57,588 nt of DNA, taken from positions 1 through 57,588 of the IMG/VR virus record IMGVR_UViG_3300031707_000018; one strand, given 5' to 3'. Position 1 is the stretch's first letter. Each line of letters opens with the position of its first letter. Position numbers and translations under genes: made by a program. This stretch comes from a virus. Below the pieces are notes generated by a model. It did not search any database. It saw nothing but the letters and a program-made list of their open reading frames with translations, and was not told the DNA's origin. Positions 1-57,588 of this stretch are shown piece after piece.

Positions 1-148
1 CCTGGTCGGGGCCCGTGTTCATGGCATTCTCGTTCCCGTAGTAAGATGCGTAGCCTCCGTTCACCACTCGCAGGAACTCAGGTGGGAGAGGCGTGTAGAC
101 GGTGCCAGCCTGGAGCCACAAGACCCTGTCGAACGTAGGAGCTGCCAT
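1..148 (-). CDS. Virion/tail protein, N-terminal fragment
   Basis: The first 49 codons of a gene that runs off the left edge. It starts at an ATG at 148, two bases after the TAG stop of the 521-residue gene, with a GGGAGGG Shine-Dalgarno sequence lying over that stop codon. The peptide begins MAAPTFDRVLWLQAG and shows no domain I recognise. Its place immediately downstream of baseplate J and a putative receptor-binding gene suggests a further baseplate or fibre component. This is inferred from position only. Confidence 0.7.
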   Translation of the reverse strand, partial: MAAPTFDRVLWLQAGTVYTPLPPEFLRVVNGGYASYYGNENAMNTGPDQ

Positions 149-150
149 CT

Positions 151-1716
151 CTATCCCTCCCTTGGCTGCAGGCTCAGCTCATCGTCGCGTCCCTGGAACA
201 TCAGCTGAGGCACCACCGTACCGTAGTCCTCGCGGAGGTACAGAACCTTCCGCGCATCATCCACCATGAAGTAATCGTAGTAGAGCGGGAAGGCCCACTC
301 GGTCTCGCCGTTCCACAGGTAGAGCCACTGCTGGTCGGACCGTCGGATCTCGGCGTGCGTGACGTAGACTTCGTCGCTGAGATCCAGCTCGATCATGGCC
401 AGGCACTCGAGGTAGCTCGGCCGTGGCCAAGGAGTCTTTGGGTCCACGATCGCCAGGAAGTGCTTGTTCCCCCCTTGGACGGAGGCCTTGTAGAGAACCA
501 CCAGCAGGTACCCGTGGAAGTAGGTCATGGCCTCGGGATACCAGGTGGCTCCATCCTCGAACCAGTCCCTCCAGTTCCTGAAGGCGATGTCGAACGGTCC
601 GATGATGTCTTCGGCGTCGACTCCCAGGGCCCTGATCCTTGGGTTGCTCGAGACATCCCTGATCAGCTGCCAGGCGAACTTCCACCTGTCTCCCCAGAAG
701 TCCACTTCGTAGTGCCGGCCCGTCGTCGAGTAGACCGTGATCCCATCCGTCCCGGGCGTCGGGACGGGCTCGATGGATCCGCCCATGTCTAGAACCGTGG
801 GGGATCCAGCGCGTGTCGGGATGGCCTTCCCCCAGAAGTTCTGGATCTTCTCGACGAACTGGGATCGGCGTGGATGTTCGATGACGACCGGCGCCATCTG
901 GTCGTAGAGGTCGAGGTACGGAGCGTTGTCGAAGAGGTTCGGCTTCCAGTCCTTGGCCTGCTCCCCTGGAGCTGCCATGGCGATGTCCACGTACAGGGAT
1001 GTGTTGATGGGGAACCCGGCGCTGTGCGTGGACACGACTCGGTAGCTGAACTTCACGATGTCTTGGCTGAACACGCTGGAGATCACCGCTTGCCGAGGAT
1101 ACCCGCCGGTGTCAGCGTCGAAGGCCACCCGAAGGGTCTCTATGGTGGCGTCGTGGTGGGTCCCGATGATCTCGAGGCCGAAGCCCGTCGCTGGCGGGGT
1201 GAGACCCGTCGCGCTGGACACGTACCAGATGTAGAAGCACCAGGCCACGCCGGCCTTGACCGGTTGATTCACGTCTTGGTAGAGGTCGACATAGTTGTAG
1301 GGGTCCGGCTGGAGCCGGATTGCATTGGCTCCCAGCAGTCCGGTAGCTACGTTGACAACGCCGACTCCCGTCGACCGCCAGAAGTCCGGCAGCCGGTCCT
1401 GGGAAGTCCACATCTCGAACGAGCTGTTGAGCAGGTAGTTGTCCAGGTCTCTTGGGCTCTTGAACTTGACCTCGAAGGGTAGCTGGATCTTCCTCAGCTG
1501 GTCCGGCTCGTCGAGGTTGGCCAGCTCAAGGTACCGGCTGCGCAGGAACTCCTCCAGCTGGTCGGTGACATGTTCGATCCCAGCCGCATGCGGGTTGATC
1601 AGGTACTGGAGGTTGGAGTCCCTCTCACGACGAGCCTTCATCCACGGCGGGAGGTTGTTGGCAACCCGCTGCGTCTCGACGGAGTAGAACCCAGCCTTCG
1701 GTTCGTATTCGCTCAT
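151..1716 (-). CDS. Putative baseplate-attached receptor-binding protein
   Basis: A 521-residue protein whose ATG overlaps the end of the baseplate J gene by 4 nt. The first ~90 residues are charged and helical, as in the attachment domains of tail-fibre or baseplate wedge proteins. From about residue 97 an NSSFEMWT...LPDFW pattern, followed by aromatic-rich alternating strands to about residue 250, resembles the jelly-roll start of carbohydrate-binding modules (N-x-x-F-E-x-W...P-D-x-W). The C-terminal half is rich in Trp and Tyr and has no domain I recognise. Host-surface glycan binding is inferred from the module resemblance and the position after the baseplate genes. A purely structural tail-tip role is the alternative. 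Confidence 0.55.
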   Translation of the reverse strand: MSEYEPKAGFYSVETQRVANNLPPWMKARRERDSNLQYLINPHAAGIEHVTDQLEEFLRSRYLELANLDEPDQLRKIQLPFEVKFKSPRDLDNYLLNSSFEMWTSQDRLPDFWRSTGVGVVNVATGLLGANAIRLQPDPYNYVDLYQDVNQPVKAGVAWCFYIWYVSSATGLTPPATGFGLEIIGTHHDATIETLRVAFDADTGGYPRQAVISSVFSQDIVKFSYRVVSTHSAGFPINTSLYVDIAMAAPGEQAKDWKPNLFDNAPYLDLYDQMAPVVIEHPRRSQFVEKIQNFWGKAIPTRAGSPTVLDMGGSIEPVPTPGTDGITVYSTTGRHYEVDFWGDRWKFAWQLIRDVSSNPRIRALGVDAEDIIGPFDIAFRNWRDWFEDGATWYPEAMTYFHGYLLVVLYKASVQGGNKHFLAIVDPKTPWPRPSYLECLAMIELDLSDEVYVTHAEIRRSDQQWLYLWNGETEWAFPLYYDYFMVDDARKVLYLREDYGTVVPQLMFQGRDDELSLQPREG

Positions 1717-2846
1717 ACCGCGGCCACCACGACGGCGTTCTCGGACTCGGGGTCTGGCATGAACAGTTCATCTTCACGCAGCCGGTAGTTCCTCAGCAGC
1801 TGGGGCCGGCGCTGGAAGGTCAGGCAGACGATGCGGTGATCGTAGACCTTCGGATCGGAGTTCTGGATCCGTCCCTCCAGCTGACGTAGGACCATGTTCC
1901 CTCCCAAGGGAACTTGGTCCAAGTAGCTGATGATCGCTGCGCGGACGTTGTCCTTGATGGCGAGCTGCTCGGACGATGGCGTTCCCTTGGCCATCTGGAT
2001 CTGGGTGTAGACCTCGTAGGGAACCATGGCCGGCCCGCGGCAGAAGAGACGCACTCCGCCGGCCTTCTCCCGCTCTCCCAGGAACTGGCAGGCCTTGACC
2101 ACGGACTCCGTCACGAAGTTCCCCGCTGGGATGATCAGGGCGTCCATGTAGCCCGGGTATTCCCTGATGACCACGTTGGAGACTCCAGGGACCGGTAGCA
2201 TGGCGATCCGTACGGCGGTGAGATTCGCCGACTCACGGATGGCCCGGCTGTTGGCGATCCGGTACCGGTAGTTGTCGTCGGACTCGATGTCGGAGCCTGT
2301 CGAGATGTCCCTGGCGTTAGTGACGAAGACGTCGGCGATCCCCAGGGAGTGGACGGTGAGGACGTTGACCCCGACATTGGAAGAGCTGCCGGAGTTGATG
2401 GACGCAGCAGCCACGAAGACCTTGTCGGTCACGTCGTCGAAGATCGAGGCTTCCGTGGTCTTGTATTGGATCGACCCGGCGGAGTTCTGGATGATCGTGC
2501 CGATGGGGATCACCTTGGAGGGGATCTTCGCGGCCAGTGTTCCCGTCGCCACGTAGAACTTGATCACCTCGTCCTCACGCGACATCAGCGCCTGGGAGCT
2601 GGTTCTGCGGACGAGCCCGACCACGGATCCGAGAAGGTCCAGGAAGATGCCCGTAGCGGAGGTCAGGAAGCCCATGGCCACGTTGAAGCGGAGGGTGCCG
2701 TAGATCTCGCCGAGACGACGGTTTATGATCTGCAGGAGGGCTCTGGCCCTGGATCCTTCCGTCAGGTTGGTGATCTTGCCTTCCCGGGCGAGCTCGCTGA
2801 TGCAGAGGGCATTCAGCTCGGCTTCCGACTTGTATTCGATGGCCAT
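1713..2846 (-). CDS. Baseplate J-like protein
   Basis: 377 residues with the layout of the baseplate J / Mu gp47 family, which builds the wedges around the tail hub of contractile tails. Visible family features are the N-terminal segment with TEGSRARALLQIINRR, the helix that follows (residues ~30-70), and a middle part where SDDNYRYRI leads to a stretch ending in PGVSNVVI, the usual J-family core. It lies between the gp25-like gene and the putative receptor-binding gene, which is the normal baseplate order. The length is typical. Start ATG at 2846, 3 nt after the gp25-like stop. Confidence 0.85.
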   Translation of the reverse strand: MAIEYKSEAELNALCISELAREGKITNLTEGSRARALLQIINRRLGEIYGTLRFNVAMGFLTSATGIFLDLLGSVVGLVRRTSSQALMSREDEVIKFYVATGTLAAKIPSKVIPIGTIIQNSAGSIQYKTTEASIFDDVTDKVFVAAASINSGSSSNVGVNVLTVHSLGIADVFVTNARDISTGSDIESDDNYRYRIANSRAIRESANLTAVRIAMLPVPGVSNVVIREYPGYMDALIIPAGNFVTESVVKACQFLGEREKAGGVRLFCRGPAMVPYEVYTQIQMAKGTPSSEQLAIKDNVRAAIISYLDQVPLGGNMVLRQLEGRIQNSDPKVYDHRIVCLTFQRRPQLLRNYRLREDELFMPDPESENAVVVAAV

Positions 2847-2849
2847 CGT

Positions 2850-3302
2850 TCACTCCTTGGGACCGGTGATCCGGCTGATGAGTCCAACGTCCAAGGAGAT
2901 GTTGAACCCTACGATCAGGCTGGAGTCGTAGGCGTTCAGCTTCTGGGACATCCCCTCGATGTAATCCTGGACGAAGATGAAGGCGGCGATCGTCTCACGG
3001 CCCACCGGCACGACGTCGACGAAGAGGCTGTTCCTCGGGAAGCGCCCATCCTTGATCAGGGAGTAGTAGATCTGCTCCTTGGCCATGCTACCGGTCAGCC
3101 GCTTGTTGGGCTGGCCACGGATGGCGATCAGGTTCGCTCCAAGCGCGGAGTTGGGGGCGAAGTCCAGGTGGTCCGTCCGGACCCTGAACTCGACGTCCTG
3201 GATGACGGTGCGCTCGGCAGTGGCCAGCTTCACGTCGCCGGTGTCGTCCACCACGATGTCGCCATCGTCATCGAACTCGAGATCTCTTCCGACCTGGGGC
3301 AT
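2850..3302 (-). CDS. gp25/gpW-like baseplate wedge protein
   Basis: 150 residues starting at the ATG at 3302, which shares one base with the preceding TGA (TGATG). A longer upstream reading in the same frame is Arg-rich and overlaps the neighbour, so I rejected it. The N-terminal acidic strands (DDDGDIVVDDTGDVKL), a central helical part with SALGANLI and a C-terminal part ending in a strand-rich segment resemble the gp25-like / DUF2634 baseplate family, which joins sheath and baseplate. Its position directly before baseplate J supports this. The family call rests on pattern and synteny, not on a conserved catalytic motif. Confidence 0.6.
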   Translation of the reverse strand: MPQVGRDLEFDDDGDIVVDDTGDVKLATAERTVIQDVEFRVRTDHLDFAPNSALGANLIAIRGQPNKRLTGSMAKEQIYYSLIKDGRFPRNSLFVDVVPVGRETIAAFIFVQDYIEGMSQKLNAYDSSLIVGFNISLDVGLISRITGPKE

Positions 3303-3853
3303 CAATCGTCTCCCATGGCTTCGTCTAGAACGCGGATGGCGATGATTACTCCTCGAACAAGGCCACGAACCCACATGGGCGCCGTGTTGAGCATGGGCTT
3401 GTAGGGGTCCACGATGTGGTTGGCCCCGTAGGCCTCCTTGCGGTTCCGGGTCTTGCCATCCGCATAGATGTCCTTGTCCGCCGTCGTGTCCCTCTCCAGA
3501 GGCTGGCCACCCGTCCTGAACTCGCTCCCATCCATCCCGTCGATCTTGATCCCGGGATCGTTCGGGTCGGACGCGTGAGTCTCAATGCCACGTTCCCTGA
3601 GAAGGATCGTCTGGCCACCATCACCGACGATGAGATCGCTCTCGTTGATGTCGTCCAGGTTACCTGGCCTGTTCATGGTACCCGAACGGTTGGCCAGCTG
3701 CTGCAACTGAATCTGCCGCGGGGTCCGCTGGGTCTCCTCCCCTTCGCCCTTCTGTACGGCCGCCGCTACCTCCTGGTCAATCGTGGAGGTGGTATCGAGG
3801 TCGTAGGTCTCCCCAACTCTCTGGGGAACATCGTCTACTTGTTTGTCACCCAC
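3302..3853 (-). CDS. Baseplate-region protein of unknown function
   Basis: 183 residues, starting at a GTG at 3853 with AAGGA eight bases upstream, inside the last 19 nt of the gene before it. The first 70 residues are rich in Asp, Glu and Gln and probably disordered. The middle is polar, and a short hydrophobic stretch (VRGLVRGVIIAIRVL) lies near the C-terminus. I recognise no family. Its place between the giant hub-like gene and the gp25-like gene suggests a minor baseplate or spike-associated protein. Confidence 0.6.
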   Translation of the reverse strand: MGDKQVDDVPQRVGETYDLDTTSTIDQEVAAAVQKGEGEETQRTPRQIQLQQLANRSGTMNRPGNLDDINESDLIVGDGGQTILLRERGIETHASDPNDPGIKIDGMDGSEFRTGGQPLERDTTADKDIYADGKTRNRKEAYGANHIVDPYKPMLNTAPMWVRGLVRGVIIAIRVLDEAMGDD

Positions 3854-4413
3854 GGCTGGGATCCTTTGGTGAAGTCAGGGAAGATCTTCCTGGCCGAATA
3901 GAAGGTGCTGCGGACGGCTTCCGTACCCTCCGTGGGTCGGGCCTTCAGAGTTAGCTTCCCAAGGGCCCCCGGCTTGAGCAAGCCGCTGTCCAGCTGGACT
4001 TCCACGTTCCAGGTCTCCGGGTTGGGGATCCTCTTGACCGAGCTAGGATCAAGGCGGATCGGGATGATCAGCCTCTCGAGGAACTGGACCACCGGTTCGT
4101 GGTCGTCCCGGCGCTCATAGTCCCACAAGGTCGGCCAGTTCTGCTCAGCCATGAGGCTGAACCCGTTGGTGCAGGCCTGCAGGTTGATGCAGTCCACGAG
4201 ACCATTCGGGTGGGTGCCCCAGCCGTACTCGTCCTCGCCGGGGAATCCCCCGCGCGCCAGGCCGGGAACGAAGTACGGATTGAGGGCTCCGTGGCCGATG
4301 AAGATGGGGCTGCGGAAGATCGGAAGGACCAGCTTCTGCAGCTGGCCGCCAAGAGGGACCTCTCCCTTGGCGCCCTGGCCCCGCTTCTGCATCTTGGCGA
4401 GTTCGCCTGGCAT
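3835..4413 (-). CDS. Baseplate-region protein of unknown function
   Basis: 192 residues. The ATG at 4413 shares its A with the TAA of the giant gene (TAATG), so translation is probably coupled. The N-terminal 60 residues are Gly/Pro-rich, followed by Trp-rich segments (YGWGTHPNG, WPTLWDYERR). The C-terminal third is strand-rich and looks like a small beta domain. No known family recognised. The neighbourhood indicates a tail-tip or baseplate protein. Confidence 0.6.
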   Translation of the reverse strand: MPGELAKMQKRGQGAKGEVPLGGQLQKLVLPIFRSPIFIGHGALNPYFVPGLARGGFPGEDEYGWGTHPNGLVDCINLQACTNGFSLMAEQNWPTLWDYERRDDHEPVVQFLERLIIPIRLDPSSVKRIPNPETWNVEVQLDSGLLKPGALGKLTLKARPTEGTEAVRSTFYSARKIFPDFTKGSQPWVTNK

Positions 4414-7400
4414 TAGAGGTCCTCCCAGGCCTTCGTGGCGATCTCGGAGGTTAGGCCGGCCCCACGCGTGATGTTAGACCACTGCTTGAAGATCCTGAGC
4501 GTCCAGTCGGCGTCGGACCATCCGCGTAGGCCTGCGGTCCATGGGGAGCCGTTCCTCACAAGAGGGATGATATCCACGGGTGCCCGCATGCTACCATAGC
4601 GCCCACGGCCGGTCAAGTTGCCCCAGAGCCCAGCTCCGGACTCCTCGTTCAGCTTCCAGCTCTGCCACATGTAAGAGCCGATCAGGCCGATCCCAGCGCC
4701 TCCAATGGCCCCAACAGGAGCCAAGATGAGACCCACGGCAGAACCGGTGCCGATTCCGACTGCGCCACCAGCTGGGCCGCCCATAGCGAACCCACCAGCC
4801 CCGCCAGCAGCTCCACCCAGGACGAGTGAAGGTGCCGTCCCAAGAACCCCACCCAACAGGGTGGCTCCCCCGATCCAGCCCAGACTCTTGAGGGCGTTGA
4901 GCTGGCCGCAGACCATGCAGTCGATCCAGCTGGACCTGCTCTGCGGGATGCAGATCGCATGCGGAACCACCGTGGTTATGTAGCCGGTGTCCGGACCGAA
5001 GTGGGTGATCACCCGTTCCGCTTCGATCGGACCGAAGGTGTTCTCGTACGGGTCGTTGATCCAGATGATGTCGTGTGGCTTGATCCTCTCGTTGCCACGG
5101 AGGATCAGCTCACCGCGGTACATCGGCCGCAGGGCCTCGGCCAGGTTGGAGTAGGCTGCCAGCTCGGCGCCGATGGACTGGTCGATGTTCAGCTCGGTGA
5201 TGAGCCGGACCTTCTTCTCGTTCGGCTGAATGTTCTCGTTGACCATCAGCTCGAACGTACTCCAGTGTTTGTCGTAGGCAACGAAGTACCGGCCGCCACC
5301 CTCGGTGTAGTTCCCGATGTTGTTGGAGTACTGGACCACAACCGTGTTGGCCATCTGTTCTTTGGTGGCGATGATCCCGTTCTTGATGATGTGCTGCAGG
5401 GCGTCCGCCATGTGGTGGTCCCTGAAGCGCTTGGTCCTCGGGTTGTGCTCGTACTTCTCCGCCTTACGACCCTCGTTGTAGGCCTCCTTCAGGAGCTTGG
5501 TGTCGCCGATCAAGATCTGCTGCTCAAGCCACATCTTGAGCATGGACATGAAGAGCTTCCAGTCCGGCATCACGTCCAGGATGGACTCGACCATCTTGTC
5601 GTAGGCGTCCCTGGGGATCTGGTTCCCATGGGCATCCGTGACTCCGGCATTGCCGTCGTGCATAGCGTTGAGAGCGCGCAGATCCGTGGACTTCTCCATC
5701 ATGCTTCGGAGGGACCGGTTGTACTCGTTCGTCCCATCGTTCTTCAGGCCCATCTTCTCGACCTTGTCCCTCCAGTCAGTGAGAGACACAAGGATCGAGC
5801 CGGGTAGCAGGCTATCGCGCGTTGCGCTGGCCGTGAACTTCTGGACCTTGTTGATATCCTTGACATACTGGATGCGGCCATCTTGCCGCTGCACGGTCTG
5901 GCCGCCTTCGCTGTCGACGATGTTGTCACCCGCGTCGTTCGTGACACCCAACATCTCTCCACTGCTTATGAGCGCATTATAGCTGGCCTTCGCGTTCTCG
6001 ATTGGGGCTGACATGATTCGGAAGGTCGCGACGTTCTTGGCGAGGGTGATCCACGCCTCAGCCGCTTTGTCGCCGCTGGCATAGGCCGCCGTGTACCGGT
6101 TGAAGAAGTAGGCGAGGATGACCTTGAGATTGGTGTCACCGAGGTTCTTCTCAATGTACTTGATGTCCGTCGTGATATCGGGGGACTCCGTGTAGCCCGA
6201 GAGCAGCTCCCTACCAACTCTCTTGCCCTCTTCCTTGTAGTCCTTGCCCATCAAACCGAAGGTCAGGGTCCCAAGGAGCCGTCCCGGAATCGAGCCGGCG
6301 GCGCTTGAGAGACTCTTGACGATCTCCTTGCCGGCAGTGTGTCGGGCGCGGAAGTTCTCCTTGAACACAGAGCCTTGTACCGATCCCTCAAAGTTGAGGA
6401 CGACGTCGATGATCAAGTTCTCGTTGGGCTTGCTCGGGTTCCTCTGGTAGTCCAGCCACAGACGTTCCTCGTTCTGCTTGAGGCTCGTGTACCAGTACCT
6501 CTGCTCGGGCTTGCCGAAGAAGAGCGTCGCCTGATGGTCGTAAGGACGGACATCGAAGACGTAGCCTGGTAGATGCCTGGTCAGCTCATGGAGGACCTCG
6601 AGCCCCGTGCTGTCGGGGATGAGATACTCACTCCCGGAGGAGAACCAGTTCCTCCAGAAGGACTGCCGCGGCAGGTAGATGTTGGACATCTTCCTGTCGC
6701 TGGTCAGCTCAGCTACGGTAGCTGCAGCGCCGCCAAGGGCTGAACCGATCAGACCTCCGACGTACTTGCCGGCCAGGTAACCAGTGATCGGGCCCCCGAA
6801 GATGTTGACCGTGCCGACCACTGCTCCGGCTGCTCCACCGATAGCCTCGCCGACACCACCATACACACCTTCGGCCTGCTTCCTGGCTTCGCTGGTCTTG
6901 CCGTCGGCCGAGCCAGCTCTGTACCCATCCCAACCGACTCTCTCGGGAGAGTCTCGGTTGTAATCTTCGCCGGCCACGTTCTGCCCGTTGAGGATCCCCG
7001 CCTCATAGGGGCTCCACTTGCCGAAGTGCATGGTCGGAGAGTTCTCCATGATCCACTGCACAACGCGGTATGGCTCGGCGCTGGAACTGATGAAGGTGTT
7101 CAGGGGAACGGTCAGCTCGTTCTTGTAGCTCTGGGCGATGATGGTGATGACGTCACCCGGGTCGATCTCGACGATCTGACCAGTGAACTTGATCTCGAGA
7201 TCTTCGTCGCTTGAGCCGTACCCAACCTTGAGCATGATCGGCGTACCAGTCTGCAGGAAGAAGGCGCTCAGCTGCTTCCTCTCGCCAGTTCCCTTCTCCA
7301 GGCCGGCAGAGCCTAGGGGTGGACGGGGATCCTTGTAGCTCCCATCAGCTTGGATCCAGCTGGCGTCCTCCTGGAGTCGGTCCTGATCCTCGTAGCTGGT

Positions 7401-10400
7401 TCTGGCCTGATCGAGGTTGCCCGTGACGTTGATGAGCCGGATCTGCAGCAGAGACGGCTCGAACTTGTGTTCGGACAGCTGGAAGTCGATGACGGCGTTG
7501 TACGCGTAGAAGTCGTCCCAGTACCCGAACTGCTCGTTGTCCTCTTCGATGAAGTAGAGGCGGAACGTGGGGAAGGCCCTGGACAGCCGGCCGACATCGT
7601 CCTTGGTGGTATCAAGGACTTCTCGGAACAAGCTCCGCATGTTGGCCGGGCTATCATGCTGCAGCTCGCCGAAGGCCTTCCTGAGCTTTGGGTTGGCCGG
7701 CATGTAGGAGTGCATGGGGGTGTTGCCGAAGCCCTCATCGACGGGCGTGGACTTCCACATCCCTTGCACATTCCGCATCTTGCCGTAGGACCCATCGGGA
7801 TTGGGTACTAGGTCGAGGTTGCTGACAAGGTCGCTTCTGTCACCCTCCATGATGGCCGATGCCCGCTCAGGACGCATCGCGCGCTGGTTCTGAATCCGCT
7901 TGGCGTCGGCCCTGTTGATGTCTCCCTTGGTCCGGGTGCTCTGGTCCGGATTCATCTCCGTGCTGGGAGGGTTGTACAGAGCGTCCACCTCGGAGCTCAG
8001 CTCCTCAGCCTGGGAATCGAAGTACTGAGAGACACGGTTGTGGTAGTAGAAGAAGTCCGGATCGACAGGATCCGTCGGCTGCTTGGCGATGTCGTACTTG
8101 TCCTGATCCAGTGGCGCCTGGCGTCCGAGGTCACTCCACGTCGGCATGAAGCGACGCATGACTTCTTTGGTCTTGGCTCCCATGTACTTGGTGGTGAATA
8201 TGCGCATGGCCTGGACGGACAGGCTCGTTGCAGGTGTGGCGCCAAGCATCTCGGACGACCCGAAGAAGGCGTCGGCGAAGGTCGGCAGGGCCAGGTCGGG
8301 GTAGTTGCTGATAGCCCTGATGTCCTTCATCTTCGAGAGCATGGCGTCCTGGACTTCCTTGAAGTTGTCCCGTGCGTAGTCCATCAGGGCATCGAGACCA
8401 GCCAGCTCGTCCGGGAATCCGGGCCCGCGGATCGTCGTGACGATCTCCTTGAGGTACTTGTTGGGGTTCCTGTCGAACTCCATGTACTTCTTGCTGTCTA
8501 CCTGCCACAGCGGAGCTGCCGGAACTTTGCCGGCAATCTTGGTGGGTCGCTTGGAGGCAGACCAGAACTTGAGGGCCTCGCCAGCCAGGCGGGAGAGCTC
8601 CGCGAAGAAGTCATTGGAAGTCGGCCTCTTCTCAACCTCGGCTGCTTTGGTCAGCGAGCTGGTGTACTCCTTCAGGAAGGAGGATGGTGGATTGGATGCG
8701 GCCCGACCGAAGTTGTCAGTGCCAAGGCCGGAGTTGTAGCCGTAGAACTTGCCGATGCCGCTGATCCCACTCAGGTCTGCCTGCTCTTCCTTCTTCCGCC
8801 TCTTCTCCTCTTCCTCCTGCTTGGTCTTGGCGAACTCCTTCTTCAGGTTCTCCAGTATGGCCCCAACGATCTCAGGTCTGTTGGCGAACACCTGGGTCAT
8901 GACACCTTTGGTGAGGATGCCGCCATTCCTGTACAGAGCCTGGAAGCAGTAGGGACCGGCGGGAGAGTTGGCGAACTGACCACGCTCGGTAGATTGATCA
9001 TCCCGGAGGTACCGGTCGGCGATGTCGATGGCGTAGTCCAGGGAGATCGCGGAGAGGTTGTCCCGTAGATCGGGCCTAGCCATCCTCAGCTGTTCACGTT
9101 TGTCCTGGTTGACCGTGTACTCCGTCAGGTCCAGCATGATCGTCGAGGAGTAGATCTCACCCGGATTGTTCCGAGTCGTGACCCCGTCGATCTGGACCGC
9201 GCGCACGCCGGCGAGAGCCAGCAGGTCGTTAGTGACCCTGATCTTGGAGGATCTTCGGGCCTTCGGTCCACCGATCAGCGCCACCTGGTCCGTCAGCAGC
9301 TTCATCCGGTGGATCCGGGCCACGGCCCTGTCGTGGGCGTACTTGTCGTCTCCGACCGCATGGAAGGCGACGGAGATCTTGGCGTTGATGGCGCCGAGAT
9401 GTTGAGCCGTGCCGTATAGACAGCCTTGGATCGGCTGGATGGCGACTCGATTCTGGATGACGATCGAGGTCTGGACCGGGATCAGGTTCGGATCGCCCGT
9501 CAGGATCTCTAGGGTCTCCGGTTCGGGCTTCACCTTCTTGGTCCGGATGCCAGCACCAGATGAGCTATACATGCTGTTCGGGCCGACGGCTTCCGCCGGA
9601 ACCGTCAAGGTCAAATCGAACTTGGCGTCGTCCGAATCGGCCGGGACGAACCTTGGAGTTGGGTACTGGAAGGTGAAGGACTGGCCCGCGGCGAACCGGA
9701 ACTTGCCCAGGTACCCCATGCCCATGTCGGAAGGCTGGTCCAGGTCAGCTGACGTGTCGCCCGCGAGGTATCGGCGCCGGACGTAGTACGAGAACCACGG
9801 GCACTGGCTGATGTCCAGCGTCGGAGTTCCCAGCGCCGTCTTGTAGGCGAACTCCTGGACGTAGGGGCCGAAGGCGAAGTACAGGCAGGCCAAGCGGACC
9901 CTCAGCGTGTCGATCTCTCCGGGCACCGTCTCGATCGAGAGGGTGTGGAGGACGACAGGAACCACGGGCCGCCTGGACGCCGTTGGGATGCCCAGCCTGA
10001 CCAGCTCGGCGTGGGTATCCCGGATGGTGATCAGGATGTTGTTGGCCGTACGCCCCAGTTCGGTCAATCCACTGACGCTGTAGATCGTGGGGTTGCCAAG
10101 AGAGTCCTTCAACAGCTCACCCATCCCGACGCTGCGGGCCGGTCCCATGGCAGTGTTCTTTAGGCCAGCACTTCCAACAGTGTCCGACAGCTGGGTGAGG
10201 AGCTCGTCCGGAAGCATGTTCAGCAGGCGTTCCCGGATGGCGGCCTCGGTCGTACTGGTCTTCAGAAGGGACAGCCGCATGAAGGCCGGGTTGGCGACGA
10301 GGATATCCACCATCTGGCGCTGGATCTTGACGTACTCGTCGTAGGCGCGCATGACCTTGAGGTTCAGGTCGTCGATGGTCTTGGCCGGCACGTTGGCTGC

Positions 10401-10901
10401 CTGGGCCATGATGGCGTTGTAGACGTACTGGCTCTCGAGCGGGATGAAGGGCGTCGAGCGGAACTGGGCGATGACTTCGCGCAGTTCCTTGTTGATGCCA
10501 TCTTCGCCCACGAAGTCCAGCAGCAGGTCAATCCGGATCTGGCCATGGCCCGTCTTCACTAGAGAGTTGGACGATGTCCGGAGCCCAGGGATGTCGTCGT
10601 TGTAGCGGACTTCGCTGATGCGGATGTGGGATGGTGGGATCTGGAGCCAGGTGAAGCCGATCCTCATGTCCATGTAGGGATCATGGGGAGGATCACTGGG
10701 CTTGTTGGCGTCCCTGTTCCGGAGCATGCTCTCAAGTACCTTCGCCTGCTCCTCATCCAGCTCACTGGTCTTGTCCGACAGGTTGCCAGCAACTTCCTGG
10801 GAGCTGGCCGTCGCCCGCTTGATCTCGTTGACCACGGGGACGTACTGCTCGTACGCCAGCGAGACGTCCTGGGCCGCCAGAAGCTTGGATGCGTCACTCA
10901 T
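4413..10901 (-). CDS. Giant baseplate hub-like virion protein (2162 aa)
   Basis: The largest gene in the window. Its ATG at 10901 overlaps the preceding stop by 4 nt (ATGA). Residues ~75-150 hold a strand-rich domain (FTWLQIPPSHIRIS, then GQIRIDLLLDF) of a type I associate with large-myophage baseplate proteins. A second region of that style lies near ~1110-1160. Around 1225-1245 FTGQIVEIDPGDVITI and at ~1440-1470 LFFGKPEQRYWYTS resemble the gpD/gp27-like hub fold. Two Gly/Ala-rich hydrophobic segments (~1347-1399 and ~2003-2070) could insert in membranes. GPIEAERVITHFGPDTGY (~1950-1975) is typical of hub C-termini. I infer a hub fused to extra domains; it could also serve as part of an injection channel. 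Confidence 0.65.
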   Translation of the reverse strand: MSDASKLLAAQDVSLAYEQYVPVVNEIKRATASSQEVAGNLSDKTSELDEEQAKVLESMLRNRDANKPSDPPHDPYMDMRIGFTWLQIPPSHIRISEVRYNDDIPGLRTSSNSLVKTGHGQIRIDLLLDFVGEDGINKELREVIAQFRSTPFIPLESQYVYNAIMAQAANVPAKTIDDLNLKVMRAYDEYVKIQRQMVDILVANPAFMRLSLLKTSTTEAAIRERLLNMLPDELLTQLSDTVGSAGLKNTAMGPARSVGMGELLKDSLGNPTIYSVSGLTELGRTANNILITIRDTHAELVRLGIPTASRRPVVPVVLHTLSIETVPGEIDTLRVRLACLYFAFGPYVQEFAYKTALGTPTLDISQCPWFSYYVRRRYLAGDTSADLDQPSDMGMGYLGKFRFAAGQSFTFQYPTPRFVPADSDDAKFDLTLTVPAEAVGPNSMYSSSGAGIRTKKVKPEPETLEILTGDPNLIPVQTSIVIQNRVAIQPIQGCLYGTAQHLGAINAKISVAFHAVGDDKYAHDRAVARIHRMKLLTDQVALIGGPKARRSSKIRVTNDLLALAGVRAVQIDGVTTRNNPGEIYSSTIMLDLTEYTVNQDKREQLRMARPDLRDNLSAISLDYAIDIADRYLRDDQSTERGQFANSPAGPYCFQALYRNGGILTKGVMTQVFANRPEIVGAILENLKKEFAKTKQEEEEKRRKKEEQADLSGISGIGKFYGYNSGLGTDNFGRAASNPPSSFLKEYTSSLTKAAEVEKRPTSNDFFAELSRLAGEALKFWSASKRPTKIAGKVPAAPLWQVDSKKYMEFDRNPNKYLKEIVTTIRGPGFPDELAGLDALMDYARDNFKEVQDAMLSKMKDIRAISNYPDLALPTFADAFFGSSEMLGATPATSLSVQAMRIFTTKYMGAKTKEVMRRFMPTWSDLGRQAPLDQDKYDIAKQPTDPVDPDFFYYHNRVSQYFDSQAEELSSEVDALYNPPSTEMNPDQSTRTKGDINRADAKRIQNQRAMRPERASAIMEGDRSDLVSNLDLVPNPDGSYGKMRNVQGMWKSTPVDEGFGNTPMHSYMPANPKLRKAFGELQHDSPANMRSLFREVLDTTKDDVGRLSRAFPTFRLYFIEEDNEQFGYWDDFYAYNAVIDFQLSEHKFEPSLLQIRLINVTGNLDQARTSYEDQDRLQEDASWIQADGSYKDPRPPLGSAGLEKGTGERKQLSAFFLQTGTPIMLKVGYGSSDEDLEIKFTGQIVEIDPGDVITIIAQSYKNELTVPLNTFISSSAEPYRVVQWIMENSPTMHFGKWSPYEAGILNGQNVAGEDYNRDSPERVGWDGYRAGSADGKTSEARKQAEGVYGGVGEAIGGAAGAVVGTVNIFGGPITGYLAGKYVGGLIGSALGGAAATVAELTSDRKMSNIYLPRQSFWRNWFSSGSEYLIPDSTGLEVLHELTRHLPGYVFDVRPYDHQATLFFGKPEQRYWYTSLKQNEERLWLDYQRNPSKPNENLIIDVVLNFEGSVQGSVFKENFRARHTAGKEIVKSLSSAAGSIPGRLLGTLTFGLMGKDYKEEGKRVGRELLSGYTESPDITTDIKYIEKNLGDTNLKVILAYFFNRYTAAYASGDKAAEAWITLAKNVATFRIMSAPIENAKASYNALISSGEMLGVTNDAGDNIVDSEGGQTVQRQDGRIQYVKDINKVQKFTASATRDSLLPGSILVSLTDWRDKVEKMGLKNDGTNEYNRSLRSMMEKSTDLRALNAMHDGNAGVTDAHGNQIPRDAYDKMVESILDVMPDWKLFMSMLKMWLEQQILIGDTKLLKEAYNEGRKAEKYEHNPRTKRFRDHHMADALQHIIKNGIIATKEQMANTVVVQYSNNIGNYTEGGGRYFVAYDKHWSTFELMVNENIQPNEKKVRLITELNIDQSIGAELAAYSNLAEALRPMYRGELILRGNERIKPHDIIWINDPYENTFGPIEAERVITHFGPDTGYITTVVPHAICIPQSRSSWIDCMVCGQLNALKSLGWIGGATLLGGVLGTAPSLVLGGAAGGAGGFAMGGPAGGAVGIGTGSAVGLILAPVGAIGGAGIGLIGSYMWQSWKLNEESGAGLWGNLTGRGRYGSMRAPVDIIPLVRNGSPWTAGLRGWSDADWTLRIFKQWSNITRGAGLTSEIATKAWEDL

Positions 10902-13900
10902 ACGAAGGAGCTCGATTCTTCATCCAGGGACGCCATGTGTCTGTCGATTATACCCTCGGAAGGGTCCCAACGGTTATTGATGACTTCAGCCGGGGTCCCC
11001 AGTTCGCTGAGAGATCCCTCCAACTGGTTCTGGGTACCCCAGCGCCCTTCAGGAGCTGTGGCCCTGACGGTCATGCCCTGGCGCATGTAATCCGGGGTCT
11101 GCATCCTTGCTGGGGGCTCGCTGAGGGGCGAGCTGTACGGGACGCCAGGGCCCTCCACGCCAGCCTGTGGGATGGCTGGCGGGATAGGTGGAGAGCTGCC
11201 TACCGGGGGTCCGGCCAGGATCAGGGGCCGGCTGTCGCTGTCGGCGATCCCGGGCCCGAGGTCCAGGCCCACCCCTGCCATATTGACACGGTTCCCGAAG
11301 GCCGGACGGACACCGGGCATCCCTGAGGGGGCCTCAGCCCCGTAGGCCTCTGGAGGAAGCCCCAGGGTGCGTCCCACGCGTGCCCAGAGCCCGCCAGGCT
11401 TCTTCCCCATGTTGTAGGGCAGCTCAGGGGCCTCGTTGGGCCCTCTGGGCCTTGCTATCGGGGGCCCAGGCACTATCGGGGGTGGCGGGGTGAACGCCAG
11501 CGGCTGGGCGATCGGGGAGGGGTCATCGGGCCCATACCGGCCGAAGAAGGTGTTCTTGGCCACGGCCCCCATGATTAAGGCCGCCCCGGTGATCACCCCT
11601 GCCTTCTGCCAGTACGGCGTGCCGGCGTTGGTCCACCACTCTGCCACCCTGTCCAGGACGGTTCTGCCGGCCGTGGCACCGGCTTCCTTGGTCAGCTGGT
11701 TGACGGCTGACTGTGTGGCGGAGGCCCCAGCGAGCCTGGCAGCCTTCTGGGACTCGAGTGCAGCTTCATCCACACCAATGTTGAAGCCGAACTGCTTGTA
11801 GACACCCATGAGGCCCAGCTGGCGCTTCTCATGTTCGGCCCAGACCCGAGCTACGGCTTCAGGGGTATCTGCAAGGGCTGCTTGGCGCTCGGCGATTCCC
11901 TGCAGACCATGGAACATGGTAGCTGCCTGAGCTTCGCTCTCTGCCTTGTTGAACAGAAGCTGACGGGGACGCATGGGAAGCCGGCCTGTGTTCTCCAAGA
12001 TGTCGAGCCTGGCCTGACCATAACCCAGCCAGTTCCGCATGGCGGCTTCACGCTTGGCATCATCGGCAAGGGCCAGATACTCGCCGCGGAACTTCGTACC
12101 CCGAGCTGCTTCCGCAGCTCCCCCACCGCGAGTCGAGTTGACCAAGTCGGCAAGGTATCCAGTACCTTCTTTGACTGCCTGCTCGAACTTGGGTACGTCG
12201 AGCTGCTGGCTCCCTTCTAACCTGTAGCCGGCGCCCAGAAGCCGCACGAGGCTACTCGAGGCGGGGAGGATGCCCTTGCCCTTGGAGATGGCCGACTGCT
12301 GCTCGAACAGGCCGATGGCGGCACTGGCCAGCTGGAGTCCCGTGTAGCCGCTCTTGCCAACTAGCTGGTTTGCTTCCTTGCTGAGGTAGCCCTGGCTGAT
12401 CAGGGCCTGCTCCATGCCCTTGGCGCCAATGATCTCGCGGAATGACTGGGTGTACCAGTTGACTGCTGGAGTCAGGGCCTTGGTCCCAAACTTCTCCGCG
12501 ATCCTCTCCGTGAGGCGCCCGGCAACCGCCTTGTCCTTGGTTGCAACCGTCAACAGGGCCGCTTCGTAGCTGAGGTTCCTGCCACCAATAGTTGCATCCT
12601 TGATGGCTTGCCCTGCAGCCTTGGTGGACTCCTCGGAGCTCATCAGCATGCCGGCGAGCTCAGGGTCCTCTCGCGTCAGCTCGTTCCAGGCCTTGCCATA
12701 CATGGAGATCCGGGGAAGGGCGGTCTTCTTGTAGAAGGCCTTCATGTAGCGTTCCGCGCGCTTCCCCGTGAAGAAGGTCACGGCCGCCTTGTCGGCGTCG
12801 AAGTCGCGGAACATGGTCAAGGCGAGGGCGTTGGAGATCCTCAGGTTCTTGGAGCCGAGGGCCGAGTCGCTGACCATCTTGAAGCCGAGTACGGTCTCCA
12901 TGGTGGGGCCGATACCCGGGTAGGCAGTGACGCGGCCGTAGACGGTTCCCTTCTTCCTGAAGAGGTCGTAGACACCCATCTCCTTGGCCGTCGTCTCGGA
13001 GATGTGAGCGAAGGCATTCCCGGGAAGAGCCGTGCCGGCTTCTCTGGCCAGAGGTCCCATGCCGCCGGCGACCAGGCCCAAGTATCCGCTGTGGGCCATG
13101 GGTGCTGAGCTGAAGTAGGACAGCATGCCCTTCTTGCCACCCATGGCCTGGGCCAGCTTGTTGTAGAAGTCGCCGGCCAGCTCCTGGACCTTGTCGGTGC
13201 TCGGGTTCTTGGCGGTGAGGCTGAGGAAGAGCCGTTCATGGGCCTTCTGGAGCTTGCCCATGTAGAGGTCTACATCGGACTCCCGGGCCCCGAAGCCAAT
13301 GGCCTCCTCGCGGATACCTTTGTACATCTCGAGCCCGGGTAGGTAGATCTGCTGGGTGAGGATTCCTTCACCGCTGACCCCTGGGATGTTGGCGATGCTG
13401 ATGGTTCCCGGCAACTTGATGGCGACGCCCGTCTTCCTCAGCGGGCTGCCTTCGGCCCAGATCGTCCCTGCCATCTCCTCGATCTTCTTGGCACCCATCC
13501 CGGACGTCGGCTGGAAGTGGCCGAACTTCTTCCTCAGCTGGGCAGCCGTCAGAGCGTTCTCAAACGATGGGAAGGCGGAGGGCAGACCTTCGAGACCGCC
13601 AAAGGGCATGACGGTCTTGCTCAGCTCGGCCTTGGCGTCCTTCCTCCAGTTCTTGATGATGTGCTCGTACATGCCCGCCAAGTCGTTGGCTTCCTTGGTG
13701 TGCCACATCCGGAGGTTGGTGACGTCGGCGAGCTGCAGCCTTGCGCCGGACGGGTTGTACAGGCTGTTGACGACCTGACGGGCTTCTCCGGCCCGGCCAG
13801 TGTAGTACCTCTCCTTGCCGCGCGGGAAGCCTTCCGGCATGGAGATCGCCAGAGGGTTCTTCACGGGCAACGTCCAGGCGCCGGCCGTCTTGAGGACGAC

Positions 13901-15745
13901 CTCCGGGGACTCGAGGCGGCGCATGATGCTGGCGGAGACGAAGAAGGAAGCCAGCTTGTGAGTGCCCAGCTCCAGCTGGCCAAACTCGAAGCCCTTACGG
14001 ATCACCGCAGTGTCTTCGATCAGCTTGCTGGCTCTTAGATCGCCTAACCTCTGGTTGTGCTTGTCGATAGCCTGGCTGAGCTTGGTGAGCTGGTCCGGAG
14101 CGAAGGTAGCTTCCGGGTCGATGAGGAGCTGAGGAGCAAGACCGCGCCGACCCTCCTCACCGACGTAGGCCATCTTGGCCTTGCCGCCAAGAACGTCGGT
14201 GACGAGGTCTCTGTAGAATGCCGACGTCGCCTTGTTCCTTGCGGCGATCGCCGCGGAACCTTTGACTCCAGCTCCCCAGCCGCCAACTTGCTGGACGACG
14301 TCTCGGATGACAGCTTCCCGAACGGCCTCAGGGTTCTTGCCCTTGAGGAAGGTGGACCAGCCGATGGCCATCTGGGCGCCGGACATCTGGCGGATGCCAC
14401 CCACGGTTTGCTTGGTGCCCAGGGAGGTGATGAGGTTGGTGCCAACACGCGTTCGGGAGACTGCTCGGCCCCCTCCCTCCTCGATCATCCCAGCCCACCT
14501 GGCAGAGTCGGCTTTGGCCTGGTCCGTGTAGTCAGCGGCCAACTGGCTAGCCAACTTTGGTGTGATGATGGCCCCGCCACCGGAACCGGCTACCGCAGTC
14601 TCGAATCGGGGATCCATGACCAGAGCAATCCTGGACTCGACAGAGAAGCGACCGCTGGCCCCACCAGGCATGGTCTGTCCCCGAGTCGCGCTCTTCATGG
14701 CCTCGACGATTGGTGTTGAGACAGGCGTGACATATCTGGCGTCGGATCCGATCAGCTGAGCGATCGCCAGGCGTTGGTAGGTCTGCGCGGCCGGGTCGGC
14801 GTACCCTCCGAACGGAGCGATCTGACCCAGCTTCCAAACGCCGAGGTTGCCTGCCAAACCTGTCTCTGCCTTGATGGCTTCCATGGACAGGCCGGGCAGT
14901 TCCTTGGCCATCTCAGCCTGGAACTTAGTGATCTGTTCCAGAGATCGTTCGGGGAGGAATTCTCCCTTGAGGAATGCAAACTTGCTCTTGTTCTGGTCTA
15001 TCAAAGCGCCAGCACTGGAGCCAGGTCCTTGGTACACGCCAACCACGCCCATCTGGAAGATGTCGTAGATGGATCCCGTCTTGGTGTAGGGCGCCTTGGC
15101 CGCAAGATCCCCATACTCGCCTCCGGACCAGACGAGCCGCTTGAACCCGGAGGAGACCACGCCGCGAAGGCCGCGTGCCAGCTGCCGAAGCTCAGCCGGT
15201 CCGGAGACCGGAGCTGCACCGAGCTTCTGCTCCATCTCGGAGGTGACGGCGGAGAACCAGCTCTGATACTTCCAGCTCTCACCCTTCTTGTACACCCCGC
15301 CGCGGGCGACGAAGGAAGCTCTCTTGACACCCTCGGCGTAGGTGTACCCGCCGGGCTCCATCACAGCCTTGGGAAGTAGCTGGACGTAGCCACCGCGTTC
15401 GACGGGGATGTCAAAGTAGGCGCCTACCGACTTGGCTTGGTCCTTGATCCCGTGCAGCAGGTGGAATCTGAGGTTGGCTCCCTCATCCATCAGCTCGGCT
15501 TTGTACTGGTAGCCCAGGGATGACATGCGCCCCATGAAGCGCTCAGCTGCCATCCCAGTGCGGCCAGGGGCGAATCCTGTGAGGCCAGCGGCTTGGAGGA
15601 CAGACTGGGTATGGCCGGGCATGCCAGCTTCCGTCTGGCGGATCTTCTCGATAACGCTCTTGAAGCCGGCGTGGGTACCAGAAGCCAGCACGGAAGCTTG
15701 CGGTCTTCCGGTGAGGGGATCCAGAGGATTGGGCATTCCGGCCAC
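10898..15745 (-). CDS. Giant virion protein with RNA-polymerase-like DFDAD motif (1615 aa)
   Basis: I place the start at the GTG at 15745, which shares one base with the upstream TAG and has GGAGGT eight bases before it; a GTG at 15751 is too close to that site, and an ATG at 15730 is possible. DFDAD at residues 981-985, followed by KAAV, resembles the DFDGDQMAV catalytic loop of the beta-prime double-psi barrel. The preceding ~90 residues contain KGTVYGRVTAYPG, like the Arg-Pro strand of that barrel. The C-terminal 250 residues hold one hydrophobic helix and a Pro-rich tail. It sits between two other giant genes in the tail-tape/ejection region, so a virion-carried polymerase is plausible but unproven. 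A structural internal protein is the alternative. Confidence 0.6.
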   Translation of the reverse strand: MAGMPNPLDPLTGRPQASVLASGTHAGFKSVIEKIRQTEAGMPGHTQSVLQAAGLTGFAPGRTGMAAERFMGRMSSLGYQYKAELMDEGANLRFHLLHGIKDQAKSVGAYFDIPVERGGYVQLLPKAVMEPGGYTYAEGVKRASFVARGGVYKKGESWKYQSWFSAVTSEMEQKLGAAPVSGPAELRQLARGLRGVVSSGFKRLVWSGGEYGDLAAKAPYTKTGSIYDIFQMGVVGVYQGPGSSAGALIDQNKSKFAFLKGEFLPERSLEQITKFQAEMAKELPGLSMEAIKAETGLAGNLGVWKLGQIAPFGGYADPAAQTYQRLAIAQLIGSDARYVTPVSTPIVEAMKSATRGQTMPGGASGRFSVESRIALVMDPRFETAVAGSGGGAIITPKLASQLAADYTDQAKADSARWAGMIEEGGGRAVSRTRVGTNLITSLGTKQTVGGIRQMSGAQMAIGWSTFLKGKNPEAVREAVIRDVVQQVGGWGAGVKGSAAIAARNKATSAFYRDLVTDVLGGKAKMAYVGEEGRRGLAPQLLIDPEATFAPDQLTKLSQAIDKHNQRLGDLRASKLIEDTAVIRKGFEFGQLELGTHKLASFFVSASIMRRLESPEVVLKTAGAWTLPVKNPLAISMPEGFPRGKERYYTGRAGEARQVVNSLYNPSGARLQLADVTNLRMWHTKEANDLAGMYEHIIKNWRKDAKAELSKTVMPFGGLEGLPSAFPSFENALTAAQLRKKFGHFQPTSGMGAKKIEEMAGTIWAEGSPLRKTGVAIKLPGTISIANIPGVSGEGILTQQIYLPGLEMYKGIREEAIGFGARESDVDLYMGKLQKAHERLFLSLTAKNPSTDKVQELAGDFYNKLAQAMGGKKGMLSYFSSAPMAHSGYLGLVAGGMGPLAREAGTALPGNAFAHISETTAKEMGVYDLFRKKGTVYGRVTAYPGIGPTMETVLGFKMVSDSALGSKNLRISNALALTMFRDFDADKAAVTFFTGKRAERYMKAFYKKTALPRISMYGKAWNELTREDPELAGMLMSSEESTKAAGQAIKDATIGGRNLSYEAALLTVATKDKAVAGRLTERIAEKFGTKALTPAVNWYTQSFREIIGAKGMEQALISQGYLSKEANQLVGKSGYTGLQLASAAIGLFEQQSAISKGKGILPASSSLVRLLGAGYRLEGSQQLDVPKFEQAVKEGTGYLADLVNSTRGGGAAEAARGTKFRGEYLALADDAKREAAMRNWLGYGQARLDILENTGRLPMRPRQLLFNKAESEAQAATMFHGLQGIAERQAALADTPEAVARVWAEHEKRQLGLMGVYKQFGFNIGVDEAALESQKAARLAGASATQSAVNQLTKEAGATAGRTVLDRVAEWWTNAGTPYWQKAGVITGAALIMGAVAKNTFFGRYGPDDPSPIAQPLAFTPPPPIVPGPPIARPRGPNEAPELPYNMGKKPGGLWARVGRTLGLPPEAYGAEAPSGMPGVRPAFGNRVNMAGVGLDLGPGIADSDSRPLILAGPPVGSSPPIPPAIPQAGVEGPGVPYSSPLSEPPARMQTPDYMRQGMTVRATAPEGRWGTQNQLEGSLSELGTPAEVINNRWDPSEGIIDRHMASLDEESSSFV

Positions 15746-18700
15746 TACCACTCACCTCCGGTGTGGCTCGCGGCGTTGAACGGAGACCGCGAGCGTTCTA
15801 GGTAACTGCGCCGGCTACGCTTGACCTCGACCCTGACGTTGCCATCATCGGAGAAGTTCGGGGTCTCTCGGATATTAGTGTACCCCATCCGGGCCATATC
15901 GCTCATCAGATTGTCCCGCCGATCCAAGCTGGGATCACGTTCGATCTCCGGGCCCTCCAGCTCGGGGAAGGTCTTCTCCGCCTGCAGCGCCTGGCTCTCC
16001 CAGTATCCCAGCTGGTGGATGTCAAGGCCCTCCGACTGGGCCGTCCTGATGGTGATGGACTCCAGGTCCACGCCCGGATGCCAACCCATCCAGTCTTTGG
16101 GAGGCGTCGGATACTGGCCGAAGAACTCGGCGACGCGTACGTCCACAGGGATCTTGGAAGCAGTCTCCGCCTCGTCGGCGTAGCGCTGAAGGATCGGGCT
16201 GTTGAACTCTCCACCCGGCATCTTGCGCTTCCACAGGCCAATGTAGTGGTGGCGCATGTACTCCGGGACGGCCTCGATGATCCTCTCCTGCTCTTCCTCA
16301 CCTGTGGTGCCGGCGAAGGCGTTGAAGTATGGCCGCTCTGCCGGCGGGAGGGCGGAGTAGATGTTCTTCCAGTAATCCGCCTCGCTGGGCTGGAGGGCCT
16401 CAAGGGAATGCCGGGCGTCGTGCCTCAGCTGCATGGCCAAGCCAGCATTCCCACCCTGCTCGGCCATGGACGCCAGCTGCTGGTACTTCAAGTACTGCAA
16501 CCGATCCATGTAACCCGTGATCTGTCGGGCCCTGTAGGACTCGGCCGTCGGAGTGTGGGTCCACGAGTGGTACCAGGGGAGGATGTAGTTCTTGAATGGG
16601 TGGCTCCAGTTGGTGTTCGCCGTCCCATAGACCTGGAACTGCTCGTACTCCTCGACCGGGGACCTGGTACCCAGCCACTTGGTCCTGAAGTAATCCAGAG
16701 GTGCCGGCAGCTCCGTGTGGATGAGCTTCTCGTAGGCCGCGGGCGCCCCACCCACGCCGTACTTGGCCTGGTACCCCAGGCCGTTGAGCCGGTCCGCCTC
16801 AAGGCCGCTGGCAATCGCCTCCCTGTTGACGCTTCCAATGATTGCAGGAGTGATGACACCGGAGCCACCCCAGGTCATCTCGATCTGCTCGCCCACCATC
16901 TGGGACATCCGGTTCTTGAGCCGGTTGAACTGGCCCAGCTGGGTAGAGTCCATGTCCGCCACGCGGTCCTTGACGCCGGCGAGCTGGAAGGTCACGCCAG
17001 GCATCTCCTGGACCTGGAACTGGGTCCCGGACAGGAGCCGCTCGATCGTCACCGTGTCGCTGGCGAAGGCGCCTGTGCTGAACCGGTTGGAATAGGTGGA
17101 GATCCTGGATTCGATTCTCTCGTCCAGGTTGTCTATCGTCTGGTAGTATCGGCTGAGGTCCTGCTTGCTCAGCTCGCCCTGTTGGATCTGTCCTTCGATC
17201 GTCCGCTTGTAGTACTTGAAGGCATCGGAGAATGGGGCGATGTCGGACAGGATCTTGAACTTGTCGAAGTCGTCGTAGACGCCGGCCTCCAAGCTGTGGA
17301 GGTCATGAAGAGACTCGTAACCCGGACCGGGGAGTCTAGCCTCGCCCTTCTCGAGGGCCGTGTAGGGATCACCACTGTGGAAGTCCAAGTACCCAGTCCT
17401 GTCGCCTGGGAACACCGATCGGTGGCCGGGCAGCCAGTCCGGTGCCACGTTCTCGATCGGGTTGTAGATGGCATTCCTGCGACCGCGGGGAATGAAGCGG
17501 CGGATGAACTCGGTCATGCCCAGCAGACCACCGAGGTTCTTCTCGTAGTAGCTCCGCTCCGTCGAGGTCATCATCCCGGAGGCGGCGAGGAGTGTGTCCC
17601 GCTCGAACCATCCGGGCTGCCCAGTGATGGTCTCCTTCATGGCGCCAGCGGCGAAGCCCGGGAGCCCAGTCCACTCGAACAACCGATGAAGAGTCTCACC
17701 GGTCATCTGGGACAGGCGCCACTTGGTCATGGGCGGCGCCTGCTGGACCATGTAAGGCGACATGCCTAGAGCGTCCGCCTGTGCATTCCCTGCGATCGCA
17801 GCATGCGGCAGGCCGTAGTTGTTCGGCATCTCGACGGGCCGGTACATCGTCGGCTTCAGCAGGCGGCCAACGGTGGCGCCGAGAACTCCGCCGACCAGTG
17901 GGACATCCTCGAACATCGGGGATGTCGTTGGGTAGGGCCGATCGTAGTAGTGCAGGTTCTCGACGTAGTACGGGTCGTAGAGGTTCTTGAGGAGGAACCA
18001 GTTCTCCGGGGTCGGGAGCCAGCTGCCACGCCAGGCCTCCTTACGGTTCCCATAGATGGCCGTGTCCCTGTAGTCGGACATGTACTCGGCGAGCCAGTGC
18101 TTCTTCCAGTACTTGATCCTGGATCCGCCGAACGGCTGGCGGCCGAGCGCCCACCACCGGTCTGCATGCACCGGGACTTCCTTCTCACCTTGGTAGATCT
18201 GGCGGAGCTCCTCGGCAGGCTTGGTGACTCCAGTGGCTCCAAGGAACCCGGCCGTGGCGCCCAGGATCAATCCAATCATGCCTCCCTTGGCGCCGCCAAG
18301 GGCTCTGCCGATGTGGGCCCCACCCAACGGGAAGGCCACTGCCTGGAAGCCACGGGAGAGCGGGCTGTCGACCAGGCCCGGGTACTTCTCTTCCAGCTCG
18401 CGGGCCTTGTTGGTGATTCCGACGGAGTCCAGGATCTCTTGAGCCGTAGACCTCATCTTGGTGTAGAGGACCGCGGGTCCGGAGATGGGGCCGTAGCCGA
18501 AGTAGGACCTGCTCTTGTAGTCGGCATACTGCAGGGCCTGCCAGCCGAAGTAGGCCGGCGCGGCAACGCGCGTGCCGATCTTCCAAAGCGATTCAAGAGG
18601 GGTCTTGCCCTGCTTCAAGCCGAGTCCGGTGAGCTCTTGGAGAAGCCAGCCAGGTCTGTTGATGTGGTAGTTGACCCAGTCCGACAGACCTTGGCGCGCG

Positions 18701-20256
18701 CCCTTGTACGCGTAGAATTCACCACGTAGGGCTGCCGTCTTGGTGAACGGCAGGTGCTGTTTGGCGCGGAGTCCCGCGGCGCTGAGGAAGTGGCCGATTG
18801 CCTGCTTCTCCCGGATGACCCGCCCTCCACGGATGGATTCGACTGCCCGCTTCGGCTCAATGCCGGCGAACATCTGGAGTCGTTCCCACCAGGTGAGATC
18901 GGCGCGTGATTTAACCTGGCCGAGCTTGGTCCACCCCAGAGGGCCGAAGAGGTTCTTCTTCAGCCAGGCGCCTTCCGGCGTGACTCCCCACACCGGGTTC
19001 TGGGGGCTGGTGTACTCGTACTTCCTGCGGGTAGCCGCCGCATGCAGCGATTCGAGGATGTTCCTGGGATGGCCGCCGAGAGGCATCCTCGGGGAGTACT
19101 GCGGGCCGATCCCATAACGCTCACCCGCCTCAAGGGCAACTCGCTGGATCTTGTTCCACCAGCTCATGCCCGGCTGACGGAGGATGTCTCTGAAGCCTTG
19201 GCCCGGCTGAAGAGGTTGACCTAGCTGGGGAGCTCCCAGCAAGATCTCGGACAAGGGCTTGGCGATCGTGGCGCCCATGCGTATCGCAGCCGCTTTGCCC
19301 ATACCGGAGCCGAGACGCCCGATCTGGTATCCGGTGGCCAAAGGGTGCGCGCCGATGACCTTGTAGGGCATCCCCTGCCGAATGGGCGAGACGCCGAAGA
19401 TCCGGCCACCCATGTACATGGCTTCCTGCATGCCTGCAGAAGCCTTGGCGGCGAGCTCTGGAACCCCGTAGATGTTCTCCTGGGCCAGGTGGGCCAAGAC
19501 CGGGCCCCGCTTGAGCAGCTCCGTGGGAGCCAGTAGCTCGAGCGGGCGCCACATGGTGAACGGGAATCTGACCGAGCTGAGAGCCTTGGCGATGCTCTCA
19601 CCCATGGTGGGAGCTGCCGGTTCGATTGCAGCTTGGGCCAGCTGGGCAGCTGCCGCCTGGGAGTGCATTCCCAGACGGGCGGACGCGCGCTGGAAGGCGG
19701 GCATACTGGACAGGGAGGCGATCTGCTGAGGCCAAGTTGCGGGTACGGGAAGAGAATTCGGGTTCGTGGACGCGTACCGATTCAGCATGGCAGAGAGGAC
19801 TTGATCCCTATTCCCAATGTAGCCGGCCCGGGCAGAGTAGAGCTCCCGAGCTATCCGGACGTCGTGCTCGAGATCGCCGGAGAGTTCTGCTCGGGCAACA
19901 CCCTGGCGCGCTCCGGGCCCGCTGCGGGAGAGCCACTGCTGAACTTGGGTGAGCCAGCCGGAGCCGCCCTTGCGCTGGGTCAGCTGGGTCATCTGCTTCT
20001 GGATGAACTTGGTGGCGTTGCGGACTTGCTGGGGAGCGAAGTGGCGGAGACCGACGTAGGCGCCGGCAGCAAGAAGGGCGGTGTAGGCCACCCCGCGGAC
20101 GTAGGGGTAGCCCTGGGAAGCTTCGAGGTTGGATCTGTACTCCTCGCGGTCCTCAGGCCGGACGTATCCGATCTGGTCCCGTTCGGAGAGACCGCGCTCG
20201 TCGAGATCCTGTTCTCCGTAGAACGGATCCTGGCGCAACTCGTCTCTGCTGGGCAT
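15745..20256 (-). CDS. Giant tail/ejection protein (1503 aa), possible tape measure
   Basis: Starts at an ATG at 20256 that shares one base with the stop before it (TGATG). It is the first gene after the two chaperone-like genes, the position normally held by the tape-measure protein. Hydrophobic Gly/Ala segments occur at ~55-75 and in the middle (ALGGAKGGMIGLILGATAG). It lacks the long coiled coil expected of a tape measure. Residues ~1065-1150 contain FQVQEMPGVTFQLAGVK and a following basic helix, reminiscent of the SNase barrel but without its acidic residues. I call it a large internal virion protein; tape measure is inferred from position only. Confidence 0.6.
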   Translation of the reverse strand: MPSRDELRQDPFYGEQDLDERGLSERDQIGYVRPEDREEYRSNLEASQGYPYVRGVAYTALLAAGAYVGLRHFAPQQVRNATKFIQKQMTQLTQRKGGSGWLTQVQQWLSRSGPGARQGVARAELSGDLEHDVRIARELYSARAGYIGNRDQVLSAMLNRYASTNPNSLPVPATWPQQIASLSSMPAFQRASARLGMHSQAAAAQLAQAAIEPAAPTMGESIAKALSSVRFPFTMWRPLELLAPTELLKRGPVLAHLAQENIYGVPELAAKASAGMQEAMYMGGRIFGVSPIRQGMPYKVIGAHPLATGYQIGRLGSGMGKAAAIRMGATIAKPLSEILLGAPQLGQPLQPGQGFRDILRQPGMSWWNKIQRVALEAGERYGIGPQYSPRMPLGGHPRNILESLHAAATRRKYEYTSPQNPVWGVTPEGAWLKKNLFGPLGWTKLGQVKSRADLTWWERLQMFAGIEPKRAVESIRGGRVIREKQAIGHFLSAAGLRAKQHLPFTKTAALRGEFYAYKGARQGLSDWVNYHINRPGWLLQELTGLGLKQGKTPLESLWKIGTRVAAPAYFGWQALQYADYKSRSYFGYGPISGPAVLYTKMRSTAQEILDSVGITNKARELEEKYPGLVDSPLSRGFQAVAFPLGGAHIGRALGGAKGGMIGLILGATAGFLGATGVTKPAEELRQIYQGEKEVPVHADRWWALGRQPFGGSRIKYWKKHWLAEYMSDYRDTAIYGNRKEAWRGSWLPTPENWFLLKNLYDPYYVENLHYYDRPYPTTSPMFEDVPLVGGVLGATVGRLLKPTMYRPVEMPNNYGLPHAAIAGNAQADALGMSPYMVQQAPPMTKWRLSQMTGETLHRLFEWTGLPGFAAGAMKETITGQPGWFERDTLLAASGMMTSTERSYYEKNLGGLLGMTEFIRRFIPRGRRNAIYNPIENVAPDWLPGHRSVFPGDRTGYLDFHSGDPYTALEKGEARLPGPGYESLHDLHSLEAGVYDDFDKFKILSDIAPFSDAFKYYKRTIEGQIQQGELSKQDLSRYYQTIDNLDERIESRISTYSNRFSTGAFASDTVTIERLLSGTQFQVQEMPGVTFQLAGVKDRVADMDSTQLGQFNRLKNRMSQMVGEQIEMTWGGSGVITPAIIGSVNREAIASGLEADRLNGLGYQAKYGVGGAPAAYEKLIHTELPAPLDYFRTKWLGTRSPVEEYEQFQVYGTANTNWSHPFKNYILPWYHSWTHTPTAESYRARQITGYMDRLQYLKYQQLASMAEQGGNAGLAMQLRHDARHSLEALQPSEADYWKNIYSALPPAERPYFNAFAGTTGEEEQERIIEAVPEYMRHHYIGLWKRKMPGGEFNSPILQRYADEAETASKIPVDVRVAEFFGQYPTPPKDWMGWHPGVDLESITIRTAQSEGLDIHQLGYWESQALQAEKTFPELEGPEIERDPSLDRRDNLMSDMARMGYTNIRETPNFSDDGNVRVEVKRSRRSYLERSRSPFNAASHTGGEW

Positions 20257-20999
20257 CAGCTCCCCGACCGCAACTGTCTCAGGTTGAACTCACCCGCTGG
20301 TTGAGACCTCTCGAAGGCCTTGTAGTCCTTGAGGTCCTCATTCCAGCTGAAGGTTCCCTTCTTCGGCGCTTCGGTCGGCGCAGCTGGCGCTTGGGCTTGG
20401 CCTGGCTTGGGCTTCTTCTCCTTGATCGGCTCTGCTCCCTGGAGGACCCTGGCCAGAGCAATATGGTAGATCAGCTTCTCAGGCTGCCAACCATTCACGT
20501 CGTCCGGCAGCAAGCCCGGGAAGGTCTTGAGGAGGAGCAGGAGATTCTCCTGCTCCGGCGCCCTGGCGACTCTGTCGAACAGGGCCAACTTATCCTCGAA
20601 GACCCTGGAATCCCTGAAGCCGGACGCGACCCAAATCGCCTGGTAGAGCGAGGTGAACTCGCTCATCGGCATCTTCTCCGGCAGCTCCTTCGGGTACAGC
20701 AGGCAGTCCTTGACGAACTGGTCCACTGCCAGAGCCGGCGCCGATGGCATGTTCAGATCATGCTGGATGGCATCCTCACGGGTCGGGGACCGGAAGGCAT
20801 ACTCCTTGTCCCCAACCTGGACGAGCCACAACTCGCTCCACTGCTTCCGCCAGATCGGAATCTGCTCCAGGACCTTGGCCGGCAGACGCAACCCGACGTT
20901 CGACTTCTCGAGCGCCACGCGCGCCAGCTCAGGCGGTTCCCAGGGCCCTCGAGGAGCCGGCTCCAGAGGATTCTGGAACCGGCCCGCTCGAGAGTTCAT
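20256..20999 (-). CDS. Tail assembly chaperone-like protein 2
   Basis: 247 residues from the ATG at 20999, chosen because AGG lies five bases upstream; a GTG at 21005 in the same frame is also possible. The core (EYAFRSPTREDAIQHDL, then VKDCLLYPKELPEKMP, then LYQAIWVASGF) repeats the pattern of the preceding 154-residue gene: an R-x2-R-E segment, a Cys-Leu-x-Pro-type segment and a terminal SGF helix. The last ~60 residues are Lys/Pro/Ala-rich and disordered. Position before the first giant tail gene is that of tail assembly chaperones. Assignment is by synteny and internal similarity. Confidence 0.55.
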   Translation of the reverse strand: MNSRAGRFQNPLEPAPRGPWEPPELARVALEKSNVGLRLPAKVLEQIPIWRKQWSELWLVQVGDKEYAFRSPTREDAIQHDLNMPSAPALAVDQFVKDCLLYPKELPEKMPMSEFTSLYQAIWVASGFRDSRVFEDKLALFDRVARAPEQENLLLLLKTFPGLLPDDVNGWQPEKLIYHIALARVLQGAEPIKEKKPKPGQAQAPAAPTEAPKKGTFSWNEDLKDYKAFERSQPAGEFNLRQLRSGS

Positions 21000-21006
21000 G
21001 TCCACC

Positions 21007-21471
21007 TCACAGGCGGATGGGCACCGCGTCTTCGGCCCCGAAGCCGCTCGCAGTCAGGATGAGATCGGCGAGAGTCGTCGGCAGACCGGCGGGCAGCTCG
21101 ACCCAGGCCAGCTGCTCGGTCTTCGGGTGAAGCGTGCATTTGGACGCCACCATCTCGTCGTTCTTGATCTTGTCCTGACCCTGCTGCATGAGGGCGATGT
21201 ACTCGCCGCGGTTCATGCCGCGGTAGATGTAGAGAGTGCCGAGGACGTGGATGGACTCCACGCGGGGGAACTGCGCCTTCCATCTCTCCACCATCTCCGG
21301 AAGCTCCTTGTTGAGCGACCGGAGATATTCGACCCGCTTGCCCCTGGCTTCCTCGCGGAGGCGCTGGATCTCGCTGCGGTCGTCGGCTTCCCCCCGCTTG
21401 GAAGGATCCTCCTTCTTGGCGGGGGCCTCTCCTGGCTGTGCTCTGAGGTGTTCTGCGTCTGCTGGGTTCAT
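21007..21471 (-). CDS. Tail assembly chaperone-like protein 1
   Basis: 154 residues, ATG at 21471 with AGGAGG six bases upstream. The first 50 residues are highly charged. The core (LYIYRGMNRGEYIAL, then MVASKCTLHPKTEQ, then LADLILTASGFG) matches the pattern of the following 247-residue protein and of tail assembly chaperones that hold the tape measure during tail assembly. Two separate complete genes are seen here, so no -1 frameshift fusion is needed to explain them. Confidence 0.55.
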   Translation of the reverse strand: MNPADAEHLRAQPGEAPAKKEDPSKRGEADDRSEIQRLREEARGKRVEYLRSLNKELPEMVERWKAQFPRVESIHVLGTLYIYRGMNRGEYIALMQQGQDKIKNDEMVASKCTLHPKTEQLAWVELPAGLPTTLADLILTASGFGAEDAVPIRL

Positions 21472-21498
21472 GAGGAACCTCCTAGAAGAATCACGGCC

Positions 21499-22260
21499 CT
21501 AATGGGCGCCTACTAAGGCACCCCCTGCAGGGGGTACCGACTTAGCTGGGTCTCCTGCTCGGACTTCCTTCGCGAGGAACCTGTAGACCTCGCGGATGAC
21601 ACGTCCTCCGTCGGGGACCTCGATCTCTGCCTGGACCATCTCGCTGACGAGGTGCACGTCCAGGATGTATCTTGTCAGGGCCGGATCTGGGTGGTCCGTA
21701 TCCGTGCCCCAGACCATCATAATGTCGAAGCCCTGGGTGAACAAGCCTGGACGGTCATAAGCCTCCTCGAACCTTCGCTGGGTATTCTGAGCTGGTCTTA
21801 CAACATCCGGATATGCAGGCTTCCGATCCCACCATTGGTTCTTGTACTTCTCGAACTCGTTCTCCCGGGACTTGGATTGCGACTGGGCAATGGCTGACAG
21901 TCGGACCAGCTGGTCGGCCACGCTCATGTTCAGTACTTCCTCAAAGTTGGGGGAGAGCGTGCGGAAGCCAGCTTCTGGACTCGACAGGTAGTCGAAGTCC
22001 TTACGGCGGCCCAACTCCTGTTCGATCACACCACGTAGGTAGCCATTGAACCTGAAGTTGATGGCCAGCTCGCCGTTGACGATCGTCTGGCCGGTGGCTA
22101 CAGCTCGGAGGACCCTGTCGAAGTACCCGAATTTGGGATACTTGGGGTCGGAGACGATGTAGGAGACGGAGCAGGCGTCGTCAATCCATACGCCGCTGAC
22201 GTAGAGCCGCACTTGCGCCGGGCTCCAGTAGTTCTGCAGGGATGAATCTGGGTACTTCAT
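21499..22260 (-). CDS. Tail tube-fold-like protein, putative tail terminator/initiator
   Basis: 253 residues, ATG at 22260 overlapping the previous stop by 4 nt. The order of elements follows the tube protein downstream of the sheath: an SVSYIVSDPKYPKFGY strand pair, a VNGELAINF strand, an FDIMMVW strand and a C-terminal VIREVYRFLAKEV strand. It lacks the GSGISIDDI loop. I infer a divergent tube-fold protein, possibly at the distal or proximal end of the tube, since it lies between the tube genes and the chaperones. Structure prediction is needed to confirm the fold. Confidence 0.5.
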   Translation of the reverse strand: MKYPDSSLQNYWSPAQVRLYVSGVWIDDACSVSYIVSDPKYPKFGYFDRVLRAVATGQTIVNGELAINFRFNGYLRGVIEQELGRRKDFDYLSSPEAGFRTLSPNFEEVLNMSVADQLVRLSAIAQSQSKSRENEFEKYKNQWWDRKPAYPDVVRPAQNTQRRFEEAYDRPGLFTQGFDIMMVWGTDTDHPDPALTRYILDVHLVSEMVQAEIEVPDGGRVIREVYRFLAKEVRAGDPAKSVPPAGGALVGAH

Positions 22261-23003
22261 CCGCGACTCTTCCAGATCTCGGGTTCTGGGAAGCCACCAG
22301 GCCTAGCCATATCACTGGCTCGAATGATACCTTTGCTGGACATGCTACTCATGGCAATGTCCAGAGTTGTTCTCCAACCCGATGGGCTGACAAATGGGCT
22401 GACATACTTGGCCACATAAGTGTATGTCGCCTCGAGAAGGAGATCGTCCACACTGAAGGTCTGGCCCATGTTGGTGATGGTGCACTCGGCAATCACCAGA
22501 CCTGCGGCGAGGCCCATCTCGTTCACGCCGTTCAGGATGATGTGGAATGATGGGATCACGTCTACAAACATAGGGCTGAAGCCTGGAGATTCCTTGGTGT
22601 TCTCCTGGTACAGGTCAACGAAGACGTCCTTGTCCAGCAGGGTGAAGATCATGGACCCTGCGATGGTCCGGACTCCACGGACGTAGTCACGGACGGAGGA
22701 GACACCAAGGCTGCGGACGGGCCCAGCTGGCCGCTCGGAGGAGATCGTCACCGTCTGCAGCTCGGACCAGACTCGGTAGCTACCGGTGGGATTGCTGGGA
22801 GAGGGAGGAATCCAGACGGCGGCTTTGATGTCGACGCCACTGAAGGAGTTGTATTCGAGGTAGGACCGGCCGTTGCCCAGGGTCCACTGCTCGAACTCCT
22901 TCTGCATGTTCGGGTAGGTATTGGGAAGCGCGCTACCGGCCGTTCCGTTCAGGCCGAAGCCGGACTGATCACCGAATGGCTCTGTGCTGGTCTTGAAGGT
23001 CAT
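22257..23003 (-). CDS. Tail tube paralogue
   Basis: 248 residues, ATG at 23003. It follows the tube gene and shares its plan: FSGVDIKAAVW at residues ~50-60, an IAGSMIF strand, an FHIILNGVNEMG helix-strand and FSVDDLLLEATYTYVAK in place of the GSGISIDDI...DEN loop. Contractile and long-tailed phages often have extra tube-fold proteins that start or cap the tube. Here the paralogue lies next to the main tube gene, separated from it by a strong hairpin (23013-23048) that may lower its expression. Confidence 0.6.
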   Translation of the reverse strand: MTFKTSTEPFGDQSGFGLNGTAGSALPNTYPNMQKEFEQWTLGNGRSYLEYNSFSGVDIKAAVWIPPSPSNPTGSYRVWSELQTVTISSERPAGPVRSLGVSSVRDYVRGVRTIAGSMIFTLLDKDVFVDLYQENTKESPGFSPMFVDVIPSFHIILNGVNEMGLAAGLVIAECTITNMGQTFSVDDLLLEATYTYVAKYVSPFVSPSGWRTTLDIAMSSMSSKGIIRASDMARPGGFPEPEIWKSRG

Positions 23004-23012
23004 GAGAAGGAT

Positions 23013-23048
23013 CTATGGGGCCCCCCAGTTGCCCAGGGGGCCCCATAG
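23013..23048 (-). terminator. Strong hairpin after the tail tube gene
   Basis: A perfect 13-bp inverted repeat (CTATGGGGCCCCC and its complement) with a 10-nt loop, in the 53-nt gap between the tube gene stop and the next start. The bases after it on the minus strand are ATCCTTC, a weak U-run. It probably acts as a partial terminator or an mRNA 3'-end stabiliser that favours tube protein over the genes beyond. Confidence 0.6.
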
Positions 23049-23056
23049 CCAGATGG

Positions 23057-23749
23057 TTAGACGAACGACGAAGGCGCACCGATGTTGCTCGGGGCCTTCT
23101 CCGGATCCGCCCAACCGAGCGACTGCCACGGGATGATGTCCGTGGCCACGAACGTCATGTTCTCGTCCGTCGTGATGTCGTCGATCGAGATACCGGACCC
23201 GGCGTTGAGGATCTCGACTCCGCGGATCACCATCCGAGCCGCGTGCCCGTACTCGTTGAGGGCCGTCAGGACGATGTCGAACGGCGGGATCTGGTCGTGG
23301 TACCACGCCCTGGACTGCTTCACGACTCCTTCCCGGTAATCCGCCACCTCGCCCAACCCAGGACCGGCCTCGAGGGACATGGGCTTGTAGTCGCCCACGC
23401 CGTTCATTCCAGCGTTGAGGCTTCGCCCGCCCCCGTCCTTCAGGAAGGAGCCGTCCATGGTGTCGGACCAGAAGTTCGCCTTCGAGCCCATGGCTTCGAG
23501 CAGGTTGGACCTGTCGAAGACCAAGAAGATCAACGAGCCGGCGATCCCGCGCTTCCCCCTGGAGAACGCGCGAGGATCGGGGGAGCCCATCGTGTACAGC
23601 GGCGCCTTCTCCCTGGTCACCGTGTAGGAGACGCCCTGCAGTTCTCCGATGCGATTCCCCGAGAACACAGCCTGGATGTCGACCCCGGAGAAGCTGTTGT
23701 ACGTCCGGCTGAGCCGGGCGACCGATGCTGCCATTCCAGGAGTCGGCAT
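23057..23749 (-). CDS. Major tail tube protein
   Basis: 230 residues, ATG at 23749 with GGAGGT just upstream, 44 nt after the sheath stop. Position directly after the sheath is diagnostic of the tube in myophages. Visible elements are YNSFSGVDIQAVF near the N-terminus, LQGVSYTVTREKAPLY, IAGSLIFLVFD, ALNEYGHAARMVI and the GSGISIDDI loop followed by DENMTF near the C-terminus. The last motif recurs in two genes far outside this cassette (49.7 and 53.3 kb). Tube subunits stack as hexameric rings around the DNA channel. Confidence 0.75.
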   Translation of the reverse strand: MPTPGMAASVARLSRTYNSFSGVDIQAVFSGNRIGELQGVSYTVTREKAPLYTMGSPDPRAFSRGKRGIAGSLIFLVFDRSNLLEAMGSKANFWSDTMDGSFLKDGGGRSLNAGMNGVGDYKPMSLEAGPGLGEVADYREGVVKQSRAWYHDQIPPFDIVLTALNEYGHAARMVIRGVEILNAGSGISIDDITTDENMTFVATDIIPWQSLGWADPEKAPSNIGAPSSFV

Positions 23750-23793
23750 TGTCCACCTCCAAGACTTCGGGTTCGACGGTCACACCACGTTGG

Positions 23794-25170
23794 TTAGGCC
23801 GCCGAGAGTCCGATGCGAATCGTGATGGTCTGGATCTCGAACGCACAGACGATGGTGAGGTCGACCACGATCTGGCCGAGCACCCTCATCGTCGGCGTGG
23901 AGATCACGCTGTAACGGAAGCCCTCGAGAGCGCCCCGCTCCTGCATCTTGCCGAGAGCCGAGTCGATCGCGTTCTCGAGCGCCGAGCGGTTCACACCGTT
24001 GTTCGGCAGCCCGATGAACGGGCCCGCTGCGATGCGGACGACGTTGATCGCATCCTGGGTGATGCGGACAGTTGTGTCCCGGACGAAGTCGGACCGGTGG
24101 TAGTCGTCGACGTTGTGGGCTCCCGTGACGCCCGACACCACCACGAAGCCGGTCGGCTTGGACCAGAACGAGACGAACCGGTACCGCGACAGGTCGTTGG
24201 CCTGGCTGGCGGACAGGTTCCTGAGCATCTCGCCACCGGCGAGCACCCTGTTGGTGAACGCGATCTCCGGCGGCAGCGTGGAGATGAGACCGGCCAGAAG
24301 CGCGTCACCGTTGACGTTGTAGTACCCCTCCACGGGGTTGATGCGCTTGGCGGCCTCGTTGCGGACGCGGACCCATCCCGCGACCACGCGGATGTAGCCC
24401 CCGATGTCGATCGGGTGCCCCTTGGCGTCCTTGCGGACGTTGCTGGCGTTCCACGGCGGGCTCCCGACCGGGATGGTCTCGTCGACCGTGGCGAGGAACG
24501 CGTAGTTGTCCGGGATCCCGTCCAGGTCCCCGTCCGTGACTCCGTCGTAGATGACGAAGTTCGTGCCGAGGAGGGCGGTCGTGTCGAAGGCCTTGAGGGC
24601 GTTGACCCACTGGGACTGAAGCGCCAGGCTGGGAATCCCCGTCCCGGCCACCGCGGCTGACGGCGGCTGGACCCCGATGACCCCGATCGCGCTGTTGTAC
24701 TCCTTGGTGCTCTGGTAGCAGAAGTTGGCCAGCTGCCAACCGAAGTTCTGCGTGCTGAGCAGCCCCGTCATGTCGATGGGTCCCCCGACAGGGAGGATGA
24801 TGTCGACGTCATGGTGGAGCAGGAGCTCGTAGGCGCGCGCCATCATGGCGAAGCGCTGGGAAGGGGTCACGGTGTCTCCGGAGTACCGGTTCCCCGACCC
24901 GTCCGAGAGCACGAACACCTCGAGGTTCCGACCCTGGCCCGCCATGAGCTCTTCCAACTTCTTGGTCAGCTCGGAAGGCGTACCGTCGGCCTTGTCGAAG
25001 GCGTACACGTCCTCGAACCTGGTCAGGATGTACGGATCCTCCAGGGGCACGTTCGGGTTGTCCGTGAAGCCGATGACCGTCACCTTGGGGCCCAGGATGG
25101 GGGGCGTGATCCGGGTGCCGAAGTCCTGGACCTCGGTGCGAACCCCCGGAATGGAAGTGTAGTCCGGCAT
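23794..25170 (-). CDS. Tail sheath protein
   Basis: 458 residues. I place the start at the ATG at 25170 (MPDYTSIPGVRTE) behind GGGAGG. An in-frame upstream extension overlaps the neighbour and lacks its own ribosome site. The N-terminus (IPGVRTEVQDFGTRITPP), the early FTDNPNVPLEDPYIL element, the middle AFTNRVLAGGEML and the C-terminal beta domain fit the contractile sheath family. It lies just before the tube gene. The sheath contracts to drive the tube through the cell envelope. This gene establishes the myovirus morphology. Confidence 0.85.
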   Translation of the reverse strand: MPDYTSIPGVRTEVQDFGTRITPPILGPKVTVIGFTDNPNVPLEDPYILTRFEDVYAFDKADGTPSELTKKLEELMAGQGRNLEVFVLSDGSGNRYSGDTVTPSQRFAMMARAYELLLHHDVDIILPVGGPIDMTGLLSTQNFGWQLANFCYQSTKEYNSAIGVIGVQPPSAAVAGTGIPSLALQSQWVNALKAFDTTALLGTNFVIYDGVTDGDLDGIPDNYAFLATVDETIPVGSPPWNASNVRKDAKGHPIDIGGYIRVVAGWVRVRNEAAKRINPVEGYYNVNGDALLAGLISTLPPEIAFTNRVLAGGEMLRNLSASQANDLSRYRFVSFWSKPTGFVVVSGVTGAHNVDDYHRSDFVRDTTVRITQDAINVVRIAAGPFIGLPNNGVNRSALENAIDSALGKMQERGALEGFRYSVISTPTMRVLGQIVVDLTIVCAFEIQTITIRIGLSAA

Positions 25171-25171
25171 T

Positions 25172-26227
25172 CTAGCCTCCCATCGAACTGTAGAGTCCAA
25201 GGTCGTTGATCACAATGCCGATCTGTCCGGTAGGCACTGGGCATCCGCTCGGTGCCACCAGCTCCTGAGGAGCGCCGATACTTACGAGGATGTCGATCTG
25301 CTGGATCCTCCGAACCCGAGCCATCGAGATCCTCTCGGTCCGGACGTAGAACGTAAACGGTCGGTGGACCATGTCGTTCTTCATCCGTCCCACTGGTTCG
25401 TCTGCTGTGCCCTGCCACTCCAGGATCTGCTGAATCCCATTCCACAAGAACACCCAGCGGTACCTTCCCATGAAGTCTTGGAACCACTTCACCAAGCCTG
25501 GGTCACCCGACCCATCCAGCTTGGATTCCCCGTCCAGCCGAGTATTGGTCCGGCCGAACAGGTCGAACTGAATCAGGTGGTCGAACCACCAGCCCTTCGT
25601 GTCCACCGCCACGCCCGGATCGACCAGGTCGTCAAGGTTCGTCTCCCGGATGAGCGGCAGCGCCTGTCTCTCCCGGTCGAACGGCCTCTTCCCAACGGTT
25701 CCTGGCTCCACCCGGGTCTGTGACCACTCGATGGTGTCGTTGAACGGGGCCGGCTGATCCGTCAGTTCCGTGGTCCCTTCGTACTTCGCGGTGGATACCT
25801 CCGATCGCGGGTGCGCGTGAGAGAACACGACCTGGTTCTTGGCATCGAGTCGGAGTCTGTCCGTCTCTCGGGGAGTAGTGCCCCCGCTTAGGAGGACCTG
25901 CCCGAGGAACGAGCCATCTTCCTCATCGACTAGCTCCTTGATCGTGTAGACGTCTCCCGTTGTCTTATTGTACACCGTATCACCCTGCGAGAGATAGCGT
26001 GCGAATTGCAGCCACCCACGGAAGGGTTGGTACGGGTGCTTCACCCAGTATCCTTGGTACGACTGTAGTGCCTCGTTCATCATGGCCGCCAGATCCGTGA
26101 TCCTGGCGCCACGATCCCTACGCTGCCGGTACGGCTGGCCTGTCTTCGGGTTGACCGAGACCGCCAGCTCCTTGTAGCCGGGCAGGTAGACTTCGTCCCA
26201 CACTTCCAGCGTGCCGTCGGGTCTCAT
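25172..26227 (-). CDS. Neck/tail-completion protein of unknown family
   Basis: 351 residues. The ATG at 26227 overlaps the previous stop by 4 nt (ATGA), so I prefer it to an earlier in-frame start. Features are an N-terminal MRPDGTLEVWDEVYLPGY, a central aromatic region (WWFDHLIQFDLFGRTNTR) and a C-terminal strand pattern ending in IGIVINDLGLYSSMGG. The gene stands between the neck proteins and the sheath, where head-tail joining and tail terminator proteins are encoded. No firm family match is claimed. Confidence 0.6.
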   Translation of the reverse strand: MRPDGTLEVWDEVYLPGYKELAVSVNPKTGQPYRQRRDRGARITDLAAMMNEALQSYQGYWVKHPYQPFRGWLQFARYLSQGDTVYNKTTGDVYTIKELVDEEDGSFLGQVLLSGGTTPRETDRLRLDAKNQVVFSHAHPRSEVSTAKYEGTTELTDQPAPFNDTIEWSQTRVEPGTVGKRPFDRERQALPLIRETNLDDLVDPGVAVDTKGWWFDHLIQFDLFGRTNTRLDGESKLDGSGDPGLVKWFQDFMGRYRWVFLWNGIQQILEWQGTADEPVGRMKNDMVHRPFTFYVRTERISMARVRRIQQIDILVSIGAPQELVAPSGCPVPTGQIGIVINDLGLYSSMGG

Positions 26228-26826
26228 TCCTTGCCTGTAGCTCCCTCTTTGACCCAGCAAGCCCAGTACTCGATTCTACCATTCCGATCCCGGAATGGGT
26301 GGACCTGCCCGATGTTCCAGATCTTCTCGATGTTGTAGGCTTTGACCGGAAGCCGGGTCTCCTCGTTCGTCGTGACCTCGATGATGAGATCCCGCTTGCT
26401 GGGGCCGGGCTCCACATCGTGGCCGAACCAGAAGATGTAATCGCCAACGCCTACGATTCCGATCGCGGTTCTGTCCTCAAGTTCAGCTGCCACAGCCGGC
26501 CGCGTGACCGGAGCGAAGCGAGCCAGATGCAGCTCGTCCTTGTACTGCCAGCCGGTGCCTGTACAGTTGGGGCAGTCCTGATCAGATTCCTTGGTTGCGT
26601 CATTCCAGCAGCCACACCTGCGATACTGGGTCCGGCGGAGGAAGACGTACCGGCCGCGGAGCTGTAGAATCCCCGCGATCTCCTCGCGGAGATTGATGTC
26701 GCCGGCCCAGTCCGGGCCCTCACGGTACAACGTGCGGAAGCCAGCGTCACTGGTCTGCCGCGTGTCCACCGCGGATGGGGGCCGCTGGACGTTCCAGCGC
26801 TCAGGCTTAATGGGGTCGCCTATCAC
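26224..26826 (-). CDS. Neck protein with DnaJ-like zinc motif
   Basis: About 200 residues from the GTG at 26826, which overlaps the upstream TGA (GTGA) and has AAGG seven bases before it. A longer in-frame reading to 26916 would overlap the neighbour by 94 nt. Residues ~70-95 contain RRCGCWND and, after 11 residues, CPNCTGTGW, a CxxCxGxG half-site like the DnaJ zinc finger, probably binding one zinc. The rest is strand-rich. The position in the connector block suggests a head-tail joining protein, with the zinc site serving structure. Confidence 0.6.
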   Translation of the reverse strand: MIGDPIKPERWNVQRPPSAVDTRQTSDAGFRTLYREGPDWAGDINLREEIAGILQLRGRYVFLRRTQYRRCGCWNDATKESDQDCPNCTGTGWQYKDELHLARFAPVTRPAVAAELEDRTAIGIVGVGDYIFWFGHDVEPGPSKRDLIIEVTTNEETRLPVKAYNIEKIWNIGQVHPFRDRNGRIEYWACWVKEGATGKE

Positions 26827-27149
26827 TCGAAGCCCTTGTTGTGGACCAAGTTCTTCAGGTCGGAGAGGTTGTTCAGCAGCAACCTCGGATCGACCGCGAG
26901 TCCACCGTTCAGCCACTTCTTCAGGTCTTCACGGACCCTGTTGTGCTCGAACACGAAGACCACCCGCTTGGCCTTCTTGTCCCTCTTCTCACCCAGGTCC
27001 AGACATTTGTGACCGAGCGTGATGAGCACTGTGGCCATCTCGATGTCGGATGTCCGGTAGGAGCAGTCCTTCACCGGCACCGGAGGCACAATCTTGGCGC
27101 CTCCTGAATCGAGAATCTCTACCCCTTGCAGGGGCGCCTGATCTGACAT
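26823..27149 (-). CDS. Small neck-region protein
   Basis: 108 residues, ATG at 27149 with AGGAG eight bases upstream. An in-frame GTG at 27173 overlaps the previous gene and is less likely. The protein has a short N-terminal strand part (PLQGVEILDSGGAKIVPP) and a basic helical part (KRDKKAKRVVFVFE, then LKKWLNGGLAVD). No known family recognised. It belongs to the connector/neck operon. Confidence 0.55.
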   Translation of the reverse strand: MSDQAPLQGVEILDSGGAKIVPPVPVKDCSYRTSDIEMATVLITLGHKCLDLGEKRDKKAKRVVFVFEHNRVREDLKKWLNGGLAVDPRLLLNNLSDLKNLVHNKGFE

Positions 27150-27160
27150 GATGATCTCTC

Positions 27161-28639
27161 CTAGATCCACCACGGGAAGGAGAAGCCTTCCAGCCGATCG
27201 TCGTTATACCAGCCGATCCAGGCAACCTCTGGGTTGACGGACGGATGGTCGTAGCCCATGACGGACTTCGCGCGCCGTTCGGTCTTAGTGTTGGCCATCT
27301 CGCGGAAGCTGTTCCGAAGATGCTGCCAGGTGCGCATGCGGAAGTCCCCTCGCTCGTTCGGCCATTCCTCGCCCTTGATGACGACCTGCGGAACGGACTG
27401 ACGGCGGTAGGCCCTCAGCTCAAACAGGGCCTTCTTCTTGTCCTCGAGCGCGTTCTTGTAGGCCTCCATGAGCTTGGAGAAGTCCGTCGGGCTGTACTGG
27501 ATGTCCAGGTCGCCCAGACGCTTCCGCCCGGACTGTAGTACCGGGAGGATGCCCAGCTCGCCAAGGATGTTGAGGATGGACAGGGCGCGCACGTACCGTC
27601 GGACGGCTGGGTACGGGTGCTCCGTATCGAAGCAGCCTCCGGCCTGGTCCCGTGCGTCGATCGAGGCGGCGTGGATGTGCCGGCGGATGGTGTCGTCGAA
27701 GAGGCTCGACACAGCTCGGCCCAGCATCAGCCGGATGTACTCCACGCCGATGTAGAGCGGGAAGTACTGGGTCGTGAAGCTGAAGTAGACGTCCTCCGCC
27801 ATCATGTGCCCGGTCGGGCTCACGATCGCATCGGAGTTGACCCGGACGACGACCTCGGTGTTGTAGTGGAACTCGGGGCTCCCGCTGTGGCGGGTCCAGA
27901 TCGCGCACTGACCGCTGAAGGCCACAGTGCCGGAAGGATCGACGTCGAAGAGAGCCTGACGCATGTCACCGGTGGGAAGCCAGTCCTGGAGGTACCGTCC
28001 GGACGGGTCCGGCGGTCGCGGCTCACCCTCGCCGTAGTACTCATCCATGCCCAGGACGTTCTTGAGCGTCAGCTCGAGAGCGTTCTCGGAACCGGTCGGC
28101 AGGACGTCTTCGTCGAAGCAGACTCTGATCTCCGACAGTCCTCGGTCCACGTTGGACTCGAAGCCTTTGGGAGTGGTCATCAGGATATCTAAGTATCCTG
28201 TGACCAGAGCCTCTGCATCCTCCTCGCGGATGGGACCGACCTGCTCGATGTCGTCCCGTCCAGCTGCTTCCGTGAGGCGGACGAAGCGCTCGACCCTGGT
28301 CCTGAACTGCACCTGGTAGGTGGTGGGAAGGTCGGTGCCGTCCAGGCCCTTGATGTTGCCACCGGGCATGTTGTCGGCGGAACCGACGACGGCCATCCGG
28401 TAGGCGACGTCTTGGACGAGGGTGCGCACCGGAAGGAAGCTGATGGTCTTGCGGTCCTGGCTCAGCCAGACCTTGCCGCGGACCGGCTCGGCGGTCTCGT
28501 CCTTGTAGAACAGGACCGTGGCCAGGTTGATGGAGGATTCCAGCAGCTCGACGTTGAAGGTGAAGGCAAGGGTGACGTCTACGGCGACGTTGGTGGCTCC
28601 AGACCCTGGAGTCGTGTTTACGACGACCGGAATCGCCAC
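27161..28639 (-). CDS. Head/neck protein with Ig-like SbsA-type domain
   Basis: 492 residues, GTG start at 28639 behind GGAGGCGG. Residues ~1-115 match the SbsA Ig-like (Big_5) pattern: PGSGATNVAVDVTLAFTF, RKTISFLPVRTLVQDVAYRM and a closing VQFRT strand. A second, more divergent copy seems to span ~150-290 (SEIRVCFDEDVLP ... VYFSFTTQY). The C-terminal 200 residues are helical and basic. Ig-like domains on phage heads and necks commonly serve as decoration or weak surface adhesion. Position after the capsid block supports a neck or decoration role. Confidence 0.6.
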   Translation of the reverse strand: MAIPVVVNTTPGSGATNVAVDVTLAFTFNVELLESSINLATVLFYKDETAEPVRGKVWLSQDRKTISFLPVRTLVQDVAYRMAVVGSADNMPGGNIKGLDGTDLPTTYQVQFRTRVERFVRLTEAAGRDDIEQVGPIREEDAEALVTGYLDILMTTPKGFESNVDRGLSEIRVCFDEDVLPTGSENALELTLKNVLGMDEYYGEGEPRPPDPSGRYLQDWLPTGDMRQALFDVDPSGTVAFSGQCAIWTRHSGSPEFHYNTEVVVRVNSDAIVSPTGHMMAEDVYFSFTTQYFPLYIGVEYIRLMLGRAVSSLFDDTIRRHIHAASIDARDQAGGCFDTEHPYPAVRRYVRALSILNILGELGILPVLQSGRKRLGDLDIQYSPTDFSKLMEAYKNALEDKKKALFELRAYRRQSVPQVVIKGEEWPNERGDFRMRTWQHLRNSFREMANTKTERRAKSVMGYDHPSVNPEVAWIGWYNDDRLEGFSFPWWI

Positions 28640-28648
28640 AGCCGCCTC

Positions 28649-29140
28649 CTAGAACGAACTGCCCGGGATGATCAGGTTGCTTCCGGGCCTGCGTGATGCG
28701 GGCGCCTGCTCGCGGATCTTGGTCACCCGGCGATTCCAATCGTCGAGAAGGGCGCCTGCCCTCTTCTCACGTTCCTCCGCGGCCTTCGGATCCTTCGGGT
28801 CCGGAACCTTGGCCTTGATGATCGTCTGGTCGAAGGTCGCCAGGTACTTGCCTTTGGTCTCCGGGTCGATCAGGTAGTTGGTGTAGACCAAGCCCTTCTC
28901 GATCCACCTGGAGATGTCCATGAACTTGTCGTCGAACTCAGGGTCCTCACTGCACATGTCCTGGGCGAGTTCGGACATCCTCTCGAGGATGTAGGCCGCC
29001 TGCAGCTTGGACGCCCGACCCGGTCTTGTGGCCGCGTCTTCCAGGATCTTCTTGATCGCGACCTTGATCTTCTCCGGGTCCCTCGTAGTAAGGATCTGCC
29101 TGATCTGCTCGTCCAATTGGACGAGGGCTTGGACCAGCAT
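28649..29140 (-). CDS. Helical head-completion-like protein
   Basis: 163 residues, ATG at 29140 with AGGAGG upstream. Almost entirely charged helix (VQLDEQIRQILTTRDPEK, IKKILEDAA) with a C-terminal KEEREKRAG-type basic part (AAEEREKRAGALLDDWNRR) and a hydrophobic end. First gene after the capsid protein, separated from it by a strong terminator-like hairpin. This is the usual slot for a head-completion or connector protein; no sequence family is recognised. Confidence 0.55.
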   Translation of the reverse strand: MLVQALVQLDEQIRQILTTRDPEKIKVAIKKILEDAATRPGRASKLQAAYILERMSELAQDMCSEDPEFDDKFMDISRWIEKGLVYTNYLIDPETKGKYLATFDQTIIKAKVPDPKDPKAAEEREKRAGALLDDWNRRVTKIREQAPASRRPGSNLIIPGSSF

Positions 29141-29166
29141 GGGTCCTCCTGTCGATCTATAAGACC

Positions 29167-29203
29167 GGGAGGGGACCCCGGGTCAGCCCGGGGCCCCCTT
29201 CCC
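29167..29203 (-). terminator. Terminator-like hairpin after the major capsid gene
   Basis: About 16 base pairs in a very GC-rich hairpin (arms AGGGGGCCCCGGG and CCCGGGGTCCCCT with one G-U pair and one bulged base) and a CTGA tetraloop. On the minus strand it is followed by GGTCTTAT. It lies between the capsid stop (29231) and the next start (29140). It probably ends or trims most capsid transcripts. Confidence 0.65.
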
Positions 29204-29230
29204 GAATCATGGACTCGTTGGAGCGTCCGG

Positions 29231-30613
29231 CTAGATTCCCGGGATGAAGCCGGTGGGCAGGCTGCCCGTGCCGACCGCCCAGTTGAGCCGGATGTTGTCC
29301 TCGAAGTCGTAGTTCTTGGCGATCCGGACGCCCTTGGCGGTGATGACCGCCTCGCCCTGGTTGTCGAGCGCCAGGCCGTAGCGCTCCCGGATCTTGGTGC
29401 TGCGGATGTCGCGCCGCGGATCGTCCCACGATTCCGTGACGGGGTCCTCGTCCACGACCAGGATGCCCAGCTCGTTCCGGTCGCCCATGATGATGTTGGT
29501 GGTCTTGTCCGTGGCGTCGAAGGCGCAGAACGGGCTGACCACGACCTGCATCGGGACCGGGAACATGCTCGGCACCGGCGAGTAGAGGCTGGCCTGCGGG
29601 TTGAGTGCGTCGGGGTCCTGCCCCACGGAGGGGCCCATGTTCATCCCGCCCTGGCTGTTGTAGCCCGGCCCGATGCCAGGCTTGCCCTGCCCAGCCTGCC
29701 AGAGCTGGCCGTTGTTGATGAAGCCGAAGTTCCTCATGGTGCCGTCGCGGGCGAAGATGAGCCAGCCCATGGGGTTCATCAGCAGGACCGTCGGGATGAA
29801 GCCGGCGTTCAGGAGGTCGGCGTACATCACGAACAGGTCGTCGAGGGTGATGGTCTTGTTGAAGTTCGCGTCGATGTACCGGCCCGTGGTGGCGCCGTGC
29901 CGGCTGGACCCGCCGGCGTTGTCGAACGCGACCCGACCCTCGTTGAGGATCAGGTTGAAGATCTTCTGTTCCTTGTGGCGGGCCAGCGCGCGGGCGGCCG
30001 CCTGAAGGTGCATGGTCATGACGTCGAACATGGAGTACCGAATCATCTCCTCGGTGATCCGGACCTTCAGGCCGGACTTCCCGATCTTCGCCGTGACGTA
30101 GCCGGCGAACTCCATGCTCTGTTCCGGGTATTCCCCGCCGGGCGGGATGTCTTCGGCCCACATGCCGCCGCCCGCCGCCGGGAACGTGATCGTCTCCCCC
30201 GCGGAGAAGTTGATGCGCCGCATCAGGCTCGTACCCACGAGCACCGGTTCGGCGGCCTCACGCACGATGCGCGTGATGACCTTCGGGATCAGGATGGAGG
30301 CGGACGAAGTCTCGATCGCGTCCTGCAGACCCTGGACCTTCATCTCCTTGGCGTTCTTGTCCAAGACCGTGCAGAGAGCATCGAACGAGATCCTCTGGGC
30401 GTCGCGCTCGTGTCCCTCGGGGAAGCGGTAGCGCTCCTCCGGGTCGAGCCACCCGTTGTTCCTCCAGACCTGGTCCGTGAGGGCCAGCTGATCGCGCACG
30501 CTGAGCTTGCCGCCGGCGGCCCCGAGCGCCTCGGGCTTGACGCCCAAGTCGGTCAAGGCCTTCTGCACCTCGCCCTTGACGGCGGAGGCGATGAGGACGG
30601 CCAGATCGCTCAC
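29231..30613 (-). CDS. Major capsid protein (HK97 fold)
   Basis: 460 residues from the GTG at 30613, chosen because AAGGAGG lies five bases upstream; the open frame runs on to 30955 but only as low-complexity Arg-rich sequence. The N-terminal ~100 residues form a charged delta-domain-like region. MRRINFSAGETITFPAAGG, LKVRITEEMIRYSMFDV, HKEQKIFNLILNEGR and the late PVPMQVVVSPFCAF / NIIMGDRNELGILV elements fit the HK97-type capsid fold of large myophages. Flanking hairpins (29167-29203 and 30674-30690) fit a highly expressed gene. The upstream protease suggests proteolytic maturation. Confidence 0.8.
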   Translation of the reverse strand: MSDLAVLIASAVKGEVQKALTDLGVKPEALGAAGGKLSVRDQLALTDQVWRNNGWLDPEERYRFPEGHERDAQRISFDALCTVLDKNAKEMKVQGLQDAIETSSASILIPKVITRIVREAAEPVLVGTSLMRRINFSAGETITFPAAGGGMWAEDIPPGGEYPEQSMEFAGYVTAKIGKSGLKVRITEEMIRYSMFDVMTMHLQAAARALARHKEQKIFNLILNEGRVAFDNAGGSSRHGATTGRYIDANFNKTITLDDLFVMYADLLNAGFIPTVLLMNPMGWLIFARDGTMRNFGFINNGQLWQAGQGKPGIGPGYNSQGGMNMGPSVGQDPDALNPQASLYSPVPSMFPVPMQVVVSPFCAFDATDKTTNIIMGDRNELGILVVDEDPVTESWDDPRRDIRSTKIRERYGLALDNQGEAVITAKGVRIAKNYDFEDNIRLNWAVGTGSLPTGFIPGI

Positions 30614-30673
30614 TGGAACCTCCTTGAGAAGTAGTTGACCACCTGTATCCCGCAGAAGACGATCCTGCAGGCT

Positions 30674-30690
30674 TAGGCCCTCATGGCCTA
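30674..30690 (-). promoter_or_regulatory. Hairpin at the end of the 269-aa gene, ahead of the capsid gene
   Basis: Perfect 6-bp inverted repeat TAGGCC/GGCCTA with a 5-nt loop; one arm includes the TAG stop of the 269-residue gene. It lies 60 nt before the capsid gene start. It may stabilise the 5' end of a processed capsid mRNA. No U-tract, so a terminator is less likely. Confidence 0.4.
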
Positions 30691-31497
30691 GAGGAGCGTG
30701 ATGTTGACCCGGATGAAGTCCGTCGCCCGCGTGGTCGGCGCTGCCAGCTGGTAGACGTCGAGGTGCCGCGGACGGCCCCCGTTCTCCGTGCCGGACAGCC
30801 CCAGGCCCCTGACGGGCTTCTGGAGGTCGATCCTGGACCGCGAGCTGGTCCCGAAGGGGATGGTGTCGCGGTAGAGGACGCGGCCGCAGATCTGTTCCGC
30901 GGAGTCCACCCCGTTCACCCAGAGGTGGGGCAGACCCTGCTCGACGCCGGTGCACCCGGGCTTCACGAGGGAGCCGGGCACGAAGTTCTGGACACCGGCG
31001 AGGGCGTCGATCAGGGGCACTTCGATCTCGTAGTCGCAGAGGATCGAGACGAAGGGCTGCAGCTCATAGTTGATGAGCCGAGCTTCGACAGCCCCGTTGT
31101 AGATGTTGTGCCAGGCCCAGCCGATGGGCTTGTTGGCGGGGATGACGGCCGAAGCGCTGTGCGCCGTGGCGACGAGCGCCGGGCTGGTGAGCTCCGTGTC
31201 CACGTCCACGGTGATGCCGATGTCGGCCGTTCCGTAGACGATGGCCGGGGTGGTCAGCCCGTTGGCCGGAACGATCCTGTTGACGCCCTGGAGCGTCTTG
31301 TCCATGGACAGGATGGTGCCCGCGTAGAGGACCCAGTACTCGTTGAAGTACTCGTCCTTCACCTTCACGGGCAGGAAGTCGGCGACCTTGGCGACGGGCC
31401 CCAGAGCCGGACGCTCGCCCTCCGCGATCTCCGCGAAGCGCGAGAACCCGGAACGCTCGTACCCACGGGCCGCCTTGAGAGTCTTCGCGATGGTCAT
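30688..31497 (-). CDS. Putative capsid decoration/auxiliary head protein
   Basis: 269 residues, ATG at 31497, GGAG eight bases upstream. The N-terminus is basic (MTIAKTLKAARGYERSGFSRF); the rest is strand-rich with Gly and Pro turns (NRIVPANGLTTPAIVYG, VIPANKPIGWAWHNIYNG). No catalytic motif. The gene lies immediately before the capsid gene and after the protease/scaffold, where decoration or second capsid proteins are encoded. Function is inferred from position. Confidence 0.55.
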   Translation of the reverse strand: MTIAKTLKAARGYERSGFSRFAEIAEGERPALGPVAKVADFLPVKVKDEYFNEYWVLYAGTILSMDKTLQGVNRIVPANGLTTPAIVYGTADIGITVDVDTELTSPALVATAHSASAVIPANKPIGWAWHNIYNGAVEARLINYELQPFVSILCDYEIEVPLIDALAGVQNFVPGSLVKPGCTGVEQGLPHLWVNGVDSAEQICGRVLYRDTIPFGTSSRSRIDLQKPVRGLGLSGTENGGRPRHLDVYQLAAPTTRATDFIRVNITLL

Positions 31498-31539
31498 TCT
31501 TCTATCTCCGAGAGAGGTTGTCAGCTGATGGAACAGTCG

Positions 31540-31585
31540 CTAGCTACAAGCTAGACCGACCTTGATGGGATCCTACTTGGATCCC
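31540..31585 (-). other. Two hairpins between protease/scaffold and decoration genes
   Basis: CTAGCT/AGCTAG with a 3-nt loop (31540-31554) and GGGATCC/GGATCCC with a 5-nt loop (31567-31585). The second covers the stop codon of the protease/scaffold gene. They occupy most of the 75-nt gap. Similar hairpins flank the capsid and tube genes, so they look like mRNA processing or stability elements. Confidence 0.45.
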
Positions 31586-33666
31586 TTGAGACGCTCCTCG
31601 AGCTTCGCCGCGGGGTTCGGCTTCTTGGGCATCTCTCCGGCCTTGGCTTCCTTGCCCGCGCCCTTGCCGGCGTTGTCGTGCTTGGGATCCGTCGGGTCCG
31701 CGACGCCTTCCGGCGGCTTGGCCCCGGCGCTCGTGACTTCGACCAGGAGATCCTGGCAGGCGTCCTGGAGGGACACCGTGGTCCGGAGGTTCAGCTTGGC
31801 GAGGTACTCCTGCCGCTTGGCCTCCGTGTCGAGCAGAACGACGTCGGGCTTCTTCAGCTGGGCGCGGAGGTCCATGACGCGAGCGGCGAGCATCTTGTTG
31901 GTCTCGCTCCGCAGGGCCGTGTTGTCCGTGAGCAGCTTGGTGATCGACGCCTCCTGGTCCCCGATCTTGGTGCTGGCAGCTGCCAGCTGCTTCTCGAGAC
32001 GGGAGAGCTTCTGGGTGTCGGTCTCCGTCGGGGGGACTTCCGGCAGAGTGGCCGACTTGTCCAGGAGGTGGATCAGGGTGTCGTACTTGAGGGAATCCTG
32101 GTTCACCTCGACTCCGAGCGTCTTGGCCCGGGACCTCACGCAGGAGAGGATCTTCGCCTTCTGCTCCGACGTGAAGTTGGTGGACTGCGGAAGCCTTGCG
32201 AGGGCGTTCCGCACGTGAGCGGCGTCGTGCGCGGGGAAGGATCGGTTGGGGCCGCAGAACGAGCTGTCCGGAAGGGCCTTCCTGGCCTTGCTGGAGAGCA
32301 CCTTGTCGGCGACGATGATGCCGGCGTGGTAGCCCACCTGTTCGGCCACTCCCTCCTCCGTCGCGAGATCGAAGAGATCCCCGACGAAGTCCGACCAGTC
32401 GCATGCGGCGTTCGGGTTCATCTTGGAATCCAACCCTTCCGCCAGCTTCACGACCTCCTCCCACTGCTTGGAGGGATCGTTGGTCATGTGCGAATCTCCT
32501 CCCACATTGACTGGGTTCATTAGGTCTGCGCACTCCGAGATACGAGACCCAAGGTGCTTGGGATCGGGGCACTTGACGGAGCCACGCTTCACCAGATCCG
32601 CGGCCGCATCGGCGGTAAGACGGTCGGTAATGCGCAGGCATCCATCGGGACCGATGCGGAATCGGGGCTGGCCGATCTTGGCCCTTCGGTCGGAGGTTCG
32701 GAAGGCCTGGATTCGGGGCAGCGCTTCCTCGATGGCCTCGTCCTTCAGCCGGCCTGCATCTGCCAGACCGGTAAGAACATAGGCCTCGGCCCAATCCTTG
32801 TCCTGCCAGGACGAGGTCGGGTCTTGCAAGGCGGTGTCCTGTAGGACGAGCTCCATGGGACCGTCTTGGCTGTCGATTAGAACGAGCTTGGAGACGGCGC
32901 CGTCAATGAGCTCACCGTTCGAGAACATCGTCTCGATGTCCTTGGAGTTGAATATCTGGTCGGCTTCGACGTGTTCCAGGACCGTCGCGTATGGCTGGGC
33001 CGGAGAGTTCACCCGGGCTAGGTGGTCGTAGTAGAGCTTGCCCGTGATCAAGTACATGATGGCGTCGAAGTCTCCATCCCCCAGCTTGTAGGACTGGTTG
33101 GGAACGTGGCTGCAACGGCCGTCGCGAAGGGCCCAGTCGGAACCGCAGACCGAGCAGAACATGTGGTCGGTGTCCATGCCGGCGGAGACCGTCAGGAACC
33201 GGCCGTCCATGATCTGCTCGATGGCGTTCTTGTCCTCGATGCCCGCGCGCAGCTTGATGAAGCCCGACCCGCGGTCCTTCTTGGTCGGGGTCTTCCAGTC
33301 CTGCGCCAGCTGGGCGTCGTTGACCAGCTGGACGAACTCGACGTCCCGTGCCCGCCCATATACGATCGGCTCCTTGGCGCCCGGAGGCGGATTCTTGTCC
33401 GGGTGCTGCTCGAGGATGGGCTTCGGGAACGGGTTGAGCCAGGACTGGATGGAGTCGCGCATCTGCAACCCAGGGTAGCAGCGGGCGTTGACGATCGTTC
33501 CGCTGTGGGTTGCGTCGAATGTGACCAGGAGGCTGGCCTTGCTGGATCGGCGGTTGACCTTGTCCATCATCGCGCCGAGCCGGAAGCCCCGCTCCGGCTG
33601 GCCTTGCGGCCGAACCAGGACCGGGTGCACCGGCTTCACTGCCATGACGTCGCGAAGGGAGATCAT
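31573..33666 (-). CDS. Prohead maturation protease fused to scaffold
   Basis: 697 residues, ATG at 33666 overlapping the previous TGA by 4 nt. His88 in LEQHPD, IVYGRARDVEF, FIKLRAGIED and FLTVSAGM with Ser161 follow the order of S78/XkdF-like prohead serine proteases (His, then GR, then A-x-I, then S-x-G). A zinc-like motif C-x2-C-x10-C-x-H (Cys171, Cys174, Cys185, His187) follows directly. A C-terminal part with a heptad-rich coiled coil (SRLEKQLAAASTKIGDQEA onward, roughly residues 550-610) resembles scaffold cores. Protease and scaffold encoded in one chain would be removed by self-cleavage. The zinc insertion is unusual. Confidence 0.65.
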   Translation of the reverse strand: MISLRDVMAVKPVHPVLVRPQGQPERGFRLGAMMDKVNRRSSKASLLVTFDATHSGTIVNARCYPGLQMRDSIQSWLNPFPKPILEQHPDKNPPPGAKEPIVYGRARDVEFVQLVNDAQLAQDWKTPTKKDRGSGFIKLRAGIEDKNAIEQIMDGRFLTVSAGMDTDHMFCSVCGSDWALRDGRCSHVPNQSYKLGDGDFDAIMYLITGKLYYDHLARVNSPAQPYATVLEHVEADQIFNSKDIETMFSNGELIDGAVSKLVLIDSQDGPMELVLQDTALQDPTSSWQDKDWAEAYVLTGLADAGRLKDEAIEEALPRIQAFRTSDRRAKIGQPRFRIGPDGCLRITDRLTADAAADLVKRGSVKCPDPKHLGSRISECADLMNPVNVGGDSHMTNDPSKQWEEVVKLAEGLDSKMNPNAACDWSDFVGDLFDLATEEGVAEQVGYHAGIIVADKVLSSKARKALPDSSFCGPNRSFPAHDAAHVRNALARLPQSTNFTSEQKAKILSCVRSRAKTLGVEVNQDSLKYDTLIHLLDKSATLPEVPPTETDTQKLSRLEKQLAAASTKIGDQEASITKLLTDNTALRSETNKMLAARVMDLRAQLKKPDVVLLDTEAKRQEYLAKLNLRTTVSLQDACQDLLVEVTSAGAKPPEGVADPTDPKHDNAGKGAGKEAKAGEMPKKPNPAAKLEERLKGSK

Positions 33667-33953
33667 CCGATCCTCCGAATTCCTCCGAGCGCGCCGACGT
33701 AGCCCGTGAACTTGAACTCGGATGCCGGAGAGAACCCTCTGAGCTTCGGGTTCGGCTGGCCGTTCACGAACAGGTCGGCCGGCATCGGCTTCCACCGCTC
33801 GTTGTACATCCGCCGGTTGGCGTCGATGTTCATGCCCCAGTCCTTGGTCTGCTGGTTGAGGTCGTTCTGGACAGCGGAGAGGTACTGTTCCGTTGCCCGG
33901 CGCCTCGGGTCTGTAATCGGTCCTGGACTCGTCGGGCTGATGGCGACTGCCAT
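33663..33953 (-). CDS. Small head protein
   Basis: 96 residues, ATG at 33953 behind AGGAGG. Pro-rich start (ISPTSPGPITDPRRRA), a polar helix (QYLSAVQNDLNQQTKDWG), and a Gly-rich end. Sits between portal and protease/scaffold. A perfect TTGACA with a weak -10 lies just upstream. No family recognised. Confidence 0.55.
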   Translation of the reverse strand: MAVAISPTSPGPITDPRRRATEQYLSAVQNDLNQQTKDWGMNIDANRRMYNERWKPMPADLFVNGQPNPKLRGFSPASEFKFTGYVGALGGIRRIG

Positions 33954-33972
33954 GGGGTCCTCCTTACCAATG

Positions 33973-34002
33973 GTTCTAAGGGCAGCTGGCCAGATGTGTC
34001 AA
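33973..34002 (-). promoter_or_regulatory. Possible internal promoter before the head genes
   Basis: On the minus strand TTGACA (34002-33997) is followed after 18 nt by TAGAAC (33978-33973). The -35 box is perfect and overlaps the portal stop codon. The -10 matches four of six bases. The element lies 20 nt before the start of the 96-residue head gene and could give the protease, capsid and tail genes extra expression. Confidence 0.35.
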
Positions 34003-36092
34003 GAAGATTCTCGCACATCCTCTGGCTTGCTGACAACCAGCTGGGTCACACATTCCGGGTGGCGACGCATGTCGGCCCAGCTGAACCGGCGAATCTTCAT
34101 GGGAGCTGATCCAGCTCGGCACTGTTCGCAGGCCTTATCGGTCAGCTGCCACTGGACGTGCGTCTTGTGGTCGATCTGAGCTGCGCGGGCATACGCGTAC
34201 GCTGCAGCTACGTCTGCCAGGTTGTTCAGGAAGAGCTCGACCAAAGGCCACACGGAATCCAGCATGCAGGAGCGATCCAGCTCGGACTCCATGGCGTTGA
34301 GCCGGAGATTGATCACCTTCGCGATGCCATCCAGCTCGGAGTCGACAATATCGGCGAAGAACCCATCCTTGACGTTCTTGCCGATGTAGAGTTCCTTGGC
34401 GGATTCCCCAGCTGACGCCTTGTAGCGCTCGAGGCCTTCGCTGAACCAGCTGTCGACCATGGTGCCAAGGTCGTCCCTGAGATAGTCGACGTAGACCGAT
34501 GCACCGCCAAGATTGTGAAGCACGTCGTGGCGCATCAGCTCCCAGTCCGATAGGGCAATGGCCATGGCTGCATCGTTCTTGGCCGTCTTGGGTTTGGCCG
34601 CCAGCTTGCCGCTCTGGTTCTCCGGCTGGTTCGCAGCTGAAGCCTTGGCGGCAGCTGCCCTAGCTTCCGGCGGGCCATAGGTCGCGAGGTATGGCTCATC
34701 GACAGCCTTGATGAGGGCCAGAGGTTTGGACACCCTGGCCATGTTCATGTCCTTCCGCTGAGTCGGCATGATCGGGTCCATGCCCATCCTAGTGCGGGCT
34801 TCCGTCTCGGTGAGCAGGTTGCCCTGGTACAGGGTCATGGTGTGGTTCTCCATGGCCCTGGACTCTTCTGCGTCGATCGTCGGGAAGAGCAAGTAGCAGC
34901 GGTTCTCCGGAGTGGGAGCGATCCCCATCTCCATCACCAGCTCATCGAGAACGTAGAAGCTGAACTGTGAGCAGAAGAACAGCTGGTACCTGGTGCACCG
35001 GTCCGCCAGACCGCGGCTCATGGTCTGTGCCGTGGACCGGTTGGCGGTCTCGCCGCGGCCGATGTCGATCCCCGACAAGTTCAGTCCGGAGAGCACGCGG
35101 GACTCGTAGTGCTTCAGGTAAGGATCCACGGCCACGAACTTGTTGGCCGTGCCCACTACCTCGATGGTGTGGCGGTGAGGTGTGACAAAGCCGCCCTCGA
35201 AGGGCATCTTGCTGATGGCGGCCCGGACGTCATCCACCTCGGAGTGACCGTCGTCGTACTCGCGCGCAGGCTCCTGGTCCGTTCCGACTTTGTACTGGAA
35301 GAATGGGAACGCGTGCTTGTGGACCAAGATCTCGACAAGCTCCTCCATGCGCCTGAGGGCGAGGATATCGTCGAGAACGGATATGACGTACGGCGTGCCG
35401 AAGATGTTGCCCTTCTTCTTGCGGAAGGGCATGTGGACGACGTTGTTCGGGTCGTACCGGCGGAAGATGCGCCCGCCGACCACCTGCCACCATTCTTTGA
35501 TCTCCCGGAGGCCCTTTGGAGTGGTGATGATGAATGGCCGCATGGATGCCGAGCTGGGCATGAAGATGCCGGAGATCGGGTACATGGTCCGGCCGAACCG
35601 GCTTGTGTAGGTCTTCCCGTTCTCCTTCCTGGCCATCACGTAGAAGGTGTTGTGAGTCTCGACCAGCTCCTCAATACCACCCTCGATGATCCTCTCGAGC
35701 GGTTCGTTCTGGCTCCAGGAGATCTCCGTTAGCCGCTTGAGGATGTAGCTCAGGACGCTCGGGTTCTGGCTGACGATGCGCCACCCGTTCTTGAGGATCA
35801 GCTCTTCGTGTTTGTCGAAGCTGATCCGCATGAACGACTCTGTGTCGAGAGCTTTGAAGATCTCGATCAGGTCGTATTCGGGTTCGACGAAGCCGGCACG
35901 ATACTGCTTCCACTCGTAGGTGAGGATGGTCGGCTTCTGCTTGGTGTCCGGGCGCTTGGCGCCCTTGGTGGACACTCCGGGAGGAGCCCCAATCTGAACG
36001 TCCTGGACCACGACCGGCCTGAGCTGGTCGCGACCCGATAGGAACCGGACGCCCCTACGAATTAGGCCTAGCTTTGTCGACGTTCCTGGCAT
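33999..36092 (-). CDS. Portal protein with MuF-like C-terminus
   Basis: 697 residues, ATG at 36092, overlapping the previous gene by 38 nt. Portal features include YDLIEIFKALDTESFMR, the VVHMPFRKKKGNIFGTP stretch followed by a VISVLDDILALRRMEE helix, and LSGIDIGRGETANRSTAQ. The last ~60 residues carry KTHVQWQLTDKACEQC and RRHPEC, a Cys-x2-Cys...His-x2-Cys set that resembles the end of MuF head-morphogenesis proteins. The portal ring is the DNA entry and exit gate of the head. A fused MuF-like end is a plausible reading, not proven. Confidence 0.75.
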   Translation of the reverse strand: MPGTSTKLGLIRRGVRFLSGRDQLRPVVVQDVQIGAPPGVSTKGAKRPDTKQKPTILTYEWKQYRAGFVEPEYDLIEIFKALDTESFMRISFDKHEELILKNGWRIVSQNPSVLSYILKRLTEISWSQNEPLERIIEGGIEELVETHNTFYVMARKENGKTYTSRFGRTMYPISGIFMPSSASMRPFIITTPKGLREIKEWWQVVGGRIFRRYDPNNVVHMPFRKKKGNIFGTPYVISVLDDILALRRMEELVEILVHKHAFPFFQYKVGTDQEPAREYDDGHSEVDDVRAAISKMPFEGGFVTPHRHTIEVVGTANKFVAVDPYLKHYESRVLSGLNLSGIDIGRGETANRSTAQTMSRGLADRCTRYQLFFCSQFSFYVLDELVMEMGIAPTPENRCYLLFPTIDAEESRAMENHTMTLYQGNLLTETEARTRMGMDPIMPTQRKDMNMARVSKPLALIKAVDEPYLATYGPPEARAAAAKASAANQPENQSGKLAAKPKTAKNDAAMAIALSDWELMRHDVLHNLGGASVYVDYLRDDLGTMVDSWFSEGLERYKASAGESAKELYIGKNVKDGFFADIVDSELDGIAKVINLRLNAMESELDRSCMLDSVWPLVELFLNNLADVAAAYAYARAAQIDHKTHVQWQLTDKACEQCRAGSAPMKIRRFSWADMRRHPECVTQLVVSKPEDVRESS

Positions 36093-37953
36093 GTCTCAAT
36101 TCCCTACTGAGCTGGACGCTTAGTCCAAGCGCCTTCAGGAGCTGCTGCGGATTGTTCTGCCTCATGCAGTCCGCGATACGGAACTTTACCGGCACCTTGG
36201 CCACACCCTCCGAGGGTGCTTCCTCGGCCATGACCGGGAATCCCAACGAGGAGTTGAAGGGCTTGACCTTGAACACCTCGAAGGGATTGCTGGTCTCATC
36301 GCCGACCGGCACGCTGATCGACGGAGCGAATCCGTCAGCCAGCTGCTGGGTCAGCTGCTCTACTTCCTCCGCCGACGGCGTGTGGCCACCTTCACGAGCA
36401 CAGAGGTTACCGCGCTCGATGGCCTCGACGACCTTGTCGAGGATGTTCAGGATGACCTTGGCGCTCTTGACGTCAGCTAGGAGCTTCCAGGAGAAGTTGC
36501 CCTTGACCTGCTTGACTTCCACTCTCCTCCAAGCCTTCATGACCAGCCGTTGCAGGATCTTGTACAGCTGATCCAGCCCGTAGAAGCTGAACTCCAGCAA
36601 CATGTCGACCGGCGTGCACTTCATCACGGCGTCGTAGGTATCCGGATCCTTCCATCGAGCTTTATCGAGGAGGTCCAGCTGATACTTGACGAACCGGCTG
36701 TAGTGCTTGTCGAGGGCATGAAGCACGGGTTCAAGAAGCTGCTCCGCCATGAAGCTGTTGACCTTGGAGGCCCATCCAGCCATGGCAGAGTTGAAGTTGA
36801 CCGTGAGTCCGTTGGCCGCAATGGACAAGGCGGCCCGGACGACCTTTAGGTGATCTGTGGGAATCGCCCCGATGAACAGGACAAGGCAGCAGAGGACGTC
36901 TGAGGTGATCCTAGAACTGAGCACGGCGGCGATCTTGTTGAGCTGCTCGTTGGCCGAGTCGGCTCTGTAGAGGATGAGCCGATACATATCCTTGCTCATC
37001 TGCCAGCTGGATTCGGCAGCCTCGCCAGCAGTACGGCCGTAGGCGCCCATCTCTCCGCTGGTCTGATGGAACTCAGATTTGTACGCCTGGGTGGCGCTGT
37101 AAGAGGCCCATCCTTCGTAGCCTGGTTCGTTGGTGTTGGCCACATAGTCATTGACGCTGCGGTCGATGCAGTCCCAGTAGTAAGGGCCTCTGGTCCTATC
37201 GTACTGGGCAACGGCCGGGTCCTTCTCCTGAGCTTGGGCCTGGGCCATGACCTCGTCGGTATCCATCCCTTCCAGGTCCGTACCCTTCAAGGTGTCCTTC
37301 AGGAGAGAGCGAGCTGACTCTGCGTTGTCGGCGATCTGATACAGGAGAGCAGCTAGTCCTAGCACGATCTTCCCGGCCATTGGTGCGCGCTCGGTGCCAG
37401 GAGGCATCTTCGGTGCGGCCATGTCAGCTGCGTCCTTGGCCGAGTGCGGCTGGAGGATGGTGTTGGCCACCCGGAGCAGCAGGAACTGGCTGAACATGGA
37501 GACCACGTCGGCGGCGCTGATATCGTCGCCGGCGGCCCACTCAGCTTCTTCGATGAGCCGGGCGTCCACCTCGGAGTTGCCCGACAACACGGAGATCAGC
37601 TGGAGGGAGTTCACGCTGGTCCGCTTGAACTTGTACTCCAGAGCTGCCACGTACTCGTCGAAGAAGATCTTGTCCTCGGGCCGACCAGGGAAGAGCGAGC
37701 GTAGCGCATGCCGTACTTCGTAGGCCTTCTCGTGGACAGGGACGAACTCGCGGGTGGTGCGCTTGATCTCGCTCTGCAGCTTGTCGATCTTGCCCAGCAG
37801 ACCGGCGACCTTCTTGTTGAGGGATTCGATCATCTCCGGAGTGATTCTGTTGGCAGCTCGAACGACGGGTTCTCCGCCGATGGGAGCAGAGGACTCCCGC
37901 TCCACCAAATAGCGGATGTCCGGCTTCTGTCCAAGGATTCTGCCTTCAGTCAT
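36055..37953 (-). CDS. Large helical head-region protein of unknown function
   Basis: 632 residues, ATG at 37953, overlapping the terminase end by 8 nt. N-terminal coiled-coil segment (MIESLNKKVAGLLGKIDKLQSEIK), then long mixed helices. Hydrophobic stretches (SDVLCCLVLFIGAIP and KIVLGLAALLYQIA) occur in the middle but do not look like clear transmembrane pairs. It is conserved in place between terminase and portal. Many myophages carry an unknown gene here; no function can be given. Confidence 0.6.
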   Translation of the reverse strand: MTEGRILGQKPDIRYLVERESSAPIGGEPVVRAANRITPEMIESLNKKVAGLLGKIDKLQSEIKRTTREFVPVHEKAYEVRHALRSLFPGRPEDKIFFDEYVAALEYKFKRTSVNSLQLISVLSGNSEVDARLIEEAEWAAGDDISAADVVSMFSQFLLLRVANTILQPHSAKDAADMAAPKMPPGTERAPMAGKIVLGLAALLYQIADNAESARSLLKDTLKGTDLEGMDTDEVMAQAQAQEKDPAVAQYDRTRGPYYWDCIDRSVNDYVANTNEPGYEGWASYSATQAYKSEFHQTSGEMGAYGRTAGEAAESSWQMSKDMYRLILYRADSANEQLNKIAAVLSSRITSDVLCCLVLFIGAIPTDHLKVVRAALSIAANGLTVNFNSAMAGWASKVNSFMAEQLLEPVLHALDKHYSRFVKYQLDLLDKARWKDPDTYDAVMKCTPVDMLLEFSFYGLDQLYKILQRLVMKAWRRVEVKQVKGNFSWKLLADVKSAKVILNILDKVVEAIERGNLCAREGGHTPSAEEVEQLTQQLADGFAPSISVPVGDETSNPFEVFKVKPFNSSLGFPVMAEEAPSEGVAKVPVKFRIADCMRQNNPQQLLKALGLSVQLSRELRHARNVDKARPNS

Positions 37954-39868
37954 CCTTTGGGTCTCCCTTGCGCTCCCGTTCCCACGTGGTTCTTCCGAGC
38001 CTTCCGGACATGGGGTGGTCCTTGTTCCCCATCGACTCTCTGAAGGACCGGCCGCTCTTGCCCATCAACTGCGCCATGGTTCCATCCCAGTCCTTGTGTC
38101 CGGAGTTGATGGCGAAGATTCTCGGCTTAGGACTTATCTTATCACGCTTCTCACGCACTTCACGAGATTCCATGGATGGATGGGTATCCATGGAATCCTC
38201 GCCGAAGTGGCCGGTGAATGCAATGCGGTTGCTGCTGGTGATCTTGGCGAGGTCCGTCATCTCCATGACGAAGGCGTAGACCGTCAGCATCCAGGCAACC
38301 AGTGTGTGCTCCTTCTCATCCGAGAAGACAGGTTGCCCCTCGCGTCCGTAGCGCAGGACTCGGAACTCACGCATCTGGCCGACGAGTCCGGTCGACGTGT
38401 CCTCGGACTTGGGGAGGATGACGTCCAGGCGCTCGACGTGACGAACGGCCATGTCGACGACGAGCGGCTTCACCATCTTCTTGACAAAGGCTTTGGTCAG
38501 AGGATCACGGACCAAGACCTTGGATCCGAAGTCGATACCCTTGACCTTCCTGTGGAGTCGGCCCTGCGGGTTGTTCATGCCTTTGATCTTCAGGGCCTCG
38601 ATCTGGGTGGTGCCATCCCCCTCGTCTACGTAGATCCAGTTCGGGCTCCAGATGGCATTCAGCTCGGCCATCCGGTCAACGGCCGCATGCTGGGTGAACT
38701 CGCCGGCGGAGATGACCTCCTTGTAGGCCGGCCGGAGCTTGCCAGTCTCCGGGCAGTAGCCGGTGATCATGATGTGGACGCCGATGCCCTTCCGGTTCCA
38801 GTCCGCCCCCATGGCATAGATCTCGCCCTTGATCGGCTGGGAGTTGGTGATGGAGTACTCCCGCAAGCTGGCCTCAATGTGCTTGTGCTGGAAGAGGCCA
38901 ATCTCCATCTCGCCGAACTCAGCCAGGAATTCATGGGAGAACGAGTTCTCCGAGTAGGTCTCCCGGTAGAACAGTTCCATCTCCGCCGACCAGTTCGGGG
39001 AGACCATGGAGGTATAGTGGAACTCGCGGAAGCCAAGGCCCTTGTTCACGCACCACTTGAAGAAGAGCCCGCGGCGGCCGGTGGGCGTCGAGCTGACAAT
39101 CATCTGGGCGATCGGACCGGTGCCGGTGAGGGAGGCCAGCACGGACTCGAGCGTCTCATCGTCGAGCATGTCCCCTTCGTCGAGGATCAGCAAGTTCGGC
39201 GTCTGGCCACGGGACTTGTCGCCCTTCTGCCCTGTACGCACGCCGGCCGTGATGCCGATCATCGAGGAGTTGCCGTCCGGGTGGGCGAACTCGATCTCGT
39301 GGGGGTTCATTCTGTCCCGGATGCGGAACTCGGGGTTCGACAGCAGCTGGCTCTTCTGGATGTACTTCCGGATCCTGTCGAAGATGATGTCCACCTGGTC
39401 CTGGTAAGGACACAGGATGACGACCCGGAAGTTCGCCTGGGTAGCTACGTGGTAGAGGGCCAGGATGGCGAGCAGCTCGGTCTTACCGATCTGGCGCCCC
39501 ATCCGGAAGATCTTCCTCCTGGCCGTGCACCGGAGAGCTTCGATCTGGTACCACCGCGGCTCCCAGTCGATCTCAACGCGCGCCCAGGCGATGACGTCGT
39601 TGAGGTACCACCACTGCGACTGCTCGTCGGCATCAAGGGCGGCCAGCTGAGGGTCGCTGCGGATCTGGATGTCCATCGAGGTGAAGCAGGAAGGCGAGAA
39701 CTCGCGGGCTGAGTGCTCGGAGTACTTCTTCAGGCAGTCGTCGCAGACGATGTCCCTCTCCTGGTCCGTTCCGGACTTGACCCTGGTCCGGAGGTCGTTC
39801 CAGCGAGCCACGCGCTGCGGCCGCAGTTGGGCCGACAGCTTCTCGGCAAGTTCTCCGTAATCCTTCAT
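37946..39868 (-). CDS. terL: Terminase large subunit
   Basis: 640 residues, ATG at 39868. A CxxC...C cluster lies at residues 42-61. Walker A RMGRQIGKTE (122-131, Lys129), Walker B NLLILDEGD (Asp230, Glu231) and the coupling motif SSTPTG (259-264) define the ATPase. The RNase-H-like nuclease has acidic positions in YAMGADWNRKG (Asp356), YVDEGDG (Asp415, Glu416) and a later DEKEHTLVAWM. It translocates DNA into the prohead through the portal and cuts the concatemer. Length and order are normal. Confidence 0.95.
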   Translation of the reverse strand: MKDYGELAEKLSAQLRPQRVARWNDLRTRVKSGTDQERDIVCDDCLKKYSEHSAREFSPSCFTSMDIQIRSDPQLAALDADEQSQWWYLNDVIAWARVEIDWEPRWYQIEALRCTARRKIFRMGRQIGKTELLAILALYHVATQANFRVVILCPYQDQVDIIFDRIRKYIQKSQLLSNPEFRIRDRMNPHEIEFAHPDGNSSMIGITAGVRTGQKGDKSRGQTPNLLILDEGDMLDDETLESVLASLTGTGPIAQMIVSSTPTGRRGLFFKWCVNKGLGFREFHYTSMVSPNWSAEMELFYRETYSENSFSHEFLAEFGEMEIGLFQHKHIEASLREYSITNSQPIKGEIYAMGADWNRKGIGVHIMITGYCPETGKLRPAYKEVISAGEFTQHAAVDRMAELNAIWSPNWIYVDEGDGTTQIEALKIKGMNNPQGRLHRKVKGIDFGSKVLVRDPLTKAFVKKMVKPLVVDMAVRHVERLDVILPKSEDTSTGLVGQMREFRVLRYGREGQPVFSDEKEHTLVAWMLTVYAFVMEMTDLAKITSSNRIAFTGHFGEDSMDTHPSMESREVREKRDKISPKPRIFAINSGHKDWDGTMAQLMGKSGRSFRESMGNKDHPMSGRLGRTTWERERKGDPKDD

Positions 39869-39872
39869 TCAC

Positions 39873-40298
39873 CTAACTATGCAGCAATCTCGCTTCGTTC
39901 CCGATCGCGCCGCGGAGGGAGTATGCAGAGTCGTGCATGGCCTGGAGAGCTGACTGCCTCATGGTGTAGGCCATCCGGCTGTCCACCATGGGTCCGGCGT
40001 ACTCGGGACCTGTCTGCCCGAGCTTCTCAAGGAACCTGGCGGCCTTGACGGCAGTTCGGCCGATCTCCAGAGGAGCAGAAGCGACGCCCCAGCCGACGTG
40101 CCAGGCAGCCAGCGGGAGCAGGGATGCCCCTCCCGTGGATGGGGCCATCATTAGGGCCCCTGGAGTCATGAGCATCTCCGGGATACCGGAGAATGGAGTG
40201 CGGCGCCGGCGCATGAACTGGAGAAGACCGCTTGGGCCGCCACCGTCCAATGGGTGGCCCATGTTCTCGTTGAAGGTCTTACGGACGAAGGACGCCAT
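39873..40298 (-). CDS. Small Gly/Ala-rich protein, putative ejection protein
   Basis: 141 residues, starting at an ATG whose first base is shared with the stop of the next gene upstream. Basic N-terminus (MASFVRKTFNENMGHP), Arg-rich FMRRRRTPF, then a hydrophobic segment rich in Ala, Gly and Met (LMTPGALMMAPSTGGASLL). It is the last of three similar small genes between the 1840-residue nuclease protein and terminase. Membrane or capsid-internal location is inferred from composition. Confidence 0.5.
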   Translation of the reverse strand: MASFVRKTFNENMGHPLDGGGPSGLLQFMRRRRTPFSGIPEMLMTPGALMMAPSTGGASLLPLAAWHVGWGVASAPLEIGRTAVKAARFLEKLGQTGPEYAGPMVDSRMAYTMRQSALQAMHDSAYSLRGAIGNEARLLHS

Positions 40299-40711
40299 CA
40301 GATGTTCTCCCCGAAGAACCTGCCGACCCTACCAAAGCGGCCGGACATCTGGAAGAACGGGTCCTTGATCCCCGTCCCGTTGCGTGCGTAGTGGAGAGCC
40401 AGCGTCATGTCCGCAGCGCCCCCATAGTTGGAGCCCATGCCGTACGGCCTGTCTCCCGTTCCGAAGGGTCCGACCTGGGCGTTGGCCAGCAGGTTGGACA
40501 TCATGCTGGCTTCCTTCTCCCGCTTCCAGCCGACCGAAGCCCGCTTGGCTTCGTACAAGGCCCCCACGGGAGCTAGCACACCGAAGGCTGCGACGCCTGT
40601 GCCGAGGCCCATGCCGACACCCGTCGCGATGCCCATGAGCTGTTGCCTGGGTGTGGTCCTGGCAAGAACCTGGCTCAAGCCACCGTACGCCAATGATGTA
40701 GCTGACGCCAT
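40298..40711 (-). CDS. Small Gly/Ala-rich protein, putative ejection protein
   Basis: 137 residues, ATG at 40711. A central hydrophobic Gly-rich stretch (MGIATGVGMGLGTGVAAFGV) could cross or perturb a membrane. The C-terminal half is Gly/aromatic (RPYGMGSNYGGAADM, FGRVGRFFG). It shares composition with its two neighbours and with the C-terminal part of the 1840-residue protein. No named family. Confidence 0.5.
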   Translation of the reverse strand: MASATSLAYGGLSQVLARTTPRQQLMGIATGVGMGLGTGVAAFGVLAPVGALYEAKRASVGWKREKEASMMSNLLANAQVGPFGTGDRPYGMGSNYGGAADMTLALHYARNGTGIKDPFFQMSGRFGRVGRFFGENI

Positions 40712-40714
40712 GGC

Positions 40715-41311
40715 TTACCACAGCCCCAACTTCTGACCGCCCCACTTGGCTGCCTTGTAGCCGCCGAAGAGTCCGAGACCGACCCGGCCACCTACCCGGC
40801 TTCCACCAGCTACGTTGCCACCGAAGGTCGCTGTGGCTCCGAGAGCACGCCCAACCATGGATCCACCCATCCAGGCAGCTCCGCCCTTGAGCATGTTGCC
40901 GTAGCCGATTGTGGCACCACCAGCTACAAGACCGATACCACCACCGATCCCATACCCTAGCTTCCTGGACATTGCCGTCGTACGCATGCCACCAGCGAAG
41001 CCATGCAGCTCCTTCATGGCAGCTCGTCCTGCTGAGCCAGGAATCTGTTCTCTGCGCAGCTGGGACAGAACATTGCTCGCCCCAGGGACTGTCTCGAGGA
41101 ACTTGTTGGAGAGAGACCCACCAGAGATCATGTCCTTGACGTTGGGACCTCCGAAGTAGTTGGTGAATCTCTCGTAGGCACCAACGAAGCCTCCCTGATG
41201 GAAGGATTCCAGGAGCCCCAATCTCTGACCACCAAGATTGGCGTACGCATTGCCGCGCTTCATGCCAATCATGCTGGCGCCCGCAGTAACCATTCCTTCG
41301 CCGAGACCCAT
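40715..41311 (-). CDS. Gly-rich hydrophobic protein, putative ejection protein
   Basis: 198 residues, ATG at 41311. The C-terminal half is almost all Gly, Ala and small hydrophobic residues (YGIGGGIGLVAGGATIGYG, then MGGSMVGRALGATATFGG), while the N-terminal half is amphipathic. It follows the 1840-residue nuclease protein by 9 nt and is probably co-translated with it. It may form a membrane channel or tether for that protein during infection; this is inference from composition and context. Confidence 0.5.
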   Translation of the reverse strand: MGLGEGMVTAGASMIGMKRGNAYANLGGQRLGLLESFHQGGFVGAYERFTNYFGGPNVKDMISGGSLSNKFLETVPGASNVLSQLRREQIPGSAGRAAMKELHGFAGGMRTTAMSRKLGYGIGGGIGLVAGGATIGYGNMLKGGAAWMGGSMVGRALGATATFGGNVAGGSRVGGRVGLGLFGGYKAAKWGGQKLGLW

Positions 41312-41320
41312 CTCAACCTC

Positions 41321-44300
41321 CTAGGCCGCCCTGGCCATCATCCTCGAACGATTACGATCGCGGCTGGGCCGCCTGTGAGCGTGGGAGTACCGCTCGACCA
41401 CGCTGCGCACCCGGCTGTTGTGACGGCTGTTCCAGAGGACATAGTTCACCAAGCCCGACGTCGGCGTGAACTGCGAGATCGGCCGCGGAGCATCGGGCCT
41501 GGATACTATATTCCTCTTACTGTCGGAGATCTGCAAGGTCCTGGTGTTGATGTTCTGCGCGCGAATGGGGTTGTAGGCCCCGCCGAACGGGGAGAGGTCC
41601 TGCCTGGCGTTGTCGATCGCATGGAACTGCTGGAGAGGACCAAGGCCGTCCTCGCGAATAGCCGAGAACCCTCCAGCTGGGAACAGTTGATCCTGGCCGA
41701 TCGGTTCCGTGGGACTAGCCGTTCTCTTCGGCCTGGAGTTCAAGGTGAACTGCCCGGCCTTGCGCGTGCCATAAGCTGCAACTTCGCCGAGGATCATGGA
41801 CCCGATCATCGTAGCGGCGAAGCCAACCACCCAAGCAAGAGCGCCAACGACTCCGCCTACGACCGTTCCAGCTCCTGGGACGACGGAGCCCAGAGCAGCT
41901 CCGGCTGCCGCAGCTGTTGCAGCTCCGGCAGCGATTCCGACCTTCAGCCCAGCCATCTGGATCGTCATGTTGACCGTGCTGGCGGTGGTCTCAATGGCGA
42001 AGCCAGCAGCTGCATTATCGTACTGGTCCATGATGGACAGACCGTCGACGACGCCCATGGCCAGGTTCAGCCCGGGCACCTTGCCAGCGAATCGACCGAT
42101 CTTGGAGACGCCGAACTTGCTCAGTTTGTTCCCAGCACCAGTGATGTACTTCATCCGCTTGCCCATCTTGGCGGCGAAGATGGGGTTCTTGGCCTCCATA
42201 GCTGACAGCCGGCCGCCAATCCGAGTGAACGAGTTCTCGATCCTGGCGATCGCTTTGACTTTGTCAGCTGAAGCTCCAATGTGGGCTCCCATCATCTGCT
42301 CGAGGTTGCCAACATTGTTGAGGATTGCGCCCATGCCTTCGACCTTGGCTTGCCACGACGCCGGGTTCTTCACCAAGTTCTTGTACAGGTACTTGGCCGC
42401 GTCGACCTTCTGTCTGAAGGCCGAGGCGTGCTTGAACTTGGTAGCCCCAGCACGTCCCCACTTCTCACCCCCACCTACGACTGCACCCCGCTTGACGTAC
42501 GCTTTGAGCAGACCCTTCTCCTTGAGCTGGAGGTACTTGTTGACGTCGAGACCGTAGCTGGAAGCTACGGGCCCAATGGCAAAGTTCTTCATCCAGGTTG
42601 TGGCCTTCTGGACGAAGTTCTTTGTTAGACCACTGGTCTTGTTCTTGGTCCACTCCATCATCCTCGAGGGAATGCCCTTCCAGCCCTCGGTGATCTTCTC
42701 AATTGGGTTCTTGTCCTCGAGGTTCTTGGAGAGCTTGGCGATGAAGCCCTTCTTGGTCTTCCGGGCGTTGTTCCAGACTTGGACCTCGGCGTCGGAGTAG
42801 CCCATCTTCTTGAGGCCCTTCTCGAGCCGGGTCTGGAAGCGAGATACCTCTCGGATGCCCATCCTGTCGGCTGGTCCAGCTATGCCTTTAGCTTCGTAGT
42901 AGTGGTCCCAGACTCTGTGGAGGGGAGTCTTGGATTCACCGAAGAAGGTCCAAGCAGCTTGGAGCCCGAGCATCATGAAGGTCTTCCCGCTATCGTCGGA
43001 TGGGTCAGCGCCCTGCTGGAACTCAGCCCACTCACCGGGCTTGGAGCTGGAGTGGAACGCACCATAGGGCTGCATGGCCATGAATTCGTTGGGGCTCCTG
43101 TAGGCGGGCCCCATGGCCATTCCAGCAGAGATCTGCTCATCACGCCTCGGGCCGCGGAACATCGAGTAGCCGAGCCAGAGAGCTCCAAGTCCAATAGCGA
43201 TCCCGCCACCGATCTTCAGGTGGGTGGCGGAAGCAGCCTTGACCCCCTTGGTTACGCCGGCAGCATTCGCCACGGCTTCCTTCGAGGCCGCGTTGGTTGC
43301 GTCCTTCATCGCTCGGATCTGGGGAGTCCCAGGGCCTGGAGCTGGAAGTGCCATCTTGGGAGGCATCGTCTCGGGAATGGGCACTGTCGCCGTACGTGGC
43401 TGTAGAAGCACCTTCTTCTGGGTCTGTGCGATCGCGACGTTCTCGAGCTGTTGGTTGGTGACCAAGGCCATATCGCTCACACCCTGGAGCTTCGGAGGGG
43501 AAGCTTCCGGGGTGCGCACCAAGGCCTGAGCCTTGACCGATTCCCCTTTGGGGATAGCAGCATTGGTGGCGGTGGGTGTTGCCGGCGGAGTATGGAGGAC
43601 CTCCTTATGTGATCTCTGGAGATCCTCCCAGCCCTTCTTGGCCCAATCCACCAAGACTTCGTCGGGATTGTCCTGCCCGAACCTGATGCACTCATGAAGC
43701 ATGGGCCCAAGTTCGGTCTTGTGCTTGCGGCCAAGGGCGATGAGATTCCGTACGTCTTTGGCCAGGGATGGCGAAGGCACGCCTGAGTTGTTTGTGGAAC
43801 CAAATCTTGGATCCCAACCAGGAAGTGAGCCCGGAGTGGAGATGCCGCGGTTCTTGATGGAAGACTTGATCATCGCCCTGGCACGCCCAGGGTTGACGAC
43901 CAAGTTACCCGTGGCGGCATCAACGAAGTTGCCGAGAACGGCATGTTCCAAATAGACGGACCCGGCAGCATCGGCCATTGCGAGACCAACGCTCTCAGGT
44001 ACTTTGATCCTGGACGAGGCCTGCACCAACTTGGTGTACAGCCGATTCTTCTGGTTCCTCGACTCGAAGTAGCTGAGACCTTCGGCATACTGTCCCCAAC
44101 TAAGATTGGCTTTGTTCAGGTAGCCCGCCAGAGCCTGCCATGACCGCTTGCTCACGTCATAGCCAGACCCGAAGTCCGACACGTTACCGCCTTCCATCCT
44201 GGAAGGGTTGATTCCATAGCCGGCGATGTGCCAGCCGCTGACGGGCTTGCGGATGCCGGGCAGGTAGCCATCCTTCTTGATCTGGGAGTTGCGCCTTGAC

Positions 44301-46843
44301 ATGATCTCCGCGCGGAGAGAGGTCCCGGCCTGGTACATCCTCTGCATCTCGCTGCGGGTGTACGGCGTGCCGCTGTTGCGGTGGCCCTCCTGGACCAGAC
44401 CGTACATCATGGACATGGCGCCGCTCTTCACGATCCGGTCAGCAGAGGACAAGGTGTTGTGGGTGACCCGCTCGCCGGCAATGAGGCTGATGGCCCTGTC
44501 CATCTGCCAGCCCTTGGAGCCCCACATCCCGACGCCACCGCGGGCGGCCATGGCCTCCGTCTCCGCGAAGACGGCCTTGTTGAGGATGTTGGATCCGGGG
44601 AAGACGGAGGCAGCTCCAGCTCGAACCAGCTGGAGGTTGAGGTTCTTGCCACGGTCGCCGATCAGCACGCCGACGTTGCGGGCGTAGGTCGATCCCCGTG
44701 GGTCGATGACGAGCCGCAGGCTCTGCTGCCTCTCGATCAGCTTCTCCAGGTATTCGCCGCCAGCCTTGCCGGCGAACTGATCCTGCTCGAATAGAGGCGT
44801 GGTGCCAGGTGATTTGGAGCTGGTCTCAGGTGCGTCGATGCCGGCGAGACGGACAGACACCCTGCGTGGACGAAGCTTGTGGAACAGACTCTTCCGTTCG
44901 AGCTGGACGGTGTCGGCGTCGAGGACCTTGACCTTGAACCGTTTGAGGTCCATGACCCCGACCCAGGCACTGCTGTTCAGCCCGCCGGCCTTGACCTGGG
45001 AGGCCCGCATCGTCTTGTACTCTTCGCGGGTGAGCCGCTCCTCCCTGTTCCTGGCGGAGCCGGCGGCCGTCTCCCAGATGGCCTTCAGGGCCTGCCGGCG
45101 TTCATAGGTGATCCCTTGCCTCTCCGGATACTTGACGTTGAGGGAGGAGCGCATCTGCTGAACGCGCGCGTTGTCGGCGGTGACCGGGTTGCCAAAGAGG
45201 CGTCCGGACCCGAAGTCCGTCAGGGCCCTGGCGACGCCGCGGCCGGTCGCCCCGAAGTAGATGCCCTGGATGACCATGTTGTCCGGACGGCTGGGGTCCC
45301 TGATGCCGGCGATTGGCTCCTGACGCCTGCTGGCCAGAGCTTCGCCGATCGTGATGCCGGCGAGAAGGGCAGCTGCTGCTACTTTAGTGGGGTGCTTGGT
45401 GGCGAGCGACCTGAACTTGGACGAGACCTCGCCGTAGGCCTTGCCGTAGATGTGCCGAAGACTCTCTGGCTGGCGAGCTGCAGCGCGTGCCGTACCAGCT
45501 GCGCCAGCAGCTGCGATGGCCTGCTTCTCTCCGAACACGGCGGCCCAGTTTGGGTCCAGGGCCCTGGTGGCCATCTGGGCCACTTCCTTCATCTGGGTCT
45601 TGGACTTCCATTCGATCGCAGACTTGTAGTTGTCGAAGAACTGCTTCTGGGTGTAGTTGAGCCCGTACTTGTTCATCTTGGTCCGGATCTCTTCCCAGGC
45701 ACCCTTGTAGCGTCCGGACTTGACGGTGAAGATGTCGGAGAGGATCTCTTCGTACGCCGTATCAGCCAGAGCTTCGTGGCTCGTCAGCTTACCTTCCTCG
45801 ATCAGACCCTGAGCGGCCTTCTCGAGCGTGGAACCCTTCAGCCCACTGGGCGCCAGGGCCTTCAGCAGCACATCGGCGGACCAGCCCTTGGCGTACCGGA
45901 TATCCGGGCGCTGCATACCGGCCTTGAACGCCTGGCTGCCGGCGCCAGCACCGATTCCTGTCTTGGCTCCAAGGATGTCGATGTAGCGACGATAGGCTTC
46001 GTAGCTGACGCCGGCGCCGCGGGACTTCTCCTGGAAGAACTTCTTGAAGCCCTGGTGGTGCTCCATGATCTTGTCGTAGCTGAGCTTGTCGATCTCGTCG
46101 ACCGACAGCTTGCCCGACTTGATCTGGTTGCGGACGTCCTTGCTGATCTGGCCAAGGGTGAAGAATTCCTTGCCGCCCCTCTTGCCCTGCATAGCGGACT
46201 CTTGGGCGGCGAGGTACATGAACTTGTGAACCCCGGAAGCCATGTCCTCGATCTGACCCCGCTGCCGGGCGAAGTTCACGGCCTTGACCCAACGCTGGTG
46301 AACGGCCGGATTGGTCCGGGCGGCCGCTTCGCTCATCATCAGCATGTCGAAGTCGATGTTCCAGCCGCGGATCTTGTGGCCGCCCTTCAGGTACCCGGTC
46401 ATCTTAGAGACTAAGTCCGACTCCTTGGCCAGGATGTCGCTACGACCGGCGATGGCGTGCCGGGTCATCTCGACGTGCCGGTTGAGGACTCCGTAGAGGA
46501 CGTTGTCCCTGTTCTTGTAGCCGGTCTGCCACCGGGTGCCATGAGGACCCACGGACTCGAGGATGTTGGCGGCCGTGTCGGCGGTGATCTCACCGGCGTC
46601 ATAGGCCTTGACCGTCTTCTCGAGCCCATGGGTGTAGCGGACGTAGGCGTTCTTGGTACCTTGCTCACGGAGGGCGAACTGGGAGATGCCGACGTCGCCG
46701 CGGACCCCCGGAGCGAAGGCCTGCATGAGGCCCGTGGTCTCCAGGTCGAAGACAAAGGTCTTCGGAGCCGACGAGGGTGGCGCAAGACTGCTGGGAAGCA
46801 GCGGGGAAGCCTTGCCGGATGCGCCAGGGATCAGCGGGTGCAT
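41321..46843 (-). CDS. Giant DnaQ-like exonuclease/SNase fusion protein (1840 aa)
   Basis: I start it at the ATG at 46843, with GAGGGG just upstream. Residues ~30-300 form a DEDD exonuclease: FDLETTGL (Asp33, Glu35), WNIDFD (Asp164 or Asp166) and a less certain third motif near YRRYID. Residues ~634-775 form a staphylococcal-nuclease domain with the catalytic set present: VLDADT (Asp642, Asp644), VRLAGIDAPET (Arg665, Asp670, Glu673) and STYARN (Arg722), then LNLQLVRAGAA. A hydrophobic segment lies near 490-500 and long Ala/Gly-rich ones near the C-terminus. It stands between the putative small and the large terminase. I infer a packaged or ejected nuclease; DNA processing during packaging is the alternative. 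Confidence 0.75.
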   Translation of the reverse strand: MHPLIPGASGKASPLLPSSLAPPSSAPKTFVFDLETTGLMQAFAPGVRGDVGISQFALREQGTKNAYVRYTHGLEKTVKAYDAGEITADTAANILESVGPHGTRWQTGYKNRDNVLYGVLNRHVEMTRHAIAGRSDILAKESDLVSKMTGYLKGGHKIRGWNIDFDMLMMSEAAARTNPAVHQRWVKAVNFARQRGQIEDMASGVHKFMYLAAQESAMQGKRGGKEFFTLGQISKDVRNQIKSGKLSVDEIDKLSYDKIMEHHQGFKKFFQEKSRGAGVSYEAYRRYIDILGAKTGIGAGAGSQAFKAGMQRPDIRYAKGWSADVLLKALAPSGLKGSTLEKAAQGLIEEGKLTSHEALADTAYEEILSDIFTVKSGRYKGAWEEIRTKMNKYGLNYTQKQFFDNYKSAIEWKSKTQMKEVAQMATRALDPNWAAVFGEKQAIAAAGAAGTARAAARQPESLRHIYGKAYGEVSSKFRSLATKHPTKVAAAALLAGITIGEALASRRQEPIAGIRDPSRPDNMVIQGIYFGATGRGVARALTDFGSGRLFGNPVTADNARVQQMRSSLNVKYPERQGITYERRQALKAIWETAAGSARNREERLTREEYKTMRASQVKAGGLNSSAWVGVMDLKRFKVKVLDADTVQLERKSLFHKLRPRRVSVRLAGIDAPETSSKSPGTTPLFEQDQFAGKAGGEYLEKLIERQQSLRLVIDPRGSTYARNVGVLIGDRGKNLNLQLVRAGAASVFPGSNILNKAVFAETEAMAARGGVGMWGSKGWQMDRAISLIAGERVTHNTLSSADRIVKSGAMSMMYGLVQEGHRNSGTPYTRSEMQRMYQAGTSLRAEIMSRRNSQIKKDGYLPGIRKPVSGWHIAGYGINPSRMEGGNVSDFGSGYDVSKRSWQALAGYLNKANLSWGQYAEGLSYFESRNQKNRLYTKLVQASSRIKVPESVGLAMADAAGSVYLEHAVLGNFVDAATGNLVVNPGRARAMIKSSIKNRGISTPGSLPGWDPRFGSTNNSGVPSPSLAKDVRNLIALGRKHKTELGPMLHECIRFGQDNPDEVLVDWAKKGWEDLQRSHKEVLHTPPATPTATNAAIPKGESVKAQALVRTPEASPPKLQGVSDMALVTNQQLENVAIAQTQKKVLLQPRTATVPIPETMPPKMALPAPGPGTPQIRAMKDATNAASKEAVANAAGVTKGVKAASATHLKIGGGIAIGLGALWLGYSMFRGPRRDEQISAGMAMGPAYRSPNEFMAMQPYGAFHSSSKPGEWAEFQQGADPSDDSGKTFMMLGLQAAWTFFGESKTPLHRVWDHYYEAKGIAGPADRMGIREVSRFQTRLEKGLKKMGYSDAEVQVWNNARKTKKGFIAKLSKNLEDKNPIEKITEGWKGIPSRMMEWTKNKTSGLTKNFVQKATTWMKNFAIGPVASSYGLDVNKYLQLKEKGLLKAYVKRGAVVGGGEKWGRAGATKFKHASAFRQKVDAAKYLYKNLVKNPASWQAKVEGMGAILNNVGNLEQMMGAHIGASADKVKAIARIENSFTRIGGRLSAMEAKNPIFAAKMGKRMKYITGAGNKLSKFGVSKIGRFAGKVPGLNLAMGVVDGLSIMDQYDNAAAGFAIETTASTVNMTIQMAGLKVGIAAGAATAAAAGAALGSVVPGAGTVVGGVVGALAWVVGFAATMIGSMILGEVAAYGTRKAGQFTLNSRPKRTASPTEPIGQDQLFPAGGFSAIREDGLGPLQQFHAIDNARQDLSPFGGAYNPIRAQNINTRTLQISDSKRNIVSRPDAPRPISQFTPTSGLVNYVLWNSRHNSRVRSVVERYSHAHRRPSRDRNRSRMMARAA

Positions 46844-46852
46844 CAAGCCCCT

Positions 46853-47749
46853 CTATTCACGGATCAGGAATCCCGTCTTCGGGTCCCGCTTCACTTCGTG
46901 CACTTGCCGGTGCCCTTCCCTCCCTGGGGCTTCTTGGCCTTCGGCTTCGGTGGGAGCTTGGTGTTCGGGACGAACGACTGGCCCAGCTTGCTCGGCTTGG
47001 CCGCGTGCGTCCATCCCCCGATCCCCTTGATTCCCATTTGGAAGCTCGGGAATGGTGCTGGCATGGTTTGGTGCCTCCACGACCGTGAACTCGGCGTCTA
47101 GCTCCTGACGATGCTCGATGAGCCTCTTCTGGCCATCCTCCACGCCCTTGTTGGCCAGCTTCATCTTCTCCCGCAGGCGCTGGAGGACCTCCGTTGGGCT
47201 GAGGCGCTTGCGCGCGTCCTCCTTGGACTTCTCCTTGCGGGTGGCCATGAGGTCGGTCTGCAGGGCCTGGTTGCGCTTCTGGAGCGTGTCGATGATGCCG
47301 ATGGCCGGGTGGGCCTTCTGCTCCATGACCGCAGCGCCTTCGGGAGTGAAGCCGCGGAAGGAGTCCACCACGATGTCCGACCGTCCAAGCGCCTCGGCCG
47401 CCCGCTTGATTAAGACGCCGTTGAGGGCGATCGCCCCGATCTGCCATCGGTCGAAGACGTCGTCGGGCTTGATGTCGAGCTCCCTGGCCATACCTTGGGC
47501 CCAGGTGTTGATCAGGTTGAGCTCGATGAAGCACATCCTCCCGATCGGGAGGGGCTTGCCCATCCGGACCAGAGGGCAATCGGTGTGCTCGTGACAGCTG
47601 GGCCCGGTGCAGATCTTCGGGGTGAACTTGGACATGCCGGCCTGGTGGGACCGGAAGTACTCGGCGATCTGACCCAGCTCCACCTCGTTGAAGGTTGGCA
47701 GCAGGTATCCGGTCGGGACCATCAGGGCTTCGGTCTTCACTTCGGCCAT
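46853..47749 (-). CDS. Putative terminase small subunit
   Basis: 298 residues, ATG at 47749, overlapping the preceding gene by 13 nt. N-terminal Cys/His cluster (ICTGPSCHEHTDCPLVRMG, then RMCFIELNLI) may bind zinc. A helical middle follows (FDRWQIGAIALNGVLIKRA) and a basic coiled part (LQKRNQALQTDLMATRKEK). This layout resembles proteins encoded as DNA-recognition partners of large terminases in big phages. The last ~60 residues are low-complexity and overlap another open frame with good codon use (46891-47064). Assignment rests on layout and position. Confidence 0.4.
   Translation of the reverse strand: MAEVKTEALMVPTGYLLPTFNEVELGQIAEYFRSHQAGMSKFTPKICTGPSCHEHTDCPLVRMGKPLPIGRMCFIELNLINTWAQGMARELDIKPDDVFDRWQIGAIALNGVLIKRAAEALGRSDIVVDSFRGFTPEGAAVMEQKAHPAIGIIDTLQKRNQALQTDLMATRKEKSKEDARKRLSPTEVLQRLREKMKLANKGVEDGQKRLIEHRQELDAEFTVVEAPNHASTIPELPNGNQGDRGMDARGQAEQAGPVVRPEHQAPTEAEGQEAPGREGHRQVHEVKRDPKTGFLIRE
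46891..47064 (-). CDS. Candidate nested small basic protein (57 aa)
   Basis: An out-of-frame reading inside the end of the 298-residue gene. It starts at an ATG at 47064 with GGAGG nine bases upstream and ends at TGA 46891. The peptide begins MPAPFPSFQMGIKGIGGW and is rich in Lys and Pro (KLPPKPKAKKPQGGKG). Its third codon positions are strongly G/C, more like the genome's real genes than the host frame is over the same stretch. Either both frames are used or the larger gene is shorter than drawn. Confidence 0.4.
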   Translation of the reverse strand: MPAPFPSFQMGIKGIGGWTHAAKPSKLGQSFVPNTKLPPKPKAKKPQGGKGTGKCTK

Positions 47750-47955
47750 AGTGTGCTGCCATCCTTGGTCTTGATGCCCCGCTCGAGGACCGTCAACCCA
47801 AGGTCCTCGAGGTCGATCGCGCAGAGCTTCAGGGCCGAGTCGAAGATGTCGCAGTGCTCACCCGGGTGGTAGAAGCAGTCGAGCTGCTTGAACCTGCGGT
47901 CCAGCTCCGGCTTGAGCTGGAGCAGCTGGGCCCTACAGCCCGGATTCATGAGCAT
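47737..47955 (-). CDS. Small Cys-containing protein
   Basis: About 72 residues from the ATG at 47955; an ATG at 47949 is equally possible, as neither has a strong Shine-Dalgarno. Helical, with RAQLLQLKPELDRRFKQ and a Cys/His segment (CFYHPGEHCDIFDSALKLC). No family recognised. It sits between the membrane protein gene and the putative small terminase gene. Confidence 0.5.
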   Translation of the reverse strand: MLMNPGCRAQLLQLKPELDRRFKQLDCFYHPGEHCDIFDSALKLCAIDLEDLGLTVLERGIKTKDGSTLWPK

Positions 47956-47959
47956 CCGC

Positions 47960-48280
47960 TCAAGACTTCTCAGCGAGACCGAGCTCACGAAGCTTGGCAT
48001 CCATGACCCCCTTCAGACCCACCTTCTCCAGCTCGGCACCGGTGGCCTTCAGGGTGTCGGCCACGACGGCCCGCGCCGGGGTGCCTTCGGTCTTGGTCTT
48101 GATGGTGTCAAGGGCTTTGGCACACTCGGTGTTCAGCTTGCCGGCTTCCTCCGCGGCGCCCTTCCAGTCGCCGGCCTTCAGCTTGAAGATGATGGCGATG
48201 ATGACGCTGAGGATGGTCAGGATCAACAGGACGAGGTTCAGGATCGTGCCGATGTCGGTTAGTTCGATCGCCAGGACCAC
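47960..48280 (-). CDS. Single-span membrane protein, possible lysis accessory
   Basis: 106 residues, GTG start at 48280 behind a near-perfect AGGAGGTGA. One transmembrane helix at residues ~10-33 (ILNLVLLILTILSVIIAIIF) followed by an amphipathic charged helix of ~70 residues. Together with the next upstream gene (48395-48733), which has the same layout, it looks like a pair of holin or antiholin-type proteins. No endolysin is visible in the window, so the lysis role is inference. Confidence 0.5.
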   Translation of the reverse strand: MVLAIELTDIGTILNLVLLILTILSVIIAIIFKLKAGDWKGAAEEAGKLNTECAKALDTIKTKTEGTPARAVVADTLKATGAELEKVGLKGVMDAKLRELGLAEKS

Positions 48281-48398
48281 AGATCACCTCCTGCCCCATG
48301 GGGGCCTCGAAGGAACGACAGACACACCCTGGGTAATGGCACCCAAAGCGATCGTGCCGCGACTCAGGGTGTCCGCAAGTGCAGCAGCGGTCGCTCAC
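48108..48398 (-). CDS. Small zinc-binding protein, C-terminal limit uncertain
   Basis: GTG at 48398 overlaps the holin-like gene stop (GTGA). The first ~40 codons encode a compact Cys/His cluster (CCTCGHPESRH ... GCHYPGCVCRSFEA), a pattern common in tiny phage proteins. The frame then runs on, Arg/His-rich, across the following membrane gene to 48108, which looks like non-coding shadow. The functional protein is probably the N-terminal part; a missed stop or frameshift cannot be excluded. Confidence 0.35.
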   Translation of the reverse strand: MSDRCCTCGHPESRHDRFGCHYPGCVCRSFEAPMGQEVICGPGDRTNRHRHDPEPRPVDPDHPQRHHRHHLQAEGRRLEGRRGGSRQAEHRVCQSP

Positions 48399-48733
48399 GA
48401 CGCTTTGTGCTTGTCCAGGGCCGTCTCGAACTTGAGCTTCAGGATCTCGTCCGGGATCTTGGCCGCGGCCGGTACGTAGGCCTTGAGCAGCTCGAGAGCC
48501 TTGGCCATCTTGGCCGGACCCTTCGGGGCCACACCATCCTTGTCGTTCCAGTGTGCCGCCCACCACTCCACCCATTCGACTACCTGGGGAACCATCGCGG
48601 AGATGAGGTTCTCCAGGTGGAGCTGCTGCACCCACTTCTGCTTGAGCAGCCACGACAGGAAGAACGGAGAGATGGCCGCCAGGATGGCCGCCAGGCCCAC
48701 GAAGACGATGGTCAGGATGATCGTCCAGTCCAT
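48395..48733 (-). CDS. Holin_LLH-like membrane protein
   Basis: 112 residues, ATG at 48733 with AGGAGG upstream. N-terminal transmembrane helix (WTIILTIVFVGLAAILAAIS), then a VVEWVEWWAAHW segment, a KGPAKMAKALELL helix and a final IPDEILKLKFETALDK helix. This order (one membrane span, a VxxVE helix, a Lys-rich K-x2-A helix and a terminal acidic helix) fits the LL-H/phage_holin_6 family, which makes pores that trigger lysis. The gene is preceded by three strong hairpins (48759-48836). Confidence 0.5.
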   Translation of the reverse strand: MDWTIILTIVFVGLAAILAAISPFFLSWLLKQKWVQQLHLENLISAMVPQVVEWVEWWAAHWNDKDGVAPKGPAKMAKALELLKAYVPAAAKIPDEILKLKFETALDKHKAS

Positions 48734-48758
48734 GATTCCCTCCTAACTACACGTGGGG

Positions 48759-48836
48759 AACGGCGGCCGACGCTCGCCGTTAGCCGATGAGCGGGTCGAG
48801 CCCGCGCGATTGGCCGTCCTAACCGGCCAGGACGGC
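48759..48836 (-). other. Three tandem stem-loops upstream of the holin-like gene
   Basis: Perfect stems of 7 bp (48759-48781), 5 bp (48791-48805) and 8 bp (48813-48836) in the 170-nt gap upstream of the holin-like gene. They would form a structured leader or a compound terminator of the genes before it. No U-run follows the first or last hairpin. I see no gene in this gap. Confidence 0.45.
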
Positions 48837-48902
48837 GGCCGGAGGAGCATCCATGCCGAGATGCCCAACAGCAACCGGTTGGCCCACGGCTATCTTGCCG
48901 CA

Positions 48903-49088
48903 CTACGTCGGCACGTTCCCCTGCTTCGATTCTCGGCCTGAAGGGTGGGGTGTGTCAAGGTTAATGTGGATGGGCTTGTAGATCTTGCCGCAGCTGGCAC
49001 ACCGGTGCCAGAACCCGGGCTCGTCTTCGTTGAAGAAGACGTTGAAGATCAGCGACCCACAGTTCTGGCACTTATCTGGCGTATCCAT
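48903..49088 (-). CDS. Small zinc-ribbon protein
   Basis: 61 residues, ATG at 49088. Two Cys pairs (KCQNCGS and RCASCGK) 20 residues apart form a zinc ribbon. The rest is short and polar. Such proteins in phages often bind nucleic acid or host proteins, but nothing here shows which. No further gene is seen in the 125-nt gap upstream. Confidence 0.6.
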   Translation of the reverse strand: MDTPDKCQNCGSLIFNVFFNEDEPGFWHRCASCGKIYKPIHINLDTPHPSGRESKQGNVPT

Positions 49089-49213
49089 GGTGGAAGCCCC
49101 TCGGCCCAGCTCCCTCGGGGCCCGCCGGGCTCGGCGCTTAGACTAGACCGTTGGAGCGGTCGAGGTCGTAGCAGCCTGCTTGCGTAGCCCCGTGGTGAGC
49201 TGGGCCGAAGGTC

Positions 49214-49432
49214 CTACAAGTCGATTCTCCGTCCCGACCGAAGCTCCTTGCCCCTCTTGGGGAACTGCTTACCTCTGGTGTAGGAGTCCCGAAGTCGGCT
49301 CATGTGACGCTCGATAGCCAACTTGATTTGGCCGGCCAAGGTGGCATCATGACCACGGGACTGAAGGTACACCACGGCATCCTTCAGATCCTCGAGGAGC
49401 TCCTCGGGCAGCTGGATGGTGAGCTTCTTCAT
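49214..49432 (-). CDS. ParB-C-like ribbon-helix-helix protein
   Basis: 72 residues, ATG at 49432, overlapping the winged-helix gene by 4 nt. KLTIQLPEELLEDLKDAV gives a beta strand and first helix, LAGQIKLAIERHMSRL the second helix, and the basic tail (GKQFPKRGKELRSGRRI) closely follows the C-terminal pattern of small actinobacterial-type ParB centromere-binding proteins (FP-x-R...L-x-x-GRR). It should dimerise and bind DNA repeats. In this place it may regulate accessory genes or take part in partition; no ParA is visible in the window. Confidence 0.55.
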   Translation of the reverse strand: MKKLTIQLPEELLEDLKDAVVYLQSRGHDATLAGQIKLAIERHMSRLRDSYTRGKQFPKRGKELRSGRRIDL

Positions 49433-49728
49433 TCGATCTCCACGAGCTGACGCCCGGCGATCGTGATCTGCCAGCCGAGGCAGTCGTCCTTCTTGACCAC
49501 CCGCCCCATGCCCTTCTCGAACTCCTTGTGCAGGCAGTGAGCCTTCTCCACGAGCTTGGCTCGGAGGAGTTCTCTGAGGAGCCTCCTCACAAGCCTCAGC
49601 TTCTCGTCCAGGTGGCTCTTACGCTTCCAGGCAGCATAGGCGACCCAGGCAGCGTTCACCGGCGCCGGCTCCAACGCCAGCGCCTTCAGTACGGAAGCGG
49701 ACTTGCCGTTCAAGACTTGAGCTTCCAA
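49429..49728 (-). CDS. Winged-helix DNA-binding protein
   Basis: 99 residues, ATG at 49728, overlapping the previous gene by 19 nt. SASVLKALALEPAPVNAAWV is the first helical pair, VRRLLRELLRAKLVEKA the recognition region, and GWQITIAGRQLVEI a wing ending in the LT-x2-G-R pattern common in MarR/PadR-type regulators. It is encoded together with the RHH protein, so the two may form a regulatory pair. Confidence 0.5.
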   Translation of the reverse strand: MEAQVLNGKSASVLKALALEPAPVNAAWVAYAAWKRKSHLDEKLRLVRRLLRELLRAKLVEKAHCLHKEFEKGMGRVVKKDDCLGWQITIAGRQLVEIE

Positions 49729-50327
49729 GCTTCACCCTCCTTCTCGACGTACGACTCCTTCCTCCAGCCGGTGATCTCGCTGAAGGCATACTCCCAGACC
49801 TCATCGACGGAGATGTCCTCGATGGACACCCCGGAACCGTACTTGATGACCATGATGTCCTTGATCATGAGGGCTGCTTGGGGCGCCTGCAGGACGATCG
49901 CCGCGAACTTCTGACCAAGAACGAAGGCCGTCTTGTCGTTCACGGCGGTGACAATGCTCCCCTTGCCATCGGGAAGGTTGTCGCTGTTCTGTATGCCCTC
50001 GCCGATCTCCCAGCTGATCCCGTAGATCCAGGGCTGCTCGACGCCAGGCCCCTCCTTGGTGTCGAAGGTGATGACTTTGACCTCAGCCGGAGACAGGGCC
50101 GGAACGGTCTTCAACTTACCGGCTGCTGGGGCTCCGATCACCGCCTCATGCTCCTCGGCGTCGGCCTCCCAGTTGAAGAACTTGCTCCCTTGGAGCATCT
50201 TCATGCCCATGTGATAAGCCTTGTCGATGGCCTCCTGGGCATCGTCCGCCGGGTTGAACTTCTGGTTCGCCAGACAGTTCAGCAGGTGCTCGAAGAAGTC
50301 CTTGGAGATGATCATGGGCTTGTTCAT
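49710..50327 (-). CDS. Tail-tube-like paralogue in the accessory region
   Basis: 205 residues, ATG at 50327. The first ~65 residues are helical with no counterpart in the tube protein. The C-terminal part carries IKYGSGVSIEDI followed by SVDEVWEYAF and ITGW, the same loop as GSGISIDDI...DEN in the tube gene (23.1 kb) and in the 53.3-kb gene. It lies between regulators and small unknown genes, more than 20 kb from the tail cassette. It may be a minor tube part, an assembly decoy, or an exapted beta-barrel protein. Confidence 0.55.
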   Translation of the reverse strand: MNKPMIISKDFFEHLLNCLANQKFNPADDAQEAIDKAYHMGMKMLQGSKFFNWEADAEEHEAVIGAPAAGKLKTVPALSPAEVKVITFDTKEGPGVEQPWIYGISWEIGEGIQNSDNLPDGKGSIVTAVNDKTAFVLGQKFAAIVLQAPQAALMIKDIMVIKYGSGVSIEDISVDEVWEYAFSEITGWRKESYVEKEGEAWKLKS

Positions 50328-50360
50328 GTCGATCTGACCTCCTGCAAACTGAGATTCGTG

Positions 50361-50705
50361 TTAGGTGAGATCCTCGGAGCGCTCCCTACCGTGAGATGCC
50401 TTGTCGGCATCGTAGTCCCTGGCCAGGATCGTAGGGGGTTCGCCGCCAGCTTCAGTTGGAGGTGCGGCCTTCAGGTCCATGATGCACTTGAGGCACTTCT
50501 TCAATGACTTGCCGCCACAACCCGTGGTGATCCACTTCTTTGTCATCAGCTTGATCACTTCGGAACCGGGGTTGACAGTGAGGGCCACCTCTATCCCACC
50601 GACGATGAAGTTGAACTCCATCGGTAGGATCTGGTTGATGAGGTCCTCCTCGATCGCCTTCGCCATCTTGTTCAGGTGCTCTTTGGCCACGTCGTTGATG
50701 TTCAT
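50361..50705 (-). CDS. Small protein of unknown function
   Basis: 114 residues, ATG at 50705. Helical N-terminus (NDVAKEHLNKMAKAIEEDL), a strand pair (FNFIVGGIEVALTVN) and a Cys-containing helix (GCGGKSLKKCLKCIMDL), then a polar tail. The CxxxxxxxCxxC cluster may bind zinc. No family recognised. Confidence 0.5.
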   Translation of the reverse strand: MNINDVAKEHLNKMAKAIEEDLINQILPMEFNFIVGGIEVALTVNPGSEVIKLMTKKWITTGCGGKSLKKCLKCIMDLKAAPPTEAGGEPPTILARDYDADKASHGRERSEDLT

Positions 50706-50866
50706 CTTTGTCCCCTTACCTTGAACACGGCGACCAGGATGGCCGTCAAGTACAGGACTCCATCACACCACCTTGGCAGATCCAGGAAGACCGGAAGCAA
50801 GATCCCGGAGAGGAACACGAGAACCCAGACCCATTCAAGAAGCGGGTTCCGCTCCGGGCGCCTCAT
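50702..50866 (-). CDS. Small two-span membrane protein
   Basis: 54 residues from the ATG at 50866; an upstream in-frame start at 50923 would overlap its neighbour by 89 nt. Two hydrophobic segments (LLEWVWVLVFLSGILLPVF and VLYLTAILVAVF) separated by a short loop with Asp and Arg. Ends 4 nt into the next gene. Small phage membrane proteins of this kind are often holins, superinfection-exclusion or inhibitor proteins; none can be chosen from sequence. Confidence 0.45.
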   Translation of the reverse strand: MRRPERNPLLEWVWVLVFLSGILLPVFLDLPRWCDGVLYLTAILVAVFKVRGQR

Positions 50867-51395
50867 CGGAATTGGATCCAGCGGGTGGCCTCTCGTCCAT
50901 CCCGGCCGTGATTCTCGCCACACAGATGAACTCCCTATAGAGCTGGTTGATGAACATGGAACCCATCACCTTCCCGCCACCGTTCAGGTATCCCCTGTAC
51001 CAGAGATCCAACTGCTCCTTGAGCTCCATGGGCCTAGGATGCGTGACCAGATCTTCCAGGGCCCGTTGGGCCATCCGGACGAACTCATCCTGGATGGCGT
51101 CATGATCTTGCCGAGGGGTGGGGATGTCAAAGCCCTCCTGCTCCATGACGAACGGCCCAATGCTCGCCATCTCCATTCCGGGGAGCACTTCCGGCCAGTC
51201 CTCACGGCAGACCTGGATCATGAAGCAGCGGCGGGTGAAGTCCTCGCGCACACCCACGATCGTCGCCCCGCGGATCTCTTCCGGCAGGATAGGAAGCGTA
51301 GCGCGCTGATGCTTCTTCCAGTCGAAGATCGAGACCAGCTGCTCCGGCGTGATGCACCAGAGCATGCTCCGCTTGAGCAGTTCTTTGAGCTCCAT
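50835..51395 (-). CDS. Unknown accessory protein
   Basis: 186 residues, ATG at 51395, right after the Topo mini-A gene. Mixed helical and strand parts (MLWCITPEQLVSIFDWKKH, ATIVGVREDFTRRCFMI) with a DHDAIQDEFVRMAQRALED helix. No catalytic motif recognised. The acidic C-terminus is probably disordered. It is likely co-expressed with the Topo mini-A gene. Confidence 0.55.
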   Translation of the reverse strand: MELKELLKRSMLWCITPEQLVSIFDWKKHQRATLPILPEEIRGATIVGVREDFTRRCFMIQVCREDWPEVLPGMEMASIGPFVMEQEGFDIPTPRQDHDAIQDEFVRMAQRALEDLVTHPRPMELKEQLDLWYRGYLNGGGKVMGSMFINQLYREFICVARITAGMDERPPAGSNSDEAPGAEPAS

Positions 51396-51396
51396 G

Positions 51397-52302
51397 CTAC
51401 TTCTCCTCTTCCTTCTTCCACTCGGAAGCCAGCCGCTTGGCCTTGACCATGAGCTTCTCTCGGCCCCTGTCCTCCCGGGCCTTCTGCTCGTTCCAGAGGT
51501 CCTCGTCGACGATCTCCTCGATGTGCTTCTCGACCAGGTTCACGAGGAATTCGGGAGGCAGTGCGTCGAGTTCCCACGACTGGTCTCCGTACTTCCGTTC
51601 GTAGCCGGCGAACCGGACATCGGTGACCTTGGCCGGGTTGGGAGGAGGCTGCAGCTCATCTACCTGGTCCATGGTGAGGGCAATGCGCTTCAGCTCCACG
51701 TGGTCGTCGAAGATGCCGAGCCTGTTGGCTATGTCCCGACTCATGTCGATCCCGGAAGGGTCGTGGTCGCCAAGGTGAAGGATCACGATGTCCTGCCCCT
51801 CGTCCTCGGCCCACTTGATGTGCCTCTGGGCGTCTCGCCACAGCTCGGACTGGGAGACGTACCCGCGGCAGCTCAAGTATGGCACGTCCCACTTCTGGCA
51901 GGGCCCGGCGATGACGTCGACTAAGGCGTCCTTCTCGATCCAGACCTCCACCCGCGTCTTCTGATCCTTCCACTTGTCGACGGCGAACTGGCTGGCGGCT
52001 GAGATCAGGATGTCGGCCGGTGAGTTCCAGTGGGGAGAGATCCGGCAGTGCCTCGTGCGATCGCAGATGGCGTCCCAGGGGATGACGCCGGCAAGGCGCC
52101 CGTCAGAGATGATCCCTCCCAGCCTCTTGTAGTTCCGCTCGTTGTTGGCCAGCCAACCGCGCGCTACGAACTGGTAGTACAGCTGCCGCAACGTCAGGTC
52201 GAAGCCCTTCGCGGCATACTCACCCATGATCTCCAGGGCCTGCTTGAGCACGGCCTTGGAGTCGGCGCGGAACTTCACCCATGTGTACTGTTGAACGTGC
52301 AT
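51397..52302 (-). CDS. Topo mini-A: Spo11/TopoVI-A-like protein
   Basis: 301 residues, ATG at 52302. LTLRQLYYQFVARGW (Tyr42/Tyr43) matches the catalytic-tyrosine helix of the 5Y-CAP domain in Spo11 and topoisomerase VI subunit A. A Toprim domain follows with VEVWIEKDAL (Glu123) and HLGDHDPSG (Asp179, Asp181), which bind Mg ions. It is shorter than TopoVI-A (~350-390), and no B subunit ATPase is visible nearby, which fits the stand-alone Topo mini-A group. It could cut or relax DNA during replication or packaging. The Arg/Lys-rich C-terminal helix is an extra feature. Confidence 0.8.
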   Translation of the reverse strand: MHVQQYTWVKFRADSKAVLKQALEIMGEYAAKGFDLTLRQLYYQFVARGWLANNERNYKRLGGIISDGRLAGVIPWDAICDRTRHCRISPHWNSPADILISAASQFAVDKWKDQKTRVEVWIEKDALVDVIAGPCQKWDVPYLSCRGYVSQSELWRDAQRHIKWAEDEGQDIVILHLGDHDPSGIDMSRDIANRLGIFDDHVELKRIALTMDQVDELQPPPNPAKVTDVRFAGYERKYGDQSWELDALPPEFLVNLVEKHIEEIVDEDLWNEQKAREDRGREKLMVKAKRLASEWKKEEEK

Positions 52303-52304
52303 GG

Positions 52305-52943
52305 CTACTCCAGAATCCTCACCGTGTTCAGCAGGATGTTCAGCAGCTGGTCGGAGATCTTGAACCTCTCCTGGTTGATCTTGATGCTCTTCACGAGGTC
52401 CCCGTCCTTGTGCCGTTCGCCCGCGGCCTTCCAGTCGCAGAGCATCTCGACAAGATCAATCAGGTGCATCCCGTCGATCCCGTTGCTGAAGTGCTCTGGG
52501 TGGTGCCTGTTGTTGTAGTAGTGGTGGTCCAGCGCCGGCTTCATGGCGGCCAGGAAGGCCTTGTACTTCGGACTCCCGTACGTGGCCCCCGCCAGCTTCG
52601 GCGTGAACTCGTCGAAGACCGCCAGCTCAGGGTCCTCGAACTTGGACTGGTCATGACTCAGGCCACGATCATTGAGGGCGTGGGCCATCTCAGTCAACAG
52701 CATCATCACCCGGCGGTGGTGCTTCGCTGTATCCTCAAGACTCGGGTGCTCAACGACTGGATGTTCCAGCCGCCTCATCGCTTCCACCTTCTCGGTGTAG
52801 ATGGCTGCTATCTCGCAGATCTCACCCTCTACAACGGATGGGTAGAGAGTGCCAACCATGCCGTTCATGTGAGCCCGACGATCGGCAATCTCGTCGAGGA
52901 GCTCTATGGGCGTGAGGTCTATCCACTGAGACTTGTTCTTCAT
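52305..52943 (-). CDS. DUF5662-like protein
   Basis: 212 residues from the ATG at 52943, with AAGGAG seven bases upstream. His/Asp-rich core: RGLSHDQSKFEDPE, then ALDHHYYNNRHHPEHF, then MHLIDLVEMLCDWKA and a late INQERFKISDQL. This combination is the DUF5662 pattern, widespread in phages and of unknown function, with histidines and aspartates placed like a metal-dependent hydrolase. The gene ends two bases before the Topo mini-A start. Confidence 0.7.
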   Translation of the reverse strand: MKNKSQWIDLTPIELLDEIADRRAHMNGMVGTLYPSVVEGEICEIAAIYTEKVEAMRRLEHPVVEHPSLEDTAKHHRRVMMLLTEMAHALNDRGLSHDQSKFEDPELAVFDEFTPKLAGATYGSPKYKAFLAAMKPALDHHYYNNRHHPEHFSNGIDGMHLIDLVEMLCDWKAAGERHKDGDLVKSIKINQERFKISDQLLNILLNTVRILE

Positions 52944-52955
52944 CACCTAACTCCT

Positions 52956-53081
52956 TCACGCCTGTATCCCAAGATGGTGGGCCCTCTTCTTCGGGTTCTT
53001 GGTCCCCTCCCGGTGGGACTTTGCCTGCTTGGCCTTCCGGCGGTCCCTACGGTTCTGACGTTGCTTGCTGCTCGTCTTCAC
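52956..53081 (-). CDS. Candidate small basic protein (41 aa)
   Basis: GTG at 53081 inside the end of the 85-residue zinc gene; TGA at 52956. The peptide is very rich in Lys and Arg (RQNRRDRRKAKQAK, then GTKNPKKRAHH). Third positions are mostly G/C, as in real genes here. A weak GGGTGG stands before the start. It may be a nucleic-acid-binding peptide. It is short, so it may also be chance. Confidence 0.35.
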   Translation of the reverse strand: MKTSSKQRQNRRDRRKAKQAKSHREGTKNPKKRAHHLGIQA

Positions 53082-53304
53082 ACGTCCACCCGACCAGTCT
53101 GACATAGTCGTGGAACCCGCACCGGTAAGGACACACCAGACTCGGGCTCACCGACCCGTCGGCCGCGATCCTATGCAAGCTCAGCGACATCCACTTCCCG
53201 CACTTCGGACAGGACACCAGCGCCACGATCCTAATCGGGTACGGCCCCTTACCGGATTCCCACTGGCCGGGAAGGTCCAAGGAACCGTGCACCAGCTCAA
53301 GCAT
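53047..53304 (-). CDS. Small zinc-finger protein
   Basis: 85 residues, ATG at 53304, three bases after the upstream stop. Two Cys pairs (SCPKCGKW and VCPYRCGF) 20-25 residues apart, with an SLSLHRIAADGS segment between, indicate a zinc ribbon. Encoded just downstream of the second accessory tail-tube paralogue. Function unknown. Confidence 0.55.
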   Translation of the reverse strand: MLELVHGSLDLPGQWESGKGPYPIRIVALVSCPKCGKWMSLSLHRIAADGSVSPSLVCPYRCGFHDYVRLVGWTCEDEQQATSEP

Positions 53305-53307
53305 CGG

Positions 53308-54108
53308 CTACTTAGACTCCGGCTTGGCCTCAGTCTTCGCCTTCTCGACCGCGGCCTTCCAACGGAGCTCCCAGCCCTCGTCGACAGCATATCTTCGTTC
53401 GTTAGGGAACAGAACCTTGGCCGCGAGGTCGGTAAGCCGACGCCCCAACGTGTCACCCCACGACACTCCCTGGCCCGGCATCCATCCCGTCCACATGTAA
53501 GCGTCGTAGGTCAGGTTCTCGTCGATCGCGATGTCGTCAATCGAGATGCCCGACCCGTACTCCTGGATGACGACGTTCGAGAGGGTGGCCCACCACGCGT
53601 GGCCATACTCGTTGATCGCTTGCAGGATGATCGCGTCGAACTTGTCCCCGTGCCGGATCTCCGACTTCTCGAGCAGCAGGTTGATCAAGCTGCCCTGCAC
53701 GGTGCCGTCGCGCTGAACCTGCACCGACACGCCCTGAAGCGACCCTGCCTGCTTGATCTGCCCGTCGGCCAGCAGGAAGGCCTGCACGTCGACTCCGGAG
53801 AAGGAGAAGTAGACGTTGCCGGGATCGTGCTTGAACTTGAGGTTGGCGATGTCCAAGGCGGCGGGGAAGCACTCCGCCAGCTTCAGCTTCACCGGGTCCG
53901 CGGATCCGAGCCGGTACACAAGCGGGTGCCCCAAGTTGAATTCCGCGTCGCGCTTCAGGTTGATCATGGCAGTGAGCGCCTCCCCCATACGGCGCGCTTT
54001 GCCACCATCGCCGGGCCCGTCACTCGGTCCTACCGTATCGAGCATCACGCTCATTGCGTCGGCCAGTTTGCCGACCGCCGACCACAAGGAATTCCAGTCG
54101 TACTTCAT
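53308..54108 (-). CDS. Tail-tube paralogue with N- and C-terminal extensions
   Basis: 266 residues, ATG at 54108 behind AAAGGAG. Residues ~95-205 follow the tube protein step by step: FSFSGVDVQAFL, LQGVSVQVQRDG, VQGSLINLLLE, AINEYGHAWWATLSNVVI and YGSGISIDDIAIDENLTY. An N-terminal helical part (~90 residues) and a Lys/Glu-rich C-terminal helix (KAAVEKAKTEAKPESK) are added. The gene stands more than 30 kb from the tail cassette. Second-copy tube proteins may make alternative tube layers or tips; this one could instead have a non-virion role. Confidence 0.65.
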   Translation of the reverse strand: MKYDWNSLWSAVGKLADAMSVMLDTVGPSDGPGDGGKARRMGEALTAMINLKRDAEFNLGHPLVYRLGSADPVKLKLAECFPAALDIANLKFKHDPGNVYFSFSGVDVQAFLLADGQIKQAGSLQGVSVQVQRDGTVQGSLINLLLEKSEIRHGDKFDAIILQAINEYGHAWWATLSNVVIQEYGSGISIDDIAIDENLTYDAYMWTGWMPGQGVSWGDTLGRRLTDLAAKVLFPNERRYAVDEGWELRWKAAVEKAKTEAKPESK

Positions 54109-54126
54109 GTCGATCTCCTTTACGTC

Positions 54127-54561
54127 TCACCCCACCAGCACGAGGAAGCACGGATGGTCCGGCCTCACCAGCTTCGCCGTGAACTCCTCGATGATGCCCA
54201 TGTCCCAATCGGTGTATTGCGAGGCTTCATCGACGAACACGGCGTCGAAGTCGTTCCCGTCCAGCTTGCACTCCACCAACTCTTGGTAGGTTCCCACCTT
54301 GCCAACGGGGTTATGCCAGCAAGCCGGCGATCGGTCCTTGTACGCCAGAACCACCAGGGGGTTCTTGAACATGCCCCGCAGATTCACGATCGCCGTGGTG
54401 TGGCCGGCCTGACGATGGCTCTTCAGCGCCACGGTCCCATACTCCATCAGCCAAGCCCCCGGCCTGTCGTTCTGGATTTGCTCGACGCCGAGCGGCTGCT
54501 TGCTCATCCAGATCGTGTCCTCTAGCAGCTGCTTCAGGATCTTCTCGATCAACCAGTCCAT
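54127..54561 (-). CDS. Single-domain P-loop-like protein
   Basis: 144 residues, ATG at 54561 sharing one base with the previous TGA. RQAGHTTAI (residues 50-58) sits where a terminase-type Walker A (RQ-x-GKT) would be, with His for the usual Lys. FDAVFVDEAS (105-114) looks like a Walker B. The protein is about half an ATPase. Similar stand-alone P-loop-like proteins occur in myophages near accessory genes. ATP binding without normal hydrolysis, or no nucleotide binding at all, are both possible. Confidence 0.5.
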   Translation of the reverse strand: MDWLIEKILKQLLEDTIWMSKQPLGVEQIQNDRPGAWLMEYGTVALKSHRQAGHTTAIVNLRGMFKNPLVVLAYKDRSPACWHNPVGKVGTYQELVECKLDGNDFDAVFVDEASQYTDWDMGIIEEFTAKLVRPDHPCFLVLVG

Positions 54562-55007
54562 CACATCACCACCATGCTGTAGCACATGAGCTCGTTCTTC
54601 CCGAACTTCTCGTCCACCGTCGGGATCTCGTTCAGGGGGAACCAGAGCCTCACGGCCTTGCCCACGGTCTCGAGTTTGATCTCCACTCCCGGAACCAACG
54701 TCGTGCCTCCAGGCGTCAGGTTCGCCTCAATGGTGTGGATGGCTTGCAGCCCCACGGACCGGAGGGCCTGGAGCTTGACCCTCAGCTCCGTCCTCCGCCA
54801 CGGGTTGAACAGCTCAACCACGAAGACGAGGTGGTATCCGTCGAGACTAACGTGGACCACCCCCGGTCTGTTCAACCCCATGCTCAGCGGAGCGCCCATC
54901 AGGGTCCCGCCGAAGGGATTGTTCACGGCCAGCTGGCCCGTGCGTTCGTACCCGACGGGTTCCAACCCCGTCTCCGGTGGCTTGAACTGTTTGTTGCCGC
55001 CCATCAT
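54561..55007 (-). CDS. Protein of unknown function behind an extended -10 promoter
   Basis: 148 residues. The start is the ATG at 55007 (MMGGNKQFK) with GAGG eight bases upstream; upstream extension of the frame would read through the promoter and is not coding. Strand-rich, with LDGYHLVFVVELFNPWRR, GLQAIHTIEANLTPGG and VGKAVRLWFPLNEIP. No family recognised. It is the first gene transcribed from the promoter at 55033-55060. Confidence 0.5.
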   Translation of the reverse strand: MMGGNKQFKPPETGLEPVGYERTGQLAVNNPFGGTLMGAPLSMGLNRPGVVHVSLDGYHLVFVVELFNPWRRTELRVKLQALRSVGLQAIHTIEANLTPGGTTLVPGVEIKLETVGKAVRLWFPLNEIPTVDEKFGKNELMCYSMVVM

Positions 55008-55032
55008 TGTCCTTGCCTCACTCAACAATACC

Positions 55033-55060
55033 ATTATAGCAACCAATACCAGCAAGGCAA
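55033..55060 (-). promoter_or_regulatory. Strong sigma70-type promoter with extended -10
   Basis: On the minus strand TTGCCT (55060-55055), a 16-nt spacer and TATAAT (55038-55033), preceded by TGC as an extended -10. It lies in a 94-nt AT-richer gap between the zinc membrane gene and the 148-residue gene, with a start predicted near 55026. It is the clearest promoter in the window and probably drives the leftward accessory genes. Confidence 0.65.
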
Positions 55061-55101
55061 GTATAATTCCGGGAGAATCCGGAGAGGCGTGCAAATAGTT
55101 C

Positions 55102-55338
55102 CTACCTGCGTTCCCACCGGTACTTGCGCTTGGGAGGCTTGAGCTTGAGGCTGCAGAAGGGGCAGAAGATCTCACTTCCGTACACGACCCGGGACAGCCC
55201 GTCACCCTCCGGGCACTTGACCTTGATACCGTTCCCCGTGTCATAGACTTCGTGGCCCCCGCCGAACAAGTAGCTCGAGACCACGATCATGGCCAGGAAG
55301 ATCATGAGCAGAACCAAGGCCGCTATGATCCATTCCAT
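55102..55338 (-). CDS. Membrane-anchored zinc-ribbon protein
   Basis: 78 residues, ATG at 55338, three bases after the methyltransferase stop. One N-terminal membrane helix (MEWIIAALVLLMIFLAMIVV), then Cys41, and Cys59-x2-Cys62 in IFCPFCSLKL, and a basic end (KPPKRKYRWERR). The cysteines may bind zinc on the cytoplasmic face. A longer frame overlapping the methyltransferase gene is a shadow. Function unknown. Confidence 0.55.
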   Translation of the reverse strand: MEWIIAALVLLMIFLAMIVVSSYLFGGGHEVYDTGNGIKVKCPEGDGLSRVVYGSEIFCPFCSLKLKPPKRKYRWERR

Positions 55339-55340
55339 GG

Positions 55341-55913
55341 TCAGAGCCTCCAAAGGCCCTGGAACCTGCGCCACTGCGGCTCCTCGATCTTCTCCAGCGG
55401 CTCCCCGAGGTTGAACGGCGGGGCCATGAGGTTGACGGGCCGGAACTGCCCCGCGAGGATGTCGATGTTCTTGACGGTCGGGTCGGAGGTGCTCAACAGG
55501 AGGGGCGCCGCCTGCTTGAACAGCTTCAGGGCCTCGAGCGCCAGGGCATGGGGCAGGTGGATCAGCACGTCCTTGCAGATGATCAGGTCCGCCGGCGGCA
55601 TGACCTCGCTGGTGATGTCCAGCTCGTTGACGCTCCGGACGCCGGCCTTCATCGTCCCCAGCCGCGCGGCCTCCGTACCAGACAGCCCGCGGAGATCGAA
55701 TCCACGGTACTCGATCCCAGCCAGATTCAGGCCGGAGATCCAGTTGAGGTCCCCGCACCCCGCATCGTTCACCACCCGGATCTTCCACTTCTCCAGCAGC
55801 CGCGGCAAAGCCACCCTCAGCTGACGAGTACCCTCCAGCGTGCTCCCGGGCCCGCTCCGGGTCTCCTTGCTGCTTCCCCACGACAGGCTCTGGAAGACGC
55901 TCTTCAGGTCCAT
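55341..55913 (-). CDS. SAM-dependent methyltransferase
   Basis: 190 residues from the ATG at 55913, which has AGGAGG three bases upstream; an ATG at 55940 is possible. VVNDAGCGDLNWISGL is motif I for S-adenosylmethionine, IEYRGFDLRG is motif II with the acidic Asp, and ADLIICKDVLIHLP the post-motif that follows the central strand in class I enzymes. The target cannot be told: the fold is that of small-molecule, protein or nucleic-acid methylases. No DPPY-type DNA methylase motif is seen. It is the first leftward gene next to the non-coding region. Confidence 0.75.
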   Translation of the reverse strand: MDLKSVFQSLSWGSSKETRSGPGSTLEGTRQLRVALPRLLEKWKIRVVNDAGCGDLNWISGLNLAGIEYRGFDLRGLSGTEAARLGTMKAGVRSVNELDITSEVMPPADLIICKDVLIHLPHALALEALKLFKQAAPLLLSTSDPTVKNIDILAGQFRPVNLMAPPFNLGEPLEKIEEPQWRRFQGLWRL

Positions 55914-56093
55914 CCGCCGCCTCCTAATATACCTTCTCATTCTACACCTATGTCATAGCCAGAACCAGATTCCCTCCCTCCTAAAACACGTAGCCTAGCA
56001 GACCCACCACTTGAGCTGGTTCCAGCTGAGCTGGCCAGCTGGAGAGGGTCCTAATGGAGGTTCCAAACGCCGCATATATTCTGGGTCCCGTGT

Positions 56094-56114
56094 TGATTAT
56101 TGGTTAGATAATCA
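56094..56114. promoter_or_regulatory. Operator-like inverted repeat
   Basis: TGATTAT, seven bases, ATAATCA: a perfect 7-bp inverted repeat in an AT-rich part of the non-coding region. It is spaced like a repressor dimer site, but could also be the first helix of the structured RNA. No good promoter was found next to it. Confidence 0.35.
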
Positions 56115-56230
56115 GCAAGTGTTCCACGGTACCGGGGTAGCCAAGTGGAATGCGTTGAGCCTCATGGTCAATAGACCAAGCAGCTAATGCTGCATCATAG
56201 GCTATCAACGCATCGAGCTAGCTATCTCAG

Positions 56231-56245
56231 TACATGGTGCATGTA
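56231..56245. repeat. TACATG inverted repeat
   Basis: TACATG, GTG, CATGTA: a perfect 6-bp inverted repeat with a 3-nt spacer inside the non-coding region. It fits a hairpin of the structured RNA or a small protein-binding site. Confidence 0.35.
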
Positions 56246-56704
56246 GCTGGTTAGCTGAACAGTGATCAATGCTCAACCGTATGCAGCTGGCTCTCCACGC
56301 TGGCTGACAGCATAGCTTGGCTACGCCTATGCTTAGCTGGATGTTGAGCAGTAGTGTGAGCACCTATCCTCCATAGTGCCTCAACAGCACTGATGGTGTG
56401 AGCTAACAGTTAGCTGAGCTGATGTGAGCAGCACTGAGATCAGCTAGCTGTGTGCATGAGGATCAGCCGTGACCAGTAGGCGTTGATCACTGGGTATCGT
56501 AGTGAGTGATAGCCAATACTCACTGAGTCAGCTGTTGACTCAGCTGCTATTAGCTGGCGTTCAAGCACAGCCAGTGAACTAGCAGCTGAATGGGTAGCAG
56601 CACTACCAGTTGGGTGGAGCAGCTGGACACTCTGCCTGTAGCGTAGGAGGACAGGCCCCTGCTTGGGTAGCTCTCACATCGAGCGTCAGCTCATGAGCTA
56701 GGGT

Positions 56705-56765
56705 TATACCCAAACATACTCAGTTACAACATACCCAGGGTCAACATACCCCTGGGTGCATACCC
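56705..56765 (+). repeat. CATACCC iteron-like repeats
   Basis: CATACYC copies at 56715, 56730, 56745 and 56759, spaced 15, 15 and 14 bases apart, with a related TATACCC at 56705. Spacing above one helical turn and a nearby hairpin (56733-56757) are iteron-like. The repeats overlap the end of the candidate RNA, so RNA structure is another explanation. Confidence 0.45.
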
Positions 56766-56818
56766 CATGTTGGACATGCTGCATGCAGCTTAGCTGGGTT
56801 CGATTCCCAGCTGGGGTA
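56761..56818 (+). ncRNA. tRNA-like element with T-arm
   Basis: TACCCCA (56761-56767) pairs with TGGGGTA (56812-56818) like an acceptor stem. Inside lie short hairpins ATGT/ACAT and GCTG/CAGC, then CTGGG-TTCGATT-CCCAG, a textbook T-arm. At 58 nt it is too short for a tRNA: there is no normal D-arm and no 17-nt anticodon arm, and CCA is not encoded. It looks like a tRNA mimic or a tRNA remnant at the 3' end of the structured region. Confidence 0.45.
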
Positions 56819-56850
56819 GCAGCTCAATAGTGAGCATAGGAGATCATGCC

Positions 56851-57318
56851 ATGTCGAAGACCACGAAGGTTCAGCTCGAGGCTCAGAACATGGAACTGGT
56901 GGAGGAGAACAAGCGGCTCCGGGAGGCCATGACGGAGGCCACGGTGGTGGAGCACCGGACCTACCAGCTCATGTTCGCTCGGGGCACCAGCAAGCAGTCC
57001 CGGAACACCATTGCCAATGTGGCAGTGGCGCTCTCCAGGGACGGCAAAGTCGGGATCACTGGGATCATAGCTTCCGTGATCTACGACCCCGAGTCCAAGA
57101 AGGCAGAGATCAAGCCCCTCAACCGGGATGGCTACAACTTCTTCGGGTTCGGAGATGCGGTTGCGGCTCAGAAGCTGGCGGACTACGTCTTGTTCCTGGC
57201 GGACATGGATCAGATCCCGGACGTGTACCCGATCAAGTTCCACGGCAAGGTGACCAAGCCCAAGGTTGCAACGCCCAAGGTCAAGGCCCAGTCCCAGATC
57301 CAGCTCGCGCTCTGCTAG
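56851..57318 (+). CDS. First rightward gene, coiled-coil protein
   Basis: 155 residues, ATG at 56851 with AGGAG eight bases upstream; an in-frame GTG at 56830 is less likely. The first ~35 residues are a charged coiled coil (VQLEAQNMELVEENKRLRE). The core (KVGITGIIASVIYDPESK, then GYNFFGFGDAVAAQKLAD) is a small alpha/beta domain, with a basic Pro/Lys tail. No family recognised. It opens the plus-strand transcription unit beyond the structured region. Confidence 0.6.
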   Translation: MSKTTKVQLEAQNMELVEENKRLREAMTEATVVEHRTYQLMFARGTSKQSRNTIANVAVALSRDGKVGITGIIASVIYDPESKKAEIKPLNRDGYNFFGFGDAVAAQKLADYVLFLADMDQIPDVYPIKFHGKVTKPKVATPKVKAQSQIQLALC

Positions 57319-57328
57319 GACTACTACT

Positions 57329-57352
57329 CTGCCTTCTCCCTTGAGAGGGCAG
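57329..57352 (+). terminator. Hairpin after the first rightward gene
   Basis: Ten-pair stem (CTGCCTTCTC with GAGAGGGCAG, one G-U) and a CCTT tetraloop, 10 nt after the stop codon. No U-run follows, so it may be a weak terminator or a 3'-end stabiliser. Confidence 0.45.
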
Positions 57353-57359
57353 GGATAGC

Positions 57360-57376
57360 AGCCCTACTTCGGGGCT
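57360..57376 (+). other. Second small hairpin in the same gap
   Basis: AGCCC/GGGCT stem with a 7-nt loop, 20 nt before the next start codon. It may affect translation of the zinc gene that follows. Confidence 0.35.
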
Positions 57377-57396
57377 AGCAGATTGGGGGATTGCCC

Positions 57397-57564
57397 ATGC
57401 CCAAGTTCGTGGTTCTCGAAGACCTCAATCCTGAGGCGCGGATTCGCTGCTACTCCTGTGGGTGGGAGTTCTACGTTGACCTTGTCGGAGAGGTCAACAT
57501 GGTCCGGTCCAAGAATGGGGAGCTCAAGGAGAAGTGCCCCAAGTGTGGAGAGATCGAGGAGTAA
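57397..57564 (+). CDS. Small zinc-ribbon protein
   Basis: 55 residues, ATG at 57397, TAA at 57562-57564. Two Cys pairs (CYSCGW and CPKCGE) 27-29 residues apart make a zinc ribbon. The N-terminus is MPKFVVLEDLNPEARI. No strong Shine-Dalgarno lies before the start. One of several tiny zinc proteins in this phage. Confidence 0.55.
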   Translation: MPKFVVLEDLNPEARIRCYSCGWEFYVDLVGEVNMVRSKNGELKEKCPKCGEIEE

Positions 57565-57574
57565 GGAGGTTGCC

Positions 57575-57588
57575 ATGTCCGAGTTCGA
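57575..57588 (+). CDS. Start of a further rightward gene
   Basis: An ATG at 57575 with GGAGG (57565-57569) six bases upstream, reading MSEF to the window edge. Only the start is visible, so no product can be named. Confidence 0.5.

Follow-up and report, generated by a model that had tools for sequence, protein, structure and literature searches.

Polyvalent proteins are large, multidomain phage proteins of unlike activities, whose genes lie near those for the portal and the terminase and which are predicted to be packaged and injected (PMC5512222). In another described system, the baseplate hub homologue of BtI1, Hardies et al. (2007) found a staphylococcal nuclease (SNase) domain and called the reason for it not obvious (PMC2147016). 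SNase and DEDDh exonuclease domains, and the habit of the lineage concerned of loading nucleases onto large virion proteins, are already known, and the protein described here, which we call X, is a new variation on these: in a rare uncultured phage, two unlike DNA-cutting enzyme domains lie in one very large protein beside a packaging gene.

Gene X and its two nuclease domains

The window, i.e. the whole stretch of DNA analysed, is a virus record of 57,588 bases in which nearly all structural genes are on the minus strand. The preliminary description had placed X at 41321..46843 without giving a strand; the open reading frame call agrees with that placement and assigns it to the minus strand, as an 1840-aa protein (DEDDh exonuclease, SNase and Gly/Ala-rich regions) with its ATG at 46843, immediately preceded by an in-frame TTG at 46846, and its stop at 41321. 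The order of transcription is a 298-aa Cys-rich protein, X, three small hydrophobic Gly-rich proteins, the large terminase subunit (TerL), a 632-aa protein and the portal; beyond the portal come further head genes including the capsid protein, tail genes, and three very large proteins, the last of them a hub/endolysin-type protein. Elsewhere in the window, two minus-strand genes (49710-50327 and 53308-54108) are paralogous through a common 72-residue region (35% identity, E = 1e-10), and a third (51397-52302, minus) matches PHROG 6247, annotated as DNA topoisomerase, at E = 1e-110.

Three relatives of X were found in IMG/VR: G003 (contig L020), of 1662 aa with both exonuclease and SNase; G001 (L002), of 1393 aa with SNase only; and G004 (L022), a partial relative. 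G001 also holds sequence related to the paralogous gene pair, and a stand-alone exonuclease was not found upstream in the parts of its contig that were covered. A tblastn search of phage and plasmid records returned nothing related to X as an entire protein. The double-nuclease frame is real and not a product of chance: unrelated contigs hold orthologs in which both domains (L020) or the SNase alone (L002) persist.

The SNase domain (44522..44854, minus) is identified by PF00565, which matches X residues 664-774 with E = 1.3e-11 and 45.3 bits against a Pfam cut-off of 21. In an alignment with staphylococcal nuclease, D644 (just upstream of the Pfam match), R665, D670, E673 and R722 pair with Asp21, Arg35, Asp40, Glu43 and Arg87, so that the Asp, Arg, Asp-x2-Glu and second Arg recognized earlier by eye are all retained as catalytic residues. 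This is also the best-conserved region of X, with 56-58% identity to the orthologs vs. about 22-55% elsewhere. SNase enzymes use Ca2+. A scan of genome contigs found only ordinary bacterial SNases; PADLOC left the window X unmatched and gave the two orthologs a weak SNase-domain match only. Descent from the hub SNases described below was considered as an origin for this domain and has no tree support.

The N-terminal domain (residues about 25-424; 45572..46771, minus) lies below the detection of standard models: PF00929 matched neither X nor its ortholog in G003 at E ≤ 10, scans of X with Pfam, NCBIfam and PADLOC did not detect an exonuclease, and phmmer and a two-sequence profile run against the PDB returned nothing relevant to this region. 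A DEDDh profile was built, independently of X, from 23 known or Pfam-detected enzymes. It gave X 17.7 bits, for a single sequence an E value of about 2e-7, and the ortholog 15.5 bits, while the highest score among 5000 shuffled copies of X was 7.3; of 489 windows taken from real proteins of this group of phages, scores above 10 were confined to X, its ortholog, ME3_11 and MTATph1 CDS0027. The motifs stand in the canonical order, namely D33-x-E35 (motif I), N162..D166 (motif II) and H356-x4-D361 (motif III). In an alignment of X, its ortholog and 14 environmental X proteins, no column is invariant apart from those of the six DEDDh residues (D, E, N, D, H, D) and a single Gly; since the 14 were chosen by motif searches, this shows agreement between the window and its relatives rather than an independent test. 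Mean AlphaFold pLDDT for the region was 43 when two sequences were supplied and 58 when sixteen were. The model of mean pLDDT 58 found RNase T as its weak top matches in the PDB by Foldseek (E > 0.1), and among viral structures a YprB RNase H-like protein, a mycobacteriophage exonuclease and a DEDDh enzyme (probability 0.97-1.0).

Profile and alignment, and more weakly the structural model, support a DEDDh 3'-5' exonuclease-type domain, and with the Pfam-detected SNase both nuclease assignments of the preliminary description hold. Asp33, Glu35 and the WNIDFD motif (N162 and D166) are present in the translation as it had said; the extent it gave, residues 1-310, has to be revised to about 25-424, because that range missed the ExoIII-type motif III, H356-x4-D361.

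A conserved terminase-adjacent module

The Ala/Gly-rich hydrophobic parts attributed to X were located at residues 486-506 (45326..45388, minus), followed by a conserved ARALTDFGSGR motif; at residues 1211-1229 (43157..43213, minus), present in G001 and not in G003; and at the C-terminal Gly/Ala region, residues 1635-1691 (41771..41941, minus), kept in orthologs. The three small proteins after X are likewise Gly-rich, as had been stated (25.8, 17.5 and 12.1% Gly). The first, w1 (40715..41311, minus; 198 aa, 25.8% Gly), has positional counterparts in G001, G003 and G004. The second, w2 (40298..40711, minus; 137 aa, hydrophobic), ends in LALHYARNG, which by eye resembles the G-D-[IL]-V-[LF]-[GA]-[ML]-H-N of relatives, with a profile score about equal to the best shuffles. 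The third, w3 (39873..40298, minus; 141 aa), has a conserved C-terminal tail (TMRQxA...GNEAR), matches MTATph1 CDS0252 by tblastn (E = 3e-4), and has profile matches directly ahead of TerL in the majority of 80 environmental loci. On the other side of X, the 298-aa Cys-rich protein (46853..47749, minus) is the conserved first gene of the module, aligning with KLEB27-3 gp005 and recovered by profile in environmental loci at E values of 1e-64 to 1e-28. Of the terminase neighbourhood proposed earlier, the large subunit stands (TerL, 37946..39868, minus; PHROG 2, E = 4e-34; 33% identity to MTATph1 TerL), while the 298-aa gene taken for the small subunit is conserved in that position and is at most a putative small terminase.

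Searching with an alignment of TerL yielded 424 relatives, 80 of whose loci were examined. The recurrent order is a Cys-rich gene, X, a w2-type gene, a w3-type gene and TerL. Of the environmental loci, 30 are distinct and span a complete interval. In 17 of these X includes a DEDDh domain (14 aligned, L119 and L169 with interrupted reading frames, and L140, whose start is trimmed), as it also does in phage ME3; in the other 13 it is short and nuclease-free. An SNase in X was found in none of the 80, so the exonuclease-SNase fusion, seen only in the window phage and G003, looks confined to the window clade. The examined environmental loci show strong conservation of the C-terminal tails in X and in the w2-type and w3-type proteins; in the window the w3 tail is clearly kept, the w2 tail is recognizable by eye only, and that of X is not detectable. 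One idea considered was that the internal ARALTDFGSGR motif of X might be an old C-terminal tail; the tail profiles of X and w2 made from relatives, though, pick up no tail in the window protein. In many uncultured phages (L093-L172), small hydrophobic proteins preceding TerL share a w2-type tail (...SGDIVLGMHNSRRGY) or a w3-type tail (...AATSRARGVQAIQNSRLNARSALG), and these conserved endings look as if they bind one common partner. At L103:6347-9964 the protein that ends in the w3-type tail is not small but has 1205 aa, which adds a further size variant to the module.

The nearest cultured relatives are MTATph1, KLEB27-3 and ME3, at 28-33% identity over TerL, portal and hub (29-30% for the portal). 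By TerL, portal, hub and gene order, the window phage is a distant member of the lineage of Bacillus phage 0305phi8-36, a tie that runs through ME3 and its annotation. Both domain types are spread over virion-type proteins of these distant relatives. An SNase is found in the ME3 baseplate hub (ME3_37, E = 8e-17), in the MTATph1 hub homologue (CDS0032, E = 2e-9, with Asn at the Asp40 equivalent) and, weakly and with the Asp40 equivalent lost, in the KLEB27-3 hub gp035. A canonical DEDDh domain occurs in MTATph1 CDS0027 (1309 aa), which follows the probable tape measure protein and lies, like CDS0032, within OR602862.1 24648-44557 (L057). Another, recognizable by its motifs, with a profile score alone near noise, is in KLEB27-3 gp034, annotated 'structural protein'. 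ME3_11, at the module position of X, is a DEDDh protein with a hydrophobic segment and short tail at its end.

In several relatives, intein-like insertions interrupt TerL at the P-loop; the window TerL has none. That of L020 (9900-13130) contains Pfam Intein_splicing and LAGLIDADG_3 in the insertion, and those of KLEB27-3 (L005:5296-8250) and ME3 (L006:9152-11434) were recognized by eye. A TerL intein has reportedly been noted earlier for BtI1.

Possible roles of X

The reading we favour, with about an even chance of being right, is that X travels with the virion of a contractile-tailed phage, as cargo or as an ejection protein, and that its nucleases attack host or foreign DNA as the phage enters. 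We favour it because such nuclease domains recur on the virion-type proteins of the lineage and because X is coupled to hydrophobic partners. X would be made in a late structural operon together with these small Gly-rich proteins; its hydrophobic segments and the partners would fix it in the particle or aid it in crossing the host envelope; and on entry it would bring into play a Ca2+-dependent SNase endonuclease along with a DEDDh 3'-5' exonuclease that needs metal ions, a pair that may first cut and then break down host or competing DNA (or RNA). By analogy, the presence of one or both enzymes on virion-type proteins of related phages suggests that the particle carries them, and it is plausible that X enters with the phage DNA, as the preliminary description had supposed. 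Delivered in this way, it might benefit the phage by destroying host DNA or nucleotide-based defences, the other part of that proposal; none of the results, the PADLOC scan of X and two orthologs included, points to cyclic-nucleotide defence.

Against a role as virion cargo, the gene's place between the putative small terminase and TerL also fits packaging, the tree does not place the X SNase among the hub SNases with useful support, and the hub SNases of MTATph1 and KLEB27-3 have lost the Asp40 equivalent. G001 has no exonuclease and many relatives have a short, nuclease-free X, so neither nuclease is essential.

Because X adjoins TerL and its exonuclease is common there, the main rival is a packaging role, in which X stays in the cell and works with TerL in packaging or maturation, trimming DNA ends or resolving branches or concatemers beforehand or as packaging proceeds. 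The position next to TerL is conserved in most loci and the DEDDh domain is common in it, but 13 of the 30 distinct loci have no exonuclease in X, the SNase there is restricted to the window clade, relatives carry the same domain types on hub and post-tape-measure proteins, and long hydrophobic Gly-rich regions would be odd in a soluble packaging factor; we hold this role to be less likely than that of virion cargo. Two nuclease domains with complete catalytic residues would also suit a non-virion enzyme that degrades the host chromosome late or at lysis, for nucleotides or for lower viscosity; the gene lies within the structural cluster, though, and neither its hydrophobic regions nor the conserved hydrophobic neighbours would be necessary for such a task, which makes this improbable. 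Least credible, and very unlikely, is action on extracellular DNA outside the cell or at its surface during attachment, in the manner of tail-borne hydrolases, to which the SNase on relatives' baseplate hubs and the use of Ca2+ by such enzymes would be suited, since X is here encoded in the terminase-adjacent module and not among the baseplate genes.

If X is indeed carried in the particle, the host would receive a nuclease working in two steps ahead of all phage gene expression, a point of interest for the question of how plasmids, prophages or host DNA are overcome by entering phages. We offer a broader picture tentatively, as possible rather than probable: that this contractile-tailed lineage has a movable nuclease kit (DEDDh, often with SNase) that docks in the terminase-adjacent ejection module or in the baseplate, and that both parts are fused here in one delivered protein that would destroy host or rival DNA at entry. 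The conserved terminase-adjacent module with a DEDDh protein, found in many uncultured phages, gives unnamed gene families a testable function.

Comparison with described systems

RNase T/DnaQ-type DEDDh enzymes (PF00929) and X have motifs I-III in common and, as far as the low-confidence model suggests, the RNase H-like strand order, and RNase T is the top, though weak, Foldseek match in the PDB; X differs from them in falling below Pfam detection, in the long helical insert that separates motif II from motif III, and in being part of a giant chain. Closer in setting are ME3_11 and about 17 environmental X proteins, which like the window protein have a DEDDh domain with a large insert at the same place in the module. 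Unlike it, these proteins (529 aa for ME3_11, about 930-1230 aa for the environmental ones) are without an SNase, and they are too divergent to align well with the window X outside the motifs. In the literature within reach, from which subscription papers were mostly absent, we found no description of a phage structural protein in which SNase and exonuclease are fused.

X resembles the polyvalent proteins (Iyer et al. 2017) in combining unlike enzymatic domains in one chain encoded near the portal and terminase genes. Scans of X with Pfam, PHROGs and NCBIfam found no domain by which that class is defined, and the main text of the polyvalent-protein paper (PMC5512222) makes no mention of SNase, which X has.

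The BtI1 hub (PMC2147016) and ME3_37 belong to the same distant lineage and, like X, have an SNase fused into a giant virion-type protein. Theirs sits in a different gene, the hub, and a DEDDh exonuclease was not detected in the ME3 hub chain. X thereby extends the 2007 remark on a non-obvious staphylococcal nuclease in a baseplate hub to a second large protein, in which the SNase is joined by an exonuclease and encoded beside the terminase.
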